This document shows positions 1 through 64,000 of a stretch of DNA of 64,000 bases, piece after piece (the first letter of the stretch is position 1; each line of letters opens with the position of its first letter). Under the pieces are notes generated by a model that saw only the letters and a program-made list of their open reading frames with translations, was not told the DNA's origin and searched no databases. The DNA lies in the NCBI RefSeq assembly GCF_019633745.1, contig NZ_CP037968.1, forward strand, positions 744,001-808,000. The letters are read 5' to 3'. A program made the translations under genes and the position numbers. The DNA comes from Methanofollis formosanus. GTDB taxonomy: Archaea > Halobacteriota > Methanomicrobia > Methanomicrobiales > Methanofollaceae.

Positions 1-147
1 GCCGAGGGGCGGCGATAGAGTGGTGTTCACACTCACCATACCATCACACGGGAATGATCATAGACTCTTCCACACCCGAAGATTTCATCAGAAAAATTTT
101 CATCGCGTATGCTTGAGCCGGAGGTTCACGCCTGATTCAACACAGCC
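1..147 (-). repeat. Dispersed 3'-end repeat, GGCTSTG-ended family (left part cut by window)
   Basis: Read on the minus strand, this runs from a GGCTGTGTTGAATC end at 147 through CTCAAGCATACGCGATGAAA (around 100-120) into a GC-rich core (CCGCCCCTCGGC at 1-13). The same order of segments recurs near 12.5, 17.6, 28.5, 35.8, 49.7-49.9, 54.9 and 57.9 kb. The GGCTSTG end lies 10 bp past the desulfoferrodoxin stop codon, the arrangement seen at the other copies. Non-coding. The copy continues beyond the window start. Confidence 0.7.
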
Positions 148-156
148 AAAAAAAAA
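148..156 (-). terminator. Oligo-T terminator of the dfx cluster
   Basis: Nine consecutive T residues on the transcribed strand lie directly after the desulfoferrodoxin stop codon. Oligo-T runs are the usual archaeal termination signal. Confidence 0.6.
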
Positions 157-543
157 TTATTTCCGATTCGTCCAGAGCCCGTGGATATTGCAGTAGATGC
201 GGGTCTTTGCGTTGGTGTCGTCCACCGGGAACTCTGCCTCCGGCGCATCGCCGGGTTTGAGTTTGTGGACACAGAGTTTGCGCCCCTTCCTGACCTCGAC
301 CCATTCGATATAGTGCTTCTCCTCCATCGGGTGGGGGACGCTTCCGATCTTGACCTTTATGCCTCCTGCAGCCTTCTCAAGGACAGGGACATGCTTCTCG
401 CCCATCCCGGCCTCCTCCCACTGCTCCTCCATCCTGATCATCGGCCGCCCGCAACAGACCAGTTCGCCCTCGCCGGCATGGGCGATCTTCACGACGTTCC
501 CGCATTCCTCACATTTGTAGACGTCCAGGATTTTGGTCATCAT
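157..543 (-). CDS. dfx: Desulfoferrodoxin (superoxide reductase)
   Basis: A 128-residue two-domain desulfoferrodoxin that reduces superoxide to hydrogen peroxide in the cytoplasm, normally using electrons from rubredoxin. The N-terminal desulforedoxin-like Fe(Cys)4 centre shows CEECGN near residue 11 and CCGRP near 31. The catalytic Fe(His)4Cys centre shows EKHVPV near 50, HPMEEKHYIEW near 71-81 and CNIHG near the C-terminus. The start at 543 is preceded by AGGAGG five bases upstream; a second ATG follows immediately. It is the last gene of a minus-strand run after two rubredoxins and FprA, which are its expected electron donors and companion oxygen reductase. Confidence 0.95.
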   Translation of the reverse strand: MMTKILDVYKCEECGNVVKIAHAGEGELVCCGRPMIRMEEQWEEAGMGEKHVPVLEKAAGGIKVKIGSVPHPMEEKHYIEWVEVRKGRKLCVHKLKPGDAPEAEFPVDDTNAKTRIYCNIHGLWTNRK

Positions 544-552
544 ACATGCCTC

Positions 553-1740
553 CTACGATCTGGGGACTACATCTTCATGCTTTTTAACGATTGTGTCGGC
601 GAGACCGGCCAGCGCCGCAAGGTCCTCGCCGCCCGGATAGCCCCGCACATAGACCGGTTCGATCATCTCGGCATCCAGATGGGAGAGCGTCTCCTTGAGG
701 TGCTGCACCGTCTTCCCGCCCCAGCCGTACGAACCGATGACCGAGACGAACTTCGTCTTCGGCCTGAGGATCGAGAGGAGATACGAGGCATGGACCGCCG
801 CCGGGTGCGGACCGAAGAGCACGGTCGGCGCCGCGAAGACGATCGTCGCGGCGTCGACGGCCGTCATCGCCACCTCACCGAGGTCCGCCCGGGTGAGGTC
901 GTAGGGCTGCACCTCCACACCCCGCTCGATGAGGGCGTCGGTGAAGAAGGAGACCATCTTCGCGGTGCTGCCGTGCATCGAGACATAGGGGATGAGGACC
1001 AGGTTCTTCACCGCATCAGAGGTCCACTCCGCATAGGCGTCGAGGATGAGCACAGGGTTGCGGTACAGCGGCCCGTGGCTCGGGGCGATGACCTGCAGGT
1101 CCAGGGCACTCACCCGTTCGAGGGCCGCCCTCACACTCGCCCTGAAGGGCATCATGATCTCGGCATAGTAACGTTTGGCCGCGGGGCGGATCTGCATGAA
1201 GTCGTCGGCATAGAGTTCGCTCGTGGCAAGGTGAGAACCGAAGAGGTCACAGGAGAAGAGGATCCCGTCCTCGCGTTCATAGGTCATCATCGTCTCGGGC
1301 CAGTGAACCCAGGGGGTGACCATGAACTCAAGGGTCTTCCCGCCGAGGTCGAGGGCCTCTCCGTCCTTGACGATCCGGATCCGCTCCTCAGGCACGAGGA
1401 GAAGACGCAGCAGGAGGTCCCGGCACTTCTCGTCGGCGATGACCGTCGCCGCCGGGAACATCTCCAGGAGGAGCGGGAGCGTCCCGGAGTGGTCCTGCTC
1501 GGCATGGTTGATCACGATGTAGTCGAGCGAGCCGAGGCCGAGCCGCATCAGGTTCTTGAGGAGGTCTTCCTCGAACTTCGGGTCGACGGTGTCGATGAGC
1601 GCCGTCTTCTCGCTTCCCTTCACCACATAGGCATTGTAACTCGTCCCCTGCGGGGTGCCGATCAGGGCGTCGAAGAGACGCAGGTTCCAGTCGACGGCCC
1701 CCACCGCGTGGACGCCGGGTGCGATCTCACGTACCGCCAT
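553..1740 (-). CDS. fprA: A-type flavoprotein, F420H2 oxidase
   Basis: A 395-residue flavodiiron protein. In methanogens this family reduces O2 to water with F420H2. The metallo-beta-lactamase-like N-terminal domain holds the di-iron ligands in HAEQDHSG (about residues 79-86) and HWPETM (about 146), followed by a C-terminal flavodoxin domain beginning near YVSMHGSTAKM (about 253) with FMN-binding features such as IGSYGWGG (about 336). The length is normal for the family. The start follows the upstream rubredoxin stop by 3 bases and precedes dfx by 9 bases, so the genes are probably co-transcribed. Electrons may also come from the adjacent rubredoxins, as in bacterial rubredoxin:oxygen oxidoreductases; that part is inference. 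Confidence 0.93.
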   Translation of the reverse strand: MAVREIAPGVHAVGAVDWNLRLFDALIGTPQGTSYNAYVVKGSEKTALIDTVDPKFEEDLLKNLMRLGLGSLDYIVINHAEQDHSGTLPLLLEMFPAATVIADEKCRDLLLRLLLVPEERIRIVKDGEALDLGGKTLEFMVTPWVHWPETMMTYEREDGILFSCDLFGSHLATSELYADDFMQIRPAAKRYYAEIMMPFRASVRAALERVSALDLQVIAPSHGPLYRNPVLILDAYAEWTSDAVKNLVLIPYVSMHGSTAKMVSFFTDALIERGVEVQPYDLTRADLGEVAMTAVDAATIVFAAPTVLFGPHPAAVHASYLLSILRPKTKFVSVIGSYGWGGKTVQHLKETLSHLDAEMIEPVYVRGYPGGEDLAALAGLADTIVKKHEDVVPRS

Positions 1741-1743
1741 CGC

Positions 1744-1905
1744 TCATCCGACCTGGTTGAACTTTGCCTTCACGGCCCCGCAGATCGGGCACGTCCATTC
1801 GTCAGGCAGGTTTACAAACCCGGTCCCTGCAGCAATACCCTGGCCGGGCTCCCCCTTTGCCGGGTCATAGATATGACCACAGATCGAGCACTTGTATTTC
1901 GTCAT
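1744..1905 (-). CDS. rub: Rubredoxin 1
   Basis: A 53-residue rubredoxin, translated here directly from the sequence. The Fe(Cys)4 site is formed by CSICGHIYDP near the start and CPICGAVK near the end. It is a small cytoplasmic one-electron carrier, here between a second rubredoxin and fprA, so its likely partners are FprA and desulfoferrodoxin. GGTGAT lies 3 bases before the ATG. A TATA-like ACTTATAG around 1937-1944 suggests a possible extra promoter. Confidence 0.93.
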   Translation of the reverse strand: MTKYKCSICGHIYDPAKGEPGQGIAAGTGFVNLPDEWTCPICGAVKAKFNQVG

Positions 1906-2013
1906 GGGATCACCTGCCCAGTCGTCATTTTCTGCTATAAGTCTTCGTATCAGGAAAGAACAGAAGATGCAGGAAGGGAAGGCCTTCCAGCCGCCGGTGA
2001 ATCGCGTACCGGC

Positions 2014-2175
2014 TCAGTTCATCTTCACAAAGTCGCTCTTCGCCGCCCCGCAGACCGGACAGGTCCAATCGTCGGGGAGGTCTTCAAAGGGGGTACCCGG
2101 CCCGACCGCACCGTCTGGGTCTCCTTTCTCAGGGTCGTAGATATATCCGCAGATTGTGCATTGATAACGGTCCAT
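2014..2175 (-). CDS. rub: Rubredoxin 2
   Basis: A second 53-residue rubredoxin with [10 protein letters not shown] and CPVCGAAK iron-binding loops. It is clearly paralogous to the copy 108 bp downstream but differs at many positions. It is the first gene of the minus-strand oxygen-defence cluster (rubredoxin, rubredoxin, fprA, dfx). A TATA box at 2206-2213 sits 31-38 bp upstream of the ATG, so its transcript has a very short leader. Confidence 0.93.
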
Positions 2176-2205
2176 AGTTCACCGTTCTTCACCTCGCACC
2201 TTTTC

Positions 2206-2213
2206 TCATATAT
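2206..2213 (-). promoter_or_regulatory. TATA box of the rubredoxin-fprA-dfx cluster
   Basis: Minus-strand AAAAGATATATGA, centred about 35 bp upstream of the rubredoxin 2 start codon, is at the distance expected for a nearly leaderless archaeal transcript. Confidence 0.55.
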
Positions 2214-2384
2214 CTTTTCCGAAACAATCCCGGCATGTCCGGGATGTTCCGGGAAATATCTGAGATCCGAAACTCTCGCAGATCAGGTCTTAGAAGAGCC
2301 CTGATCCATGTCTTCCATCGGCATTCACCTCTTCATGGAGATTGGTTGTGTCCTTCCCTCATCAGATCCGGTCTACCATCTCGT

Positions 2385-2995
2385 GAGAGGATAGGACGGG
2401 GAACGGCACGGTTTAGTGTGCTCTCTCCCGTCCTGCTCCTATCTTTGGGGTCATGAAAACAGAACGGCGTGATGATCAGCCATGCCGTCCCCCCCGTCAT
2501 CGAATCTTTCCTGCCATTTCGCGAGGAGATAGTGCGGGGGACGTCGACAAAGATCGACCGCCCCCCGTCCGTGGTCTATCTTCGGGGTCATGAATACGGG
2601 ACAGTGTAACGATCAGACCATGATGCCGTCCCCCCTTTCCATGAACTGTTTTGCCGTTTCACGAAAAGGAGAAGACGGGGACGGCACCACGCGTGATCCT
2701 GTTGAATGATGATCGCCTCTTACCGCCCCACCCCAATCTCCGGGGTCATGAAAACAGAATGGCGTGATGATCAGAACAGCCGTCCCACCCTCATGAACTG
2801 TTCTGCCTTTTCGCGAGAAGAGAGAGTGGGGACGGCACGAACGCGTGAACCCGCTGAAGAGTGATTGATCCTTTCCCGTTCCAGTTCTATCTTCGGGGTC
2901 ACGACGACAGAACAGCGTGATGATCCAACCATGCCGTCCCTCATTACCGGATCTGTTCTGTTATTTCGGCTTTGTAGAAAGCCTCTTGATGAATA
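2385..2995 (+). repeat. Tandem repeat array 1 (about four units of ~150 bp)
   Basis: Units are marked by GGGGTCATGA-like motifs at about 2447, 2584, 2744 and 2893 (spacing 137-160 bp). Each unit holds GCCGTCCCC, a spacer of about 55 bp with a TCGCGA-like core, and GGGGACGGC, so it can form a stem-loop. The same units recur at 13.1-14.4 kb (same orientation) and at 37.0-37.8 kb (inverted). No coding frame is conserved between units. The array ends in GGCTTTGTAGAAA at about 2967, the end of the MITE-like family. Confidence 0.85.
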
Positions 2996-3480
2996 TCTCT
3001 GCGGGGGGCTCGCCGCCCCCCGCTCCCCCCGCGCGAAGATAGGCGGGTGAAGGCAGTACGCTTTTCATGGCCATCGATTTACCTTCCCGACTCTATCGCC
3101 ATCCCGGGGGTCCGGGCGGCACTCGCCTCCGGCGAGAAGATGGGGGAAGGCGGGTGAATCACGCTCGCACCCGGAAAAGGTGAGGGTTTACCATGAAAAT
3201 GATCCTGACGATCGATCAGGACGGCTTGTATGATGATTTCTCCTCACCAGGATCATTCATACCTGAGATACAAAGTACAGAAACTCCCTCAGAATGATCG
3301 GCTGCCCTTCAATCGCAGAACCTTCACCGTCGGTTCGCGCCGGGGGGAGACCCCCCGGACCCCCCACGACGAAGATAGCCAAGGGGCGGCAGCAAGCTCT
3401 TGAAAGACACCGTAATTCAGAAACGTCTCCCCCTCACATAACAAGGCCGGAGAGTTTAGGGATGACCTCCTGGATAAAGT
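2996..3480. repeat. Mosaic of dispersed GC-rich palindromic repeats
   Basis: This gene-free stretch contains GC-rich inverted repeats such as GGGGGGCTCGCCGCCCCCC near 3003 and a reversed copy of the family ending in AGGTCATCCC (3290-3475, end at about 3465-3475). It also holds CATGAAAATGATCCTGACGATC-type sequence near 3193, which recurs near 12.8 and 22.1 kb. I see no gene. Confidence 0.7.
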
Positions 3481-3531
3481 GAGTTCTCTACAGAGCCGAT
3501 TTTCAGTTCAATTCCGAGGCGCGACAGTCCC

Positions 3532-4788
3532 TCAGACCATCACAAGCCAGGCCGTGTACACCACCGCCTGCGCAATACCGAGCGGAACACCAGGACGCAT
3601 GAACGCGCCAAAACTCAGGGTGACCCCGCGACGTTCCGCGCCCTGCACGATGATGATGTTGCTCGCCGCCCCGAGGATGGTGAGGTTTCCGGCGATGGTG
3701 CTCCCGGCCGCAAGGGCAAGCAGGGTTTCTGGGCCTGCCCCGGCCTGTTCGAGGAGAGGGAGGGCAAGGGCAACGAAGGGGACGTTGGAGATGACCTGAC
3801 TGGCGATCATCCCGGTCGCGATGACGGCAGGGACGCCGAGGGCCGCAGGACTCCCCCACCCCGGCGCCCCCTCAAGGACGCCGCTCTCCCGTACCCCCTC
3901 CATCACGACGAACATGGCGGCAAAGAAGACGAGCGTCGGCCAGTCCACGCTACGGAGGAGAACGGTCCGCCGCCCGGAAAGAAGGAAGGGTACGGCGGCC
4001 GATGCCGCGACGGCGGCGAGCGGTATCGCGGCCCCAGGAAAGATCTGGGGGAAGAAGGTCCTGACCGCCAGGAGGAGCACGACGGTCAGGAGAGAGAGGC
4101 GGACCAGGCCGACAAGCACACGGTCTTCGGCGGCCGATACTGCGGCCCGGCCGCATGGCCTTCCCCATTCGTCTCTGGCGGTAGCGTAGAGGACGGCACA
4201 GACCAGGACCAGAGCGATTGCGGTCGGCGGAGCGAGCGCGGTGAAGAACTGGACGAAGGGTTCGGAAAAACCACCGTGTACCGCCACCAGCAGGTTCTGG
4301 GGGTTCCCGACCGGACTGGCGGCACTCCCGGTTGTTATCCCAAAGGCGAGAGCGAGCAGGAGGAGGTGCGGCCTGATCCCGGTATGCCTGGCATAGCCAA
4401 GAAGAAGCGGGGTGCCGATGACGGCAATCGTGTCGTTGGTGAGAACCGCAGCGCCGACCGCAGCCAGAACGACGACAAGCGTCACCAGCGCCCCGGTCGT
4501 CCCGGCCCTGCCGAGAAGTTTCCCGGCGAAGGCGGCAAGCCATCCGCTCTCCTCCAGGGCGGCGCCCAGCAGCAGGACCGAGAAGAGAACGATCATCACC
4601 TCCAGGTCGATGGCCGTGATCGCCGCAACAGGGGTCACGGCACCGGCGAGGAGCATGGCGACGGCTCCTCCAACCATGATCTGCCAGATCGCCGGAGGCG
4701 AGGGGAGCACCTGCCTGAAGGCGATGAGGAGAAAGACCACCAGCGCGATGACGAGGGCGATATCCGTGCCGATTATGTACGCGCTCAA
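3532..4788 (-). CDS. SLC13/ArsB/NhaD-type ion transporter
   Basis: A 418-residue integral membrane protein with about ten to twelve hydrophobic segments and no signal peptide. The motifs LTNDTIAVIGTPLL (about 115-128), GSAASPVGNPQNL (about 154) and SNVPFVALALPLL (near residue 335) are the paired hairpin signatures of the ion transporter superfamily that includes ArsB, NhaD and SLC13 anion carriers. The substrate cannot be read from sequence; arsenite, a dicarboxylate, sulfate or Na+/H+ are all possible. The apparent start is TTG, 27 bp after tauE, so the two transporters probably form an operon and may share an anionic, possibly sulfur-containing, substrate. Confidence 0.8.
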   Translation of the reverse strand: MSAYIIGTDIALVIALVVFLLIAFRQVLPSPPAIWQIMVGGAVAMLLAGAVTPVAAITAIDLEVMIVLFSVLLLGAALEESGWLAAFAGKLLGRAGTTGALVTLVVVLAAVGAAVLTNDTIAVIGTPLLLGYARHTGIRPHLLLLALAFGITTGSAASPVGNPQNLLVAVHGGFSEPFVQFFTALAPPTAIALVLVCAVLYATARDEWGRPCGRAAVSAAEDRVLVGLVRLSLLTVVLLLAVRTFFPQIFPGAAIPLAAVAASAAVPFLLSGRRTVLLRSVDWPTLVFFAAMFVVMEGVRESGVLEGAPGWGSPAALGVPAVIATGMIASQVISNVPFVALALPLLEQAGAGPETLLALAAGSTIAGNLTILGAASNIIIVQGAERRGVTLSFGAFMRPGVPLGIAQAVVYTAWLVMV

Positions 4789-4815
4789 AGGGGATCTCTT
4801 TTCCCATGGACTCTC

Positions 4816-5646
4816 TCAGAGAGGGATGCCGAGGAAAGAGAAGACACCGATCATCTTCAGCCCGAGGAAGACGGTGAGCGCAACGAAGGCGTATTTCAGG
4901 AACTGCTGGGGGACGTGGTGGGCCATGACGGCCCCGACCTGGGCGGCCGGAATGCTCGCCGCCGCAAGGACCGCTGCCTGGAGGAGGTCGACATAGCCGA
5001 CGGCGGTGGGTGGCAGGCCAGGGACTCCGAGGCCGTTGAGCATGTACGAGACGATTCCTCCGCTCGCGGTGAAGATCATCACGACCATCGAGGTGGCGAC
5101 GGCATGGCGCATCCCGAAGTGCATGACCACCACCAGGATCGGGACGAGGAGGACACCACCACCGATCCCGCTGAGCCCGGAGACCAGACCGACGGGCAGG
5201 CCCCAGAGGAGGCAGGTGCGGGTGCTAACCAGGGGTGCCCCGCCCGCTTCTCCTTCAGGGGAAGAGAGATAAGTGCGGGCGCCCGCAGCAATGACGATGA
5301 GCCCGAAGAAGATCTCGAGAGGCGCGGCCGGGAGATGTGTCGCGATGAACGCCCCGACGACGGCGCCCGTCAGACTGGAGAGACCAAGGAGGACACCGGC
5401 ACGCCAGACGACCGCACCCTTCCGGTGGTGGCCGAGGGCCCCGCTCACCACCGTGGGGAGGATGACCGCCAGACTTGTCCCGAATGAGAGTCTGAGCGCG
5501 AGGTCTTCAGGGATGCCGAGCGATAAAAAAAGACTGAACTGTATCGGGACCATGATGAACCCCCCGCCGACGCCGAGGAGTCCGGAGAGCACTCCGACAA
5601 GGAGGCCGGTACCGGCAAGAACCAGAAGATAGATGAGGTCGGTCAT
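4816..5646 (-). CDS. TauE/SafE-family sulfite/anion exporter
   Basis: A 276-residue membrane protein with about eight transmembrane helices. It contains the duplicated family signature: GLLVGVLSGLLGVGGGFIM-like sequence near residue 15-33 and GLVSGLSGIGGGVLLVPIL-like sequence near 155. Members move sulfite, sulfoacetate or related organosulfonates across the membrane; the substrate here is unknown. It is the first gene of a two-gene minus-strand operon with the SLC13-type transporter. The leader upstream is long if the palindromic TATA at 5870-5883 is its promoter. Confidence 0.85.
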   Translation of the reverse strand: MTDLIYLLVLAGTGLLVGVLSGLLGVGGGFIMVPIQFSLFLSLGIPEDLALRLSFGTSLAVILPTVVSGALGHHRKGAVVWRAGVLLGLSSLTGAVVGAFIATHLPAAPLEIFFGLIVIAAGARTYLSSPEGEAGGAPLVSTRTCLLWGLPVGLVSGLSGIGGGVLLVPILVVVMHFGMRHAVATSMVVMIFTASGGIVSYMLNGLGVPGLPPTAVGYVDLLQAAVLAAASIPAAQVGAVMAHHVPQQFLKYAFVALTVFLGLKMIGVFSFLGIPL

Positions 5647-6050
5647 GGTCTATGCGCGTTCCTGATAGGTTGCTATTTCTTCTTTTCGGGCGGTCGCACC
5701 ATCGTGGCGGGACCGATAAATTTCCTGAAGGAGATAGGGACACAGAATAGATGAAATCTTTTGCGGGGCGGAGAGGCTGATGAACCGCCTGAAAACGGTG
5801 CCGAGGGCCGGGAACCGGGCTGCCCGGGCGTCAGGTCTGAGGCTGCAGAAAGTGTTGTGTAACTCCGAACCAATATATAAAGCTTGTTGAGCACCCGCGG
5901 GCCGGATCCTGGAACCGGAGATCCCGGCAATCTGACCGGCCCCTGGCATGGACACGTTCATTCAGAAAAGATCCCCGGATCTTTCGATCTCGCTCCCGCC
6001 CTCTGAAATGAGAGATCATTCCGCTCCCGTCACCCGACCAGGAGGTGCAG
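5647..6050. promoter_or_regulatory. Intergenic region with symmetric TATA element
   Basis: CCAATATATAAAGC at 5870-5883 can be read as a TATA box in both directions. To the left it would give tauE a leader of about 200 nt. To the right only a 37-codon frame (5949-6062) follows, which I do not consider supported. No other gene is visible. Confidence 0.4.
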
Positions 6051-6056
6051 AAAACA

Positions 6057-6064
6057 TTTAAATA
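6057..6064 (+). promoter_or_regulatory. TATA box of the structured RNA candidate
   Basis: TTTAAATA within ACATTTAAATACC is close to a consensus archaeal TATA box. Transcription would start about 25 bp downstream, near 6085, immediately before the folded region. Confidence 0.6.
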
Positions 6065-6084
6065 CCAGATCCCCGATAGGAGTC

Positions 6085-6440
6085 CTTTGCCCCAGAGACA
6101 CTATGAAGTGCGTAAGTGGGGGGACGCGCTTCATCTCGATGACGGGGTGTCGGAAAGTAAGGAGAAGTACAGGCTTGCCGGGCCTGCCAGGCCGTCCCCA
6201 TTCAGGGGCGGGATGGACGTGACTCCATCGTACATCGTTGCACTGGCGGACGGCAACATGCTGGTTGCCGGAGTTCATCACAGCACAGCCACACTGGTGT
6301 GCAGGATATAGCAGGTGGAGGCCCTTTTCACCATACCTCCTATCCTGTTGGCAGGAAGGGCTGCGGTCCATTTCTGGGGGGGCGTGGACCCGCCCACCTC
6401 CTGCCGTCTCTGCCCAACCTCACCTGACTTCAACTTTTTT
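6085..6440 (+). ncRNA. Candidate structured non-coding RNA (~350 nt)
   Basis: The segment starts after a strong TATA box and ends in TTTTTT (6435-6440). It contains no credible protein frame. A closing helix is possible between CAGAGAC (6093-6099) and GTCTCTG (6406-6412). Inside are perfect or near-perfect hairpins: ATGAAGTGCG/CGCGCTTCAT (6103-6112 with 6125-6134), CGGCAAC/GTTGCCG (6251-6257 with 6264-6270), GGCAGGA/TCCTGCC (6350-6356 with 6399-6405) and, within the last, GGTCCA/TGGACC (6365-6370 with 6385-6390). I do not recognise the conserved RNase P or SRP RNA motifs, so identity is open. Confidence 0.6.
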
Positions 6441-6441
6441 C

Positions 6442-6720
6442 TCATCCGCCGCCGACCGGCGGGAAGAGCGATATCACGTCTTTGTCGGCGATACGGGTCT
6501 CGAGACCGTCCTCAAAATGGATGTTTCTCCCGTTCCTGAGGATATTGACATGGTCCAGGAGGACACCGGGTGCCTCGAACATCGCATCCCTGAGAGGGGG
6601 ACGCTCCTTGATGAGCAGGTCAAGGAGAGCAGCGACAGTCGTGCCCTCAGCCACTTCCATCTCACGCTCGTTCTCAAGGATATTTCTGAACGTTGCAAAG
6701 GACTTTATTTTGATTCTCAT
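6442..6720 (-). CDS. MoaD/ThiS-type ubiquitin-like small protein (SAMP-like)
   Basis: A 92-residue beta-grasp protein of the MoaD/ThiS family ending in FPPVGGG. A C-terminal Gly-Gly is adenylated and thiocarboxylated so that the protein can donate sulfur in molybdopterin or thiamine synthesis, or be conjugated to proteins as an archaeal SAMP. The start overlaps the upstream DUF1894 stop codon (ATGA). Lying last in an operon with fdhD, it could serve molybdopterin or tungstopterin sulfuration for formate dehydrogenase; this is inference from context. Confidence 0.85.
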   Translation of the reverse strand: MRIKIKSFATFRNILENEREMEVAEGTTVAALLDLLIKERPPLRDAMFEAPGVLLDHVNILRNGRNIHFEDGLETRIADKDVISLFPPVGGG

Positions 6721-6989
6721 TTTCCGGACCTCAGTTTCTCTATTTCTTCTTTTCCTTCAACCTTCAGGACAAAGGTGCCGTGGCACGGCTTGGTATACGG
6801 GAAGATCACAAAGTTCCCGTCCACGCCGATGGGTATCGGCGGCACCCCGATGAGGGCCAGGTCGAATATCTTGTACCCCGGCTGTACCTCATAGACTTCT
6901 CGGTAATGCTTCTTGATAAATGCGCGGTACTCCTTGAACGAGCAATGTCGAAGGAGCACCTCATAGTTGAGGGCCTCTACACATCCCAT
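6717..6989 (-). CDS. DUF1894 methanogen-specific protein
   Basis: A 90-residue protein matching the methanogen family I know as DUF1894: it opens MGCVEALNYEVLL and carries PGYKIFDLALIGVPPIPIG and FPYTKPCHGTFVL. There is no signal peptide or membrane segment. The two conserved cysteines (about residues 3 and 69) and His15 could bind a metal or carry sulfur. It overlaps DUF1890 by 13 bp and the MoaD-like gene by 4 bp, so all three should be translationally coupled. Function is unknown. Confidence 0.85.
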   Translation of the reverse strand: MGCVEALNYEVLLRHCSFKEYRAFIKKHYREVYEVQPGYKIFDLALIGVPPIPIGVDGNFVIFPYTKPCHGTFVLKVEGKEEIEKLRSGK

Positions 6990-7447
6990 TTCATCACCCT
7001 GTCGATCGCCTTCTTCAGCGGCATGGGGTTGTGGACTGCCGGGGCGACCACCGTCTCGCAGTCGAAGTCGATGAGCGATGCGAGGGCTTCCGCCTCCTTG
7101 CCGAAGACCACCGCGACCACCCGCCCGGCCGAGACCACACTCACCGTGCCGGCATAACTGACCCCGCTCTCACGGTGTACCAGCACAAAGGAGAGGTCAT
7201 AGTCCCGTTCATCCGTCGAGATCTCTTCGATGCATCTCTCGAGGTCGAGCATCTCACCGATATAGTGATGCTCAGGATCGGCCATCGCAAGGAGCTGCCG
7301 TGCGGACGGGTTGCCGGCGACCACCGGCGCATACCCCGACCGCCTGAGACCGTGCGCCAGGTGGACGGCAAGACTCACCTGCGCAGGGGCCTCCGGACAC
7401 CCCAGGATGATCAGACCTTCCTTTCTTTTTTCATCCGATATTTCCAT
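6977..7447 (-). CDS. DUF1890 methanogen-specific protein
   Basis: A 156-residue soluble protein recognised as DUF1890. It begins with a Rossmann-like strand-loop-helix (GLIILGCPEAPAQVSLAVHL near residue 11-30), and later FVLVHRESGVSYAGTVSVV and VFGKEAEALAS suggest an alpha/beta fold. No catalytic motif is obvious. It lies between fdhD (3 bp gap) and DUF1894 (13 bp overlap). The constant pairing of DUF1890 with DUF1894 in methanogens suggests a complex; the link to formate dehydrogenase maturation is inferred from gene order. Confidence 0.85.
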   Translation of the reverse strand: MEISDEKRKEGLIILGCPEAPAQVSLAVHLAHGLRRSGYAPVVAGNPSARQLLAMADPEHHYIGEMLDLERCIEEISTDERDYDLSFVLVHRESGVSYAGTVSVVSAGRVVAVVFGKEAEALASLIDFDCETVVAPAVHNPMPLKKAIDRVMKWDV

Positions 7448-7450
7448 TTT

Positions 7451-8182
7451 TCACTCCATCAACCCTGCAACCCGCTCCGGATGGGTGTAGACGGTGAATC
7501 GGTCCCCCCTCGAGAAGCAGATGAGGGTGATCCCGGCCTCTTCTGCGGCCGCGATCCCGCGGTCGGTCGAGGCCGCCCGCGAGATGACGATCGGGATCCC
7601 GGCATGCGCGGCCTTGGCCACCATCCCGACCGGTTGCCGGCCCGTGCACCCGATGACACAGCGCGACCGGTCGAGACCGCCGAGCACGGCACGGCCGATC
7701 ACCTTGTCGACGGTGTTGTGCCGACCGACATCGCAGGCCTTCGCTACAAGTTCGCCGCCGCAGAAGAGAACCGAACAGTGAAGACCTCCGGTCCGGCGCC
7801 AGTCGTCCGACTCGATGGCGGCGGTCATCCGGTAGATATCGTCGACGCCGACCTGCAGATCGGAGGTAACGCGAGGCAACGGACGGAGAAAGGATGCTCC
7901 CCCAGAGGACCCGACGACCTCTTCGCCGCGGGGACGGAGAGCGGCCGTAACCCTGATCTCCCTGTCTTGCACCTCGACCCCTTCGACATGCCCGGCAAGC
8001 CCCTCTGCAACGACAAAACCCGCTCCAAGCTCCTCAAGTTGCTCGGCCGAGGCGACCATCCCGGTGACCGGCATGCCGTTCACCTGAAGACGATACCGCC
8101 GTTCGGCACAGACCTCGTCAACGATCTCGTTCGCCTTCCCCCCCCTGACCTGGATACACCGACATTTATAGAGATCCATCAT
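7451..8182 (-). CDS. fdhD: FdhD-like formate dehydrogenase accessory protein
   Basis: A 243-residue FdhD family protein. FdhD transfers sulfur from a cysteine desulfurase to the bis-MGD cofactor of formate dehydrogenase. Family features include GFVVAEGL (about 55), DVGRHNTVDKVIG (about 159) and the C-terminal IVISRAASTDRGI segment. The loop that in E. coli FdhD carries the functional CxxC reads VGSSGGAS here, with no cysteine; other cysteines occur at YKCRC and LHCSVLFC. The start at 8182 is preceded by AGGA at suitable spacing; an upstream ATG at 8203 is possible. First gene of the fdhD-DUF1890-DUF1894-moaD operon. Confidence 0.88.
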   Translation of the reverse strand: MMDLYKCRCIQVRGGKANEIVDEVCAERRYRLQVNGMPVTGMVASAEQLEELGAGFVVAEGLAGHVEGVEVQDREIRVTAALRPRGEEVVGSSGGASFLRPLPRVTSDLQVGVDDIYRMTAAIESDDWRRTGGLHCSVLFCGGELVAKACDVGRHNTVDKVIGRAVLGGLDRSRCVIGCTGRQPVGMVAKAAHAGIPIVISRAASTDRGIAAAEEAGITLICFSRGDRFTVYTHPERVAGLME

Positions 8183-8230
8183 ATCATTCCTGTGCGGATG
8201 CATTCAAGGATCCTGACGTTGACACGTTCC

Positions 8231-8267
8231 CAACCATTATATGATATCCCCATTAACAATTGTTAAT
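8231..8267. promoter_or_regulatory. Divergent promoter with 16-bp palindromic operator
   Basis: ATTAACAATTGTTAAT (8252-8267) is a perfect palindrome next to ATTATATGATATCC (about 8236-8249), which can serve as TATA box in both directions. For the rightward regulator gene the palindrome falls at the expected transcription start; for leftward fdhD it lies just upstream of the TATA. Placement beside an HTH gene suggests autoregulation and control of fdhD. Confidence 0.6.
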
Positions 8268-8299
8268 CATAACGCTCCGAATTTATGGATTGTGATTCT

Positions 8300-8674
8300 A
8301 TGAAGCTCCCGTGTGAGACTGGCGTCTGGCTGATCCTCCCGTCTATCCGGGCATGTCTTGTGCAGGAACTGATCACAAAAGGGCTGCCCCAGAAGCAGGT
8401 TGCCCAGATGCTCGGGATCACGCCGGCATCGGTCTCCCAGTACGCCTCCAAAAAGCGCGGCTGCAAGATCGAACTCGGCACCGAGGTGATCGGTTCTATC
8501 AGAATACTCGCCGACGATATGGTGGCCGATCGAGTCGGACATATGGGCCTGCGGATGTGCGACATCTGCATGCAGGTGCGCTCCGGCGGCCTGATCGAAG
8601 ATGACGGGAGTCCGTGCGCCCGCACCATGTTCTGCAACATCTCCCCGCACCACGTCACTGACGACCACCCCTGA
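8300..8674 (+). CDS. XRE-type HTH transcriptional regulator (COG2522-like)
   Basis: A 124-residue protein starting MKLPCE. The N-terminal half holds a helix-turn-helix, KGLPQKQVAQMLGITPASVS (about 28-47), typical of archaeal COG2522 regulators. The C-terminal half has a cysteine set (CDICMQV, then two more cysteines in SPCARTMFC) that could bind an iron-sulfur cluster or metal, which would fit redox or metal sensing. An in-frame ATG at 8285 is an alternative start. It is transcribed away from fdhD across a palindromic operator, so the fdhD operon is its likely target. Confidence 0.85.
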   Translation: MKLPCETGVWLILPSIRACLVQELITKGLPQKQVAQMLGITPASVSQYASKKRGCKIELGTEVIGSIRILADDMVADRVGHMGLRMCDICMQVRSGGLIEDDGSPCARTMFCNISPHHVTDDHP

Positions 8675-8768
8675 ATACACCCTGTTTTCCCTCTTCTCCG
8701 GGGTGCCGATCCCTCGCCCCGGAAAGGGGTGCGAACTTAATTATCCTTGCCACGCGATAACTAGGACG

Positions 8769-9917
8769 ATGTACTCGCAGAGACTGGAGAACCTTCCACC
8801 ATACCTCTTTGCCAGGATCGACGCACTAAAAGCTCAGAAAAGGAGCGAAGGCGTTGACGTCATCGACCTGGGCGTCGGCGACCCCGACCTCGCGACGCCG
8901 GACCATATCGTCGAGGCGATGGTCAGGGCGGTCAAGGATCCCGAGAACCACCACTACCCTGCCTACGACGGGATGCTTCCTTTCAAGGAGGCGGTCGCGA
9001 CGTGGTACAGGAACCGCTTCTCGGTCTCCCTGGAGCCGGGCAATGAAGTCGTCGCCCTGATGGGCTCAAAGGACGGCATCGCCCACATTCCTGAGGCGTT
9101 CGTCAATCCCGGCGACTATGTCCTGGCCACCGACCCGGGCTACCCGGTCTACAAGACCTCGACGCTCTTTGCCGAGGGGAAGACGCATCTGCTGCCCCTG
9201 CGCGCAGAGAACGCGTTCCTGCCGGTCCTCGACGATATTCCGGCGGACGTCCTGAAGCGGGCAAAGCTCCTCTTCTTCAACTACCCGAACAACCCGACGG
9301 CCGCGACCGCACCCATGTCCTTCTTCGACGAGGTCGTGGAGTTCGCCCGCGAGCATGACCTCGTCGTCGTCCACGACAACGCCTACTCCGAGATCACCTT
9401 CGACGGCTACAAAGCCCCCTCCTTCCTGGAGGCGGACGGGGCAAAGGAGGTCGGGGTCGAGATGCATTCCCTCTCCAAGACCTACAACATGACCGGATGG
9501 CGGATCGGGATGGCGGTCGGCAGCCCTGAGGTGCTCTCCGGGTTGACGCGGGTCAAGTCCAATGTCGATTCAGGGGTCTTCGACGCCGTGCAGCACGCCG
9601 GGATCGCCGCGCTCACCGGTTCCCAGCAGTGCGTCGCCGACGCCTGCGCCGTGTACCAGGAGCGGCGGGACGCCCTGGTGAAGGGGTTGCGTGAGGTCGG
9701 GTTTGATGTCCAGGCCCCGAAGGCGACCTTCTATGTCTGGATGCCGGTCGACGACTGCATGACGGCGGCGGCAAAGTTCCTGAACGATGCCGGGATCGTC
9801 GTTACGCCGGGAGTTGGGTTTGGCGAGAGCGGCGAAGGTTACGTGCGTTTCGCCATCACCAGGTCGGTGGAACGGATCGAGGAAGCCGTCGAGCGGATCG
9901 GGAGGGTGGCCCTGTGA
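8769..9917 (+). CDS. dapL: LL-diaminopimelate aminotransferase
   Basis: A 382-residue fold-type I PLP aminotransferase converting tetrahydrodipicolinate to LL-diaminopimelate in one step of lysine synthesis. Diagnostic features are DLGVGDPDLATPDHI near residue 35, YPAYDGMLPFKEA, FFNYPNNPTAA and the PLP-lysine motif SLSKTYNMTGWRIG (lysine about residue 237). ATG at 8769 is chosen because the alignment with DapL proteins begins there and the upstream frame has no homology. An A/T-rich AACTTAATTATCC around 8732-8745 may be its TATA box. lysA overlaps its stop by 4 bp. Confidence 0.93.
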   Translation: MYSQRLENLPPYLFARIDALKAQKRSEGVDVIDLGVGDPDLATPDHIVEAMVRAVKDPENHHYPAYDGMLPFKEAVATWYRNRFSVSLEPGNEVVALMGSKDGIAHIPEAFVNPGDYVLATDPGYPVYKTSTLFAEGKTHLLPLRAENAFLPVLDDIPADVLKRAKLLFFNYPNNPTAATAPMSFFDEVVEFAREHDLVVVHDNAYSEITFDGYKAPSFLEADGAKEVGVEMHSLSKTYNMTGWRIGMAVGSPEVLSGLTRVKSNVDSGVFDAVQHAGIAALTGSQQCVADACAVYQERRDALVKGLREVGFDVQAPKATFYVWMPVDDCMTAAAKFLNDAGIVVTPGVGFGESGEGYVRFAITRSVERIEEAVERIGRVAL

Positions 9918-11206
9918 AACTCCCGTCCCACCTCACCGTCGAGGGCGGTCACCTCCATATCGGCGGCCGCGATATCGTCGACCTCGCCGAAACCTACGGC
10001 ACGCCGCTGTATGTCACCGACCTCGACCGCATCGTCGGGAATTTTAAACGGTTCACCTCGGCCCTCACCGCCCACTACCCCGCGGTCCAGGTGCTCTTCG
10101 CGGCCAAGGCGAACGGCAACCTGGCGGTCATGCGGGCGCTTGCCGAGCAGGGTGCGGGCGCCGACGTCTTCTCGTCGGGCGAACTCGAACTCGCTCTGCA
10201 GGCCGGCATGCAACCAGACCGCCTTCTCTTCAACGGGAGTTCCAAGAGCCCGGCCGACCTCGCCCTCGCCGTCGAGACGGGCGTGCGGGTCTCGGTCGAC
10301 TCCATCGACGAACTCCGTCAGCTCGAGGCGGCGGCCGCCGAGGCCGGGAAGAGCGTCGAGATCGCCTTCAGGGTCAACCCGGCCCTTGAGGTGCCGACCC
10401 ACCCGAAGATCGCCACCGGCCTGAAGACGAGCAAGTTTGGGATCCCGGCAGAAGAGATCGTCGGGGCCTATGCCGAGGCGCTGGCCTGCGAGCATATCGA
10501 CCCGGCCGGGATCCACTGCCACATCGGCTCCCAGATCCTGGAGGTCGAACCCTTTGCACGGGCGGCCGCCGTGATGGTCGAGGTCGCAAAGGAGGTCACC
10601 AATCTCGGCGCCGAGATCAGGTTCCTGGATGTGGGCGGGGGTCTCGGGATCCCGTACCACCACGACACCGACGCGGCCCCGACTCCCGAGGAATACGCCG
10701 CCGCCGTGATGCCGGTCTTCCTGCAGGGGATCAGGGACGCGGGGATCGACCCGGCCCTCTGGGTGGAGCCAGGCCGCTGGCTTGTCGGCGACTCCTCGGT
10801 CCTCGTTGCACGGGTCAACTCGGTGAAACGGGCGCACCGCACCTTCGTGAACGTCGACGCGGGCTTCAACCTCCTGGTGAGGCCGGCGATGTACGACTCG
10901 TACCACGAGGTCGTCGTCGCGAACAAGGCCGACCGACCGGCCGACGGCACCTATACGATCGCCGGACCGATCTGCGAGACCGGCGACCTGCTGGCCCAGG
11001 ACCGCGACCTCCCCGCGCCCGAGGCCGGGGACCTCGTCGCCGTCCTGGACGCCGGGGCCTACGGGTTTGCGATGTCCTCGCAGTACAACAGCCGCCCGCG
11101 CTGCGCCGAGGTGGCGGTGCGCGGCGGGAAGCACGCCCTGATGCGTCGCGCCGAGGACCTCGGCGACGTCACCGCCGCGATGCAGGAGCCTGCCTGGCAG
11201 GACTGA
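9914..11206 (+). CDS. lysA: Diaminopimelate decarboxylase
   Basis: A 430-residue fold-type III PLP enzyme that decarboxylates meso-diaminopimelate to L-lysine. Visible: the PLP lysine in FAAKANGN (about residue 60), HIGSQI (about 200), the glycine-rich phosphate loop DVGGGLGIPY (about 238) and EPGRWLVGD (about 284). The GTG start overlaps the dapL TGA (GTGA), indicating translational coupling. Normal length. Together with dapL it gives the last steps of lysine synthesis apart from DapF. Confidence 0.95.
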   Translation: MKLPSHLTVEGGHLHIGGRDIVDLAETYGTPLYVTDLDRIVGNFKRFTSALTAHYPAVQVLFAAKANGNLAVMRALAEQGAGADVFSSGELELALQAGMQPDRLLFNGSSKSPADLALAVETGVRVSVDSIDELRQLEAAAAEAGKSVEIAFRVNPALEVPTHPKIATGLKTSKFGIPAEEIVGAYAEALACEHIDPAGIHCHIGSQILEVEPFARAAAVMVEVAKEVTNLGAEIRFLDVGGGLGIPYHHDTDAAPTPEEYAAAVMPVFLQGIRDAGIDPALWVEPGRWLVGDSSVLVARVNSVKRAHRTFVNVDAGFNLLVRPAMYDSYHEVVVANKADRPADGTYTIAGPICETGDLLAQDRDLPAPEAGDLVAVLDAGAYGFAMSSQYNSRPRCAEVAVRGGKHALMRRAEDLGDVTAAMQEPAWQD

Positions 11207-11218
11207 GGAGCGTCGCGA

Positions 11219-12529
11219 GTGCACTTCCACTACGCCCTCGTCGACGACCTTATCAACCGTGAGGAATTCGAACAGCGGGTCCAGAAGCGGGTCCACGATT
11301 CGGGAGGGCTGCTCGACGAGAACGCCGCGGCCCTTCTGGTCGTCGGCGACTGCGGGCGGCAACATCTGAGGATCGCCGATATCCGCCCCGGCCCCTCTCT
11401 TTTCTCGTTCTTCGGCAGGGTGCTCAGGGTCGGTGAGCCCGAGGAGTTCTCCCGTGCCGACGGCGACCTGGGCGTGCGCGCCACCCTTCTCCTCGGCGAC
11501 GCCACCGGCAGGGTGGAGGTCGTGCTCTGGGACGAGAAGGCCGGGGCGGTGGAGGAGGTCGAGGAAGGAGAGGTACTCGAGGTGATCGGCCGGCTCTCGG
11601 GGAGGAGCGGGTGGAGCCTCTCGGCCATGGCCCTCAGAAAGTCCAGCGTCTCCATCGAGTGCCCCCTCGACACCGAGCGGAGTTGCACCTCGCCGGTCGG
11701 GACCGGCGACCTGGTGGTGAGGGTGCTGGCCATCGAGGATCAGAAGACCTTCTCCAGGCGAGACGGGTCGGTGGGGACGATGGTCCCGGCAATGATCGGC
11801 GACGAGACCGGCACGGCCAGGCTTGTCTGCTGGGAAACCGAGATGCTCGCCAGGATCGCTCCCGGCGATTCGGTCAGGATCGTCGGCGCACGCCCGGGCG
11901 GCCGTGGCCGGGATGCGGGAACCGAGTTCAGCCTCGGCGATGGGGGAAGCATCGAACGGGTCGCCACCGAGGTGGCGGTCCGGTTCACGAGAGCAGAGGA
12001 GGTGCGGCCAGGCCAGACGATCTCGGTGGCCGGGAAGGTCACGGCGGTACAGCCGCCGCACGGGTTTACGACCAGGAACGGGGAACGGTCGTGGGTGCGC
12101 AACCTCGAGATCGCCGACGATTCGGGAACGATAAAACTCGTCCTCTGGGGCGACCAGGCCCTTGCAGACCTCAGTCAGGGCGACGAGGTGACGGTCTATC
12201 ATGCCCGCGCTCAGGAAGGACGGTACGGGGGGGTCGAGGTCTCGGTCGGGCGCGGGAGTCTGCTCGTCCTCCCACAGGCGCGGGAGAACGAGGTCTCCTT
12301 CGAGGGGACGGTCGTCCCCTCTCCGCTCGGGACGACGCTCGACAACGGGCACGAGACCTTCCTCCTATCCTGCGACCTCCTCCCCGGCCAGGAGGTGCGG
12401 GTGGACGGAGTTCTGAAAGGACGGTTGATCACCCCCTTCGCGATCGAACCGGCCGGGATCAGTCGCTCGTCCCTGGAGCACCGCCTGGAAAACATCTCTG
12501 AGCAGATTGCAAAAGTACCCAGGATCTGA
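11219..12529 (+). CDS. Replication protein A-like single-stranded DNA-binding protein
   Basis: A 436-residue protein with at least three OB folds: FFGRVLRVGEPEEF...VEVVLWDE (about 61-130), VRVLAIEDQKTF...ARLVCWE (about 163-215) and VAGKVTAVQPPHGF...IKLVLWGD (about 263-315). A fourth OB-like stretch follows at the C-terminus. No zinc finger is visible. Archaeal RPAs of this type coat ssDNA in replication and repair. The GTG start lies 12 bp after lysA with GAGGAG upstream, so it is probably co-transcribed with dapL-lysA; the functional link is not obvious. Confidence 0.88.
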   Translation: MHFHYALVDDLINREEFEQRVQKRVHDSGGLLDENAAALLVVGDCGRQHLRIADIRPGPSLFSFFGRVLRVGEPEEFSRADGDLGVRATLLLGDATGRVEVVLWDEKAGAVEEVEEGEVLEVIGRLSGRSGWSLSAMALRKSSVSIECPLDTERSCTSPVGTGDLVVRVLAIEDQKTFSRRDGSVGTMVPAMIGDETGTARLVCWETEMLARIAPGDSVRIVGARPGGRGRDAGTEFSLGDGGSIERVATEVAVRFTRAEEVRPGQTISVAGKVTAVQPPHGFTTRNGERSWVRNLEIADDSGTIKLVLWGDQALADLSQGDEVTVYHARAQEGRYGGVEVSVGRGSLLVLPQARENEVSFEGTVVPSPLGTTLDNGHETFLLSCDLLPGQEVRVDGVLKGRLITPFAIEPAGISRSSLEHRLENISEQIAKVPRI

Positions 12530-12543
12530 ATCGCCTCCTGCTC

Positions 12544-12550
12544 TTTTTTT
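12544..12550 (+). terminator. Oligo-T terminator after the RPA gene
   Basis: Seven T residues lie 14 bp past the RPA stop, ahead of a dispersed repeat. Confidence 0.55.
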
Positions 12551-12760
12551 GACCGGGGCATGAACCTCTGGCTCAAGCATACGGGATGAATATTTCTCGT
12601 CGTTTGCACTCTCTCTATTCAAGACAGGAGAATCTGGGGGGATCGTGTTCCATCGCCGCCCCCACCTATCTTCGTCGTGGGGGTCCGGGGGTTTCCCCCG
12701 GCGCGAGATTGTAGGAGAGATTTGGCGATTCGGGGCGGCTGATCCATCAGAGGAATTTTT
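12551..12760 (+). repeat. Dispersed 3'-end repeat copy
   Basis: It follows the family order: CTCAAGCATACGGGATGAA (12573-12591), AAGACAGGAGAATC, CGCCGCCCCCACCTATCTTC, then a GC-rich palindrome and GGCGCGAGATT. The segment 12600-12690 matches, in inverse orientation, 49.80-49.87 kb. Orientation relative to the preceding gene is the same as in the other copies. Non-coding. Confidence 0.75.
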
Positions 12761-12841
12761 TATCCTCTGCATATCGGCTTCAATGTGATATGGCAAGTTC
12801 AAACTCTCATGCAAACCTGAAGAGAGGATCGTCAGGATCAT

Positions 12842-13082
12842 TTTCATGGTAAATCATCTTGATGGTTCTCTTCGCCGGGGGACTGGCCGCCCCCCGGTCC
12901 CCCTGCATCACGATAGGGGGGTGGACTGTAACCCCCTCTCTGTGGTCATCTCTCCGCCTTCCCGACTCTATCTTCATCCCGGGGGTCCGGGGGCAGCGCC
13001 CCCGGTACAAGCATGAGGGAAGGCGATGGATGAAGGTCATAGGGGGTCGTGGTGATGAAATGAGGATGTTTTCTACAGAGCC
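12842..13082 (-). repeat. MITE-like element (~240 bp) with GGCTCTGTAGAAA end
   Basis: The right end reads GGCTCTGTAGAAAACATCCT on the minus strand (13063-13082). The left end is a degraded partner, AAATCATCTTGATGGTTCTC at 12851-12870. Full or partial relatives lie at 28295-28534 and 48805-49025, and an end-only copy at 14435-14515. It contains the GCGCCCCCGG palindrome and no coding sequence. Confidence 0.7.
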
Positions 13083-14440
13083 GATAATTGACCGACCCCC
13101 CGTCCTGCTCCAATCTCCGGGGTCATGCTGACAGGAAAGGTATGATGATCAAAACGTGCCGTCTCCTTTTACCGGATCTGTTCTGCCATCTCGCGTGAAG
13201 ATAGGGCGGGGACGGCACGCGGTGGTGTGCCCCTCTGCTGTTCTGCTCTAAAAGAAGTGATCGGTTTTCTGGCGTGGCCGGCCCGATTCTATCTTCGGGG
13301 TTTGGGATGCGGGACGGTGTCCCTGCAGGTATGGGTGTGGGAAGGAGATGAGGGAGTCAGAGATACCCGTCCCACCGCACCAGGTCTGTTCTGCCGCCTC
13401 GCGTGAGGATAGGACGGGGGACGGCATCACGCGCGTTCCCGCTGAATCATGATCGGCGCTCTTCCGTTCAGGGTTTATCTCCGGGGTTGAGACGAGAAAA
13501 AACGTGCGACGATCAGGTGTGCCGCCCCGTATCGTAGGATCTCTCCCGCGATTTCACGAGATGATAAAGCGGGGGCGGTAGGGTGCGTGATCCTGATGAA
13601 GGAAGGACAGTCATCTCCCATCTCGGTTCTATCCTCGGGTTCATGAAAACAGGACGGCGTGATGATCCAGACAGGCCGTCCCCTATCGTACGATCTGTTC
13701 TGCCGTCTCGCGAAAGGAGAGAGCGGGGACGGCACGGGGCTGGTGCGCTTCTCTGCTGAAAGGAATGATCGACCCTTTCCTGTCCAGTTCCAGTCTTCGG
13801 AGTCATGAAAGCGGGACGGCGTGATGATCAGAACATGCCATCCCCCTTCACATGAACTGTTCTGCCTTTTCGTGAGAAGATAGGACGGGGGACGGCGTCA
13901 CATGCGATCTCGCTGAGTGATGATCGCCACTCTTCCGTTCTCCACCTATCTTCGTGGTCATGACAACAGGACAGCGTCATGATAATCTGCGCCGTCCCCC
14001 TCATCACTGAATCTTTTCCGGCATCTCGCGAAAAGATTGGACAGGGGACGGCATCACATGCGATCCCGCCGAGTGATGATCGCCACTCTTCCGTCCTCCA
14101 CTTATCTTCGTGGTCATGACAACAGGACAGCGTCATGATAATCCGCGCCGTCCCCCTCATCACTGAATCTTTTCCGGCATCTCGCGAAAAGATTAGACAG
14201 GAGACGGCGTCATGCCATCCCCTCATCATCGAATCTGTCCTGCCTTCTCGCGAGAAGATGGGACAGGGGACGGCACGAAGCGCATGATCCCGCTGAGAGT
14301 GGATCGGTGCTCTTCTGTGCAGGTTCTATCTCCGGGGTCATGACAGCGGGGACAGCGTGGTGATCCGAACATGCCGCCCTCATCGTCGAATCTGTTCTGC
14401 CGTCTCGCGTAAGGATAGGGCGGGGGGCGGAGCCCCCGGC
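13083..14440 (+). repeat. Tandem repeat array 2 (about eight units of 150-225 bp)
   Basis: Unit markers (GGGGTCATGA and variants) lie near 13117, 13291, 13481, 13633, 13796, 13949, 14107 and 14332. The two units between about 13900 and 14215 are almost identical with a period of 156 bp, which implies a recent duplication. Each unit pairs GCCGTCCCC with GGGGACGGC around a TCTCGCGA core. Open frames crossing the array change frame between units and are not genes. Confidence 0.85.
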
Positions 14441-14520
14441 GTGAGCATGAGGGAAGGCGATGGATTCAGTTCATAGGGGGTTGAGGTGATGAAAAGAGAA
14501 TGTTTTCTACAGAGCCGATT
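14435..14520 (-). repeat. MITE-like element end
   Basis: Minus-strand GGCTCTGTAGAAAACATTCT end at 14493-14512, followed inward by CATCACCTCAACCCC and CCATCGCCTTCCCTCATG, as in the copies at 13.0, 28.3 and 49.0 kb. The remaining 230 bp up to radA hold no recognisable gene. Confidence 0.65.
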
Positions 14521-14756
14521 TTCGATAGTGTCCCCGCGCGACCCTCAGGGAGAGAAACAAGACGCATGAGAAGAGAGGGCACCGACCTCCCGCGCACCCG
14601 CGCGTTCACTTTCACCCCGCGCACGGGAAGGTGACTAATGAGAAGGTACGAAAATGATATGTGTGCCCGGAGACCACCATCTCGCGTGTATTTTCCCGGC
14701 TTTCCGCACCTCTTCTGCTGGTGTGAGACCCCATATCTAACGGAGTGAAAGAAATC

Positions 14757-15737
14757 ATGTCCTCTGGTTCACTGGATCTTGAAGACCTCCCTGGTGTCGG
14801 CCCGACCACGGCCGACAAACTGAGGGAAGCAGGTTATGCAACGGTTGAGAGCATCGCCACGGCTTCGCCCGCCGACCTCGCCGAAGCGGCGGAGATCGGG
14901 GAGTCGAGCGCGAAGAAAGTCATCAAGGCTGCCCGCGAGCTCGCCGACATCGGCGGGTTCAAGACCGGGATCGCTGTTCTGGAAGACCGAAAAGAGGTCA
15001 AGAAACTCAAGACCTTCGTCCCTGAGTTCGACGAACTCCTCGGCGGCGGACTCGAGACCAAGTCTATCTCCGAAGTCTACGGCGAGTTCGGTTCAGGCAA
15101 GAGTCAGATCGCCCACCAGATGGCGGTCAATGCCTATCTCGCTGAGGAGTTCGGGGGCCTGGGTGGATCGTGCGTCTATATCGATACCGAGAACACCTTC
15201 CGTCCCGAACGTATCGAGCAGATGGTCCGGGGCCTTGAAGTGGAAGGATACGACGTGCCGCCCTTTGAGGAGTTCCTCGAACATATCCATGTGGCGAAAG
15301 GCTACACCTCGGACCACCAGATGCTCCTGGTCGAGAGTGCGCGCGACCTCGCAAACGAACTGAAGGAGACCGAGTACCCGGTCAGACTCATCGTCGTCGA
15401 CTCCCTCACCGCTCACTTCAGGGCCGAATATGCAGGCAGGGGCACCCTCTCGGTGCGGCAGCAGAAACTGAACCGCCACATGTACGACCTGGCCAAACTG
15501 GCCGAGGAGCACAATGCCGTGGTCCTGGTGACCAACCAGGTCCAGTCCAACCCCGGCGTCTTCTTCGGCGACCCGACCAAACCGATCGGCGGGAACATCG
15601 TCGGCCATGCCGCGAAGTTCAGACTGTACCTCCGCAAGAGCAAGGGCGGCCGTCGGATCGCGAAACTGGTGGACAGCCCGAACCTGCCCGAGGGCGAGGC
15701 GGCATTCGTCGTCGAAGAAGGCGGGCTCAAGCCCTGA
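14757..15737 (+). CDS. radA: DNA repair and recombination protein RadA
   Basis: A 326-residue archaeal RecA/Rad51-family recombinase that forms filaments on ssDNA and catalyses strand exchange. The N-terminal helix-hairpin-helix domain includes [17 protein letters not shown]. The core has Walker [10 protein letters not shown] (about residue 107), Walker [13 protein letters not shown] (about 211) and the DNA-binding loop region [17 protein letters not shown] 14757 is preferred; an in-frame GTG at 14745 is possible, since GGAG at 14742-14745 is closer to ideal spacing for the ATG. Followed after 12 bp by the phosphatase gene. Confidence 0.96.
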
Positions 15738-15749
15738 AGGTGGTCGGGA

Positions 15750-16448
15750 GTGCTCAAGGCGGTCGTCACCGATCTGGACGGGACGCTCACCGACCGGAGG
15801 CGGCGGATCTCCACCGCCGCCATCGAAGCAATCCGTAACCTGGTGGACGCCGGCGTGCCGGTGGTGCTTGCAAGCGGCAACACCACCTGTTCCCTGGACA
15901 TCCTCTGCAAGATGATCGGGACCGACGGGAGCATCATCGGTGAGAACGGCGGTGTCTACCGCTACCGGTTCGACGGCAAACTCCAGGTCGCCGGCCGTCA
16001 GGAGGCCTGCTGGGATGCGTACCACCGTATCGAGGAGCACTTTGCAGAAGAGGGCAAAGCCCTCACGCTTTATTCCCCGGAAAACCGTTTTGCCGACGTC
16101 GCCTTCGCGCGCACCGTCAGTCCGGCGGAGACCGCCGAGGTCATCGCCGATATGCCGGTCAGGGCCGTCGATACCGGCTTTGCGATCCATCTCCAGTACG
16201 ACGGGGTTACGAAGGGATCGGCCCTCGCCGAACTGGCGGCCCTGATGGATCTCGTACCCGACGACTTCCTGGCGATCGGGGACTCGGAGAACGATACCGA
16301 GATGATCAGGCGCGCAGGCGTCGGGGCCGCCGTCGGCAACGCCGTGCCCGGCCCGATGGCCGCCGCCGAATATGTCGCAGAAAAAAAGTATGGGGAAGGC
16401 TTCGTCGAGATTGTCAGGAAATACCGGCCTTACTTTCTGGAGAGATAA
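15750..16448 (+). CDS. Phosphoglycolate phosphatase, archaeal HAD type
   Basis: A 232-residue HAD-superfamily phosphatase of the Cof-like archaeal phosphoglycolate phosphatase group, removing phosphate from 2-phosphoglycolate. Catalytic motif I is TDLDGTLTD (nucleophile Asp about residue 7); motif II is near VVLASGNT; motif IV is GDSENDTEM (about 175). The GTG start has GGTCGGGA upstream and lies 12 bp after radA. Its last 19 bp overlap the convergent PRC-barrel gene. DNA damage produces phosphoglycolate ends, which makes the radA link suggestive only. Confidence 0.88.
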   Translation: MLKAVVTDLDGTLTDRRRRISTAAIEAIRNLVDAGVPVVLASGNTTCSLDILCKMIGTDGSIIGENGGVYRYRFDGKLQVAGRQEACWDAYHRIEEHFAEEGKALTLYSPENRFADVAFARTVSPAETAEVIADMPVRAVDTGFAIHLQYDGVTKGSALAELAALMDLVPDDFLAIGDSENDTEMIRRAGVGAAVGNAVPGPMAAAEYVAEKKYGEGFVEIVRKYRPYFLER

Positions 16449-16681
16449 CGGTCGACGACGATGTAGTCGCGGGCGTCCTTGACCGCCTCAAAGGGTACGA
16501 GCATCATCTCACCGTCCATCCGGTACCCTGAAGCGTCAAAGGTGTGATCCGGTTTGACGATCAGGTCGATCACCTCCCCGCTGTCGAGGTCGACCAGCAG
16601 GTTCTTGATCTGGCCGATGAGCATACCGTCGCTGCTCATCACCTGCTTGCGCGCAAGACTCCGTGAGAAGATAGTATTCAT
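16430..16681 (-). CDS. PRC-barrel domain protein
   Basis: An 83-residue single PRC-barrel protein: SRSLARKQVMSSDG, then IGQIKNLLVDLDSGEVIDL, and a C-terminal strand pair ending in RYLSRK. Methanogens carry many such small cytoplasmic proteins; some interact with FtsZ or RNA-processing partners, but the role here is unknown. The ATG at 16681 has no Shine-Dalgarno; a TATA at 16702-16713 is about 25 bp upstream, which fits a leaderless mRNA. Confidence 0.88.
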   Translation of the reverse strand: MNTIFSRSLARKQVMSSDGMLIGQIKNLLVDLDSGEVIDLIVKPDHTFDASGYRMDGEMMLVPFEAVKDARDYIVVDRYLSRK

Positions 16682-16701
16682 GATTTTTCGGTGCGCTTCG
16701 T

Positions 16702-16713
16702 AAATATATATAT
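16702..16713 (-). promoter_or_regulatory. TATA box of the PRC-barrel gene
   Basis: Minus-strand AAAGGATATATATATTTACG. Its distance to the ATG (about 25 bp) predicts a leaderless transcript. Confidence 0.6.
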
Positions 16714-16761
16714 CCTTTGAAAAGAAGGGAGATTTGCTTTTCCGCAGAATTCTGCGGGTGT

Positions 16762-16971
16762 TCACTTGAGAATCTCGGATGCCATCTTGATGTCGACCGC
16801 CTTCACAGTCTTGCGGCCGGCATGTCTGGTGAGCTTGATCGCTTCCTTCGCCATCTGAGTTCCGTATGCTTCCATGAGCGCAGCGAGCGCCTCACTTCCA
16901 TCAGCGCTGACGCGCTCTGCACCGGCGTTCTTGATTATCCTGCCAACCGGAGCAATAGGTAGTTCACTCAT
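16762..16971 (-). CDS. Archaeal histone
   Basis: A 69-residue histone-fold protein of the HMf type that wraps DNA as dimers or longer stacks. It opens [20 protein letters not shown] and contains the family's [16 protein letters not shown] segment near the C-terminus. No tails or extra domains. AGGAGGTGAAG lies 8 bases before the ATG. A TATA box (GTATAAATAT, 17051-17060) gives a leader of about 55 nt. Confidence 0.95.
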
Positions 16972-17050
16972 TCTTCTTCACCTCCTCGGTCAACCCTGCC
17001 TCATTGCATTTAGGAGAGTTGAAATAACACATCCCATGATGTAGATACCA

Positions 17051-17060
17051 ATATTTATAC
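17051..17060 (-). promoter_or_regulatory. TATA box of the histone gene
   Basis: Minus-strand AAGTATAAATATTGG about 85 bp upstream of the histone ATG. Confidence 0.6.
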
Positions 17061-17715
17061 TTGTGGGTGTCTCAATCAGGTGACGACCCATCCATGCCAC
17101 CCATATGGATGTTCTTGGGTCGCGGTCAGGGTCTTCAGGCAGGGCATACCCATCGGCCGGGTGGTTGGCAGAGAGGACCGACCGCACCGGTCGGGGGCAG
17201 AGAGGGCAGATCAGAAAAGATATTTAATAGGTTTTTTTCAAATTTCAAGCCCCCTCAAGCCACGCCACGATCACCTCAGGATCACACGAGTGAGGCGGCA
17301 TCAGGACCGAACCAGACCCCGGCGAAACCCCGGGCACGAGGGAGAAGGGGGGTCGCCACCATGGATGAGAACCGGTGGGAGAGTACGCCCCGCACCTCCT
17401 GCCCGGGGGTGCGGCACCCCCCGGGTTCGGGGGCAACGTCCCGGCGCGTATGGGAAGACGAGATGATCAGGCGTGCCGCCCCTTCACAGGATCTTCACCG
17501 CCGTCTCGCGCCGGGGGGCCGTGCCCTCCAGACCCCCACGGCGAGGATAGACAGGGGCGGCGGTGAAGCGAGGTCTCCACCAGTTCTCCTGTCTTGAAAA
17601 AGAAAGAGAGCAAGCGACGTGAAATTTTCATCGCGTATGCTTGAGCCCGGCGTTCATGGTGAATTCTCCAAAGCCCCTAAAACAGAAGCCTCACACACGA
17701 CTCTCCAGAGCCACT
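17061..17715 (-). repeat. Gene-free stretch; dispersed 3'-end repeat at its right side
   Basis: 17061-17240 contains no recognisable gene; an AGATATTTAATAGG TATA-like motif lies at 17218-17231 with nothing convincing downstream. From about 17400 to 17690 there is an inverted copy of the dispersed family: CCCGGGGG palindromes, GCCGTCTCGCGCCGGGGGG, TTCTCCTGTCTTGAA and TTTCATCGCGTATGCTTGAG (17626-17645), ending near the CBS gene stop. GC-rich frames across it are not conserved as protein. Confidence 0.65.
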
Positions 17716-17722
17716 ATCCAGC

Positions 17723-17729
17723 AAAAAAA
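17723..17729 (-). terminator. Oligo-T terminator of the CBS-HTH gene
   Basis: Seven T residues on the transcribed strand, 3 bp past the stop codon. Confidence 0.5.
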
Positions 17730-17731
17730 GA

Positions 17732-18607
17732 TCAGAGAAGGAAGACACCGATAATATCGGTCTGGGTGATGATCCCGATCGGCTTCCCGTCCTCGACGAC
17801 GATCACGCGCCCGATCTCCTTCTCCTTAAAGCGCCTGATCACCTCGTAGAGTTTGTTCTCGGCCTCGACCTCGATCACGTCAGAGGTCATCGCGCGGGTC
17901 ACCGGCGTCGAGGGATCGAACCCCTGATCGATGGCCTTGGCAAGGTCACTGAGCGTGACGATCCCGAGCAGATCGTCGCCGTCCATCACCGGGGCACCGT
18001 GGATGTGGTGCCTGGCAAAGATCGATGCGGCGTCCTTGAGCGTGGCGGTGGACGGCAGGGAGATGAGCGGCGAGCTCATATAATACCTGACCGACTTTTT
18101 GGGCAGGGAGATCATCTCGCCGATCGAGATGAGCAGAGAACTCTGCACCTCGTCCTTCCCGAAGACCTCACCTTTGATGAGCATCTTGTTCACCGGCGTC
18201 GGGCCGACGGTGATCTCGTCACCGATATCGAAGATCTTCACGCTCCCGATGAGTTTGATCAGGGCATGACAGATATCGGGATGACAGAGCGTGGTGAAGT
18301 CCACCTCAGCTACGTTGACGCTCTCGACTTCCACGCCGCCCCTGGAGATGGGCACCATGTACTCGCGCTCGTACTCGCCGATGTTGAGCTCCGCGTAGGC
18401 CCGCGTCGAGGGGTTGTACCCTCCCTTCGGGCCGGGGACACCGTCGACCAGTCCAAGCGCTTTGAGAGACTGCATCTGGTTTCTAACCGTTCCAGGATTG
18501 CGTTTGAGAACCTCAGCAATCTCTTCGCCTTTGATCGCGCGTGAGTGCTGATGGTAGAGAGTGATGAGTGTGATGAGTATCTCTTTCTGGATAAGGGACA
18601 AATCCAT
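17732..18607 (-). CDS. HTH and CBS-domain transcriptional regulator
   Basis: A 291-residue protein. Residues 1-70 form a winged helix (KGEEIAEVLKRNPGTVRNQM, followed by a wing with GPKGGYNPS). The middle (about 75-170) is a ligand-binding-like domain found in archaeal CBS regulators. The C-terminus has two CBS motifs (MSSPLISLPSTATLKDAA at about 177 and MTSDVIEVEAENKLYEVI at about 238), which in this class bind adenine nucleotides or S-adenosylmethionine. It is divergent from the GTPase gene with only 29 bp between starts, so the promoters overlap. Target genes unknown. Confidence 0.88.
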   Translation of the reverse strand: MDLSLIQKEILITLITLYHQHSRAIKGEEIAEVLKRNPGTVRNQMQSLKALGLVDGVPGPKGGYNPSTRAYAELNIGEYEREYMVPISRGGVEVESVNVAEVDFTTLCHPDICHALIKLIGSVKIFDIGDEITVGPTPVNKMLIKGEVFGKDEVQSSLLISIGEMISLPKKSVRYYMSSPLISLPSTATLKDAASIFARHHIHGAPVMDGDDLLGIVTLSDLAKAIDQGFDPSTPVTRAMTSDVIEVEAENKLYEVIRRFKEKEIGRVIVVEDGKPIGIITQTDIIGVFLL

Positions 18608-18636
18608 AATAGAATTAGGGACTCTTCATTAATATC

Positions 18637-19677
18637 TTGGTTGTGGGTGCTGTGGATTTTGAAAGAATACCGACCGTTCCGACGGCAGACGAAGTACTAG
18701 ACCGCAGTTTCCGACGTGCTGCGAAAAAAATGCAGAAAAAGATGAACAAAGATCGTGCAAACGAGGAATTCGTCAGGGCCGTCTCAAGTGCGGTCCACGA
18801 CCGCCTCGTCCACATCATCCAGTCGTTCCCGGTCCTTGAGGAGCAACCGCCCTTTTACCGGGACACCGTCGAGGCGCTCTTCGGGATCGAACGGCTGAAG
18901 ATGGCACTCGGCAATGTAGGGTGGGCTGCGATGCACACCAAGCGGATGGGCTGGGAGCACGGCGGGACGCAGATCAGGAAGGCCGAGGACACCGCCGTGA
19001 TCAGGAAGCGGGCGGTTGCCAGGATCGCCTCCATCGTCCACCAGATCGACGACGACCTGCATTTCCTCAACGAGGCCAGGAACGTCCTGCGCAAACTTCC
19101 CGACATCAAGGATGACGAGTTCACGGTGGTCATCGCCGGGTACCCGAACGTGGGCAAGTCCTCGTTCATCAACCGCATCTCCTCGGCCGAACCCGAAGTG
19201 GCCTCGTACCCGTTCACGACCAAAGGAGTGATCGTCGGCCACCGGTATGAAGGACGCAAGAGGATCCAGTTTGTCGACACCCCGGGTCTGCTCAACCGTG
19301 CGGAAGAGGAGCGCAACCCCATCGAAGAACAGGCGATCTCGGCGATCATCCATACCGCCGACCTGGTCGTCTTCATCCTCGACCCGAGCGAGTACTGCGG
19401 TTATCCGATAGAGGACCAGCGCCGCCTCCTTGATGCCATCAAGGCAAGAGTGGAGGTGCCGGTGCTCATCGTCGCCAACAAGGCCGACCTCGGCGCGGAG
19501 AGCGAGGCCGAGTACTCCATGTCGGCTCAGACCGGAAAAGGAGTAAAAGAGGTGCTCGATGTCGTCCTCTCACATTATCGGGAGCCAACCCCACGCCCCG
19601 ACGAGGGCGCACCCGAGGAGGAAGCCGAGGATTGTCCCGCCGTTCAGGGGGGGGAGCCCGGCCTGCGGCCGACCTGA
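18637..19677 (+). CDS. Nog1-like GTPase
   Basis: A GTPase of the OBG/NOG1 class, likely acting in large-subunit ribosome assembly. The N-terminal helical region (about 1-150) precedes the G domain: G1 GYPNVGKSS (about 168), G3 DTPGLLNRA (about 211), G4 NKAD (about 285) and G5 MSAQTGKG. The start is uncertain: TTG 18637, GTG 18643 and GTG 18652 are in frame, and the last fits a leaderless transcript. The final 35 codons are acidic and proline-rich and overlap the 3' end of the convergent presenilin-type gene by 108 bp, unusual because both frames look genuine. Confidence 0.88.
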   Translation: MVVGAVDFERIPTVPTADEVLDRSFRRAAKKMQKKMNKDRANEEFVRAVSSAVHDRLVHIIQSFPVLEEQPPFYRDTVEALFGIERLKMALGNVGWAAMHTKRMGWEHGGTQIRKAEDTAVIRKRAVARIASIVHQIDDDLHFLNEARNVLRKLPDIKDDEFTVVIAGYPNVGKSSFINRISSAEPEVASYPFTTKGVIVGHRYEGRKRIQFVDTPGLLNRAEEERNPIEEQAISAIIHTADLVVFILDPSEYCGYPIEDQRRLLDAIKARVEVPVLIVANKADLGAESEAEYSMSAQTGKGVKEVLDVVLSHYREPTPRPDEGAPEEEAEDCPAVQGGEPGLRPT

Positions 19678-20478
19678 GAGTACAAAGTACAGCAGCACGG
19701 CCATCCCTGCGACCGATCCGACCATGGCGCCGAGCGCAGGGACCGAGAGGCCCAGGACCGTGGCGTCGGAGAGGAAGACCTGGGCCGAGACGACGAGGAC
19801 CGAGGGCATGATCAGATCCCCCATGCCCATGATGAAGGCTCCCCGTTCGTCTTTCTCTTTTCCAAGGTTCACTCCTTCCTGCCGATACGAGTAACTCCGC
19901 CGTTTGGGGATGACGAAGAGGATGGGGGTTTTGAGGTCGATGATCCCCTCGGCGAGGGCGATCATGTGCTTCGTCTTGTAGACCGAGATGGCGTCGTAGA
20001 CGGCCAGCAGGACGAGGAGGAGGATCACCGGGAGGATGGCGAGGGAGACCCCGAAGATCGCGGCGACCCCGGCGGCGATGAGGATGCCGAGGGTGTCGAT
20101 GACGTACCACTCAGGATACAGGAAGAGGAGAGCGGTCCCGAGCGCCGCACCTCCAAGGGCGAACGGCAGTCCGAAAGTCGAAAGGCCGAGCGCAGTAACC
20201 CCAAGGCTCCAGAAAACAAAGTAGAGCGTGAGGAACACCGAGAGGGCGACAAGCGCGAGGATCACCCGTTTGCCACCCAGTTTGATGAGGACGAGCATGA
20301 CCAGGGTGAAGCCGAGGAGAAGGGCGATGAAGATGAAGGGGTTTGCGACCGACGAGGGGTCTTCGAAGGCGACGACACCGGCCGCCTGCATGGGGAGGGC
20401 GAGAAAGATACCGACGGCCTCCACGAGAAGGAGCATGATCGGCATCACCAACAGAGGGATGTTATTCCTGATATCCAT
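19570..20478 (-). CDS. Presenilin/signal-peptide-peptidase family intramembrane aspartyl protease
   Basis: A 302-residue, nine-helix membrane protease homologue that cleaves substrates within the bilayer. Catalytic aspartates are Asp162 in VYDAIS and Asp221 in MGMGDLIMPS (YD and GxGD motifs); the third signature, normally PALP, appears as GLPPLNGG (about 274-281). A soluble loop (about 172-215) joins helices 6 and 7. It is the archaeal PSH type. Its last 108 bp overlap the convergent Nog1-like gene. Substrates are unknown. Confidence 0.88.
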   Translation of the reverse strand: MDIRNNIPLLVMPIMLLLVEAVGIFLALPMQAAGVVAFEDPSSVANPFIFIALLLGFTLVMLVLIKLGGKRVILALVALSVFLTLYFVFWSLGVTALGLSTFGLPFALGGAALGTALLFLYPEWYVIDTLGILIAAGVAAIFGVSLAILPVILLLVLLAVYDAISVYKTKHMIALAEGIIDLKTPILFVIPKRRSYSYRQEGVNLGKEKDERGAFIMGMGDLIMPSVLVVSAQVFLSDATVLGLSVPALGAMVGSVAGMAVLLYFVLSGRPQAGLPPLNGGTILGFLLGCALVGAWGWLPIM

Positions 20479-20534
20479 TGCAGACCTCTTCTAGTATCGT
20501 TAGGTTAATTAATGGTATTCTATTATCTAAAAGC

Positions 20535-20849
20535 ATGGAGATCAGAGAAGTCTTCGTCGACATCGGCCTCACCATCGTCCTCGTGGTCTCCACCCTCACG
20601 CTGGTCTGGCGGGTCTGGCAGGACCTGACCATGGCCGTGGCGACGACGTTGATGATGCTCTCTCTCGGCGGACTCTTTCTTTCCCTCAGTTATAAGGTCT
20701 GGCGGCTTGAGGAGAGCGTCGTCTCGCGCGAGCGGACGATGAGGGTGAACATGGAGGAACTTTCCCGCACGATGGCACAGAAATATGATAACACCGTCCA
20801 GCATATCGATACGACAGTGAGCGAGATCACTCGCAGGATGTACCGATAA
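20535..20849 (+). CDS. Small membrane protein with C-terminal coiled coil
   Basis: A 104-residue protein with two hydrophobic helices (about 8-26 and 32-53), then a charged helical tail (KVWRLEESVVSRERTMRVN onward) likely to be a cytoplasmic coiled coil. No enzymatic motif. It lies 30 bp upstream of fen1 in the same direction and 56 bp from the divergent presenilin-type gene. A TTAATTAATGG stretch at 20506-20516 could be the TATA. I do not recognise the family; membrane scaffold or sensor is only a guess. Confidence 0.7.
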   Translation: MEIREVFVDIGLTIVLVVSTLTLVWRVWQDLTMAVATTLMMLSLGGLFLSLSYKVWRLEESVVSRERTMRVNMEELSRTMAQKYDNTVQHIDTTVSEITRRMYR

Positions 20850-20879
20850 AAGACCACACAATGTTTTTGTGATTTTTTC

Positions 20880-21881
20880 ATGGGCGTTGCACTCAGAGAT
20901 ATCATCAAGGATTACCGGCAGGAGACCGACCTCGAGGAGATGCGGGGCGTCGTGGCAGTCGATGCCTTCAATGCACTGTACCAGTTTCTTTCCATCATCA
21001 GGCAGCCCGACGGCACCCCGCTGATGGATAGGGACGGCCGGGTCACCTCCCATCTCTCGGGACTTTTCTTCAGGAACGTCAATTTCCTGGAGAAAGGGGT
21101 CAGGCCGGTCTACGTCTTCGACGGCGCGCCGCCGGAGCTGAAGAGCACGACGATCGAGAAGCGCCGGGAGGTGCGGGACGCCGCCGGCGAGGCGTGGAAA
21201 GAGGCGCTTGCGCGCGGCGACCAGGAGGAGGCCTACAAGCAGGCCAGGGCCTCGGCAAAGATCGACGCGGCGATGATCTCGTCGGCAAAACGGTTGCTCG
21301 CGCTGATGGGCATCCCGTGCGTCCAGGCGCCGAGCGAGGGCGAGGCCCAGGCGGCGTTCATGGCACAGCGGGGCGACGTCGGCGCGGCGGCCTCCCAGGA
21401 CTACGACGCCCTCCTCTTCGGGGCGCCGCACCTGGTCAGGAACCTCACCATCTCAGGCAAAAGGAAGATGCGCGGCCGGACGGTGACGGTGCGCCCTGAG
21501 ACGTACGACCTCCAGAGCGTTCTGGACGGGCTCTCGATCACCCGCGAGGGCCTTGTCGAGATCGGGATCCTGGTCGGGACCGACTTCAATCCCGGGATCA
21601 GGGGGGTCGGGGCGAAGACGGCCCTGAAGATCGTGCAGAAAGGGATGTTCGCCGAGACGATCTCGGAGAAGGCCCCTGAGTTCGACCCCGGACCGATCCG
21701 CAGGTTCTTCCTGGACCCGCCGGTCACCGAAGACTACCGTCTCACCTGGGAGAGCCCGGCGCGCGACGGGATCGTGGAAATGCTCTGCGAGGAGTATGCC
21801 TTCTCAGAGGGGAGGGTCGAGAGCGCGCTCGAACGCCTGGGGATGAAGACGGGGCAGAAGACGCTGGACGCGTGGTTCTGA
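20880..21881 (+). CDS. fen: Flap endonuclease 1
   Basis: A 333-residue FEN1/XPG nuclease that removes 5' flaps during Okazaki fragment maturation and long-patch repair. N-region metal ligands appear in AVDAFNALYQF and VFDGAPPELK; the I-region has PSEGEAQAA and SQDYDALLFG; the H3TH motif is GTDFNPGIRGVGAKTALK (about 238-255). It ends in a PCNA-binding PIP box, QKTLDAWF, at the extreme C-terminus. Start at ATG 20880 gives the canonical MGVALRDI opening. Confidence 0.96.
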   Translation: MGVALRDIIKDYRQETDLEEMRGVVAVDAFNALYQFLSIIRQPDGTPLMDRDGRVTSHLSGLFFRNVNFLEKGVRPVYVFDGAPPELKSTTIEKRREVRDAAGEAWKEALARGDQEEAYKQARASAKIDAAMISSAKRLLALMGIPCVQAPSEGEAQAAFMAQRGDVGAAASQDYDALLFGAPHLVRNLTISGKRKMRGRTVTVRPETYDLQSVLDGLSITREGLVEIGILVGTDFNPGIRGVGAKTALKIVQKGMFAETISEKAPEFDPGPIRRFFLDPPVTEDYRLTWESPARDGIVEMLCEEYAFSEGRVESALERLGMKTGQKTLDAWF

Positions 21882-21891
21882 AGTTCCGAAC

Positions 21892-21898
21892 TTTTTTT
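21892..21898 (+). terminator. Oligo-T terminator after fen1
   Basis: Seven T residues 10 bp past the stop codon. Confidence 0.55.
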
Positions 21899-22113
21899 GA
21901 TTCGTCCCAAAACTCTCCGGCCTTGCTATGTGAGGGGGAGACGTTTCTGAAGTACGGTGTCGTTCAAGAGCGTGCTGCCGCCCCGCCCCTATCTTCGTCG
22001 TGGGGGGTCCGGGGGGTCTCCCCCCGCCGGGAGAGAGCAAGGAAACACGCTTTCTTCTCTTGATGGGCGGCACGGCTGATCAGTCCAGATACTTCTGGAA
22101 TATGCTCCATGAA
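21899..22113 (+). repeat. Copy of the ~209-bp CATCCCAAAA-ended element
   Basis: It begins with GATTCGTCCCAAAACTC and ends with ACTTCTGGAATATGCTC. Internal landmarks GACGTTTCTGAAGTACGG, GTTCAAGAGCGTGCTGCC, the TATCTTCGTCGTGGGGGG palindrome and AAGGAAACACGCTTTCTTCT match the copies at 36799-37007 and 48590-48804. No coding potential. Confidence 0.8.
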
Positions 22114-22500
22114 AATGATCCTGACGATCATCTCTCCGTGTTTGCATAATGGTTTGAATCCACCAAACGCTTTCTGGACTGGTACGCACATTCCAGATCC
22201 ATCTTCAGAATGATCCGCCCTCTGCCTTCCCGGCCCTATCGCTATTCCGGGGGTCCGGGGGCAGTGTCCCCGGCGCGGTGTTGCGGGAAGGCACGTCGAT
22301 CGGATCGGCCGCCCTCATCGCAGGATCTTTCCCGCTGTCTCGCGCCGGGGGGCGTTGCCCCCCGGAACTTCCCACGACAAGGATAGGTGAGGGGGCAATG
22401 AAGTGGTGGTCCCATGGGGTATCCTCCTGCTCGAAGGAGGAGCAAGGATCTATGCTCACACCACCCCCACAGAGTTGCGACGAAAAAAATTCATGCAATA
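22114..22500. repeat. Repeat mosaic upstream of the propeller protein gene
   Basis: It holds ATGAAAATGATCCTGACGATC (also near 3.19 and, reversed, 12.83 kb), two GC-rich palindromic cores (TCCGGGGGCAGTGTCCCCGG near 22250 and CGCGCCGGGGGGCGTTGCCC near 22340) and a CCTGAGGCATGCTTTCGCC end-like motif at 22502. No gene. Confidence 0.65.
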
Positions 22501-22576
22501 TGCCTGAGGCATGCTTTCGCCTCACCACCAATTCTCAAAACCCAAAACGTATCTATTCACACCCCGGATGATCTTT

Positions 22577-23749
22577 ATGCGTCTGATCGCTTCATTCATC
22601 TTTCTGGTACTCATCCTCACATCGATATGCCCAACGGCTGGCACGCCCCTCTCTTTGCCGGATTCTCCCCCGAAATTTGTGGAGAGGGCACCGATGAGTA
22701 CCGCCGACCTCATCCCCATCGCTCTCCTCCCGGCAGAGGACGGGGGCTACCTCCAGGTCGTCAACGCGGTCACCTACTTGCCGGAGGACGATCCGACCTC
22801 TGCAACCCTCCTCACCCGGGCTGGAGCGGATGGTTCAACTCGCTGGACTTTCTCCATAGACGGCAGACCCCGTGCCGCCGTCGCCGCCCCCGACGGCGGG
22901 TGGGTCGTCGCCGGCAGCAACCAGAGGAAAGCGTGGGCTGCAAAATTTGCCGACGACGGCACGCTCCGGTGGGAGCGCGTGAGCACGCGGGAGGATGACT
23001 CTGAAATCCTGGCAATCGCCCGCGCCGCCGACGGCGGGTTCTTCTTCGCAGGGGAACTGGACAACCAGAGTACCGAAGAAGATCAGAAGGACGAGATCTT
23101 TCTCGGACACCTCGACGCCGACGGCGTCCCCCTTCTTGAGACCTCCTGTGTCGTCCCTCAGAGCGATACCGGTGATTCTGTGACCGGTATCGCAGATGCA
23201 GGTGACACGCTCTTCATCACCACCACATCTTCGCGTATCACGACCGACCCGAATGGCACCGTGCTCTCTGTAGAGAGATGGCCACATGACTTCTCAGACG
23301 CGTTCCCTGTGCAGGACGGTTTTGTCGTTGCCGGCAGCGTGCTCCATGAGCATACGTGGGTCCGGACCCTGAAAAAAATAGATCCTGACGGCTCCATCAT
23401 CTGGGAGCGACAGTATGAAGAACTGGAACCGGTAACGATCGAGGGCCTTGTCGAGGGGGCGGACGGCGAGATCGTCGCCTTCGGGACATGCTCGTACAAT
23501 CGCACCTGCCCGCCCTTCACCGAATCTGTCACCGATTCCTGTGTCGTGGTGTTCGGTCCTGACGGAGAACTCTGCTGGCAGAAGACCAGCGGTTATCCCG
23601 GGATAGACATGGGCAGAGGGATCGTCACGACAGACGACGGTTATCTTCTCCTGGCTGAATATGTCACTCCCCTTGAAAAATTTGATGAATATAACCTACG
23701 GTTTCTTGCCTCCGGCACCGCCCTTGTTCCGATCGCTGGTCGTCGGTGA
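22577..23749 (+). CDS. Secreted beta-propeller-like protein
   Basis: A 390-residue exported protein: signal peptide MRLIASFIFLVLILTSICPT, then repeated blades with patterns such as DGGWVVAGS, ADGGFFFAGEL, QDGFVVAGS and GEIVAFGT, each followed by a strand of the LRWERV or IIWERQY type. This is the layout of archaeal surface proteins resembling PQQ or kelch propellers. No catalytic residues or C-terminal anchor are visible. ATG 22568 (MIFMRL) is an alternative start. It precedes two more secreted proteins, suggesting a cell-surface gene group. Function unknown. Confidence 0.75.
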   Translation: MRLIASFIFLVLILTSICPTAGTPLSLPDSPPKFVERAPMSTADLIPIALLPAEDGGYLQVVNAVTYLPEDDPTSATLLTRAGADGSTRWTFSIDGRPRAAVAAPDGGWVVAGSNQRKAWAAKFADDGTLRWERVSTREDDSEILAIARAADGGFFFAGELDNQSTEEDQKDEIFLGHLDADGVPLLETSCVVPQSDTGDSVTGIADAGDTLFITTTSSRITTDPNGTVLSVERWPHDFSDAFPVQDGFVVAGSVLHEHTWVRTLKKIDPDGSIIWERQYEELEPVTIEGLVEGADGEIVAFGTCSYNRTCPPFTESVTDSCVVVFGPDGELCWQKTSGYPGIDMGRGIVTTDDGYLLLAEYVTPLEKFDEYNLRFLASGTALVPIAGRR

Positions 23750-24125
23750 TCCGTAGGGGAGAGGGCTCAGGGACAGGAGGTTCCAAATCCTCTCTCCACA
23801 ACAGGGTACACCCTAGAACCATTTTTTCTGCTTTATTGAATCGCTCATGATAGAGAATATCAGGCGGGTCCACACCCCCGATTGCGGCGCGACCACTCTC
23901 GAATCCGTCATCCCTTCAGGAGAGCGCCGAACACCATCCTGGAACTAAAATAAAAACGACACATTTAAGGTCGATGACATAATAGTCAAATCAGACTACA
24001 GGAGAGCAGATTTACCAATTTAGTACCTTTCAACGCCCAATATTCTCAAAAATCCCTCCAAAAATGATTTCTTAAAGACTCAGCCCCTCCTGTGAACGCA
24101 CTGAAGAAAAAAAGAGGACTTAACT
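23750..24125 (+). promoter_or_regulatory. Intergenic promoter region of the DUF3821 gene
   Basis: This AT-rich gap has TATA-like sequences (ACTAAAATAAAAACG near 23946 and ACACATTTAAGG near 23961), leaving a leader of about 130-140 nt. AAAGAGGACTT just before ATG 24126 is a plausible ribosome-binding site. No gene is seen in the gap. Confidence 0.45.
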
Positions 24126-27100
24126 ATGAATTTAGAGCGAAAAGCATGTGTTGTGCTGCTGGTCATCGGGCTCTCTCTGATGACAGCGCCGGGTACGGCA
24201 CGGGACATCGCGGTCGGCGATACCTTCTTCGCGTACGAAGAGACGGAAAACCTCGACTTCTCCGCACTCAACGAGACGGTGTTCACCGGGACCGGGGAGA
24301 GCCTCAGGTACCTGACCAGGTACGAGAAAGACAACCCCGAATATGGTCAGATGAACCAGTTCGGGCTTGTGGAGCGGGATGGGGTTCTCACGATCAGTAC
24401 GGATCTGACGTCGTACGACTACGATTCTGTCGATTTCGGTACCTACTTTGCCGAGACCGCGAGTTACACCACGAACTCCAGGGTCTACCTCCGCGAACCC
24501 AAACTCTTACTCGACGTCGTCCTTGCCTCTGACAGGTCATCCTCGGTCGCCGGCAAGACCGTGACCCCGGACACCGGAATCCTCTTCAAGGTCGGTTCCG
24601 GCAGGGTCGGGACCAACTACCGGGACGGTGACGAGTATGCCCGGGTCAGGATCGAACTGAAGGCGTCGAACGGCGCCGTTTTCTCCAAGATCGGCGACGT
24701 GGACCTCACCAACCAGGATCTCACCGACTCAACAATCTTCCTTGGTGACGACGTCCACCTTGCCGACCTCGACGACGACACGTACATGGCCCGCGCCGTC
24801 TGGGACAGCCCTCGTGGTTTCTCCGACTATGCCGACTACTCCAACGGAGTGCAATTCACCATCTCTTCCATCGACCTCTCCATCGAGGCCGACAGGGAGA
24901 ATGTTATCAGGAACAATGCCTTTACTGTGACCGTCCAGGAAGACCTCAAGAAGTCCTACTACCTGTACATCAAAGACGCCGGGATCCCGGCCGACCAGTA
25001 CCCGTACATCAAGCCCGGTCAGTCGGGTGTGGTGCTTACCGATGGTGCATCCTTCACCGGTGCATCCGATACGGCCGCTGACGCCCTTGCCAACAGTGAG
25101 CGTGCAAAGGATGCAGGCGGTACGACCGTCGACGGTACGGCAGCGATCATCACCACCACCACCTCAGGCCTCAGGACCATCGGTATCGACACCACCGCCA
25201 GCACCGAAGACCGCTCCTTCACCATCAAGGTCGTCGACCCCGACGGCGCCACGAAGACCGACGAGGTGACGGTCACAGTCCAGAGAGGTGAAGTCACCGT
25301 CACGGCCGAGGGTGCGGGCAGTTACTACCATGGGGAGGAGATCAAACTCTGTGGGACCAACACCGACAGCGAGGAGATCTACCTCTTCATGACCGGTCCG
25401 AACATCGGCGACGGCAACGGGGTCTCGCTCGACGACCTCACCGCCTATGCTTCGAGGGGCAACTATGTCCATTGCCAGGTGGAGTCCGACGATACCTGGG
25501 GATACCGCTGGGACACCTCGAAATTTTTCGACGCCGACTCTCCTTTTGTCCTTGACTCCGGCACGTACACCCTCTATGCCGTCAGTGCCAGCGAGAACGC
25601 GGACGGGTACGTCCACAGGTCGAACCTGGATGACGTCAGGTACCAGACCATCGGTGTCTACCTCAAAAATCCGACCCTCTCTCTCGACGACATCGAGTCC
25701 AGGTTCGCCAAAGGCGGCTACCTCACCATCTCAGGCACCGCCACCGGTGCCCCTGACCATGTCGCCCTCTGGCTATTCGGAAAGAACTTCCGCATCTTCG
25801 GTGCGGAGGTGCCGGTCAGGGCCGACGGTACCTTCGAGTATACCCTCTATCGCGAGGACACCCGGATGCTCTCCAGCGGCCAGCATTATATCGTCGTCCA
25901 GCACCCGATGGCTGATCATCTCTTCAACGTCTTCCCGGTCATGCCCGACAACGCCACCGACGGCAGGATCGCCAACGACTGGTCCTCAGATATCGTCGAC
26001 CTGGGAACTCTTCCCGCCTCAGACGCAGCGACCGCCCTGACCGACATGATCGAGTCCCCACACTGTTATGATATCTACCAGAAGGCCTCCTTTATGGTCG
26101 AAGAACCCTGGATCGCTATCGACCCGATCGAGAACAGGAGCGTCGGGGACCGGTTCACGATCACCGGCACCACCAACATCGCCGTCAATGATTATTTGAA
26201 TTTCGACGTCTCCTCCACGTCCTTCGAGCCCTCTGAAAAGACTTCGTACTATGATCCCTTCTCCCATGCTTCCGGATGGGTCTGGATCGACGAGGGCACC
26301 GATCGCAACCGGTGGTCCTGCGAGATTGACACGAAAACGTTCCAGCCGGACACATACTCTTTCATTATCGAGTCGGTGGACAACGATGTCTCACGAAGCG
26401 CCACCTTCACCCTGGAGGGAGATTCGTATCTGCCGCCCGAGCCTTCGGGCGGGAACTATAGGGTATTTCTCTATTCTTCTCCGTTCCCGGACCGCATCAA
26501 TGCCGGCGAGAGCGTTCTGGTAGAGGGGGTGCTTGACCTGAAGGACGCGGGTGACTACACCTTCCCTGATGACGAAAGCCTTGAATTCTACTCCGAACTG
26601 GAGGATCTGACATGGAGTTATAACCTCAAGGTGAACGGCAGGAACCTCTTCATTGATCCAAAGAAATCTTCATCCAGGTATCTCCGTCTCTCGGGATGGG
26701 ACCTCGCGTACAAAGCAGGATCCAACAACGTCAGGATCGAGATCAGTCTGAACGGCAACGCCCCTGCAACCTCCTCCCCCCATGATCAGACCCTCTTCAG
26801 AGTCAGACAGATGGACGGCAACGAAACCCTGGTAGAAGGGAGCGAGTATATCCTCCGCTTCACCCCCTCAGGGGGAACGCCGCCGGTGACGACCGCCATA
26901 CCCCTCTCCACCGGATGGAACTTCGTCTCTATCCCCAGGAACCTGGCAACTGGCAGCGACACCGCCGCCATCTTCGCCGCCGTCGATACCGCCGATCACT
27001 CGGTCCTCAGGTACGACACCGCCTCCGGCACCTGGTCGGCCCTGAAAGCCGACGACCCCCTCAGGCCGCTTGAGGGCTACTGGATCTACTCGACCACGGC

Positions 27101-27404
27101 CACGACCATCCCCCTCACCTACTCCACCGCCTCGGTGCAGCCGCCCTCCGAACGCGCGCTGACGGCCGGGTGGAACGCCGTCGGACTCTCGGAAACCAGG
27201 CCCGCGGCCGCACGAGACGCCCTTCTTTCCCTGAAAGACACATGGACCACCCTCATCGGGTTCGACAGGATGAACCAGCAGTACGAGACCTCGATCATCA
27301 GGGGCGGCAGCGGCATCCACAGCGACAGCAGAGAGATGCTGCCGGCGAAGGGATACTGGCTTTACATGACCGAAAACGGCACACTCTGCGCGATCGGGGC
27401 GTGA
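24126..27404 (+). CDS. Large secreted DUF3821-type surface protein
   Basis: A 1092-residue exported protein. The signal peptide covers about residues 1-25. The next region, starting IAVGDTFFAYEETENLDFSA, matches the Methanomicrobiales family I know as DUF3821. The middle is rich in Asp, Thr and Ser with several Ig-like beta segments. The C-terminal 170 residues contain two related modules (GWNFVSIPRNLA and GWNAVGLSETRP, each with a following GYWIYS or GYWLYM motif). No C-terminal membrane anchor or PGF motif. It could be an S-layer-associated or adhesive protein. The PKD-dockerin gene follows after 11 bp, so the two are probably co-expressed. Confidence 0.8.
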   Translation: MNLERKACVVLLVIGLSLMTAPGTARDIAVGDTFFAYEETENLDFSALNETVFTGTGESLRYLTRYEKDNPEYGQMNQFGLVERDGVLTISTDLTSYDYDSVDFGTYFAETASYTTNSRVYLREPKLLLDVVLASDRSSSVAGKTVTPDTGILFKVGSGRVGTNYRDGDEYARVRIELKASNGAVFSKIGDVDLTNQDLTDSTIFLGDDVHLADLDDDTYMARAVWDSPRGFSDYADYSNGVQFTISSIDLSIEADRENVIRNNAFTVTVQEDLKKSYYLYIKDAGIPADQYPYIKPGQSGVVLTDGASFTGASDTAADALANSERAKDAGGTTVDGTAAIITTTTSGLRTIGIDTTASTEDRSFTIKVVDPDGATKTDEVTVTVQRGEVTVTAEGAGSYYHGEEIKLCGTNTDSEEIYLFMTGPNIGDGNGVSLDDLTAYASRGNYVHCQVESDDTWGYRWDTSKFFDADSPFVLDSGTYTLYAVSASENADGYVHRSNLDDVRYQTIGVYLKNPTLSLDDIESRFAKGGYLTISGTATGAPDHVALWLFGKNFRIFGAEVPVRADGTFEYTLYREDTRMLSSGQHYIVVQHPMADHLFNVFPVMPDNATDGRIANDWSSDIVDLGTLPASDAATALTDMIESPHCYDIYQKASFMVEEPWIAIDPIENRSVGDRFTITGTTNIAVNDYLNFDVSSTSFEPSEKTSYYDPFSHASGWVWIDEGTDRNRWSCEIDTKTFQPDTYSFIIESVDNDVSRSATFTLEGDSYLPPEPSGGNYRVFLYSSPFPDRINAGESVLVEGVLDLKDAGDYTFPDDESLEFYSELEDLTWSYNLKVNGRNLFIDPKKSSSRYLRLSGWDLAYKAGSNNVRIEISLNGNAPATSSPHDQTLFRVRQMDGNETLVEGSEYILRFTPSGGTPPVTTAIPLSTGWNFVSIPRNLATGSDTAAIFAAVDTADHSVLRYDTASGTWSALKADDPLRPLEGYWIYSTTATTIPLTYSTASVQPPSERALTAGWNAVGLSETRPAAARDALLSLKDTWTTLIGFDRMNQQYETSIIRGGSGIHSDSREMLPAKGYWLYMTENGTLCAIGA

Positions 27405-27415
27405 GGAGGGGAAGC

Positions 27416-28273
27416 ATGATATCATCCATCAGTCCTGCAAAGGGACTCCTCCTCTGCCTCTTCCTCGCCGCGGTATGCATCGTCCCGGCCGCGGCGGACG
27501 ACATGCCTGTTTTTCCGCAGGAGGTCTACGGGTCGGTGACCTGCGGAGAGACCCCCGCGCCGGTCGGAACCATCGTCACCGCCCATATCGACGGCACGGT
27601 CTGCGGGAGGTTCGCCCTGCAGGAGGCCGGGACCATGGGGGGCCCCGGGATCTTTCATGACCGTCTGGTCATCTCCAGCGAGGATGCGGGTGCAACCGTC
27701 AGATTCAGGGTGAACGGCGAACCCGCCGAGGAAGAACTGACCTTTACCCCCGGCGCCGTCACCCGCTTCAATCTCACGGCACCGGAGAGCGCTCTCGTCC
27801 CGTCGGGAACCCATGCCGCCTTCACCGCCTCGCCCACCCTCGGCGTGGCTCCGTTCGAGGTCAGGTTCACCGATCTCTCGACCGGCGACGTGACGACATG
27901 GTCCTGGGACTTCGGCGACGGCACCGGGTCGACCGAGCAGGACCCGGTCCACACCTACCGGTCCTCAGGCATCTACACCGTCAGCCTCACCGTGAACAGC
28001 GATGAGGACACCGCGACGAAACCGGTATATATCAACGTCCTGCCGATCCTTCTCGGTGACGCCAACGACGACGGGACCATCGATCAGGCCGACACGCTCA
28101 GGGTGCTCAAGGAAGTCGTCGGCCTGACCGAGAAGCCGGAACCCAACAGCGCCGTCTTCCGGCAGACCGACGTCCACGCCAACGAGGTCATCGAGATCGG
28201 CGACGCCCTCTATATCGCCCAATACAACGTGGGGCTGCGGGATCCGTGGTTCAAAGAGATCACGGCCTCCTGA
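27416..28273 (+). CDS. Secreted PKD-domain protein with C-terminal dockerin-like module
   Basis: A 285-residue exported protein: signal peptide about 1-27, a beta domain at about 30-125, one PKD domain at about 130-205 (APFEVRFTDLSTG, WSWDFGDGTGS, VHTYRSSGIYTVSLTV), and a dockerin type I-like end. The latter has GDANDDGTIDQADTLRVLK near 212 and a second EF-hand-like segment HANEVIEIGDALYIAQY. Dockerins bind cohesins and hold surface complexes together. GGAGGGG lies 5 bases before the ATG. No cohesin is visible in this window. Confidence 0.82.
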   Translation: MISSISPAKGLLLCLFLAAVCIVPAAADDMPVFPQEVYGSVTCGETPAPVGTIVTAHIDGTVCGRFALQEAGTMGGPGIFHDRLVISSEDAGATVRFRVNGEPAEEELTFTPGAVTRFNLTAPESALVPSGTHAAFTASPTLGVAPFEVRFTDLSTGDVTTWSWDFGDGTGSTEQDPVHTYRSSGIYTVSLTVNSDEDTATKPVYINVLPILLGDANDDGTIDQADTLRVLKEVVGLTEKPEPNSAVFRQTDVHANEVIEIGDALYIAQYNVGLRDPWFKEITAS

Positions 28274-28286
28274 CGGCCAGAATATC

Positions 28287-28293
28287 TTTTTTT
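28287..28293 (+). terminator. Oligo-T terminator after the PKD gene
   Basis: Seven T residues 14 bp past the stop, immediately before the MITE-like element. Confidence 0.55.
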
Positions 28294-28294
28294 G

Positions 28295-28534
28295 GGCTCT
28301 GCAGAAAACATCCTCTTTTCATCACCTCAACCCCTCTGTGAACTGAATCCATCGCCTTCCCTCCTGCTCACGCCGGGGGCTCCGCCCCCGGACCCCCTGG
28401 ATAAAGATTGGAGTGGAAGGCGGAGAAATGACCCTGAAAGGGAGGTTGCAGTCCTCCGCTTATCGCTCGCGCGGGGGCAGGGTGGCGGCCAGCCCCCCGT
28501 CGAAGAGAACCATCAAGATGATTTCTACAAAGCC
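28295..28534 (+). repeat. MITE-like element, 240 bp, imperfect terminal inverted repeats
   Basis: The left end is GGCTCTGCAGAAAACATCCT; the right end, read from outside, is GGCTTTGTAGAAATCATCTT. The ends match at 16 of the first 19 positions. Inside are two GC-rich palindromes and no coding frame. Partial relatives at 12842-13082 and 48805-49025 are in inverted orientation. This is the best-preserved copy of this family here. Confidence 0.75.
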
Positions 28535-28885
28535 TTTATTTGGCTCTGTTGAATTGGGCATGAGAAGAGCACGCCTCAGGTACACGGGATGAAAATTCCT
28601 GTGGATCTCAAGGGTGTACACGAATCCTTTCTTTCCTCTGGAGCCTGACAACAGGTGGGAACATCGCTTCATCGCCGCCCTTCGGCTATCTTCGTCGTGG
28701 GGGGTCCGGGGGGTTTCCCCCCGGCGCGAGATGACGGTGAAGATCCTGTGATCGGGGGCGGCACGTTCTGATCATCACGCCTTCCCACACGCTTACGCCG
28801 GGGGCTCTGCCCCCGGAACCCCCGGGACGAAGATAGGGGCGGCCAGCCCCCCGCAAAGAGAGCCATCCAGAGCATTTCTACAAAG
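28535..28885 (+). repeat. Dispersed 3'-end repeat copy plus partial MITE-like end
   Basis: GGCTCTGTTGAATTGGGCAT (28543-28562) opens a copy of the gene-3'-end family, continuing through CTCAGGTACACGGGATGAAA, CGCCGCCCTTCGGCTATCTTC and the GCGCGAGATGACGGTGAAG core, ending in GGGGGCGGCACG. A second GC-rich palindrome near 28800 leads to a reversed GGCTTTGTAGAAATGCTC end at 28870-28887. Confidence 0.7.
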
Positions 28886-28917
28886 CCCGATTAAAAAATC
28901 TAAGAGGCGGTGCTCCC

Positions 28918-29203
28918 GAAATCCCCCACGATCCGGACTTTTCTGCCGCCATTTTCAGGGGTGTACCGGGGGTTCATGGCCTCCGACATTACCCCGAGTC
29001 ATATAGCCGATCTACGGGCCTTGAGAGGCCCGGTTTCTCCCACGCATCGGAGGAAATACGGCCCCTATAGCCAGATCCATAAAGAAGCCCGATCCGGGCT
29101 CGTATCGGGGAGTCTGTGCCAGGATCCGGGGGCGATATGGTCGTATTTGAGGGCGGGTCCGCCGTGGCGAAATCCTGATCCCCTCATCATGAAGATAGGG
29201 GCC
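28918..29203. other. Folded gene-free region, possible structured RNA
   Basis: There is no protein frame with family features. A 9-bp perfect helix is possible between GGCCCCTAT (29060-29068) and ATAGGGGCC (29194-29202). It encloses AGCCCG/CGGGCT (29086-29091 with 29095-29100) and CAGGAT/ATCCTG (29120-29125 with 29171-29176), plus a GGCGGGTCCGCC hairpin; CGGGCC/GGCCCG lies just upstream. ATTAAAAAATC at about 28889-28899 could be a plus-strand TATA or a minus-strand terminator, so the strand is unclear. The right part resembles the GAAGATAGGGGC core of the dispersed repeats. Confidence 0.35.
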
Positions 29204-29212
29204 GGCACCCAG

Positions 29213-29222
29213 CAAAAAAAAA
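29213..29222 (-). terminator. Oligo-T terminator of the pyrG-to-phosphatidyltransferase operon
   Basis: Ten T residues on the transcribed strand, 10 bp past the last stop codon of the operon. Confidence 0.6.
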
Positions 29223-29231
29223 GAGAGCGGA

Positions 29232-29825
29232 TCAGAGTCGCTTCCAGATATAGACGATCCGCTGCAGGGCGGTATAATGCCCGAGCACCCCGAAGATGAC
29301 CAGGAGCCAGCCGAGGTACGGCATCCCGTACACCGGCGCCGCAAAGACGAGGTCCAGGACACCGGCGATGATGAGGAGCACCAGGCGGTCGGCCCGGCCC
29401 AGGATCCCGCCGTAGTACCTGCCCACCCCGAGGGCCTGGGCCTGGGTGCCCATGTACGAGGACATCAGCACGCCGGTGAGGGCGAAGACGCCGACCTGCC
29501 AGGAGGCCGCGCCGCCTGCGAAGATCCCGGTGATGATGACGATATCGGCGTACCGGTCGGAGACATGGTCGATGAAGTCGCCGCGCAGACTTGCGATCTC
29601 GAGTTCGCGGGCGAGCGCCCCGTCCAGCGCGTCGAAGACGGCGTTGACCGCAACCAGCAGGACACCCCAGGCGACCTCGCCGTAGTAAAAGGCGACGCCC
29701 GCCGCGAAGGCCGCGACCAGCGCGCCGACCGAGAAGAAGTTCGGCGTAAGCCCCAGGCGTTTCGACCCCGCGATCGCCGGGGTGAGAAGGCCGGCGACAT
29801 AGGGGCGGAGGCGATCGAGGGTCAT
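29232..29825 (-). CDS. CDP-alcohol phosphatidyltransferase (archaetidylinositol phosphate synthase type)
   Basis: A 197-residue membrane enzyme with five to six hydrophobic helices. The family active site DGAxxARx8GxxxDxxxD is seen as DALDGALARELEIASLRGDF followed by IDHVSD (about residues 64-89). It transfers archaetidyl groups from CDP-archaeol to an alcohol such as inositol phosphate in membrane lipid synthesis. The 4-bp overlap with the upstream kinase gene indicates coupling. The exact acceptor (inositol phosphate, glycerol phosphate or serine) cannot be read from sequence; the short form in an operon with a Fap7-like kinase favours archaetidylinositol phosphate synthase. Confidence 0.82.
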   Translation of the reverse strand: MTLDRLRPYVAGLLTPAIAGSKRLGLTPNFFSVGALVAAFAAGVAFYYGEVAWGVLLVAVNAVFDALDGALARELEIASLRGDFIDHVSDRYADIVIITGIFAGGAASWQVGVFALTGVLMSSYMGTQAQALGVGRYYGGILGRADRLVLLIIAGVLDLVFAAPVYGMPYLGWLLVIFGVLGHYTALQRIVYIWKRL

Positions 29826-30334
29826 AGCCCCTCCATGAGATAGGAGGACCAGTCGATCGTCCCGACAGACGGGGCGACCGTGCCGTCCATGAAGCCCTCG
29901 ACGAGGTCGGCGACATCCTCAGGACCAAGGGCGGTGACGTCCACCTCGAGCACCCGCTCCGCCGGGAAAAGGTCCAGCGTCTCGATCAGGATAACGTCCA
30001 GGGCCTCGGCCTCCGCGTTCTCCCGCACCTTCTCGCGGGCATAGCCGCGCGCCGCCAGTCGCTCTTCCAGGAGAGCGGGGCGGCAGCGGAGCACCACGAT
30101 CCGATCGCAGGGGAGGAGGTGGGCGAGGTGGCCCTCCACCACCCCATCGACCGGTTCAAAGGCCGCCGCCCATGCCTCGGCGTCCACGACCCGCGTGTCC
30201 CGCTCAGGGTCGTCACCGAGGACGAAAGGCCCGACCGTCTCGGTGGTATGCACCACCCGGCGGCCGCGCCCGGCCAGCACCGCCGCCACCGTGCTCTTCC
30301 CGGTGCCCGGCGTCCCGGTGATCCCGACCATCAT
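29822..30334 (-). CDS. AK6/Fap7-like adenylate kinase-family NTPase
   Basis: A 170-residue P-loop protein: Walker A GITGTPGTGKST (about residues 4-15) and a LID-like region around RGYAREKVRENAEAEALDVI, the signature of the AK6/hCINAP/Fap7 family. In eukaryotes and archaea these proteins act in small-subunit ribosome maturation and have adenylate kinase activity. It overlaps hisC and the phosphatidyltransferase gene by 4 bp each, within a tight operon. Confidence 0.85.
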   Translation of the reverse strand: MMVGITGTPGTGKSTVAAVLAGRGRRVVHTTETVGPFVLGDDPERDTRVVDAEAWAAAFEPVDGVVEGHLAHLLPCDRIVVLRCRPALLEERLAARGYAREKVRENAEAEALDVILIETLDLFPAERVLEVDVTALGPEDVADLVEGFMDGTVAPSVGTIDWSSYLMEGL

Positions 30335-31395
30335 CGCAGATCCCTGACCTTCTCAAGAAAGAGCTCGTTCTCCCAGTCTGCCCCGATGCTGACCCTGATA
30401 TACCGGTCTTCAAGCCCGGGGAAACTCCGGCACGACCTGACGACGACTCCACCCGCAGCAAGCCGCTCCATCGCCTCGTCTCCCTTCATGGGCGCCACGT
30501 CGATGAGGATGAAGTTCGCCTCAGACGGGGCCACCGGCAGGGGAATCTCGGCCATAAAACGATCTCTCCATCTCCTGACATGCGCCACGACCTCATGAAT
30601 GTGTGCCCGGTCGGCAAGCGCCGCCTCCGCCGCAGCAAGGGCGACACTGTTCACCGCAAAGGGCGTGGCCGCCTGCTCCAGGTGAGGAGCAAGCCATTCG
30701 GGGACGAAGGCATACCCGAAGCGCAGGCCAGCAAGCGAGTAGGCCTTGGACATCGTCCGCCCCTCGATGAGATGGTCGTACTCCCGCATCAGCGGGCGGT
30801 AGTCCACGTCAGAGAACTCGATATACGCGTTGTCCAGGAAGAGGAGACAGTCGGTCCGGTCCAGGATCTCACGCACCACGTCGACCGGCACGACGTTGCC
30901 GGTGGGGTTGTTCGGCGTGCAGAGGAAGGCAAGTTTTGCCCCCTGGCAGGCCTCGACGAACCGATCCGGATCGACCGAGAAGTCGGGCTCACGCGGGACC
31001 TCGACGACCTCCGCACCCTGTGCGGCGGCGGTCAGGTTGTAGAAGGAGAAGGTCGGGGTGGAGATGACGACACGGTCGCCGGGTTCCACCACGGTGCGCA
31101 CGACGGTCTCGATCACGCCGTCCATGCCGTTGCCGATGAGGAACGCATGATCGCCGTGAAGCCGCCGGAGGGCCACCGTCACCGCCGCGGCCCGTGCCGC
31201 CGGGTAGCGGTTCCCTTCCTTCAGGGCCGAGAGCCCTGCGGCGATGACCGCCTCAGAAGGAGAAGCGGGGTTTTCGTTGCTGGCAAGCCGCGCCACCCTC
31301 GAAAGCCCCTGCTCGCGCGCGATCTCCTCCGCGCTCTTTGCAAAGACGTACCCGCCTGCTGTAGCGTAACAGCGCCTAACGACCGAGCGCCTCAT
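30331..31395 (-). CDS. hisC: Histidinol-phosphate aminotransferase
   Basis: A 354-residue fold-type I PLP aminotransferase that converts imidazole acetol phosphate to histidinol phosphate. Visible: LASNENPASPSEAV near residue 38, the substrate-anchoring CTPNNPTGN (about 159), DNAYIEFSD (about 186) and the PLP-lysine motif MSKAYSLAGLRFGY (about 215). The start overlaps argD by 20 bp. hisD is elsewhere in this window (50-51.2 kb), so histidine genes are scattered. Confidence 0.9.
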   Translation of the reverse strand: MRRSVVRRCYATAGGYVFAKSAEEIAREQGLSRVARLASNENPASPSEAVIAAGLSALKEGNRYPAARAAAVTVALRRLHGDHAFLIGNGMDGVIETVVRTVVEPGDRVVISTPTFSFYNLTAAAQGAEVVEVPREPDFSVDPDRFVEACQGAKLAFLCTPNNPTGNVVPVDVVREILDRTDCLLFLDNAYIEFSDVDYRPLMREYDHLIEGRTMSKAYSLAGLRFGYAFVPEWLAPHLEQAATPFAVNSVALAAAEAALADRAHIHEVVAHVRRWRDRFMAEIPLPVAPSEANFILIDVAPMKGDEAMERLAAGGVVVRSCRSFPGLEDRYIRVSIGADWENELFLEKVRDLR

Positions 31396-32515
31396 TGATC
31401 ACACCGACGGCCGCGTCGATCTCCTCATCGGTGATGACAAGGGGCGGCACGAGCCTGATGTTCCCGTCGGCCGCGCAGTTGACGATCACCCCATGCTCGG
31501 CACAGTACTGCTGCACCTCGGCACAGCGCTCGCCGACCGTGAACCCGATCATCAGTCCCACCTGCCTGGGGTTCCAGGCGGCAAGCCCATCGGCGAAGCG
31601 TGCGCCTTTCGCCGGGATCGACGGGAGAAGTTCCTCGATCACGCTGATCGTCGCCCGTGCGGCGGCGCAGGCGAGCGGTCCGCCGGCGAAGGTGCTCCCA
31701 TGTTCGCCGCCCTTGAACTCAAGTCCCTTGCGGGCGACCAGCGCACCCATCGGGAACCCGCTGGCGATCCCCTTGGCCAGCGTGAGGATGTCGGGTTGCG
31801 CCTGCGTGTGCTGGAACGCAAACCACTTCCCGGTCCGTCCCATCCCGGTCTGGACCTCGTCGACGATCATCAGGGCGCCGTGCCGGTCGCAGCACGCCCT
31901 GATCCCTTCGAGGAAACCTTCGGGTGCGGGGATGACCCCTGACTCTCCCTGGATGGCCTCGACGATCACGCCGGCGACATCGCCGTCGAACGCCCGCTCG
32001 AGGGCGTCGAGATCGCCGTACTCGACGAAGGTGCATGCAGGTTCAAGGGGCTCGAACGGTTCCCTGATCGCCGGTTTGTGGGTGACCGCGAGCGACCCCA
32101 TCGTCCGCCCATGGAAACTGTGCGTGAAGGCGACGAACTTCTTCCTGCCGGTGGCAAGACGGGCAAGTTTGATCGCCCCTTCGTTCGCCTCGGCGCCGGA
32201 GTTCGAGAAGAAGGCCTTCCCCCCGACAAGACCGGAGATCTCCACGACCTTCTCGGCGAGTTCGGCCTGGTGCGGGACATAGAAGAGGTTCGAGCAGTGG
32301 ATCAGTTCGTGCGCCTGCTCACAGATCGCCTCCACCACCGTCGGGTGGCAGTGGCCGGTGCTGCAGACAGCGATCCCGGCGACACAGTCGATATATTCGC
32401 GCCCTTCCGCGTCCCAGAGACGGGCCCCCTGCCCGCGCACGATCTCGGTCGTGCGCGAGAAGGCGGGCATATAGTAGCGGGCGTCCAGTTCCCGATAGTT
32501 TTCTGCTAACTCCAT
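31376..32515 (-). CDS. argD: Acetylornithine aminotransferase-type class III aminotransferase
   Basis: A 379-residue class III PLP aminotransferase of the ArgD group, making N-acetylornithine in arginine synthesis. Motifs: VAGIAVCSTGHCHP (about residue 45), FFSNSGAEANEGAIKLAR (about 102), the aspartate motif MIVDEVQTGMGRTG (about 217) and TLAKGIASGFPMGA with the PLP lysine (about 245). It starts 12 bp after guaAB and overlaps hisC. Ornithine or lysine-pathway use is also possible within this family. Confidence 0.88.
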   Translation of the reverse strand: MELAENYRELDARYYMPAFSRTTEIVRGQGARLWDAEGREYIDCVAGIAVCSTGHCHPTVVEAICEQAHELIHCSNLFYVPHQAELAEKVVEISGLVGGKAFFSNSGAEANEGAIKLARLATGRKKFVAFTHSFHGRTMGSLAVTHKPAIREPFEPLEPACTFVEYGDLDALERAFDGDVAGVIVEAIQGESGVIPAPEGFLEGIRACCDRHGALMIVDEVQTGMGRTGKWFAFQHTQAQPDILTLAKGIASGFPMGALVARKGLEFKGGEHGSTFAGGPLACAAARATISVIEELLPSIPAKGARFADGLAAWNPRQVGLMIGFTVGERCAEVQQYCAEHGVIVNCAADGNIRLVPPLVITDEEIDAAVGVINEALGR

Positions 32516-32527
32516 ACCGTCATCATC

Positions 32528-33445
32528 TCATTCGTATTCGATAGTCGCAGGGGGCTTGGGGGTGATATCGTAGACCACCCGCGAGACCTCGGCGATCTCG
32601 GAGGCGATCCGGCCGGCGATCCTGACCAGGTCGTCGAAGGGCACCTCCAGCGGGTCGGCGGTCATGCCGTCGCGCGAGTTGACTGCCCTGACAGCGACGA
32701 CCCAGCCGAAACACCTGATGTCGCCCTTGACCCCGGTACCACGGCCGAGGAGCGCTGCAAAGCACTGCCAGGGCTGGTAGCGCTCGACGAGTTCGTCCTC
32801 CACGATGGCGTTCGCCTCACGGACGACCGCGATCTTATCCGGGGTCACCTCGCCGAGCACCCGCACCGCAAGCCCGGGGCCGGGGAAGGGCATCCTGTGC
32901 TGGATCTCGGCCGGCAGGCCCACGCCGCCGGCGACCTCGCGGACCTCGTCCTTGTACAGGTCGCGCAGGGGCTCGATCACCTTCTCGAACATCATGTCGA
33001 GAGGCATGCCGCCGACATTGTGGTGGCTCTTGATCCCGCCCTCGCTCTCGATCCGGTCGGGATAGATGGTACCCTGCAGGAGGTACTTCGCGCCGGTGGC
33101 CTTCGCCTCGCGCTCAAAGATCCTGATGAACCGCTCGCCGATGACCTTTCTCTTCTCTTCGGGATCGACGATCCCCTTCAGCGCCGCGAAGAACTCGTCG
33201 GCGGCGTTGACTCTCTTCACGCCGATATCACAGAAGACCTCGCAGATCCGCTCGCTCTCGCCCTTGCGCATCAGGCCGGTGTCCACATAGATGGGGATCA
33301 GGTTCTCCCCGATCGCCCGTGCCGCCAGCATCGCGCAGACCGAGGAGTCCACACCGCCGGAGAGCGCGACGACGACCTTCTCGTCCCCTGCCTCCCGTTT
33401 GATCTCATCGACTGCGCGCTCGATAAACTGCTCTACCTTGACCAT
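32528..33445 (-). CDS. guaAB: GMP synthase subunit B (ATP-pyrophosphatase)
   Basis: A 305-residue ATP-PPase subunit of the split archaeal GMP synthase that aminates XMP. The PP-loop SGGVDSSV is at about residue 30. Later features are [23 protein letters not shown] and the C-terminal dimerisation segment ending [12 protein letters not shown], identical in style to GuaA C-termini. The glutaminase subunit (guaAA) is not in this window. It lies 14 bp downstream of pyrG in a nucleotide and amino-acid operon; both enzymes use glutamine-derived ammonia. Confidence 0.95.
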
Positions 33446-33459
33446 TGCTCAACCTCTTT

Positions 33460-35046
33460 TTACTGGTGTTTCTGGTTCTTGTGTTCCATGCACGCCTTCA
33501 CAAACCCGACATACGGCGGGGACGGCCTCGTCGGTCTCGACCTGAACTCCGGGTGGAACTGGGTCGCAAAGAAGAACGGGTGGGAGGGGAGTTCCAGGAT
33601 CTCCATCCTGTTCCCGTTCGTCCCTGAAAAGACCAGACCGCCCTCTTTGAGTTCCTCGATATACCCGGGGTTCACCTCATAGCGGTGACGGTGCCGTTCG
33701 GTGATGTCCTTCTTCTGGTAGAGACTCCAGGCCCTGGTCCCCTGCGCCACTTCGACCGGATAGTTGCCGAGACGCATCGTCCCGCCGAGGTCGGTCACCT
33801 CCTCCTGCTCAGGGAGGATGGCGATCACCTGGGTGCCCTCGCCGAACTCCTCCGAGATCGCGTCCTCGTAGCCGAGGACGTCACGCGCGAACTCCACAAC
33901 CGCCATCTGGAAACCCAGACAGATCCCGAGGAAGGGGATCTGGTTCTCTCTGGCGTACCTGACCGCAGCGATCTTGCCGGGCACCCCGCGCTTCCCGAAC
34001 CCGCCGGGGATCAATACTCCATCCACTTCGGCGAGTTCTGCAGACTCATAGGTCTCGGCATCCAGCCACCTGATCTGCACCTCGGCCGAGAGGGACCGGC
34101 CGGCGTGCTTGAGGGCCTCCTTGATGGAGAGATAGACGTCCTCGATCCCGTACTTGGTGACGATCCCGATGGTCACCCGGTTGGTATAGTCCTCGGTGAC
34201 GGTGCGGTACCACTCGGCGTCCACGCCGCGCTTTTCCAGGTCGAGGAGGTCGAGGACGACGTTGGCGGCCCCTTCCTTCTCAAGTTCCATCGGAACATGG
34301 TAGATGTCCGGGGCATCGGCCGCACTGACGACCGCGTTGAGCGGGACGTCGCAGAAGTCGGAGATCTTGCGGCGCGAGTGCATCGGAAGAACCCGGTCGC
34401 TCCGGCAGACGATGATGTCGGGACGCAGCCCGAGTTCGCGCAGCGCCTTGACCGAGTGCTGCGTCGGTTTGGTCTTGAGGTCGCCCATCGTGTCGGCCGG
34501 GACCAGGGTTACGTGCACCAGGGCCGTGTCATGCGGCGGGAGTTCGCCGCGCATCTGGCGCACCGCTTCGAGGAAAGGCATCGACTCGATGTCGCCGACC
34601 GTACCGCCGACCTCGACGAGGCAGACTTCTGCCCGGTGGCCGTTGTTCTCGAACTCCTCGGCCGTCCTGGTGATGCATGCCTTGATCTCGTCGGTGATGT
34701 GCGGGATGATCTGGACGGTCCCGCCCAGAAAGTCGCCCCGCCGTTCCTTCTCGATGACGCTCTTGTAGATCTTGCCGGTGGTGATGTTGTGGTTGCTCGT
34801 CAACTCGATGTCAAGAAAACGCTCGTAGTTGCCGAGGTCAAGGTCCACCTCGCCGCCATCGCTGAGCACGAAGACCTCCCCGTGCTGTGCAGGGTTCATG
34901 GTGCCGGCATCGATGTTCAGATAGGGATCGATCTTGATCGCCGTGACCTGATAGCCACGGTTCTTCAGGATCCTTCCGATCGATGCCGCCGTTATACCCT
35001 TGCCAAGGCCACTCATTACGCCGCCAGTAACGAATATATACTTCAA
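33460..35046 (-). CDS. pyrG: CTP synthase
   Basis: A 528-residue CTP synthetase that aminates UTP with glutamine. The N-terminal synthetase domain starts [20 protein letters not shown] with the P-loop, and has [15 protein letters not shown]. The C-terminal class I glutaminase has the nucleophile in [14 protein letters not shown] (about residue 377) and HRHRYEVN near the end. The start codon is TTG (35046-35044), preceded by GGGGAA. A small frame (35097-35276) precedes it. Confidence 0.95.
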
Positions 35047-35096
35047 AACAAATTCCCCGCGGATATCGTCGTACCCATATCTATCTCATCAGGGGA

Positions 35097-35276
35097 TTAT
35101 AGTTGTTCGGCTACGGTGAACTGACGCTCTCCTGCACATCCCTTTTCCGTTGGCAAGACCGCGAGACGGCGCTTGATCTCTGCCATCTCATGAGCTGTGA
35201 AAACCCGTGCAACCCCCCAACTATCGCCAGGGGTGATGAACGTTTCATGACCTTGCACGAAGTCGATCTCATCCAT
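35097..35276 (-). CDS. Small hypothetical protein upstream of pyrG
   Basis: A 59-codon frame starting MDEIDFVQGHETFITPGDSW and ending QFTVAEQL. The composition is protein-like (mixed charged and hydrophobic residues, no repeat sequence) and the stop is 50 bp before the pyrG start on the same strand. The reading frame remains open and protein-like about ten codons upstream of the ATG but without a start codon there, so it may be the remnant of a longer gene. I do not recognise a family. Confidence 0.4.
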   Translation of the reverse strand: MDEIDFVQGHETFITPGDSWGVARVFTAHEMAEIKRRLAVLPTEKGCAGERQFTVAEQL

Positions 35277-35895
35277 GGGGATCCCGGCGGTGTCGGTCCA
35301 TGATCCGACAAATGCCCTGGTTCATCTTCAGGGGAAAGCACGTCAGCGGCGCGTCAGGAACATGAGGTCGCCACGAAAAAGCGCCAGGACGATCGAGACT
35401 CTGCCCTCTCTCGCAGAGCGATCGCCGGGGACGGCGGGTTGCTCGATTTCTGGCCGTTCCCCCTGTCGCAAGGAGGCGGATCGAGGATCCTTCCGCGCCC
35501 CGGAGGACTGCGATGAGGGCTGCACATAGGCGGAGGATAGCAATACCCTCTTCATGGTCGTTGATGGTGCCTTCCCACCCCTATCTTCATCCCGGGGGTC
35601 CGGGGGCAGCGCCCCCAGCGCGATTGATATGGGAAGGCGTGATGATAGGTGTGGGGACTGATGCGAGATCAAAATGGCCGCCCCCAATCGTCGAGATTTC
35701 CCTGCCATCTCGCGCCGGGGGGGGGCGTGCCCCCCGGACCCCCACGACGAAGATAGCCGAGGGGCGGCATGATGCTCGACTTCGATTCACTCCTCGAACA
35801 CAAGGAGGAGGATCAAGAATCGATCCCGTTCTGAGATGATATTTTCATCCCGTATGCTTGAGGCGTGCTTTCCCCTCATGAAAAATTCTACACGA
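35277..35895 (-). repeat. Gene-free stretch ending in an inverted 3'-end repeat copy
   Basis: 35277-35560 holds nothing I can identify. 35575-35760 contains two GC-rich palindromic cores (TCCGGGGGCAGCGCCCCC and CGCGCCGGGGGGGGGCGTGC). 35759-35893 is an inverted copy whose distal part, GACTTCGATTCACTCCTCGA (35778-35797), matches 49.75 and 58.05 kb, followed by TTTTCATCCCGTATGCTTGA and an AAAATTCTACAC end near the thioesterase stop codon. Confidence 0.65.
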
Positions 35896-35912
35896 TCCGG
35901 AGATCCGCGTTC

Positions 35913-36335
35913 TCAGCCCTCCCTCTTCTCCGGCCCCATCACCGCGAACGACGCGGTGGTCCTGGCGAGCACCTGCCCCTCCTGATCGGAGACCTCGCCC
36001 TCCACGAAGATCACCCGGCGTCCTCTTCTCACCACCTCGCCCCTGGCCCTGAGCGTTCCGTCCCGCACGCCTGCAAAGAAACTCGTCGTCTCGGAGATCG
36101 TGGCGATCCGCTCGTCCTCCCCGAGGAGCGTGATGATGGCGAGGGCCATCGCCTCGTCTGCCAGGGCGGTGTAGACGCCGCCCTGCAGCCACCCGGCCCC
36201 ATTGCGCATCTCCGGCCTGACGGTCATCGAGAGTTCGGCCCGGCCGTCCCCATATGAGACGGGATCGATCCCCATCAGGCCAAAAAAGGGATTGGCATCC
36301 CGGCCCCTCGCCTTGATCTCATCGAGATAACCCAT
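35913..36335 (-). CDS. PaaI-type hotdog-fold thioesterase
   Basis: A 140-residue hotdog-fold protein. ANPFFGLMGI opens the fold; the family signature NGAGWLQGGVYTALADEAM is at about residues 45-63, with the catalytic Asp/Glu in the long central helix; RGRRVIFVEGEVSDQEGQVLA forms the later strands. Members hydrolyse acyl-CoA thioesters, often aromatic. The start is placed at ATG 36335, where homology begins; the frame stays open upstream but without family features. Its stop is about 20 bp from a dispersed repeat. Confidence 0.85.
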   Translation of the reverse strand: MGYLDEIKARGRDANPFFGLMGIDPVSYGDGRAELSMTVRPEMRNGAGWLQGGVYTALADEAMALAIITLLGEDERIATISETTSFFAGVRDGTLRARGEVVRRGRRVIFVEGEVSDQEGQVLARTTASFAVMGPEKREG

Positions 36336-36416
36336 GCTCCTGATCTCGCCTCGGGCCCGGATAATCCTTCTCACCGGTGGAAAAATGCCATATGGAAGGA
36401 CTTCCTTCTCTTCACC

Positions 36417-36644
36417 ATGGACACCGAAGAGAAAGAGATGTTCAAAGACCTGTTGTGGCTCAACGCCGTCATCGCAACCGAATTGATCCAGATCACCGAG
36501 AACACCTCTCAGATCCTCAGGAAACAGCCCCCACCGGACGCATGTCTGCGCGAGCACGGAGAAATGCGCGAGACCGCGATTGCAATCGCGGAAAAGTACC
36601 GCCCGGGCACGGCCCTCCCCGCCCACCTGCGCGGCCACCAGTGA
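36417..36644 (+). CDS. Small hypothetical protein
   Basis: A 75-residue predicted protein, mostly helical (MDTEEKEMFKDLLWLNAVIA, then TELIQITENTSQILRK), with a basic His-rich end. No signal peptide or known motif. It is divergent from the thioesterase gene with 81 bp between starts. It is downstream of TCTTCACC without a clear ribosome-binding site. The amino-acid composition looks genuine, but I cannot assign a family. Confidence 0.5.
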   Translation: MDTEEKEMFKDLLWLNAVIATELIQITENTSQILRKQPPPDACLREHGEMRETAIAIAEKYRPGTALPAHLRGHQ

Positions 36645-36729
36645 ATCCGCCGTGGGAGAGATGAGGAGGAAGGCGTGAAACCGAAAGCCACGTCGGAGGC
36701 CTGACCTTTTCTCTCTATCGTGACAGGAC

Positions 36730-37835
36730 AACGGACACGAACACCGCCCCGTGCCGTCCCCCGTCCTATCCTTTCGCGAGATGGCAGAACAGATCCGGAG
36801 GTCATCCCAAAACTCTTCGGCCTTGATATGTGACGAGAAGACGTTTCAGAAGTACGGCTTCGTTCAAGAGATTGCTGCCGCCCCTTGGCTATCTTCGTCG
36901 TGGGGGGTCCGGGGGGTCTCCCCCCGGCGGGAGAGAGCAAGGAAACACGCTTTCTTCTCTCGGTGGGCGGCACGGCTGATCAGTCCAGATACTTTTGGGA
37001 TATGCTCCCGGTGAAGGGGGACGGCATGGTTGGGGATCGTCATGCCGTTTTGTTTTTATGACCCCGGAGATAGAACCTGGACGGAAGAGTAGCGATCATC
37101 ACTCCACGGGCTCATGCATGATGCCGTCCTCTGTCCTATCGTCTCGCGAAATGGCGGAACAGGTTCGGTGATGAGGGGACGGCACATCTGATCACCACGC
37201 CGTTCTGTTGGCATGACCCCGAAGATTGGAGTGGGACGGAAGAGGCGATCATCATTCAACAGGATCACGCGTGGCGCCGTCCCCGTCCTATCCTTTCGCG
37301 AAACGGCAAAAAAGTTCATGTAAAGGGGGGACGGCATCGTGGTCTGATCGTTACACTGTCCTGTATTCATGACCCCGAAGATAGACCACAAACGGGGAAG
37401 CGCGGATCGATTTTCAGTGAGAACACGCGCCCGTGCCGTCCCCTGGCTATCCTTTCGCGAGATGGCAGACCAGTCCGTGCGATTGAAGGCGGCGGCATGT
37501 TCTGATCAGTCCGCTTTCCTTTAAGCATGACCCCGAAGATAGACCACAAACGGAGGGCGGTCGATCTTTGTCGACGTCCCCCGCACTATCCCCTCGCGAA
37601 ATGGCAGGAAAGATTCGATAACGGGGGGACGGCATGGCTGATCATTATGCTGTCCTGTTCTCATGACCCCGAAGATAAACTCTGGATGGTAATGGGCTGA
37701 TCTATTTTAGCGGGATCACACATGGTGCCGTCCCCTGTCCTATCCCTTCGCGAGACGGCAGGAAAGATTCGATGATGAGGGGACGGCACAATGATCACCT
37801 CACTCCCCGTCGTCATGGCCCCTCAGATAGGAATG
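36730..37835 (-). repeat. Tandem repeat array 3 (about six units, inverted relative to arrays 1 and 2)
   Basis: Unit markers TCATGACCCCGAAGAT lie near 37056, 37209, 37369, 37526, 37662 and 37813; a further unit at 36755-37020 is interrupted by an inserted element. The stretch 37535-37680 is closely similar to the reverse complement of 2440-2590, including GGTCGATCTTTGTCGACGTC. Units pair GTGCCGTCCCC with GGGGACGGCA. No conserved protein frame. Confidence 0.85.
36799..37007 (+). mobile_element. 209-bp non-autonomous element inserted in a repeat unit
   Basis: The left end is AGGTCATCCCAAAACTCT and the right end, read from outside, is GAGCATATCCCAAAAGT, giving imperfect terminal inverted repeats. 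CCGG flanks it on both sides (36795-36798 and 37008-37011), consistent with a 4-bp target duplication. Removing the insert restores an array unit (CAGATCCGG joined to TGAAGGGGGACGGCATGG). Copies occur at 21.9, 48.6 and, reversed, 3.3 kb. No transposase is encoded. Confidence 0.65.
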
Positions 37836-37962
37836 CCCGACCGCTCCCGTCACAGAGAACCATCATGAGGACTTCTTCGGACGAATCCACGAACACCCTT
37901 CACGCGTCCCCTCCCTTCATCACAAGAATAAAGTTATGAGAAACGCTCGCCCAACTACTGCT

Positions 37963-38478
37963 ATGAAACTCGTACTCGCAATTGCGCCTGACAAGTTCCG
38001 CGACGAAGAATTCGAGGTACCGCAGAAGGTCTTCTCAGAAGCAGGAGTCGAAATGGTGGTCGCCTCCACCAGGGCAGGCACCTGCCAGGGGATGGTCGGG
38101 GCGATGGCAGAGGCGACGGCCGCCTTCGCCGACCTGAACCCTGCAGAGTACGACGGCATCGTGGTGGTGGGGGGCATCGGGTCGCAGGACCATCTCTGGA
38201 CCGATGCCGACCTGAAAGGGTTCGTGCAGGAGTGTGCGAAGGCCGGGAAGGTCGTCGCAGCGATCTGTCTCTCTCCGGTCGTCCTGGCCCGCGCCGGCGT
38301 CCTGAACGGAAAGAGGGCAACGGTCTTCAAAAGTCCTGCTTCGGTACAGGAGATGGAACGGGGCGGGGCGACACTCGTGGAAGAGGGCGTCGTCACCGAC
38401 GGGATGATCGTAACGGCCAACGGACCGGCGGTCGCCGGGGTGTTCGCGGAGGCTGTTCTCTCGGCTCTCTCCAGATAA
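37963..38478 (+). CDS. DJ-1/PfpI family protein
   Basis: A 171-residue class I glutamine-amidotransferase-like protein of the DJ-1/PfpI family. It opens MKLVLAIAPDKFRDEEFEVP. The nucleophile elbow is AAICLSPVVLA with the cysteine at about residue 106, and an acidic residue (Glu about 16) precedes it as usual. Family members are proteases, glyoxalases or redox chaperones; the exact activity is undetermined. ATG 37963 is preferred over 37936 because AAGAATAAAGTTAT (37923-37936) looks like a TATA box placing transcription near 37955. Confidence 0.85.
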   Translation: MKLVLAIAPDKFRDEEFEVPQKVFSEAGVEMVVASTRAGTCQGMVGAMAEATAAFADLNPAEYDGIVVVGGIGSQDHLWTDADLKGFVQECAKAGKVVAAICLSPVVLARAGVLNGKRATVFKSPASVQEMERGGATLVEEGVVTDGMIVTANGPAVAGVFAEAVLSALSR

Positions 38479-38655
38479 ACAGAGCGGCTGACCCCCTTGC
38501 AAGGGTTAACCGGGCCAAAATTTTATACAATCCGAAATATAATTTTCATCTGCGTGCCATCCGGATAATCCCGCATATCATGACTTGCATATTACAGAAG
38601 GCATATATGTGTTGCTGATTATCAAAACCTATCTGGACGCGGGAGCTGGTATACA

Positions 38656-41600
38656 TTGGAAAGTTCGAAGTTAAACTCCCCGGATTCTGAGCTCTCTCTC
38701 TCCTCCCTGGCCATGGATCGGGCCGGTGACGGTGTCATGCTCATCGACCAGGAAGGCTCGATCATCTATGCCAACGAAATCTTCGGCACACTCTTCGGGC
38801 TTGCAATAGAGGGACTCGCGGGGCGCAGCGCTCTTGAGGTACTGGAGTCCGATCTCTCCCCACTCTTCGAGGACCAGATCGGATTTCAGAATCTGGTTGG
38901 GTCGATGTACCGGAAAGATCGGGAGACCAGTGGGAGAGAATGGGCCCTCACCAAACCGGGACCCCGTTGGGTGGCATACTCCAGCCACCTCGTCAGGAGC
39001 GGACCGCTCCAGGGAGTGCGGGTCGACATCTTCCGCGACATTTCAGAGCGGAAAATAGTAGAGAACGCCGTTAAAATCAGTAAAAAACGGAACCACGCAC
39101 TGGTCTTATCATCCGCGGCCCCCTGTTGCACGACCGATACGACCCTCAGAATCACCTCTGCCAACGAGGCTTTCTACGACATTTTCGGTACCGAAAAGAG
39201 GGACGGTTGTTATCTCACCGACCTTATTCCCCCGGAGAGCGTCGCCCCGGTCGAGGATACCGTCCGATCCCTCACACCGGAAAAGCCGCGGCTTCCCATA
39301 CAGAACCGGGACCGCGAGTGGATCGTTCACGGCATCTTCACCGACGAGGGCACCCTCGTTGAAATCCTCTGGATCTGGCAGGAAGACTGGTTCAAGGCCG
39401 GCGAACGGGTAAAGAAGATGCAGTGTCTGTACAACTTCGTACACCTCCTCCACAACGAGGAACTTCCTGAGGAGGAGACGCTCCTGAGAGGGGCGGAGAT
39501 GATCGAGCGTTCGGTCCCCTGGATCCATGCCGTCGAGATCTCGGTTCCCGGCCGTCTCTCTGTGTCGGCGGGTGAAAAAGGGAAGGGAGCACGGGCCCCT
39601 CTCCCCATCGATGCCGGCGAAGGCCAGGACGGCAAGATGACCGTCTGGTACCAGAAGGAAGACCAGAAATCCACCTCCCCTTCATTCTTTCTTCTCGCCA
39701 TAGCCGACGAGATCACCCTCTATCTCAGAAACAAAACCGCCCGGGAATCTGCCGAACGCTCCCGGGTCACCTACCAGACGCTCTTCGAGACGACCGGCAC
39801 TGCCTCCTTCCTCCTCGGTCCCGGACTGGAGATCCAGATGGTCAACAGGGAGTTCTCCCGTATGTTCGGATACACCGAGGCCGAGATCCGGGACGGCATG
39901 TGCTGGCTCTCCTGTCTGGAAGAGGACGAGCGGGACATGGTCAGACACTTCCACCAGGCGCGGCTGAGCGATACGGGGGATGCACCCACCACCTATGAAT
40001 GTCGCGCCTATGCAAAGGATGGGTCGTCGAAGAACCTCATCGTCAATGTATCCCTCATACCGGGTACCGACCTCTCAATCCTATCCCTGATCGATATCAC
40101 CACAAAGAAAGAGACCGAACACGAACTCAGGGAGAGCGAACATCGCTACCGTCTCATCACCGAGAATGCCACCGACGTGATCTTCACTCTCGACCACGAC
40201 CTCTGCTTCACCTACGTCAGTCCCTCGGTCCTGAAGATCACCGGCACACCTCCCGCGAGCGTGATCTCCAGGCCCATGGCCGACGTGCTCACGCCGGGAT
40301 CGTTTGCACGGTTCCGAGACGCCGCCATAGAAGTCCTGGCACCTGGCGGGGAGCACGGGGAGAAGACCGTCTCTTCAAAGGTGCTTGAGATCGAAGCGCT
40401 CCGTGCTGACGGCAGCCCGCTCTGGGTTGAGGTGCGGATCAACTCCCTCCACGACGCCGAGGAGGGTGCGGCGATCGGCGTGATGGGAGTGATGCGGGAC
40501 ATCAGCGACCGCAAAGAGTCTGAAGAGCGGGAAACCCAGTATATCAGAGAACTCTCCTTCCTCTCCTCCGCAGCAGTGGGCTTCGTCGACCTCCCGCCGG
40601 AAGACGAGATCTACCGGTTCATCAGCGAAAATTTCCGCAGTATCTTCGATGAAGCGCTCGTCTTTGTGACGCAGTACGACAACTTCGAGCAAAAACTCAT
40701 CGTCAGAGCGGTCTCCGGCCTTGACGAGGACAGAGACCCCCGCCTCTATTCCATGGCGCGCGGCAGCATCGGGACGAGCCTGCCCCTCCCCGAAGACCTC
40801 TACGACGACCTGCTTACCGGGGTGCTCACACCTCTTGACGACGGCACCGCCTCGCCGCTCCTCGCGGGGCGGATGAAGAGCGCCACCAGGGCATATCTTG
40901 ACGGAGCGGTCGGTTCGATGCATGTGGCCGGGATCGCGCGCAGCGACAACCTCTTCGGGTGTGTGATCCTGGTCAGGCGGGACGACGGCTACCCCGAGGC
41001 CCTCTCCACCGTCGAGACCTTTGTCCATCTCTCTTCGGTGGCCCTCCAGAGAAGGGTTCTTGAGATGGAACTCGAGTCGACCAAATCACGTCTCCAGCAT
41101 ATCCTCTCCTCCAGTCCGGTCATGATCTTCTCCCTGGATCCCCCGACAGATCGGAGCGGAGGGATGGGCTTGATCACCTACGTGACCGAGAATATCATCC
41201 CTCTCCTCGGCTACGAACCCGAAGAGGTGATCTATGACTCGACCTTCTGGACGGCCACCCTCCACCCCTCGGACCGCCGCCGGATCCAGGACGAAGAGTT
41301 TCCGAAACTCCTTGAAGAAGGGCAAAAGACTCTTGAATTCAGGATGCGTCACAAGGACGGGAAATACCGCTGGCTCCACTTCGAGATGCGGGTGACCCGG
41401 GACGAGGAAGGGGACCAGGTCGAGGTGATCGGTTCTGCGATCGACATCTCCGAGCGCAAGCGGATCGAGGAGGCGCTCAGGGTGATGGACAGCGCGATCA
41501 CCTCCTCGATCAACGCAATCACCATCACCGACCTGGAAGGCGACCTGGTCTTCGCAAACAACTCGGCGCTCAAACTCTGGGGCTTTGAAGAGGTCAAACA

Positions 41601-43842
41601 GGTGGCGGGCAAACCCCTCGAGAGGTTCTGGCAGCCGAAGAAGAAGGTCGCCAAGGCCCTCGAACGGATCGAGAAGGACGGCGGCTGGATGGGCGAACTT
41701 GTCGGGAAGAAGAAAGGGGGCAAGAAGTTCCATGCCAGCGTCTCGGCAAGCATGGTCACCGACGAGGAGGAAGACCCGCTCTGTATGATGTTCTCCTTTA
41801 TGGACATCACCGAGCGGACCGAGATCGAGGAGGAACTGGCAAGGTACCGTTCGCACCTGGAAGAGATCGTCTTCGAACGAACGAAGAAACTGACCGAGAC
41901 GAACGAACTGCTCAGCGCCGAGATCGCCGAACGGAAACGGGCGGAAGAGCACATCAGAGCACTCAGCAACTTCAGGGAGAGCATCATCGAGAACGCCACG
42001 ATGCTCCTTGCGGTCACGGACAGCGAGGGACGGGTCACGGTCTGGAACCAGGCGGCCGAGGAGGTCACCGGGTATGCCAGAGACGAGGTGGTCGGCGGTG
42101 CGGAGATCTGGGAACGCCTCGTCCCTGATCCCACAGTCTGGGCAGAGGTCATGAAGGTGGTGCAGGGCGCGCGCACCGAATCCGACATCCTGAGAAATCT
42201 TGAGGTGACGGTCCGCGCCAGTGACGGGGAGGAGAAGATCCTTCTCTGGAACGCGCGCACGCTCAGAGACGAAGAGGGGCGTCCCCAGGGGATCGTCACG
42301 CTTGCCAAGGACATCACCGAACGCAAGAGGATGGAGGAGGAGGTCAGGGCGAGCGAAGCACGGTACCGCGCCGTGGTCGAGGACCAGACCGAATGGATCT
42401 GTCGCTTCAGGCCCGACATGAGTCTGACCTTCGTCAACGAGGCGTGTTGCAGATCGTTTGGCTTTACCAGAGACGAACTCCTTTCCACGACTCTTGACGC
42501 CATCCTCCCCACCTGGTTCACCGATCTCATCCCTTCGCTGGAGGAGCAACTGCGCGCCGGCCGGCAGAGCGTCACTCTCGACGGGAAGGTGAAGGGCCGC
42601 AGCCAGGAGGAGCGGTGGCACCAGTGGACGGTCAGGGCCATCTTCGCCCCGGACGGTATGGTCACCGAGTATCAGGTGGTGGGGAGGGACGTCACCATGG
42701 TCAAGAAGGCGGAGGAAGAGTTTGTCAGGACCGAGAAACTCCTTTCCCTCTCTGATCTGGCGGGGGGGATCGCCCACGACTTCAACAACATCCTCACCTC
42801 GGTGATGGGCAACATCAACCTGGCCAAGATGAAACTCGCTCCCGAAGACTTTGTCTACCAGCGGTTGACCGAGGCGGAGGCGGCGACGATGAAAGCGGGC
42901 GACATCACCCGCCAGCTCTTCAGTTTCTCCGACCTCTCCGAACCTGAGAAGGAGACGGTCGATATCGCCGACCTGGCCCGCGAGGCCGCGAGTTACGCCC
43001 TGCGCGGCTCGAAGTGCAAATGCCGGTTCGCCCTCGAACCGCTGCCGATGCCGGTGATGGGCGATGCCGCCCAGCTCCTCCAGGTCCTCCATGCCCTCAT
43101 CATCAACGCAGACCAGGCTATGCCGGAGGGCGGGACGGTTGCCATCGGCGCGGGGCCCGTGGAGGTCTCCGGGAGCGACCCAATCCCGCTCCCGAAAGGG
43201 CGTTATGTCAGGATCACGGTCGAAGACCGCGGCGTGGGGATCTCACCCGAGCACATGAGCAGGATCTTCGACCCGTACTTCACCACCAAGAAGCACGGGT
43301 CAGGGATCGGGCTGGCGATGGCCCTCCCGATCATCAAGAACCACGGCGGATGGATGGACGTCGTTTCGGAGCCTGGAATCGGGACGACGTTCTCTATTTA
43401 TCTTCCTACGGCGGCAAATGATATCGGTGAGCAGATGAAACCCGCAGTCATCACTCAGGGCGGGTCAGGTTCTATCCTCCTGATGGACGACGAAGCCGGG
43501 ATCCTGGAGACGACGAGCGACCTTCTCAGGCACCTCGGCTACACGGTCGCAACGGCATATGACGGCGAGGAGGCGGTGGCCAGGTTCGCCGAGGCACAGG
43601 ACGCCGGCACCCCCTTCGACGGCGTCATCCTCGACCTGACGGTCCCGGGGAAGATGGGAGGTCTCGAGACCATGAAACAACTGAAACAACTGGACCCCGA
43701 GGTGCGGGTCCTGGTGTCCAGCGGTTATCTCAACGACCCGATCATCAAGAACCCCGGTAAGTATGGGTTCTACGGGAGCATCGGGAAACCGTACATGTTC
43801 GAAGAACTGAGCCGGACTCTTCAGGAACTTCTTGGCCGGTAA
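38656..43842 (+). CDS. Multi-PAS hybrid sensor histidine kinase with receiver domain
   Basis: A 1728-residue soluble sensor with no transmembrane segment. It has roughly eight PAS modules (about 18-130, 140-235, 375-490, 500-630, 820-950, 955-1070, 1110-1225, 1235-1350), several followed by DITERK-like PAC ends. A GAF-like domain lies at about 640-810 and a coiled coil at about 1070-1105. The kinase core has phospho-acceptor His1374 in GGIAHDFNN, N- and G-boxes (GSGIGLAMALPI) and a C-terminal receiver with Asp1660 in VILDLTVPG. The TTG start is preceded by GGGAG; an ATG at 38713 is an alternative. The input signal is unknown. It lies 96 bp upstream of the TPR-ATPase-HD operon. Confidence 0.9.
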   Translation: MESSKLNSPDSELSLSSLAMDRAGDGVMLIDQEGSIIYANEIFGTLFGLAIEGLAGRSALEVLESDLSPLFEDQIGFQNLVGSMYRKDRETSGREWALTKPGPRWVAYSSHLVRSGPLQGVRVDIFRDISERKIVENAVKISKKRNHALVLSSAAPCCTTDTTLRITSANEAFYDIFGTEKRDGCYLTDLIPPESVAPVEDTVRSLTPEKPRLPIQNRDREWIVHGIFTDEGTLVEILWIWQEDWFKAGERVKKMQCLYNFVHLLHNEELPEEETLLRGAEMIERSVPWIHAVEISVPGRLSVSAGEKGKGARAPLPIDAGEGQDGKMTVWYQKEDQKSTSPSFFLLAIADEITLYLRNKTARESAERSRVTYQTLFETTGTASFLLGPGLEIQMVNREFSRMFGYTEAEIRDGMCWLSCLEEDERDMVRHFHQARLSDTGDAPTTYECRAYAKDGSSKNLIVNVSLIPGTDLSILSLIDITTKKETEHELRESEHRYRLITENATDVIFTLDHDLCFTYVSPSVLKITGTPPASVISRPMADVLTPGSFARFRDAAIEVLAPGGEHGEKTVSSKVLEIEALRADGSPLWVEVRINSLHDAEEGAAIGVMGVMRDISDRKESEERETQYIRELSFLSSAAVGFVDLPPEDEIYRFISENFRSIFDEALVFVTQYDNFEQKLIVRAVSGLDEDRDPRLYSMARGSIGTSLPLPEDLYDDLLTGVLTPLDDGTASPLLAGRMKSATRAYLDGAVGSMHVAGIARSDNLFGCVILVRRDDGYPEALSTVETFVHLSSVALQRRVLEMELESTKSRLQHILSSSPVMIFSLDPPTDRSGGMGLITYVTENIIPLLGYEPEEVIYDSTFWTATLHPSDRRRIQDEEFPKLLEEGQKTLEFRMRHKDGKYRWLHFEMRVTRDEEGDQVEVIGSAIDISERKRIEEALRVMDSAITSSINAITITDLEGDLVFANNSALKLWGFEEVKQVAGKPLERFWQPKKKVAKALERIEKDGGWMGELVGKKKGGKKFHASVSASMVTDEEEDPLCMMFSFMDITERTEIEEELARYRSHLEEIVFERTKKLTETNELLSAEIAERKRAEEHIRALSNFRESIIENATMLLAVTDSEGRVTVWNQAAEEVTGYARDEVVGGAEIWERLVPDPTVWAEVMKVVQGARTESDILRNLEVTVRASDGEEKILLWNARTLRDEEGRPQGIVTLAKDITERKRMEEEVRASEARYRAVVEDQTEWICRFRPDMSLTFVNEACCRSFGFTRDELLSTTLDAILPTWFTDLIPSLEEQLRAGRQSVTLDGKVKGRSQEERWHQWTVRAIFAPDGMVTEYQVVGRDVTMVKKAEEEFVRTEKLLSLSDLAGGIAHDFNNILTSVMGNINLAKMKLAPEDFVYQRLTEAEAATMKAGDITRQLFSFSDLSEPEKETVDIADLAREAASYALRGSKCKCRFALEPLPMPVMGDAAQLLQVLHALIINADQAMPEGGTVAIGAGPVEVSGSDPIPLPKGRYVRITVEDRGVGISPEHMSRIFDPYFTTKKHGSGIGLAMALPIIKNHGGWMDVVSEPGIGTTFSIYLPTAANDIGEQMKPAVITQGGSGSILLMDDEAGILETTSDLLRHLGYTVATAYDGEEAVARFAEAQDAGTPFDGVILDLTVPGKMGGLETMKQLKQLDPEVRVLVSSGYLNDPIIKNPGKYGFYGSIGKPYMFEELSRTLQELLGR

Positions 43843-43854
43843 GGCAACAACCAC

Positions 43855-43861
43855 TTTTTTT
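43855..43861 (+). terminator. Oligo-T terminator after the hybrid kinase
   Basis: Seven T residues 12 bp past the kinase stop codon, separating it from the next operon. Confidence 0.5.
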
Positions 43862-43938
43862 CGGCTCTTTCCAGCGGCCCCCTCCGAGGAACACGATTCA
43901 GTATGCTTATTGGGCCGCACCTCCCAGTACACCCTGCT

Positions 43939-45741
43939 ATGACCGAGGGATCACCCGCCGATGGCAGGGAAGAGGCGTTCGCCCTCTATGAAGCAGGACA
44001 TTACCGCGAGTCGATCGAGTGTTGCAACGCACTCCCCGGCGGGAAGGATGACCCTTCGGTCGCGGTCCTCGTCGTGACCAACTATTTTGCCCTCGGCGAG
44101 TACGACGAGGCCGAAGTGCGTCTGCGCGATCTCATTACGCACTCGCCGGACTCGTCATATTACCACAGTTTCCTCGGGAAGGTACTGGAGACCGCCGGAA
44201 AGGAAGGAGGAACCGCTGCGTACGCCCGGGCGGTCCAACTTGATCCCGGGAACGAGGAGGCGTTGCGGGCCTATGCGGCGCACTTCACCGGGTTGGGCGA
44301 CCACCGCGCCGCCCTGCCTCTCCTTTCGGCCCTCGTGTCCATCTCAGGGAAGCGGGACGACGCTATCGCCCTGATGCGCAGCCTCATCGAGACCGGCGAC
44401 GGCGAGCGGGCGCTGGAGGTCCATGCGTCGCTCTCCGGCAGCGAGGGAGCGGAGACCGAATACATCGATGCCCTGATGATCGCCGGGAGACACCGGGAGG
44501 CGGCGAAGACGGCTCTTGCAGCATACCGCTCATGCCGTGACCCCGGGTTCCTGCGCCAGCACCTCGCCGCGCTGGCAATCTTCGACCGCCCCGCCGCCCT
44601 GCATCTCTTCCCGACGTTCCTCCAGGAATGCCCGGACGACGACCTGGCCCTCGACTATGTCCTCCTCCTCAAGTCCGAAAAACGGTGCCGGGAGGCGCTG
44701 GAGGCCTGCAAACGACTCATCGAAGAGAGGCCGGACCCGATCCACCAGCTCGTCGCCTGCGAACTCGTGGCCGGGACCGGTGAGACCGACCTGGCACAGC
44801 AGGGATATGAAGAACTGATCAGAGAGGAGATCAGGCAGGGCAACGACCTTGAGACGCTCTCGATGATCATCGGGGCGTACGAGGGTTTTCTCAGGAAAGC
44901 GTACACCCTGACGACCGTGCCCGGGTGTTACCTCTCGGTGGTCTCGGGCGACCCGAACGTGGTCAGTCTGGTGCGGACCGGTTGGTTCTATGCCTCCTTC
45001 GGGGAGACGAAAGAGGCACGCGAATGGCTGTACCGGGCCTACCGCCTCGACTACCTCAACGGTGGGGTCGAGTATGCCGGGTTCCTGGCACAGGAGGGAG
45101 ACCTGCGCGAGTGCGAGAAGGTGCTTCTCTATGTCCTTACTCACCTCAAAAAGACCGGGGACCTGGTGCGGGTGGCTGAGACGGTTCTCGAGGCGAAGCG
45201 CGGGTGGCAGAAGATGCAGCGCCTGGTCGAAGCTCTCATCACCAGGTTCTCCGGCGAAATCGGGACCCTCGGGCCCGAAGGAGTAGAGGTCTTTGCCAGG
45301 GTTTATCTCTGCGCCGCAGAGGGGGCGCTCGAGGCAGGCGAGTACGTGCGGTGCAAAGAATGCTGCCTGTACGGGCTTGATCTGACCAGAACCCATACCG
45401 ACGAGTTCTTCGATCTCGTCGCCCGGTGCAAGAGGGCGACGGTGGCCGAACGACCGGTGCTCTCCTTCGGCAACACCGGTCCTGCGGGGAAGAGCAAGGA
45501 GAAGGAGGAGAGCGACGACCTCCTCGACCTGGAACTTGACGAACGCGAAGAGGCGCTCGTCGCCTTTTTAAAACAGCACCGAGAGAGCAATGAAGAAGAA
45601 CTCCGCAAAGTGCTCGGGACGAGGCGGGTGAGCGGGACGGTCAACCGGCTCATCAAAAAGGCGGCAGACATCGGAATTTCCCTCATCGAGAAACAGGGGA
45701 TGGGTGAGCACGGCGAGATCTATGTCTACTGCGGGAAGTGA
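43939..45741 (+). CDS. TPR-repeat protein with C-terminal winged helix
   Basis: A 600-residue protein. About 480 residues are helical TPR-like repeats (EEAFALYEAGHYRESIECC, FALGEYDEAEVRLRDLI, GKVLETAGKEGGTAAYARAV and later units), a protein-binding superhelix. A charged linker (KSKEKEESDDLLDLELDERE) leads to a winged helix-like end (about 540-600: EELRKVLGTRRVSGTVNRLI followed by a wing). ATG 43939 is chosen; ATG 43903 is in frame but overlaps a possible TATA-like TATGCTTATT. Its stop overlaps the start of the BrxD-like ATPase gene, so the two are coupled and probably interact. Not assignable to a named family. Confidence 0.8.
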   Translation: MTEGSPADGREEAFALYEAGHYRESIECCNALPGGKDDPSVAVLVVTNYFALGEYDEAEVRLRDLITHSPDSSYYHSFLGKVLETAGKEGGTAAYARAVQLDPGNEEALRAYAAHFTGLGDHRAALPLLSALVSISGKRDDAIALMRSLIETGDGERALEVHASLSGSEGAETEYIDALMIAGRHREAAKTALAAYRSCRDPGFLRQHLAALAIFDRPAALHLFPTFLQECPDDDLALDYVLLLKSEKRCREALEACKRLIEERPDPIHQLVACELVAGTGETDLAQQGYEELIREEIRQGNDLETLSMIIGAYEGFLRKAYTLTTVPGCYLSVVSGDPNVVSLVRTGWFYASFGETKEAREWLYRAYRLDYLNGGVEYAGFLAQEGDLRECEKVLLYVLTHLKKTGDLVRVAETVLEAKRGWQKMQRLVEALITRFSGEIGTLGPEGVEVFARVYLCAAEGALEAGEYVRCKECCLYGLDLTRTHTDEFFDLVARCKRATVAERPVLSFGNTGPAGKSKEKEESDDLLDLELDEREEALVAFLKQHRESNEEELRKVLGTRRVSGTVNRLIKKAADIGISLIEKQGMGEHGEIYVYCGK

Positions 45742-47021
45742 AGAGGATGGACGAGAAGAAGGCTGAGAGTATCGGGATTATCAACGCCCTCAGGCGCGGC
45801 ACCGTGCCGGCCGCAGGGCTCGAGCGACTTGCGGTCGGACTCGATGTCGAGGGACGGGTGATCGGCGAGCAACTCGAGTACGTCGCCTCGGGTGGGGCGG
45901 ATGTCAAGTTCGTACGCGGGGACTACGGGAGCGGAAAGACCTTTCTGGTGGCGCGGGCGCTTGAGATCGCACGCGAGAAAGGGTTTGCGACCGCCCATGT
46001 GATGATCTCGGCCGACACGCCGCTCCACAAGTTGGGGGCGCTATATTACCGGATCCTTTCGTCCCTGCGGACGGCCGAGCACGAGAACGCCCTCAAGGAG
46101 GTCATCGACAACTGGACCTTCTCGATCGAGGAGCGGATCATCGAGGTTGAGAAGACCGAGGAGGACGAGGCACTGGAGGCCGGGACAGTGGCGCGGATCG
46201 AGGAGGCGCTCACCGACATCTCGGCAGTCAACCCGGCACTGGCGGCGGCGCTGCGGGTCTACTACACCGCCAACAACGCGGGAGATTTCCAGCTCGCCCA
46301 GGCAGCACTCGGCTGGCTCTCCGGCGAGCCCCATGTCGGCCGCGACTTCCGCCGGGCGGCCGGGGTGAAGGGCGAGGTCGACGAGGTCTCGGCTCTGGTC
46401 TTTCTCCAGGGGATCGTGCGGGTGATCCGGGGAGCGGGGTACCGCGGTCTCGCCGTGGCCGTCGACGAGGTCGAGACGGTGCAGGCCCTCCCCTCCAACC
46501 TGCGGCAGCGGGGTTACAACAACCTCCGCCAGATCGTCGACGCCGCCGACCGCGGGCAGATGCCCTGCTGCTATTTCCTCTTCACCGGGACGCCGGCCTT
46601 TTTCGAAGGCTCGAAGGGGATCAGGTCGCTCCCGCCGCTGTACGACCGGTTGAAGGTCGTAGGGGCCGACGGGTATGCCAATCCCCTCCAGGCCCAGATC
46701 GAACTCTCGCCCTTCGACGGGCAGAAACTCGAGTCGGCCGCCCGGAAGGTCTCCGAGATCTACTCGGACGCGTATGGGCCGGTGGACCGGGAGCGGATCT
46801 CTCACCGTTTTGTCAGGGGGATGATCGAGGGAGTCACCTCGCGCTTCGGCGGGCGGGTGGATGTCATCCCGCGGGTCTTCCTGCGCGAGTTCGTCGATGT
46901 CCTGGACAAGTGCGAACTCTATACCGACTACGACCCGGGCAAGACCTATGCCTTCGATGCCGGGAAGGTGAAGCAGGAACTGAACGAGGAGGAAGAGGCC
47001 TTCTTTGAGGTCGAGTTCTGA
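45738..47021 (+). CDS. DUF2791/BrxD-like P-loop ATPase
   Basis: A 427-residue AAA/ORC-like ATPase of the family I know as DUF2791, which includes BrxD of type 2 BREX phage-defence loci. Walker A is RGDYGSGKTFL (about residues 60-70) and Walker B LAVAVDEVETV (about 238-248). It also has PALYYRILSSL-like helices after Walker A, FTGTPAFFEGSKG near 290 (sensor-1-like) and ISHRFVRGMIEGV near 355. GTG 45738 overlaps the TPR gene stop; ATG 45747 is an alternative. No BREX methylase, PglZ or helicase is present, so this is a stand-alone lineage. It is followed after 12 bp by the OB-HD gene. Confidence 0.85.
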   Translation: MKRMDEKKAESIGIINALRRGTVPAAGLERLAVGLDVEGRVIGEQLEYVASGGADVKFVRGDYGSGKTFLVARALEIAREKGFATAHVMISADTPLHKLGALYYRILSSLRTAEHENALKEVIDNWTFSIEERIIEVEKTEEDEALEAGTVARIEEALTDISAVNPALAAALRVYYTANNAGDFQLAQAALGWLSGEPHVGRDFRRAAGVKGEVDEVSALVFLQGIVRVIRGAGYRGLAVAVDEVETVQALPSNLRQRGYNNLRQIVDAADRGQMPCCYFLFTGTPAFFEGSKGIRSLPPLYDRLKVVGADGYANPLQAQIELSPFDGQKLESAARKVSEIYSDAYGPVDRERISHRFVRGMIEGVTSRFGGRVDVIPRVFLREFVDVLDKCELYTDYDPGKTYAFDAGKVKQELNEEEEAFFEVEF

Positions 47022-47033
47022 GGGGTGCATGAG

Positions 47034-48002
47034 ATGAGCGAGAGACCCGGAAAACAGAAGTATGCAGCAGAGGTCACCGACGGTGAGGGGGTGGACGACC
47101 TCTTCCTCCTCAAGACCTTCGAGGTGAAGCAGAAGAAGGACGGGAGCCCGTATATCTGGGCAGAGATCGCCGACGTCACCGGCACGCTCTCCTGCTTTAT
47201 CTGGGGCGTGCAGGGGTACGGTGACACAGTCATGGAGATCGCCTCATCCCTGCGGCCCGGGGAGGTTTACCAGGTGCGGGGTTTTGCGAAGATCTACAAC
47301 GGATCGGTCCAGGTCTCGGTGAACGAGGGGATCGCCGCCCTCGCCGAACCGGTCTCTCCCGCGCTCGTCGATCCGAACGACTATGTCTCCTCGCCGGTCA
47401 AAGACCTGGACCTGAAGGGCGGGGTGCTCAGGATGGCCGGCGAGATCACCGACCCGGTGCTCGGCCAGATGGTGCTGGAGGCGATCTCGTCGGTCGACGG
47501 GTTCTTCATCAAACCCGCGGCAAAGGGGAGGCACCACGAGTACAGGGGAGGGCTTGCAGAGCACACGCTCGAGACGGCCAGGATCGCGCTGGCGGCCTGC
47601 GAGGCCGGACGGACCGATGCCGACCGCGACCTGGTCATCGCCGGCGCCCTTCTCCACGACATCGGGAAGGCTTTCTGTTTCGAGGAGCAGGGGCTCGGCT
47701 TTGCGGCGCAGCCGGAATACGACCTCGTCGGCCACGTCACGCTTGGCGTGTCCTATATCGCTCCCATCGCAAAGAAGCGCCTGCCGGCCGGGAAGGCCGC
47801 TCACCTCCTCCACATCCTCCAGGCCCACCACGGGCCGCACGGCGAGGTGCCCTGCCAGACGCCCGAGGCCTGGACGGTCCACCTCGCCGACCTGACCAGC
47901 GCCACCCTCAGGGAGGCCGCCGACGACCAGGCCGATCTCGTCCCGGGAAGCGGGAAGAGAAATGGATGGCGATCAGGCGGACCGGTCTGGCGTTTCGAGT
48001 GA
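47034..48002 (+). CDS. OB-fold and HD-domain protein (YhaM-like 3'-5' exonuclease)
   Basis: A 322-residue protein. Residues 1-110 form an OB fold (FLLKTFEVKQKKDGSPYIWA, LSCFIWGV, VRGFAKIYNGSVQVSV). Residues 150-300 form an HD phosphohydrolase domain with GGLAEHTLE (about 168), LLHDIGKAF (about 205), GHVTLGVSYI (about 232) and ILQAHHGPHGE (about 262), followed by HLADLTSA with the last metal-ligand aspartate. This OB-HD order is that of YhaM/CBF1-type 3'-5' exoribonucleases. GAGGGGTG lies 6 bases before ATG 47034. It probably degrades RNA or ssDNA together with the ATPase and TPR partners; that partnership is inferred from the operon. Confidence 0.85.
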   Translation: MSERPGKQKYAAEVTDGEGVDDLFLLKTFEVKQKKDGSPYIWAEIADVTGTLSCFIWGVQGYGDTVMEIASSLRPGEVYQVRGFAKIYNGSVQVSVNEGIAALAEPVSPALVDPNDYVSSPVKDLDLKGGVLRMAGEITDPVLGQMVLEAISSVDGFFIKPAAKGRHHEYRGGLAEHTLETARIALAACEAGRTDADRDLVIAGALLHDIGKAFCFEEQGLGFAAQPEYDLVGHVTLGVSYIAPIAKKRLPAGKAAHLLHILQAHHGPHGEVPCQTPEAWTVHLADLTSATLREAADDQADLVPGSGKRNGWRSGGPVWRFE

Positions 48003-48064
48003 CCGGCACCCTGCAACGAGTTTTTTCGGTGGGGTTGCTGACGCTCAGCGCCCGAGAATCATTC

Positions 48065-49030
48065 TTATTCTGGCTTTGAGGTCATCCCAAAACTCTTCAG
48101 TCCTCCTCCTCTCAGAAGATAGCGGTGGATGTGGAGAAAATATCCTCCCCTTTTCGTTGCGCACCCATGCATTCATGCCTTCCCACACCGCCGCGCCGGG
48201 GGGGCTAGCACCCCGGACCCCCGGGATTACGATGGGGCCGGGAAGGCAGAGAAATAGCCATGAGATCATCCCTAAACTTCTCTGGCCTTGATAGGAGAGT
48301 GGAAGAACTTTCTGAAGCACAGTGTCTTTCAAGAGATTGTTGCCGGCCCTCCCCTATCTTCGTCGTGGGGGGTCCGGGGATTTCCCCCGGCAGAAGAGAG
48401 CAAGGAAACACGCTTTCTTCTCTTTGTGGGCGGCACGGCTGATCGATCTGCTTCCCTCTGTTACTCACACAGGGGCCGCCGCCCTGGACCTCTGGGATGG
48501 CGATTGAAGTGGGGGAGGCAGAGGAATGGCTGGAAAGTGTCTCGATCCTGATGATTGATCGAGCCCCGACTACTTCTGGGATATGCTCATAGAGGTCATC
48601 CCAAAACTCTGGCCCTGGCGGGTGATGGGAAGAAGTTTCTGAAGTACAGTGTCGTTCAAGAGATTGCTGCCGCCCCGCCCCTATCTTCGTCGTGGGGGGG
48701 TCCGGGGGGTCTCCCCCCGGCGCGAGAGAGGAAGGAAACACGCTTTCTTCTCTTGGTGGGCGGCACGTCTGATCGGTCCGGCTACTTCTGGGATATGCTC
48801 ATAGTAAATCTTCTTGATGGTTCTCTTCGACGGGGGGCGTGCCGTCCACCGAACCCCCCGCGCGAGCGATAGGCGGTGGACTGCAACCTCCCTTTCAGGG
48901 TCATTTCTCCGCCTTCCGCCCCAATCTTCATCCCGGGAGGAGCCCCCGGCGTGAGCATGAGGGAAGGCGATGGATGAAGGTCACAGGAGGTTGAGGTGAT
49001 GAAAAGCGGATGTTTTCTACAGAGTCCTTA
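48065..49030. repeat. Cluster of dispersed elements (CATCCCAAAA-ended and MITE-like)
   Basis: AGGTCATCCCAAAACTCT ends occur at about 48078 and 48592, and a variant ATCATCCCTAAAC at about 48270. A complete copy spans 48592-48799 and ends GGGATATGCTC; ATAG directly precedes and follows it. 48805-49025 is a reversed MITE-like copy with a GGACTCTGTAGAAAACATCC outer end. GC-rich palindromes occupy 48190-48240 and 48340-48390. No gene in this kilobase. Confidence 0.75.
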
Positions 49031-49230
49031 TTTTATTGTCAGAGGACCGCTCCGACAAAAGGGAGAGGGTTTACCGTGAAAAAGACCGGAAGTCCACCGG
49101 GGCGGCGGCCCCCCGGCAGAGAGACTCCCTCGGAGGATTTGCCATGAAACAGTTTTCATGTGTATGCCTGAGGCGAGTTCTCCAGGTTCTATACATGCAG
49201 AGGGTGAGACAGCACCATCCCACACCATCC
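49031..49230. other. Gene-free stretch
   Basis: It contains a short GC-rich palindrome (GGCGGCGGCCCCCCGG near 49101) and a TTTTCATGTGTATGCCTGAG segment (49155-49174) resembling the ends of the dispersed 3'-end family. No coding sequence is evident. Confidence 0.4.
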
Positions 49231-49470
49231 TTACACAATCCCGAACATCCCCGGAAATGGCACCCCCCTCCTGCATTGCCCATACTCCACCGCCCTCGTC
49301 CCGGCATCCCGGGTTTTCCTACCGAGGACGACTGCCCGGGTCCGGGCGGGGATGGCATGGACTTCGGCAGAGTACCCGATCTGTTCCCGCAAGACGGTAC
49401 ATGCCTCTTCCAGGTCGGAGGTGATGCAGAGTGTCTCGCCCGCCGCCCGGTCGACCACGATATACCGCAT
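49231..49470 (-). CDS. Small hypothetical protein
   Basis: A 79-residue frame starting MRYIVVDRAAGETLCITSDL, with alternating strand and helix character (LEEACTVLREQIGYSAEVHA, then ARTRAVVLGR). AGGAAG lies 9 bases before the ATG. GATTAAAAGATC at about 49534-49545 on the minus strand could be its TATA box. Longer in-frame starts at 49494 and 49518 exist. The fold is reminiscent of small regulatory ferredoxin-like domains, but I cannot name a family. Confidence 0.55.
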   Translation of the reverse strand: MRYIVVDRAAGETLCITSDLEEACTVLREQIGYSAEVHAIPARTRAVVLGRKTRDAGTRAVEYGQCRRGVPFPGMFGIV

Positions 49471-49653
49471 GGCCGGCACTTCCTGAGAGTTCATCCAAAC
49501 AAGTGTACTTTCGATCATTATTAATGATGATCTTTTAATCAGGGGTCGTATCCTCCAGACTTCCCGCACATGAAAGCAGTGGAGGAGGGATGAAGGAGAA
49601 GCCATATTAGAGAGACCATCTCCAGTATCCGGGTATTATTGTGTAGTTTTTTT

Positions 49654-49937
49654 GGCTCTGTAGAATTCTGCATGAGGCGAGAGGACGCCTCAAGCATACG
49701 AGATGAAAATATCATACCAGAACTGGATTGATTCTTGATCCTCATCCGTGCGTTCGAGGAGTGAATCGAAGTCGAGCATCATGCTGTCCCCCGGACCCCC
49801 ACGACGAAGATAGGTGGGGGCGGCGATGGAACACGATCCCCCCAGATTCTCCTGTCTTGAATAGAGAGAGAGCAAACGACGAGAAATTTTCATCCCGTAT
49901 GCTTGAGCCAGGGGTTCATGCCTGATTCTACAGAGCC
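49654..49937. repeat. 284-bp element bounded by GGCTCTGTAGAAT inverted ends
   Basis: The left end is GGCTCTGTAGAATTCTGCAT and the right end, read from outside, is GGCTCTGTAGAATCAGGCAT; 16 of the first 20 bases match. Both arms continue into (G)CCTCAAGCATACG or GGCTCAAGCATACGGG blocks and meet at a GC-rich core around 49790-49820. It is either a single MITE-like element or two opposed copies of the dispersed 3'-end repeat. No coding frame. Confidence 0.7.
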
Positions 49938-49947
49938 CCAAAAACAG

Positions 49948-49954
49948 AAAAAAA
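49948..49954 (-). terminator. Oligo-T terminator of hisD
   Basis: Seven T residues on the transcribed strand, just past the hisD stop codon and just before the GGCTCTGTAG end. Confidence 0.55.
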
Positions 49955-49958
49955 GAAT

Positions 49959-51215
49959 TCACTTCCGCCGCTGCCGGCGGAGCCGCACCGAGTTGGCGTG
50001 GGCGTGGAGGCCCTCGGCGGTGGCGAGCGACTCGACGATATCGCCGAGCGCCTCGGCGCCCTCCCTGCTGAGCATCTGGACCGATGATGTCTTGCAGAAG
50101 TGGTGGATGTCCAGGCCCGAGTACGTCCTGGCATAGCCCGCGGTCGGGAGGACGTGGTTGGTCCCCGACGCATAGTCTCCGAAGGCGACGGCCGTGTACG
50201 GCCCGACAAAGATGGAGCCGGCATGGTGGACGGCGTTGAGGGCGGCCATCGGGTCGGCGACCTGGATGGAGAGGTGTTCGGGAGCGATCTCGTCCATCGC
50301 CACGACGGCCTCGTCGAAGTCGGCGGCGACGACATAACCGGAGTTCTTAAGGGCGGCCTCGATGATCTCCCGGCGTTCGGCCGTCTCGAGTTGCCGCCTG
50401 ATCTCGGCCCCGACGCGCGCGGGGAGGGTGGGGTCGGTGGTGACCAGGACGCACCCGGCATGGGGGTCGTGCTCGGCCTGGGCAAGGACGTCGGCGGCGA
50501 CGAAGACCGGGTCCGCGCTGGTGTCGGCAAGCACCCCGATCTCTGAAGGACCGGCCGGGAAGTCGATCTCGGCGTGGTCTCTGAGCATCATCTTCGCTGC
50601 AGTCACAAAGACGTTTCCGGGCCCGACGATCTTCTGGACCGGGTCGATCGTTTCGGTCCCCAGTGCCATCGCGGCGATCGCCTGCGCCCCGCCGATCCGG
50701 TAGCACTCGTCCACCCCGGCCAGGTCGAGAGCGACGAGGGTGAGGGGGTGGATGGGAGGCGGGGAGCAGACACAGATCTCCTCCACTCCGGCCACCTGCG
50801 CGGGGACCGTGGTCATCAGCGCCGTCGAAGGGTATGCCGCGCGGCCGCCCGGGACATAGGCCCCGACTCGGTCGAGAGGCGTCGTCTTCACGCCCAGCAC
50901 CACGCCGGGCTCCACCTCTTCGAGCCAGAGCGAACGGTTGCGCTGCAATTCGTGGAACCGCCTGATATTGGCCTCGGCATCGGCGAGGGCGTCGACCAGC
51001 GCCTCATCCACCTCGTCGTACGCCGCCTCGAACTCCTCAGGGGCGACCGCCAGGTCTTCCAGTTCGATGCGGTCGAACTTCTTCGTAAGCGCATAGAGCG
51101 CCTCGTCCCCGTCCTGATCCACCGCCTCGACGATCCCGGCGACGGCCTCCCGCACCCCGGCGAGGTCGGCCCGCCGCCGTTCCTTCCATTCAGCAACATC
51201 CAGCGCCTTCCACAT
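49959..51215 (-). CDS. hisD: Histidinol dehydrogenase
   Basis: A 418-residue zinc enzyme that oxidises L-histidinol to histidine through two NAD-dependent steps. Features: [16 protein letters not shown] (about residue 118), [14 protein letters not shown] (about 180), VGPGN (about 200), [14 protein letters not shown] (about 220), [14 protein letters not shown] (about 248), the EHLSIQ motif and [10 protein letters not shown] near the C-terminus. ATG 51215 is the family start; the frame remains open upstream only by chance, overlapping the divergent wtpA. Single gene, not in a his operon. Confidence 0.95.
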
Positions 51216-51332
51216 AGTGCGAAAAGATTCGACACACGAAGGCATTAAGGCTTGCCGTGAACCGGGAAGATGTCTGCTCTGAAGAGATGAATTCAGAAGA
51301 ATTATTTGAGTGAGATACCAATTTACAGGGTG

Positions 51333-52430
51333 ATGAAATCGAAATCCCTGCTGATGGCTGCGGTGCTGCTCCTTTGCGCCGCAGTCTTCCTCTGCGGGTG
51401 CACCGGCACCCAGACGACCGACGCCACCGACGATGCCACCACCCCGGCGGCCGGCGACGAGAATGTCACCAAAGTTCCCACCGAGACCGTTGCTCCGGTT
51501 GAAGGAAGCGTCCTGAACGTCTTCCACGCCGGCAGCCTGGCCAAGCCCTTCGAGGAACTCGAGCAGAAGTTCGAGGCCGCGCACCCTGGCGTCGATGTCA
51601 GGCTCTATGCCGGCGGCTCGACCAAGCTCGCCCGCGAGATCACCGAACTCGGCAAGACCGCCGACGTCTATGCCACGGCCGACTACCTGCTCATCCCCGA
51701 CCTGATGGTCCCGGCAGAGAAGGCTGACTGGTATCTCACCTTCGCCAAGAACCGTCTTGTCCTCTGCTACACCAACGAGAGCAAGTACGCCAATGAACTG
51801 AACGACGCAAACTGGTACACCATCCTCGCAAAGGACGACGTCAACTGGGCTTTCTCCGACCCGAACCAGGACCCCTGCGGCTACCGCTCCCCGATGGTCA
51901 TCCAGCTCGCAGAACTCCACTATGGCGACGACCAGATCTTTGAGAACACCGTCAGCGCCCACAGCAACATCACGGTGACCGAAGAGAACGGTACCTACAC
52001 CATCCACGCCGCCGAGCCCGCACCCGAACTCCCGCTCCAGATCCGTCCCAAGAGCGTCGAACTCGTCCAGATGCTCCAGGCCGGCGGGCTTGACTATGCC
52101 TGGGAGTACAGGAGCGTCGCCGTCCAGCACGGTCTGAACTTCCTCGAACTCCCCGAGGCCATCGACCTCTCATCCGTCGAGTGTGCCGACACCTACAAGA
52201 AGGTGCAGATCGACTGCACCGGCGGCATAAAGGTCGCGACACCGGTCGTCTACGGCGTGACCGTCCCGACGAACGCCGAAGACCCCGCAATGGGCCTTGA
52301 GTTCGTGAAGATGCTCATCGGCGAGGAAGGCCAGGCCATCATGAACGGTCAGGGCCAGCCCCCGATCGTGCCGGCCAGCGGCTTCGGCGATGTCCCTGCC
52401 GAACTCGCAGACCTCACTTCCACCCCCTAA
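51333..52430 (+). CDS. wtpA: Tungstate/molybdate ABC transporter substrate-binding lipoprotein
   Basis: A 365-residue exported binding protein. The lipobox CAAVFLCGC ends the signal at about residue 25, and a Thr/Asp-rich linker follows. The mature domain begins VLNVFHAGSLAKPFEELEQ, the WtpA/ModA oxyanion site, with GGSTKLAREI, TADVYATADYLLIP and GYRSPMVIQ. It captures WO4(2-) or MoO4(2-) outside the cell for WtpBC. AGGGTG precedes the ATG. An oligo-T run follows the gene. The metal is required for the formate dehydrogenase encoded at 58-62 kb and for formylmethanofuran dehydrogenase. Confidence 0.93.
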   Translation: MKSKSLLMAAVLLLCAAVFLCGCTGTQTTDATDDATTPAAGDENVTKVPTETVAPVEGSVLNVFHAGSLAKPFEELEQKFEAAHPGVDVRLYAGGSTKLAREITELGKTADVYATADYLLIPDLMVPAEKADWYLTFAKNRLVLCYTNESKYANELNDANWYTILAKDDVNWAFSDPNQDPCGYRSPMVIQLAELHYGDDQIFENTVSAHSNITVTEENGTYTIHAAEPAPELPLQIRPKSVELVQMLQAGGLDYAWEYRSVAVQHGLNFLELPEAIDLSSVECADTYKKVQIDCTGGIKVATPVVYGVTVPTNAEDPAMGLEFVKMLIGEEGQAIMNGQGQPPIVPASGFGDVPAELADLTSTP

Positions 52431-52434
52431 CCTC

Positions 52435-52441
52435 TTTTTTT
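52435..52441 (+). terminator. Oligo-T site between wtpA and wtpB
   Basis: Seven T residues 4 bp past the wtpA stop. It may cause partial termination so that the binding protein is made in excess of the membrane components; the 92-bp gap to wtpB has no clear TATA box. Confidence 0.45.
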
Positions 52442-52522
52442 CTGTACTGAGATTTTCTCCGGCAAAAATCGCTCTTTTCCAGATGAAGAACAAAAGAACA
52501 AACTGCATGGAAGGTCCAGAAT

Positions 52523-53341
52523 ATGATCATGGGAAGAAGACGCCCCCTCCCGGACCGCTGTCTCCTCTCCTTCGCCGTCATCGGGAGCCTGCTCGTCCTG
52601 TACACGCTCCTTGCACTCCTCAACATGGCGGCCGGAGAACTTTCCGACATCCCACACCTCCTGCGTGTGGCGGCCGAGGAGAAAGTCATCGGCACCATCC
52701 TCACCACCATGGGAGCGGGCCTGGCCACCGTCGTCATCCTCCTCTTCCTCGGGATCCCGCTGGCATATGTCCTGGCCAGGACCGACTTCAGAGGGAAGGG
52801 GATCGTGGAAGCGCTCATCGACATGCCCCTGATGCTCCCGCACACCGTGGCGGGCATCATGGTCTATATCCTCTTCATGCGGCGGGGACTCATCGGTGCT
52901 CCCCTTTACGAGGTCGGGATCGTCTTTGAAGAGGCGTTCGCGGGGATCGTCGTCGCGATGCTCTTTGTCTCGGCGCCGTACTTCGTCGACGCCGTCAGGG
53001 AGGGGTTCGAGAAGGTGCCGGTCCACCTCGAAAATGTGGCCCGCACCCTGGGGGCCACCAGGTTCCAGGCATTCACCAGAGTGGTGCTCCCCCTGAGCGT
53101 GCGCCACATCTTCAACGGTTCGATTCTGGCATGGGGCCGGGCTATCGGAGAGTTCGCCGCCGTCGTGTTCATCGCCTATTACCCGTTCGTCATCTCGACG
53201 CTCATCTACAACACCTTCACGACCGACGGGATCAGGGAGAGCACTTCGGTGGCATTTGTGATGATCGTGGTCTGTTTCACCTTCTTTGCGGCGCTCAGGA
53301 TCATCATGAAGCATGTGGGGAGGTACGATGATCGCGTTTGA
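52523..53341 (+). CDS. wtpB: Tungstate/molybdate ABC transporter permease
   Basis: A 272-residue inner-membrane permease of the ModB/WtpB type with about six transmembrane helices. The cytoplasmic EAA-like coupling loop is VARTLGATRFQAFTRVVLPL (about residues 172-191). PLMLPHTVAGIMVYI is typical of the family. Start ATG 52523; an in-frame ATG follows two codons later. The last 14 bp overlap wtpC. Confidence 0.93.
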   Translation: MIMGRRRPLPDRCLLSFAVIGSLLVLYTLLALLNMAAGELSDIPHLLRVAAEEKVIGTILTTMGAGLATVVILLFLGIPLAYVLARTDFRGKGIVEALIDMPLMLPHTVAGIMVYILFMRRGLIGAPLYEVGIVFEEAFAGIVVAMLFVSAPYFVDAVREGFEKVPVHLENVARTLGATRFQAFTRVVLPLSVRHIFNGSILAWGRAIGEFAAVVFIAYYPFVISTLIYNTFTTDGIRESTSVAFVMIVVCFTFFAALRIIMKHVGRYDDRV

Positions 53342-54410
53342 ACATGTATCACTGGAACTCGGAACTTTTGCCCTGAAGGACGTGAGTCTCTCGATCCGGC
53401 AGGGGGACCACTACTGCATCCTCGGGCCGTCGGGGGCCGGGAAGACCGTGGTCCTCGAGGCGATCGCCGGCCTCCACGCACCCAGGGAGGGACGCGTCCT
53501 CCTGCGGGGGGAGGACGTCGGCGACATCCCGCCCGAGCGGCGGGGGGTGGCGCTGGTCTACCAGGACTACTCACTCTTCCCCCACATGACCGTCAGGAAG
53601 AATATCGGCTTTGGCCTGCGTCTCAAAAAGATTCCCGGCGACGAGATCGAAAGAAGAGTGGACCGACTGCTGGAACGCTTCTCCATCACCCACCTGGCCG
53701 ACCGCCACCCCCTTACGATGAGCGGCGGCGAGCAGCAGCGGGTGGCGATCGCAAGGGCGCTCGCGACCGAACCCGACATCCTCCTCCTCGACGAACCTTT
53801 CGCCGCCCTCGACCCGGTCACGAAAGAGACGTTGATGGACGAACTTGCAAGGGTGAGAAAGGAGACCGGTTTGACGGTGGTCCAGGTGACGCACGCACGC
53901 GAGGAGGCGCTGCGGCTCGCGACGCGGATCGCCGTCATCATCGACGGCCGTCTCGTCCAGGAAGATACCCGCGAAGGGGTCTTCGATACCCCGCAGTCAG
54001 TGGAGGTGGCGCGCTTCGTGGGGATGGAGAATCTCGTCGAGGGCGTCGTGGCCGCGAGCCAGGACGGGCTTGCCTCGGTCCGTGTCGGAGAGCGAATGCT
54101 CTTCGCCCTCTCGGAAGCCCGGCCGGGAACCCGGGTCTCGGTCGCCTTCAGGGCGGCGGACGTGGTCCTGGCGCGTCCGGGAGGGGATGAGAACACGGCG
54201 CGCAACCATTTAGAGGGAGCGATCACCGAGGTCGTCCCGCGAGGCGGACCGCTGGTCATGGTCAGGATCGACTGCGGTTTCCCGCTCGTCGCCATGATCA
54301 CCCGCCGGTCGGCGGAAGAGAGCAGTCTCGAACCTGGAGACGAGGTCTCGGTCAGGTTCAAGGCGAGCGCCGCTCTCGCCATCCCGACAGAACAACCGGT
54401 ATTCCCTTAA
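53328..54410 (+). CDS. wtpC: Tungstate/molybdate ABC transporter ATP-binding protein
   Basis: A 360-residue ABC ATPase. Walker A GPSGAGKT (about 34-41), Q-loop VYQDYSLFPHM, signature MSGGEQQRVAIARAL (about 129), Walker B LLLDEPFAALD and switch HAREEALRLA. The C-terminal third is a TOBE/MOP-like regulatory domain (FRAADVVLARPGG onward), as expected for molybdate-type importers. ATG 53328 overlaps wtpB by 14 bp and follows GGGGAGG. A short gap leads to the acylphosphatase-fold gene. Confidence 0.93.
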   Translation: MIAFEHVSLELGTFALKDVSLSIRQGDHYCILGPSGAGKTVVLEAIAGLHAPREGRVLLRGEDVGDIPPERRGVALVYQDYSLFPHMTVRKNIGFGLRLKKIPGDEIERRVDRLLERFSITHLADRHPLTMSGGEQQRVAIARALATEPDILLLDEPFAALDPVTKETLMDELARVRKETGLTVVQVTHAREEALRLATRIAVIIDGRLVQEDTREGVFDTPQSVEVARFVGMENLVEGVVAASQDGLASVRVGERMLFALSEARPGTRVSVAFRAADVVLARPGGDENTARNHLEGAITEVVPRGGPLVMVRIDCGFPLVAMITRRSAEESSLEPGDEVSVRFKASAALAIPTEQPVFP

Positions 54411-54435
54411 ACCCCGCCGGACCATACGTTCTTCA

Positions 54436-54894
54436 ATGCAGGAGAACGAGAACCCCCTCTCTTCTATGACCGGCGTGCACCGCATCGAGATGGGTGTGAA
54501 CGGCCGGGTTCAGGGCGTGGGCTACCGGAGTTATGTGGCAGGCTGTGCCGCACGGACCGGTGTGGCCGGATATGTCAGAAACCTCCCTGACAGCACCGTC
54601 GAGATCGTCGCCGAAGGAGAGGCCGCGGACCTCGCTGCCTTCCTTGACGCCGTCGAAGCGCAGGACGAACCGGTGATCTCGGTCGAGGGGATCACGATCT
54701 CCCTCACAAAACCTACCGGCGAATTTACCGGTTTCGAGGCGCGGTTCGGCGACAGGAAAGAAGAGATCTTCAAGCGGAGCATGCTCGCCCTCGACCTGAT
54801 GAAGGAGATCCTCAAGACCGAGCAGGAGATGCTCGCCGAGCAGAGGAAGACGAACGCCCTCCTCGAAGAACTGGTCGAGGCCGGGAAGAGATAA
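54436..54894 (+). CDS. Acylphosphatase-domain protein with coiled-coil extension
   Basis: A 152-residue protein. Residues about 15-100 form an acylphosphatase domain: VNGRVQGVGYRSYVAGCAAR has the phosphate-binding Arg, and GYVRNLPDSTVEIVAEG the catalytic Asn. Unlike the usual 90-residue enzyme it carries a helical C-terminal tail of about 50 residues (KRSMLALDLMKEILKTEQEM and LAEQRKTNALLEELVE) that is probably a coiled coil for oligomerisation. ATG 54466 is an alternative start. Located 25 bp after wtpC, perhaps co-transcribed; no functional link known. Confidence 0.85.
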   Translation: MQENENPLSSMTGVHRIEMGVNGRVQGVGYRSYVAGCAARTGVAGYVRNLPDSTVEIVAEGEAADLAAFLDAVEAQDEPVISVEGITISLTKPTGEFTGFEARFGDRKEEIFKRSMLALDLMKEILKTEQEMLAEQRKTNALLEELVEAGKR

Positions 54895-54897
54895 AAT

Positions 54898-55130
54898 ACC
54901 GGCTGTGTAGAGTCGGGGATGAACCCCCGGTTCAAGCATACGCGATTGAATATTATCGTGGAGCCCGGGAATGAGCATGGATCCCTGCTCCCCCTTTGAA
55001 ACGGGACACCGGGTGGGAGCACCACCCCATTGCCGCCCCCACCTATCCTCACCGTAGGGGGTTCCGGGGGGAAAGCCCCAGGCGCGAGATGACGGTGAAA
55101 AGTCTCAATAGGGGCGGCACATCGGATCAT
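54898..55130 (+). repeat. Dispersed 3'-end repeat copy
   Basis: It starts CGGCTGTGTAGAGTCGGGGA 4 bp past the acylphosphatase-domain gene stop and continues with GGTTCAAGCATACGCGATTG, CATTGCCGCCCCCACCTATC, a GC-rich palindrome and GGCGCGAGATGACGGTGAAA, ending in GGGGCGGCAC. Same gene-relative orientation as the other copies. Confidence 0.75.
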
Positions 55131-55152
55131 CACGCCCTCGTAGAGATAAACG

Positions 55153-55818
55153 TCATCGGCACCCAACGAAGACGGCATAGATGCCGTCGACATATGGGCA
55201 GAGGATCCGCTCGAAGCCTGCTCTGGTCATCTTCTCTCTGAAGTGGGTGAAGGTGTCCAGGAATTGGTAGTTTCTCTCGCGTTTTGCGAGCATGCTCTCC
55301 GCCTCGACGGCTGGAAGACCGTTTGTTTGCATCGAATGGTACCACCGCGCGCTGAGGATCTTCTCTTCCCAAATCTCTTCGGGTCTGAAGACGTCGCCGT
55401 TGACGAACCGACCCCCCGGTTTCAGGGCGTCGTGGACGTGGCCGAGGATCATGGCCCGGTCGTCGTCGGGGAGGTGGTGGAGGCAGAGCGAGGTGAGGAC
55501 GAGGTCGAACATCCCGTCCGGCCAGACTTCCCTGAAGTCCCCTTCGAGAAATGCGATCGTCTTGAGGTTCTCTTTTCTCTGCGCCACCGCGAGCATGGCC
55601 GGGTCCATGTCGATGCAGGTGACTTTCGCCTGAGGGTTGGCACTGAGGATCTGTTCGGTGACAAAACCGGTGCCGCTCCCGAGTTCGAGAACCTCGATCT
55701 TCCCCTCAGGGATGAAATCGGCGATCGTGCCGAAGAAGGCCGGTGCGTCGGAGACGATCCTGACGATCAGGTCTTCGTAGACGTCTGCCTTCTCATGAAA
55801 GTGCTCTTCTCCTTTCAT
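55153..55818 (-). CDS. Class I SAM-dependent methyltransferase
   Basis: A 221-residue Rossmann-fold methyltransferase. The SAM-binding motif I is VLELGSGTGFVTEQIL (about residue 43), the acidic motif II residue is in VTCIDMDPAML and motif IV is FDLVLTSLCLHHLPDDDR. The substrate is unknown. ATG 55818 overlaps the flavin reductase stop (ATGA), so the two are coupled. An ATG 15 bp upstream is an unlikely alternative. Confidence 0.85.
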   Translation of the reverse strand: MKGEEHFHEKADVYEDLIVRIVSDAPAFFGTIADFIPEGKIEVLELGSGTGFVTEQILSANPQAKVTCIDMDPAMLAVAQRKENLKTIAFLEGDFREVWPDGMFDLVLTSLCLHHLPDDDRAMILGHVHDALKPGGRFVNGDVFRPEEIWEEKILSARWYHSMQTNGLPAVEAESMLAKRERNYQFLDTFTHFREKMTRAGFERILCPYVDGIYAVFVGCR

Positions 55819-56402
55819 GCAGATCCCTCCCACGAGAACATCTCGGCATATGATCGATACTCCCCGTCTCCTCCCGGGCAGGTGAACCGCATCCCGCTCT
55901 TCCCGCAGAGCATGCAGAGCGGCTTTGCAATTGAAGGGTCCATCTCTCCGTCAACGGTGAAGAAGCGGTCGTCGACCTCGAGCCGTTCCACCTTTCCGAT
56001 GACGAGGACATATTTGTCCCTGCAGATCTCCTCGACCAGGGTGCACTCCATCCATGCGATGCACCCCTCGATGCCGGGTGGGCGCACGGTTTTCGACGGG
56101 TGGGGGGTGAGTCCGGCTTCCGCAAACTCATCGACTTCTGGAGGATAGTGGCGTGCGCAGACCATCACTTCTCGACTCATCCCGGCGGTCGGGATATTGA
56201 CAACGAACTCGCCGGTCGCCCTGATGTTCTCGAGGGTATCTCGCTTCAACCACGATGCAAGGACGATCTCGTCGAGCGGTCGCAGGATCGGGGTGATGTT
56301 CCCCCAGGGCGCGGCGTTGAGCATGCCGTCAGGGGAGACGGTCGAAATGAGGACGACCGGAAGCGGGAGGACATTCTCTCTTCGGTGAGGGGGTAGTTCC
56401 AT
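55815..56402 (-). CDS. Flavin reductase/flavoredoxin-like FMN protein
   Basis: A 195-residue FMN-binding split-barrel protein of the flavoredoxin group. LISTVSPDGMLNAAPWGNIT (about 18-37) is the FMN phosphate-binding signature, followed by TLENIRATGEFVVNIP. A cysteine-rich C-terminal part (LCMLCGKSGMRFTCPGG) is additional. It may carry electrons or reduce flavin for a partner. AT-rich AAAATAATTATGATCC lies directly upstream of the start. It is co-translated with the methyltransferase. Confidence 0.85.
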   Translation of the reverse strand: MELPPHRRENVLPLPVVLISTVSPDGMLNAAPWGNITPILRPLDEIVLASWLKRDTLENIRATGEFVVNIPTAGMSREVMVCARHYPPEVDEFAEAGLTPHPSKTVRPPGIEGCIAWMECTLVEEICRDKYVLVIGKVERLEVDDRFFTVDGEMDPSIAKPLCMLCGKSGMRFTCPGGDGEYRSYAEMFSWEGSA

Positions 56403-56508
56403 GGATCATAATTATTTTCAAAATAGTAATACTTTTTTGGAAGATCGGCATGTCCCCTCAGATCAGGCTGTGGTCCTGCCCCCCCATAGCCCGGACGACG
56501 ACCTTCGC

Positions 56509-57039
56509 TCACCTGAAGTGGATGGTGGTGTCCGAGGTATCACTTGAGTTCGGGATATAGATCGGCACCCAGTACCCCGCACCGTCGGCGGTGCGGACCG
56601 GTGCGAGGTCTCTGGCCGGGGCGGAGGGTGTGGACGGGCCGATGACGACGACCGCGCCGCTGACTATTCCGTCATGTCTGAGCGGGGCGGCGAGGGCGGC
56701 GTAGTCCCTGTCGGCGTGGGTCAGGGTTGCCCGGGAGACGACGCAGAAGTCGGCGGAACGTCGTGCGATCTTTTTGAGGGTGTGAGCGCAACCGGTTGAG
56801 AAGACCTCCTCTGCAGGTTGGCCGACGGCATTCTCCTGGTCGACCTCGAAAAGGACGGCGGCGGCACGGTTGAGAGCGATGAGGTCGCCGGATAGCGAGA
56901 GTGCGACGACCGGGGTGGGAAGGGACTTGAGGATCCGGGCGGCGGTGAGGGTGTCTTCGTCGCAGGGATGGTGAGATTTCAGGCTTGTCAGCCTTTTTTC
57001 GTGTTCTGACAGGGTGTGTTCCATGAACTCCATCTTCAT
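56509..57039 (-). CDS. PAS-domain protein
   Basis: A 176-residue soluble protein. A short helical start is followed by a PAS fold at about 35-135 (ILKSLPTPVVALSLSGDLIA, LFEVDQENAVGQPAEEVF, then the core strands LAAPLRHDGIVSGAVVVIG). No output domain is attached, so it may act as a stand-alone sensor or ligand-binding module. A minus-strand TATA, GTTAAATACC, at about 57072-57081 predicts a near-leaderless start. The signal is unknown. Confidence 0.75.
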   Translation of the reverse strand: MKMEFMEHTLSEHEKRLTSLKSHHPCDEDTLTAARILKSLPTPVVALSLSGDLIALNRAAAVLFEVDQENAVGQPAEEVFSTGCAHTLKKIARRSADFCVVSRATLTHADRDYAALAAPLRHDGIVSGAVVVIGPSTPSAPARDLAPVRTADGAGYWVPIYIPNSSDTSDTTIHFR

Positions 57040-57154
57040 TAGAGGATATTTCGGGGTAGGAGATAAATGATAGGTATTTAACCTGTGGGTTCTGGCCGGC
57101 GCACGGGATCTCTCCCCTCATGTTCCGCAACGCTCAACAGCATGAGCATCACCC

Positions 57155-57550
57155 TTACGGCGTGCGGTTCAGCCGCCAGATCGCACCGCTGAGGAGAGCG
57201 GCCAGGGTTACCCAGATGAGATAAGGAAGGAGGAGGGCGGCGGCCAGACCCGAGACCCGTGAAAAGAGGACGATCGTCGCGAGCACCGCGATCCAGAGGA
57301 GGAGGATCACCACAAAACTTCCGAGGAGGGAGCGGCGACCCCAGAAGACCGTGGGCCAGAGGAGGTTGATGACGAGTTGCACCGCAAATGCCAGGAGCGC
57401 CGGTGGAGCGTTCGGGCCGTCCTCGATGATCACGATGATCGCTGCAACCGCCATCAGAAGGTAGAGCACTCCCCAGACCGGCCCGAAGACTCTCGCAGGC
57501 GGGTTAAACCATGGCTTCTTCAACGAGGCGTACCAGGTGGAGCGGTCCAT
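57155..57550 (-). CDS. TspO/MBR family membrane protein
   Basis: A 131-residue five-helix membrane protein. WYASLKKPWFNPPARVFGPV (about 6-25) and WGVLYLLMAVA are the family hallmarks, and NLLWPTVFWGRRS matches the central helix pair. TspO proteins bind porphyrins and sterol-like ligands and are linked to oxygen or stress response. GAAGGAGGACGCA precedes the ATG. Divergent from the SemiSWEET gene. Confidence 0.9.
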   Translation of the reverse strand: MDRSTWYASLKKPWFNPPARVFGPVWGVLYLLMAVAAIIVIIEDGPNAPPALLAFAVQLVINLLWPTVFWGRRSLLGSFVVILLLWIAVLATIVLFSRVSGLAAALLLPYLIWVTLAALLSGAIWRLNRTP

Positions 57551-57674
57551 TGCGTCCTCCTTCTACCCCCCGATGAAATAGACCTTTCTCTCCCCGTCGG
57601 CCGCGTCGGATTGGTGGGGGCGGCCCCTCAGATTTCTGAGATGGATTTATAGCCGGAGAGGAGGAGGAGGGTGC

Positions 57675-57929
57675 ATGGACGCGACCATGCTCATCGGTTT
57701 TAGTGCCGGCCTGCTCACCACGGTCTCCTTCTTTCCCCAGGTGGTACGGACCCTCCGCACCCGCTCGGCCCATGACTTCTCAGCCCTGATGCTGTTCCTC
57801 CTCTTCACTGGCCTCACTCTCTGGTTGGTGTATGGTCTCCTGAGAGACGACGCGGCGATCGTCGCCACCAACGGCGTCACCGCCGCCCTGGTCGCCGTGA
57901 TCGGAGGAGTGAAGGTGCGTTCAGGGTGA
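57675..57929 (+). CDS. SemiSWEET/PQ-loop small transporter
   Basis: An 84-residue three-helix membrane protein with the PQ-loop motif in SFFPQVVRTLRTRSA (about 19-33) and LWLVYGLLRDDAAIVATNGV. SemiSWEETs work as homodimers and move sugars; other PQ-loop proteins move amino acids, so the substrate is open. ATTTATAGCC (57645-57654) is a likely TATA and GGAGGAGGAGGG a strong ribosome-binding site. Confidence 0.88.
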   Translation: MDATMLIGFSAGLLTTVSFFPQVVRTLRTRSAHDFSALMLFLLFTGLTLWLVYGLLRDDAAIVATNGVTAALVAVIGGVKVRSG

Positions 57930-57943
57930 ATGAAAAAATCTCG

Positions 57944-58330
57944 GCTCTGTAGAATTTTTCATGAGGCGAGCGCCCCCCTCAAGCATACGCGATGAAAATA
58001 TCAGATCAGATCTGGATCGATTCTTGACCTTCATCCGTGCGTTCGAGGAGTGAATCGAATTCGAGCATCGTGCCGCCCCTCGGCTATCTTCTTCGTGGGG
58101 GGCTCCGGGGGGCAAAGCCCCCCGGCGTGAGACAGCGATGAAGGGTCTGCGATTGCGGGCGGCACGCCTGATCGATCATCACGCCTTCCCCCATCAATCG
58201 CGCCGGGGGCGCTGCCACAGAACCCCCGGGATGAAGATAGGGCCGGTCGGGAAGGCAGAGAAATGACCGTGAAGTATCTCGACCCCATGATTGATCGTGC
58301 CCGGGATTCTTCCGGGATATGCTCTCCGAT
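57944..58330 (+). repeat. Dispersed 3'-end repeat plus palindromic cores
   Basis: It begins TCGGCTCTGTAGAATTTTTC 15 bp past the SemiSWEET stop; CTCAAGCATACGCGATGAAA (57978-57997) follows. GTTCGAGGAGTGAATCGAAT (58042-58061) repeats 49.75 kb and, inverted, 35.78 kb. GC-rich palindromes follow at 58095-58125 and 58200-58225. The end GGGATATGCTC (58314-58324) matches the right end of the 209-bp element family. No gene. Confidence 0.7.
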
Positions 58331-58341
58331 AAAAAAGAAAC

Positions 58342-58377
58342 CTGAAAATAAAACGAGGCCCTCCTCACAGGAGGGCC
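58342..58377 (-). terminator. Stem-loop and oligo-T terminator of fdhAB
   Basis: On the minus strand a perfect 9-bp stem (GGCCCTCCT with AGGAGGGCC, 58357-58365 with 69-77, loop of 3) is followed by TCGTTTTATTTTC. It lies 15 bp past the fdhB stop codon and looks like an intrinsic terminator. Confidence 0.8.
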
Positions 58378-58392
58378 CGAAAAGAAGGAGAT

Positions 58393-59634
58393 TTACTCCT
58401 TCTGGAAGATGTTGAAGATCTGGTCGCTGCCGGTGGCAGAGAGCCTGTTCCTCTCCTCGTTCTCCTCAACCAGTGCAAGGAGCGGGAGGGTCATGTCGAC
58501 GCCCGGCACAAAGCCGAACATCTCCTGGAGGTCGACCTGGAGCGCGTGCATGAACAGCGAGTTCGGGATGTCCATGGCACAGAGTTCCTCGCACTGACCG
58601 CAGTTGATGCAGGAGTCGGAGATGTGGGCGAACCTGATGAGGTGGAACATGAAGTTCGGCGGGATCTCACCGGGCTTGACCAGGTACGGCTTCTTGGTGG
58701 AGCACTCGACACAGTAGCAGATCGGACAGTTCTCGATGCACTGGTAGCACTTGATACACCGGGAAGTCTCGTCCAGGATCTTCTTCAGACGGTCGCTGCC
58801 CTCACCGAGAGCCTCGAAGTCCCTGGCACGCCAGGAGTCGCCGAGCTTGAGCATGGCGTTCTCGACCTTGCCGCGGATCTCGATGCCCTTGGGGATCGGA
58901 GCCTCGGTGGCGAGCTTGCCTGCCTTGACAGCCTCGTCGAGGAGGTTCGCACCCTTCTCGGAGCAGACTTCGACGAAGGTGGCCTTGCCGGCCTTGTCGC
59001 CGATGACACCCCAGTTCCCGCAGGCGAGGTCTGCCTGGCGCGGGACCTTCATCTTGCACCGGCGGCAGTTGGACCTGCGGCCGTAGCCCTCTTCCTCGAG
59101 CTCGTCGATCTTGATGCCCTTGTGGCCCTCGGCGGTCTCGATGATGAACTGACCCTTGTCGATCTCCTCCTTGAGGACGGTGTCGGGGTCGGTCTCGAAC
59201 TTGTCGGCGATCATCTTGCGGGCGGTGACCGGGCTGACCGTACCACCACAGTTGAGGCCGATCATCACGACATTGTCGAGGTTGATCTGCTGCCTCTTGG
59301 CAAGTTCGTAGATCCCCATTGCGTCGCAGCCCTTGACGGTGACCGCGATCTTCATGTCGTTGGCACCGTTGAGGTACTTCTTGAAGAGCTTGGAGAGGAG
59401 GAGCGTCCCGCAGTGGAGGGAACCCGCAGCCTGCGCAATCTCTTCGGGGTCGGTGATGAGGGTCGGGACGGCATCGTAGATGTCCGCACCCTTCTTCACG
59501 GCAAGGACCGCGTCGACCATCTTGCTCTCAAGAGCGAACTTGAGGAGCGAGGAGACGGCACCGCCGCACTCGCCCTTTGCAAGGAGGTCCTCGTCGGTCG
59601 ACCATGCGTAATACATATCGCCTTTTGCTGACAT
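58393..59634 (-). CDS. fdhB: Formate dehydrogenase subunit beta (F420-reducing)
   Basis: A 413-residue FrhB/FdhB-type iron-sulfur flavoprotein that passes electrons from FdhA to coenzyme F420. The N-terminal F420-binding region includes [20 protein letters not shown] motif (about 199-203) and two ferredoxin-type clusters, [16 protein letters not shown] (about 297) and [16 protein letters not shown] (about 347), are visible. It starts 2 bp after the fdhA stop and ends 15 bp before a strong terminator. Confidence 0.95.
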
Positions 59635-59636
59635 TT

Positions 59637-61703
59637 TCAGGCCTCCTGGATCTTCTCAACCTTCACAGCACATGCCTTGAACTCCGGGATCTTGGCGATC
59701 GGGTCGAGGGCATTGTTGGTCAGGACGTTTGCTGCGCACTCGGCGAAGTGGAACGGCATGAAGGTGACGCCCTTCATAATGTCCTTGGTGACCTTCGCGG
59801 GCACGTTGATGGTGCCACGGCGGGAGGTCGCCTTGACCATCTCGCCGTCGACGATACCGAGTTCCCTGGCGTCCTCGGGGTTGAGCTCGATCCAGCCGGT
59901 CGGAACCTCGGCGTCGAGGTGCTCGGAGCGGCGGGTCATGGACCCGGTGTGCCAGTGGAAGAGACACCTGCCGGTGGTGAGGATGAGCGGGTACTCCTCG
60001 TCCGGGACCTCTGCTGGCGGCTTGTACTCGATGGCATGGAAGACACCTATACCGTCGGGGTGCGAGAACTTGCCGATGTGGAGGATCGGGGTTCCCGGGT
60101 GGTCGGTGGACGGGCAGGGCCAGTGGAGGGCCTCGGGCTTCTCGAGCCTCTCGTAGTTCATGCCGTGGTACGACGGGGTAACCTCGGCGATCTCGTTGAA
60201 GATCTCCTCGGCGGACTGGTACGGGAACTGGGCTGCATAGCCCATCTTTGCGGCGAGCTCGGAGATGATCTGCCAGTCGAGCTTGGCCTGGCCGGGTGCC
60301 TCCTGGGCCTTGTGCCACATCTGGACACGGCGCTCGGTGGAGGTCTGCGTGCCGTCCTTCTCTGCATAGCAGGTGGCCGGGAGCACGACGTCGGCGAGGG
60401 CGGCGGTCTCGGTGAGGAAGATGTCCTGCACGACGAGGAACTCAAGGCTCTTGATGGCGTGCTCGACGTGGGTGATGTCGGGGTCGGAGAGCATCGGGTT
60501 CTCGCCCATGATGTACATCGCCTTGAGCTCACCGGGGTTGTCGGTGAGGACGTCCATCATGACGGTGACCTCGTAGCCGTTCTTCGGCTCGCAGATGCCG
60601 TCGGGGAAGCCCCATGCGTCGGCGAACTTCTTGTGGGCTGCCGGGTCGATGACCTTCTGGTAGCCGGTGAAGACGACCGGGAGTGCACCCATGTCGCAGG
60701 CGCCCTGCACGTTGTTCTGGCCACGGAGAGCGTTCACACCGGCGCCGGGCTTGCCGAGGTTGCCGGTGAGCATCTGGATGTTGGCGACGGACTTGACGTT
60801 GTCCACACCGGTGGTGTGCTGGGTGATACCCATCGAGTACAGGATGGCGGAAGCCTCGGACTGGGCGAACCACTCGGTTGCCTGCTTCAGCTGCTCGACC
60901 GGGATGCCCGAGATCTTCGAGACATTCTCGAAGTCGTACTCAGGCTTCATCACGACTTCCTTGAGTGCCTCGAAGTCCTTCGTGCGAGCCTCGATGAACT
61001 CCTTGTCTTCCCATCCGTTCTTGATGATGTACTGCATCATGCCGTTGAGGATGGCGACATCGGAGCCAGAGCGGAACTGCATGTACAGGTCGGCCTGCTT
61101 GCCGGTGGCGGTGAGACGCGGGTCGGCGTAGATGATCTTCGCGCCGTTCATCTTGGCCTGGGCGATCTTGCGGCCGATGAGGGGGTGCTGCTCAAAGGTG
61201 TTGGACCCCAGAATGAAGAGGCACTTGGACTCGGCGATGTCCAGAATGGAGTTGGTCATCGCACCGGAGCCGAAGGAGGCGGCAAGTCCTGCGACGGTCG
61301 AAGCGTGGCAGAGACGGGCGCAGTGGTCGATGTGGCGGGTCTTGAGGACACCGCGGGCGAACTTCATCAGCGCGTAGTTGTCCTCGTTGGAGGTACGGGC
61401 CGATGAAAGACAGACCATCTCGTCGGGCTTGTAGGACTTGAGCTTCTGGGCGATGAGGTCGTAGGCCTCCTCCCAGGTCGCCTCGACAAACTCGCCGTCC
61501 TTCTTGATGAGCGGCGTGGTGAGGCGGTCCTCACGGTTCACAAATTCCCATGCATAGGTGCCCTTGGGGCAGACCTTACCCTCGTTGACCGGAGAACGGT
61601 GGTACGGCTGGACGCCGCAGACCTTTCCGTCCTTGACAACAAGGTTGAAGGAACACCCGGTACCGCAGTACGGGCAGGTCGTTCGAACATACTTTACGTC
61701 CAT
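59637..61703 (-). CDS. fdhA: Formate dehydrogenase subunit alpha
   Basis: A 688-residue molybdopterin or tungstopterin oxidoreductase that oxidises formate to CO2. The N-terminal [4Fe-4S] motif is [13 protein letters not shown] with [11 protein letters not shown]. The metal ligand is the cysteine in [13 protein letters not shown] (about 133), not selenocysteine, since no in-frame TGA occurs there. MGD-binding segments such as [13 protein letters not shown] and ADPRLTATG follow, with the C-terminal domain after about 560. The promoter is just upstream; fdhB is co-transcribed. FdhD, the MoaD-like protein and Wtp, all in this window, probably support its maturation and metal supply. Confidence 0.96.
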
Positions 61704-61736
61704 GGAAAAACCTCGGATAAGAAAAAGTCTCAGAGA

Positions 61737-61748
61737 CAGTATTTAAGG
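61737..61748 (-). promoter_or_regulatory. fdhAB TATA box
   Basis: Minus-strand AACCTTAAATACTGTC centred about 40 bp upstream of the fdhA ATG, giving a leader of about 15 nt. The 150-bp gap to the next gene carries a further A-rich GATTAAAAAAGG at 61869-61880 for the rightward gene. Confidence 0.6.
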
Positions 61749-61901
61749 TTACCTCTGCGCGCGGCAGAGTTTGATGAATAATGGTGGAAGAAGGGCCCCA
61801 TGCCCCCCGATTATGATAACACTAATCTTTAACCGGCAATGGTTTTGGTTTACCTGACACTGCTGATAGATTAAAAAAGGGGGGGAGCGCAGCTGTAGTA
61901 C

Positions 61902-62558
61902 ATGCAGGTGCCCGTGCCGCCCATGCTCGCCGACCTTGTTGCGACCTCCTTTTCTGCCCTTGACGGTGTTGAATTCTCAGACCTCACCCGCTGCCCGGAG
62001 TGCGGCGGGGGGGTGCGGGGGCACGACATGAAAAAACGGCGGTTTGCGGTGATCAAAACAGCCCGGGGACGCACCGAGATCACCGTCTGGGTGCGGCGGT
62101 ATTATTGTACCCGGTGCGGGGCACTCTGTTCGGCCCCGGCCCCCTTCTACCCGGACACCCGGGTGGGGGCGCCGGTCATCGACCTCTGCCGGGTGCTTGC
62201 CAGAGAATACTCCTTCAGCCAGGCGGCGAAGATCCTTGCGGCCATGGGCGTCGTCCTCGACCGCGGATCGGTCCGCAACTATGCCGCCCTCGACCTCGGC
62301 CCGGTCCCGTCCATCGCACTCTGGGGCCTGCACCTGCCGGGCTCTCTTCTCTCACTCATCTCTCTGACCATCGGCAGGAGTCAGGCGGCTCCCGTCCCAG
62401 GGGCAGAAGTCCTCGCGGCCTGCGGTCTCCCAGCCGCAGGTCGGGCACCGCTTCACCCTCACCGGTCTCCGCCCGAACAAGGGAAGGAGCGGGACGAAGA
62501 GGAAGAGAAAGAAGAACGGGAGTCCCAGGAGATAGCAGACCGCCGTCACCAGGAGTGA
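61902..62558 (+). CDS. Zinc-ribbon and HTH protein of transposase-like type (DUF6431-like), 3' part uncertain
   Basis: A 218-codon frame. Residues about 28-75 form a zinc ribbon (CPECGGGVRGHDMKKRR and YYCTRCGALCSAPA). Next comes FYPDTRVGAPVIDLCRVLA and an HTH-like segment (YSFSQAAKILAAMGVVLDRG, about 105-124). This combination is typical of a Methanomicrobiales family related to insertion-sequence N-terminal proteins. Beyond about residue 150 the sequence is antisense to the minus-strand zinc-ribbon membrane gene and becomes low-complexity (GKERDEEEEKEERESQE), so the true protein may end earlier or be truncated. Confidence 0.6.
   Translation: MQVPVPPMLADLVATSFSALDGVEFSDLTRCPECGGGVRGHDMKKRRFAVIKTARGRTEITVWVRRYYCTRCGALCSAPAPFYPDTRVGAPVIDLCRVLAREYSFSQAAKILAAMGVVLDRGSVRNYAALDLGPVPSIALWGLHLPGSLLSLISLTIGRSQAAPVPGAEVLAACGLPAAGRAPLHPHRSPPEQGKERDEEEEKEERESQEIADRRHQE
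62352..62549 (-). CDS. Small membrane protein with C-terminal zinc ribbon
   Basis: A 65-residue frame from GTG 62549: a hydrophobic helix (CYLLGLPFFFLFLFVPLLPL), then a basic turn and a zinc ribbon CPTCGWETAGREDFCPWDG. The hydrophobic frame continues upstream to the mfnF stop, so a longer protein with two helices and a non-standard start is possible. It follows mfnF by 29 bp on the same strand. It overlaps the rightward zinc-ribbon gene by about 200 bp on the opposite strand. Function unknown. Confidence 0.6.
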   Translation of the reverse strand: MTAVCYLLGLPFFFLFLFVPLLPLFGRRPVRVKRCPTCGWETAGREDFCPWDGSRLTPADGQRDE

Positions 62559-62578
62559 GCCTGCCAGGAGGAGCAGGC

Positions 62579-63511
62579 TCAGCGTGTACCGTCGCGTCCC
62601 GCCACCTCCAGGACCGCATACGCGGGGAGGGCGTCGGCCATGCCCCTCAGTTCCCGGTTCAGGTCGACGCCCGAGAGCATCCCGGCAAAGAGCGGCGACC
62701 CGATCCCGCCGCAGACGATCATATTGCACTCGCTTGTTCCCATACAGGTGCTGACCGCCCGCACGATCATCCCGGCCTGTGCCGTCCAGCACTGGGCGGC
62801 GATCCCGCGGGCCGCCGCCTCGCCGATCTCCTCGAGGTCGGCGCAGACGACCCTGGCGAGCCGGCGCATCGCCGCTTCCACCGTGACCGGACCGCCGTCC
62901 GGGGTGGCCGCGGTGTAGTCTTCGGGGGCGATCTGGCCGAGGACCAGGTGGGCGTCGCCGCTGCACGCAAAGTACTCGGTCGAGACCGGCGTGAAGATCC
63001 CACCGACCTCGACGGCCCTGACCAGGGTGGCCACGTTCGTCCTGAGCATCCCGGTGTAGACCAGATACCCCTGCTGGAGACGGAGGAGGTCGGTGAGCCC
63101 GCAGAGGTCGTCGAAGCGGTTGAGCGGGACGATGTCCGCGGTGGTGCTGCCGACGTCCAGGAGGACGGCGTTGGGGTAGCGCTCACGGAGATAATCCGCC
63201 GAGGCCAGCCAGTTGGCGGCGGCAAGCTGGGGGACCGGGCCGTCGTGGAAGGCTCCGTCGGTCCCGTAGAAGAGGGCGTCGGGGAAGGACTCCTGCACGG
63301 CCTCCACGATAAATTTGATCCCCTCAGCCTTGGAGGAGAAACTGTCGGCGAGTTCGCCGCTCATCACGACGGCGGCGTTCTCGCCGTCCTTCGCATAGGG
63401 GGCGAGCAGGTCGGCAAGCGGGGCCTCGGTCCAGAGGGGGCAGTAATGGATGTGGGCCCCGGCGCGGTCCACCACCTTCAGGTTCGCTCCACCGACATCG
63501 ATGCCGATCAT
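62579..63511 (-). CDS. mfnF: Methanofuran biosynthesis protein MfnF (hydantoinase/oxoprolinase-like)
   Basis: A 310-residue ASKHA-fold protein. It starts MIGIDVGGANLKVVD, has LLDVGSTTADIVPL (about 115) and MIVCGGIGSPLFAGML (about 270). This is the H4MPT-linked pathway family that, as I recall, contains MfnF, which couples the furan pyrophosphate to gamma-glutamyltyramine to form the methanofuran core. ATG 63511 overlaps the stop of the upstream ATP-grasp gene, itself a likely mfnD; the pairing of two methanofuran genes supports the assignment. Confidence 0.78.
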   Translation of the reverse strand: MIGIDVGGANLKVVDRAGAHIHYCPLWTEAPLADLLAPYAKDGENAAVVMSGELADSFSSKAEGIKFIVEAVQESFPDALFYGTDGAFHDGPVPQLAAANWLASADYLRERYPNAVLLDVGSTTADIVPLNRFDDLCGLTDLLRLQQGYLVYTGMLRTNVATLVRAVEVGGIFTPVSTEYFACSGDAHLVLGQIAPEDYTAATPDGGPVTVEAAMRRLARVVCADLEEIGEAAARGIAAQCWTAQAGMIVRAVSTCMGTSECNMIVCGGIGSPLFAGMLSGVDLNRELRGMADALPAYAVLEVAGRDGTR

Positions 63512-64000
63512 AGGGGCATCACCCGGCCTTCGCGGTCGAACTCAACCTTACCCATGAGGTGCACACCGTCGGCCGGCACCTTCCCGCAGGAGGCGTCGAC
63601 GAGGAGGGCGGCGATCTCTTCCTCCATGCACGCGGCGATCCCGACCATGCTCGTCGTCATCCTGGGGTTCACCTCCAGCACATAGGGCCGGTCGCCGACG
63701 ACCAGGTCGACGCCCACATACCCCTGGCACCCGAGCACCATCGCCGCCTCCACGGCGGTCCTGACGATCTCGTCCTTCATCGGATGGTCGACCGGCGTCT
63801 CCCCGCCATGATAGGCGAAGTAGCCGTCATCGCCGAGGGTGATCTTCTGCCGGTTGAGGGAGAGGACGAGCGGCCCGGCACCTGAGAAGTACAGACAGGC
63901 CTCGCCGACGATCCGGCTTCCGATGAGGCTGACCGACATGGGTTCGCCCTCGATATATTCCTGCCCGATCTCGTCGGGGCCGGGCGCCGCCTCGGTGAGT
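63508..64000 (-). CDS. mfnD: ATP-grasp protein, probable tyramine-L-glutamate ligase MfnD (5' part outside window)
   Basis: The C-terminal 163 codons of an ATP-grasp enzyme; the gene starts beyond the right edge. EYIEGEPMSVSLIG and GYVGVDLVVGDRPYVLEVNPR hold the Mg/ATP-binding acidic residues (E-x-N-P-R motif). The following segment (MTTSMVGIAACMEEEI) is typical of the archaeal ATP-grasp group that includes MfnD, which ligates tyramine to glutamate in methanofuran synthesis. It overlaps mfnF by 4 bp. Without the N-terminal half the assignment rests on family style and neighbour. Confidence 0.72.
   Translation of the reverse strand, partial: LTEAAPGPDEIGQEYIEGEPMSVSLIGSRIVGEACLYFSGAGPLVLSLNRQKITLGDDGYFAYHGGETPVDHPMKDEIVRTAVEAAMVLGCQGYVGVDLVVGDRPYVLEVNPRMTTSMVGIAACMEEEIAALLVDASCGKVPADGVHLMGKVEFDREGRVMPL

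Follow-up and report, generated by a model that had tools for sequence, protein, structure and literature searches.

Introduction

BrxD and BrxHI were described from antiviral systems. A survey of BREX (PMC12839542) describes BrxD as an ORC/Cdc6-type AAA+ ATPase that forms a tight dyad with BrxHI, classed there as a Ski2-like helicase, and helicase loading was proposed; BrxD reportedly carries no additional DNA-binding domains. No archaeal type 2 BREX was found in that survey, which mentions neither methanogens nor TPR partners. The helicase SngC, together with BrxHI, DruE, and DpdJ, has been placed in a potential helicase clade that is defined by antiphage functions (PMC12278908). In the literature accessible without subscription, we found no description of BrxD together with methanogens or of a split module.

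In this study, we analyzed a window of 64,000 nucleotides from the genome of Methanofollis formosanus (2.97 Mb, one contig, C1), in which a BrxD-family ATPase is encoded next to a TPR protein with a winged helix (TPRw), and compared it with 120 Methanomicrobiales genomes, whose families are numbered here (f1, Methanofollis; f5, Methanoregulaceae). As judged from sequence, these proteins and an unlinked helicase probably make up an orphan machine of the BrxD-BrxHI ATPase-helicase type that is inherited vertically, has TPRw as a new adaptor, and likely acts in genome maintenance.

Organization of the locus

The three genes of the first-pass annotation are all present on the plus strand (Table 1), and the oligo-T run and the downstream repeats that it had noted on either side were both located. 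The 4-bp overlap (GTGA) that it gave for TPRw and BrxD holds if BrxD starts at the GTG, and becomes a 5-bp gap with the ATG, which is favored by the homologues (the majority have Met in that column of the family alignment); the 12-bp gap before the OB-HD gene is valid for a start at ATG 47034.

Table 1. Positions in the window of the three genes and of associated features
Feature	Position	Strand	Basis or remark
TPRw	43903/43939-45741	+	ORF; 600 aa, TPR superhelix with C-terminal winged helix; proposed adaptor (from 43939)
TPRw C-terminal winged helix, residues 535-597	45541..45729	+	AlphaFold and 26-homologue alignment
BrxD-family AAA+ ATPase	45738-47021	+	Start GTG 45738 or ATG 45747
BrxD Walker A, GDYGSGKT	45918..45941	+	19-homologue alignment
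BrxD Walker B, VAVDE	46455..46469	+	19-homologue alignment
OB-HD (YhaM-like) 3'-5' exonuclease, predicted	47025-48002	+	ORF, HD and OB domains
Oligo-T run between PAS kinase and TPRw, possible terminator	43855-43862	+	Sequence

The repeats are approximately 105 nt long (CCCCGGACCCCC...GACGAAGATAGG) and are dispersed between OB-HD and hisD, at 48280-48790 and around 49790 of the window; peptide-like remnants similar to them lie near 36750. A PAS hybrid kinase of 1,728 aa (38656-43842) precedes TPRw, and among the neighborhoods fetched it occupies this slot only in Methanofollis. A glycosyltransferase-like gene is found in the same slot in many f5, f6, f2, and f4 genomes. The kinase was rejected as a member of the unit because these families have glycosyltransferase-like or other genes at its position.

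The BrxD ATPase

The assignment of the middle gene as DUF2791/BrxD-like was confirmed by high scores against Pfam BrxC_BrxD (430 bits, cut-off 22), NCBIfam BREX_BrxD (NF033438; 431 bits, above the curated cut-off of 350 for the family), and PADLOC BrxD (435 bits), and the same family test gave 162 for the SngB of a Shango locus (L084) and 222 for the ATPase of an f12 locus. The protein clusters with BREX BrxD in the tree (support 90/93) and is 42% identical to a bona fide BREX-2 BrxD. Both Walker motifs are intact, as had been noted: Gly61, Tyr63, Gly64, Ser65, Gly66, Lys67, and Thr68 of Walker A and Asp243 and Glu244 of Walker B are invariant in 19 homologues. The best match in a fold search is archaeal ORC2, which is weak (E = 0.023). 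The dN/dS of BrxD (0.09-0.13) is like that of hisD (0.06-0.14).

The same genome contains a second, distantly BrxD-like DUF2791 ATPase (L095:8925-11976, about C1:179.4-182.5 kb; ATPase at C1:179.6-180.5 kb) that adjoins a small DNA-binding-like protein and a Tgt-like gene; large helicase-like ORFs lie beside it, and the region may be another defence locus. This ATPase was rejected as a BrxD orthologue on the basis of its score of 47 bits and its small DNA-binding-like partner.

The TPRw protein

The AlphaFold model of TPRw (mean pLDDT 86) takes the shape of a TPR-like helical superhelix (residues 6-500) followed by a low-confidence stretch (507-526) and the winged helix, which bears out the earlier description of the first gene. 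The winged helix has the order H-E-H-H-E-E, with block pLDDT values of about 81-88, and is among the best conserved parts of the protein, with many invariant columns in 26 homologues. The dN/dS of TPRw is 0.13-0.22. No match was obtained in PADLOC or PHROGs, and Pfam and PADLOC searches gave neither a TerB domain nor a match to SngA. A relationship with the 258-aa protein that is encoded upstream of the BrxD-like ATPase in f12 was rejected, as the two have no similarity.

Conservation of the TPRw-BrxD pair and of the OB-HD nuclease

A single-copy BrxD orthologue is present in all genomes of f1 (12/12), f5 (24/24), and f6 (24/24), whereas f2, f3, and f4 have none (0/60); more distant matches in the latter families, and second matches in some carriers, do not exceed 113 bits. 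TPRw has the same distribution and lies adjacent to and upstream of BrxD in 60 of 60 carriers, the exception being assemblies that split the gene, and it immediately precedes BrxD in each of 29 independently fetched named contigs; this adjacency supports the proposal that the ATPase and the TPR adaptor form a unit. Besides TPRw, no gene family adjoins the pair in all loci. The core unit is TPRw and BrxD, without OB-HD.

The closest solved relatives of the OB-HD protein are the YhaM 3'-5' exoribonucleases 9h3f (phmmer, 6.5e-17) and 9o7t, and these matches, with the HD and OB domains, are consistent with its description as YhaM-type. It scores 72 bits against the YhaM equivalog model (cut-off 460), by which it is judged to be YhaM-like and not an orthologue. 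Among the 120 genomes, OB-HD occurs in f1 and f4, in the majority of f2 genomes, and in 23 of the 24 genomes of f6; it is missing from f5 and f3. It adjoins BrxD in every f1 genome (12/12) and in some of f6, and lies 2-7 kb downstream in most others. The nuclease had been proposed as a component of the module; f4 and the majority of f2 genomes have it but not BrxD, while all 24 genomes of f5 have BrxD without OB-HD, and this independent distribution led us to reject it as an essential component. An HD gene found mostly apart from DUF2791 had been named beforehand as evidence against the proposal, and this is largely what f4, f2, and f5 display. OB-HD would be an older neighbor able to act without the machine; it is an operon neighbor in f1 and part of f6.

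An unlinked BrxHI-type helicase

Because BrxD-like ATPases elsewhere adjoin an SF2 helicase and none is found here, the genome was searched with the Shango helicase. An SF2 helicase of approximately 700 aa adjoins the BrxD-like ATPases of Shango (L084-L087), BREX-2, and the f12 loci (L081-L083). The f12 locus is a compact trio of the 258-aa protein, which has no match in Pfam or PADLOC, a BrxD-like ATPase, and a BrxHI-type helicase. In the present genome, an orphan helicase of 703 aa is encoded at C1:1983450-1985560 on the plus strand, outside the window and 1.2 Mb from TPRw-BrxD. It matches PADLOC BrxHI with 539 bits over the full model length, and the ordinary Lhr of the genome matches part of the model with 365 bits; BrxHI and Lhr are related, so that helicase family scores overlap. 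In the tree, the orphan helicase falls in the BrxHI/SngC clade as a lineage of its own and Lhr stands apart (100/100), by which its interpretation as a mere Lhr paralogue was rejected.

The nearest annotated bacterial relatives of the helicase immediately follow brxD in BREX loci. These are the annotated long matches of a plasmid search, from Polaromonas, Thiodictyon, Pseudanabaena, Deinococcus, Aulosira, and Sphaerotilus, each encoded by the next gene after brxD or after that of a BREX-type ATPase; one more plasmid relative, from Azospirillum, is in a record without annotation. Helicase motifs I, Ib, II, III, and VI have core residues that do not vary among f1, f5, and f6, and dN/dS of the helicase is 0.17-0.27. 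All three genes (TPRw, BrxD, and helicase) are intact and show purifying selection.

In the 120-genome set, the helicase is present, with at least 440 bits, in exactly the 60 genomes that carry TPRw-BrxD. The best match in the other 60 is Lhr (at most 280 bits), and one of these genomes also has a Shango helicase (233 bits). Across 232 genomes of the order, BrxD was found in 138 and the helicase in 134 (both in 129, neither in 89, one only in 14), and the 14 genomes with one only are all 64-91% complete; of the 135 genomes with a completeness of 90% or more, 85 have BrxD and 86 the helicase. Several of the genomes whose numbers fall within the f5 block are in neither list of the 232-genome set.

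In most carriers, the orphan helicase is preceded by a thioredoxin gene (L105:6620-7045), and in several f6 genomes the two genes abut or overlap slightly; families without the helicase also have the thioredoxin gene at this slot.

Comparison with described systems

Type 2 (and type 6) BREX resembles the methanogen genes in that its BrxHI is 33-39% identical to the orphan helicase, and its helicase gene adjoins brxD. In type 2 BREX, pglX, pglZ, and pglW/pglY share one locus with brxD-brxHI, whereas no gene for PglW, PglX, PglY, or PglZ lies beside either methanogen locus, BrxD and the helicase are unlinked, TPRw is added, and the genes are fixed and vertically inherited. The absence of BREX partner genes reported for this DNA holds within the window but not for the whole genome, which has both the BrxHI-type helicase and a separate type-1-like BREX cluster. 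This cluster, about 120 kb from TPRw-BrxD, contains the genome's sole PglZ hit. The cluster (L207, C1:903000-922000) encodes a PglX-like protein of 1,098 aa, PglZ of 765 aa, and a BrxL/Lon-like protein of 682 aa.

Shango (SngA, TerB; SngB, ATPase; SngC, helicase) also combines an ATPase and an SF2 helicase with a variable third protein encoded upstream of the ATPase. However, TPRw takes the place upstream of the ATPase without resembling SngA, the helicase gene is not adjacent to the ATPase gene, SngB and SngC fall in other clades than the methanogen BrxD and helicase, and Shango-like loci are patchy in the order, unlike the genes described here. Archaeal Lhr shares a related SF2 core with the orphan helicase (about 230-280 bits), but is about 900 aa long, is present across the order, and forms the separate clade described above. 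The ORC/Cdc6 loaders belong to the AAA+ class assigned to BrxD (PMC12839542), in line with the weak ORC2 fold match; in contrast, the winged helix would be supplied to BrxD in trans, by TPRw, and loading is a proposal.

Chromosomal slots and history

The gene order in carriers is PfpI-(GT or kinase)-TPRw-BrxD-(OB-HD)-hisD, and in f2 and f4 it is PfpI-GT-OBHD (GT10), with hisD further on and no TPRw-BrxD between. At the helicase slot, carriers have purF-Trx-helicase, and f2, f3, and f4 have purF-Trx and no helicase, mostly with a small PCD-like gene. Both loci are fixed chromosomal slots and not islands; the gene-lacking families examined have the conserved blocks minus these genes. The earlier suggestion of a self-contained, mobile defence cassette does not fit the TPRw-BrxD pair, which is vertically inherited in conserved housekeeping synteny and, instead of being patchy or set in an island or mobile-element context, is universal in three families of the 120-genome set.

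In the EF-2 tree, f1 clusters with f2 and f4, and f5 and f6 group together apart from these, with f3 outside f5 and f6; forcing f1, f5, and f6 into one clade was rejected (AU test, p = 0.018). As the carriers do not form a single clade, two or more events are required in which the unlinked genes were gained or lost jointly. With both slots common to f1 and f5/f6, we infer ancestral presence with joint losses; two gains are also allowed by parsimony on the tree alone. In the BrxD and helicase trees, f1 and f6 each remain a clade, and there is no sign of transfer between families. The co-occurrence amounts to two or three evolutionary events, not 232 independent ones. Its absence from three families means that the module is dispensable and not universally essential.

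Discussion

We propose that TPRw, BrxD, and the unlinked BrxHI-type SF2 helicase probably constitute a three-protein machine. BrxD, as an ORC/Cdc6-type AAA+ ATPase, would load or activate the helicase on DNA, and the superhelix of TPRw would grip BrxD, the helicase, or both, with its winged helix contacting DNA in place of the DNA-binding domain that BrxD reportedly lacks. The job of such a machine would probably be standing genome maintenance, such as the processing of forks, repair, or the processing of aberrant DNA; maintenance is favored over a mobile defence role by the fixation of the genes, their synteny, and the purifying selection on them.

An alternative that we consider unlikely is constitutive innate defence, in which the BrxD-helicase engine of Shango and BREX, fixed in the chromosome, would act against methanogen viruses or plasmids with TPRw replacing TerB or PglZ as the sensor. 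This would suit the absence of the genes from three families, the antiphage definition of the helicase clade, and the fact that most other BrxD/BrxHI/SngC family members encountered sit in defence systems, but the patchiness expected of a defence island is contradicted by genes that are single-copy in all 60 carriers of the 120-genome set and have stayed in one slot for as long as the three families have existed, among housekeeping neighbors and with a BrxD dN/dS close to that of hisD.

Two further alternatives appear improbable. The first is a Ski-like RNA surveillance system, in which a TPR scaffold and a Ski2-like helicase would feed OB-HD as a 3'-5' exonuclease: the fold matches of TPRw include TPR subunits of the Ski complex, BrxHI is classed as Ski2-like (PMC12839542), and YhaM is a 3'-5' exoribonuclease family, yet TPR matches are generic, the ORC/Cdc6-type ATPase and the winged helix point to DNA, and OB-HD is not obligate. 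The second, to which we give equally little credence, is coincidence, with two unrelated gene sets sharing their pattern through genome kinship and BrxD working with TPRw alone; two or three events would suffice for the pattern, but the carriers do not form one clade, and the relatives of BrxD and the helicase are adjacent in BREX, Shango, and the f12 loci. Finally, a single surveillance or defence complex of TPRw, BrxD, and OB-HD with the nuclease as effector, as first suggested, is highly improbable: one-strand adjacency in f1 and some f6 genomes speaks for it, but the separate occurrence of pair and nuclease in f5, f4, and f2 largely refutes an obligate trio, and a facultative link of OB-HD in Methanofollis is possible.

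Returning to the three-protein maintenance machine, we suggest, more tentatively, that the BrxD-BrxHI engine of BREX and Shango might have a cellular, non-defence form, a helicase-loader-like archaeal maintenance machine that would be either the source of the defence ATPase-helicase core or its domesticated descendant. The naming of a concrete unlinked partner for TPRw-BrxD makes the function of the module directly testable, and a fixed minimal form that lacks methylase and phosphatase genes would allow the ATPase-helicase step to be examined in isolation. Being fixed throughout entire archaeal families, such a form would also show that the helicase clade extends beyond immunity.
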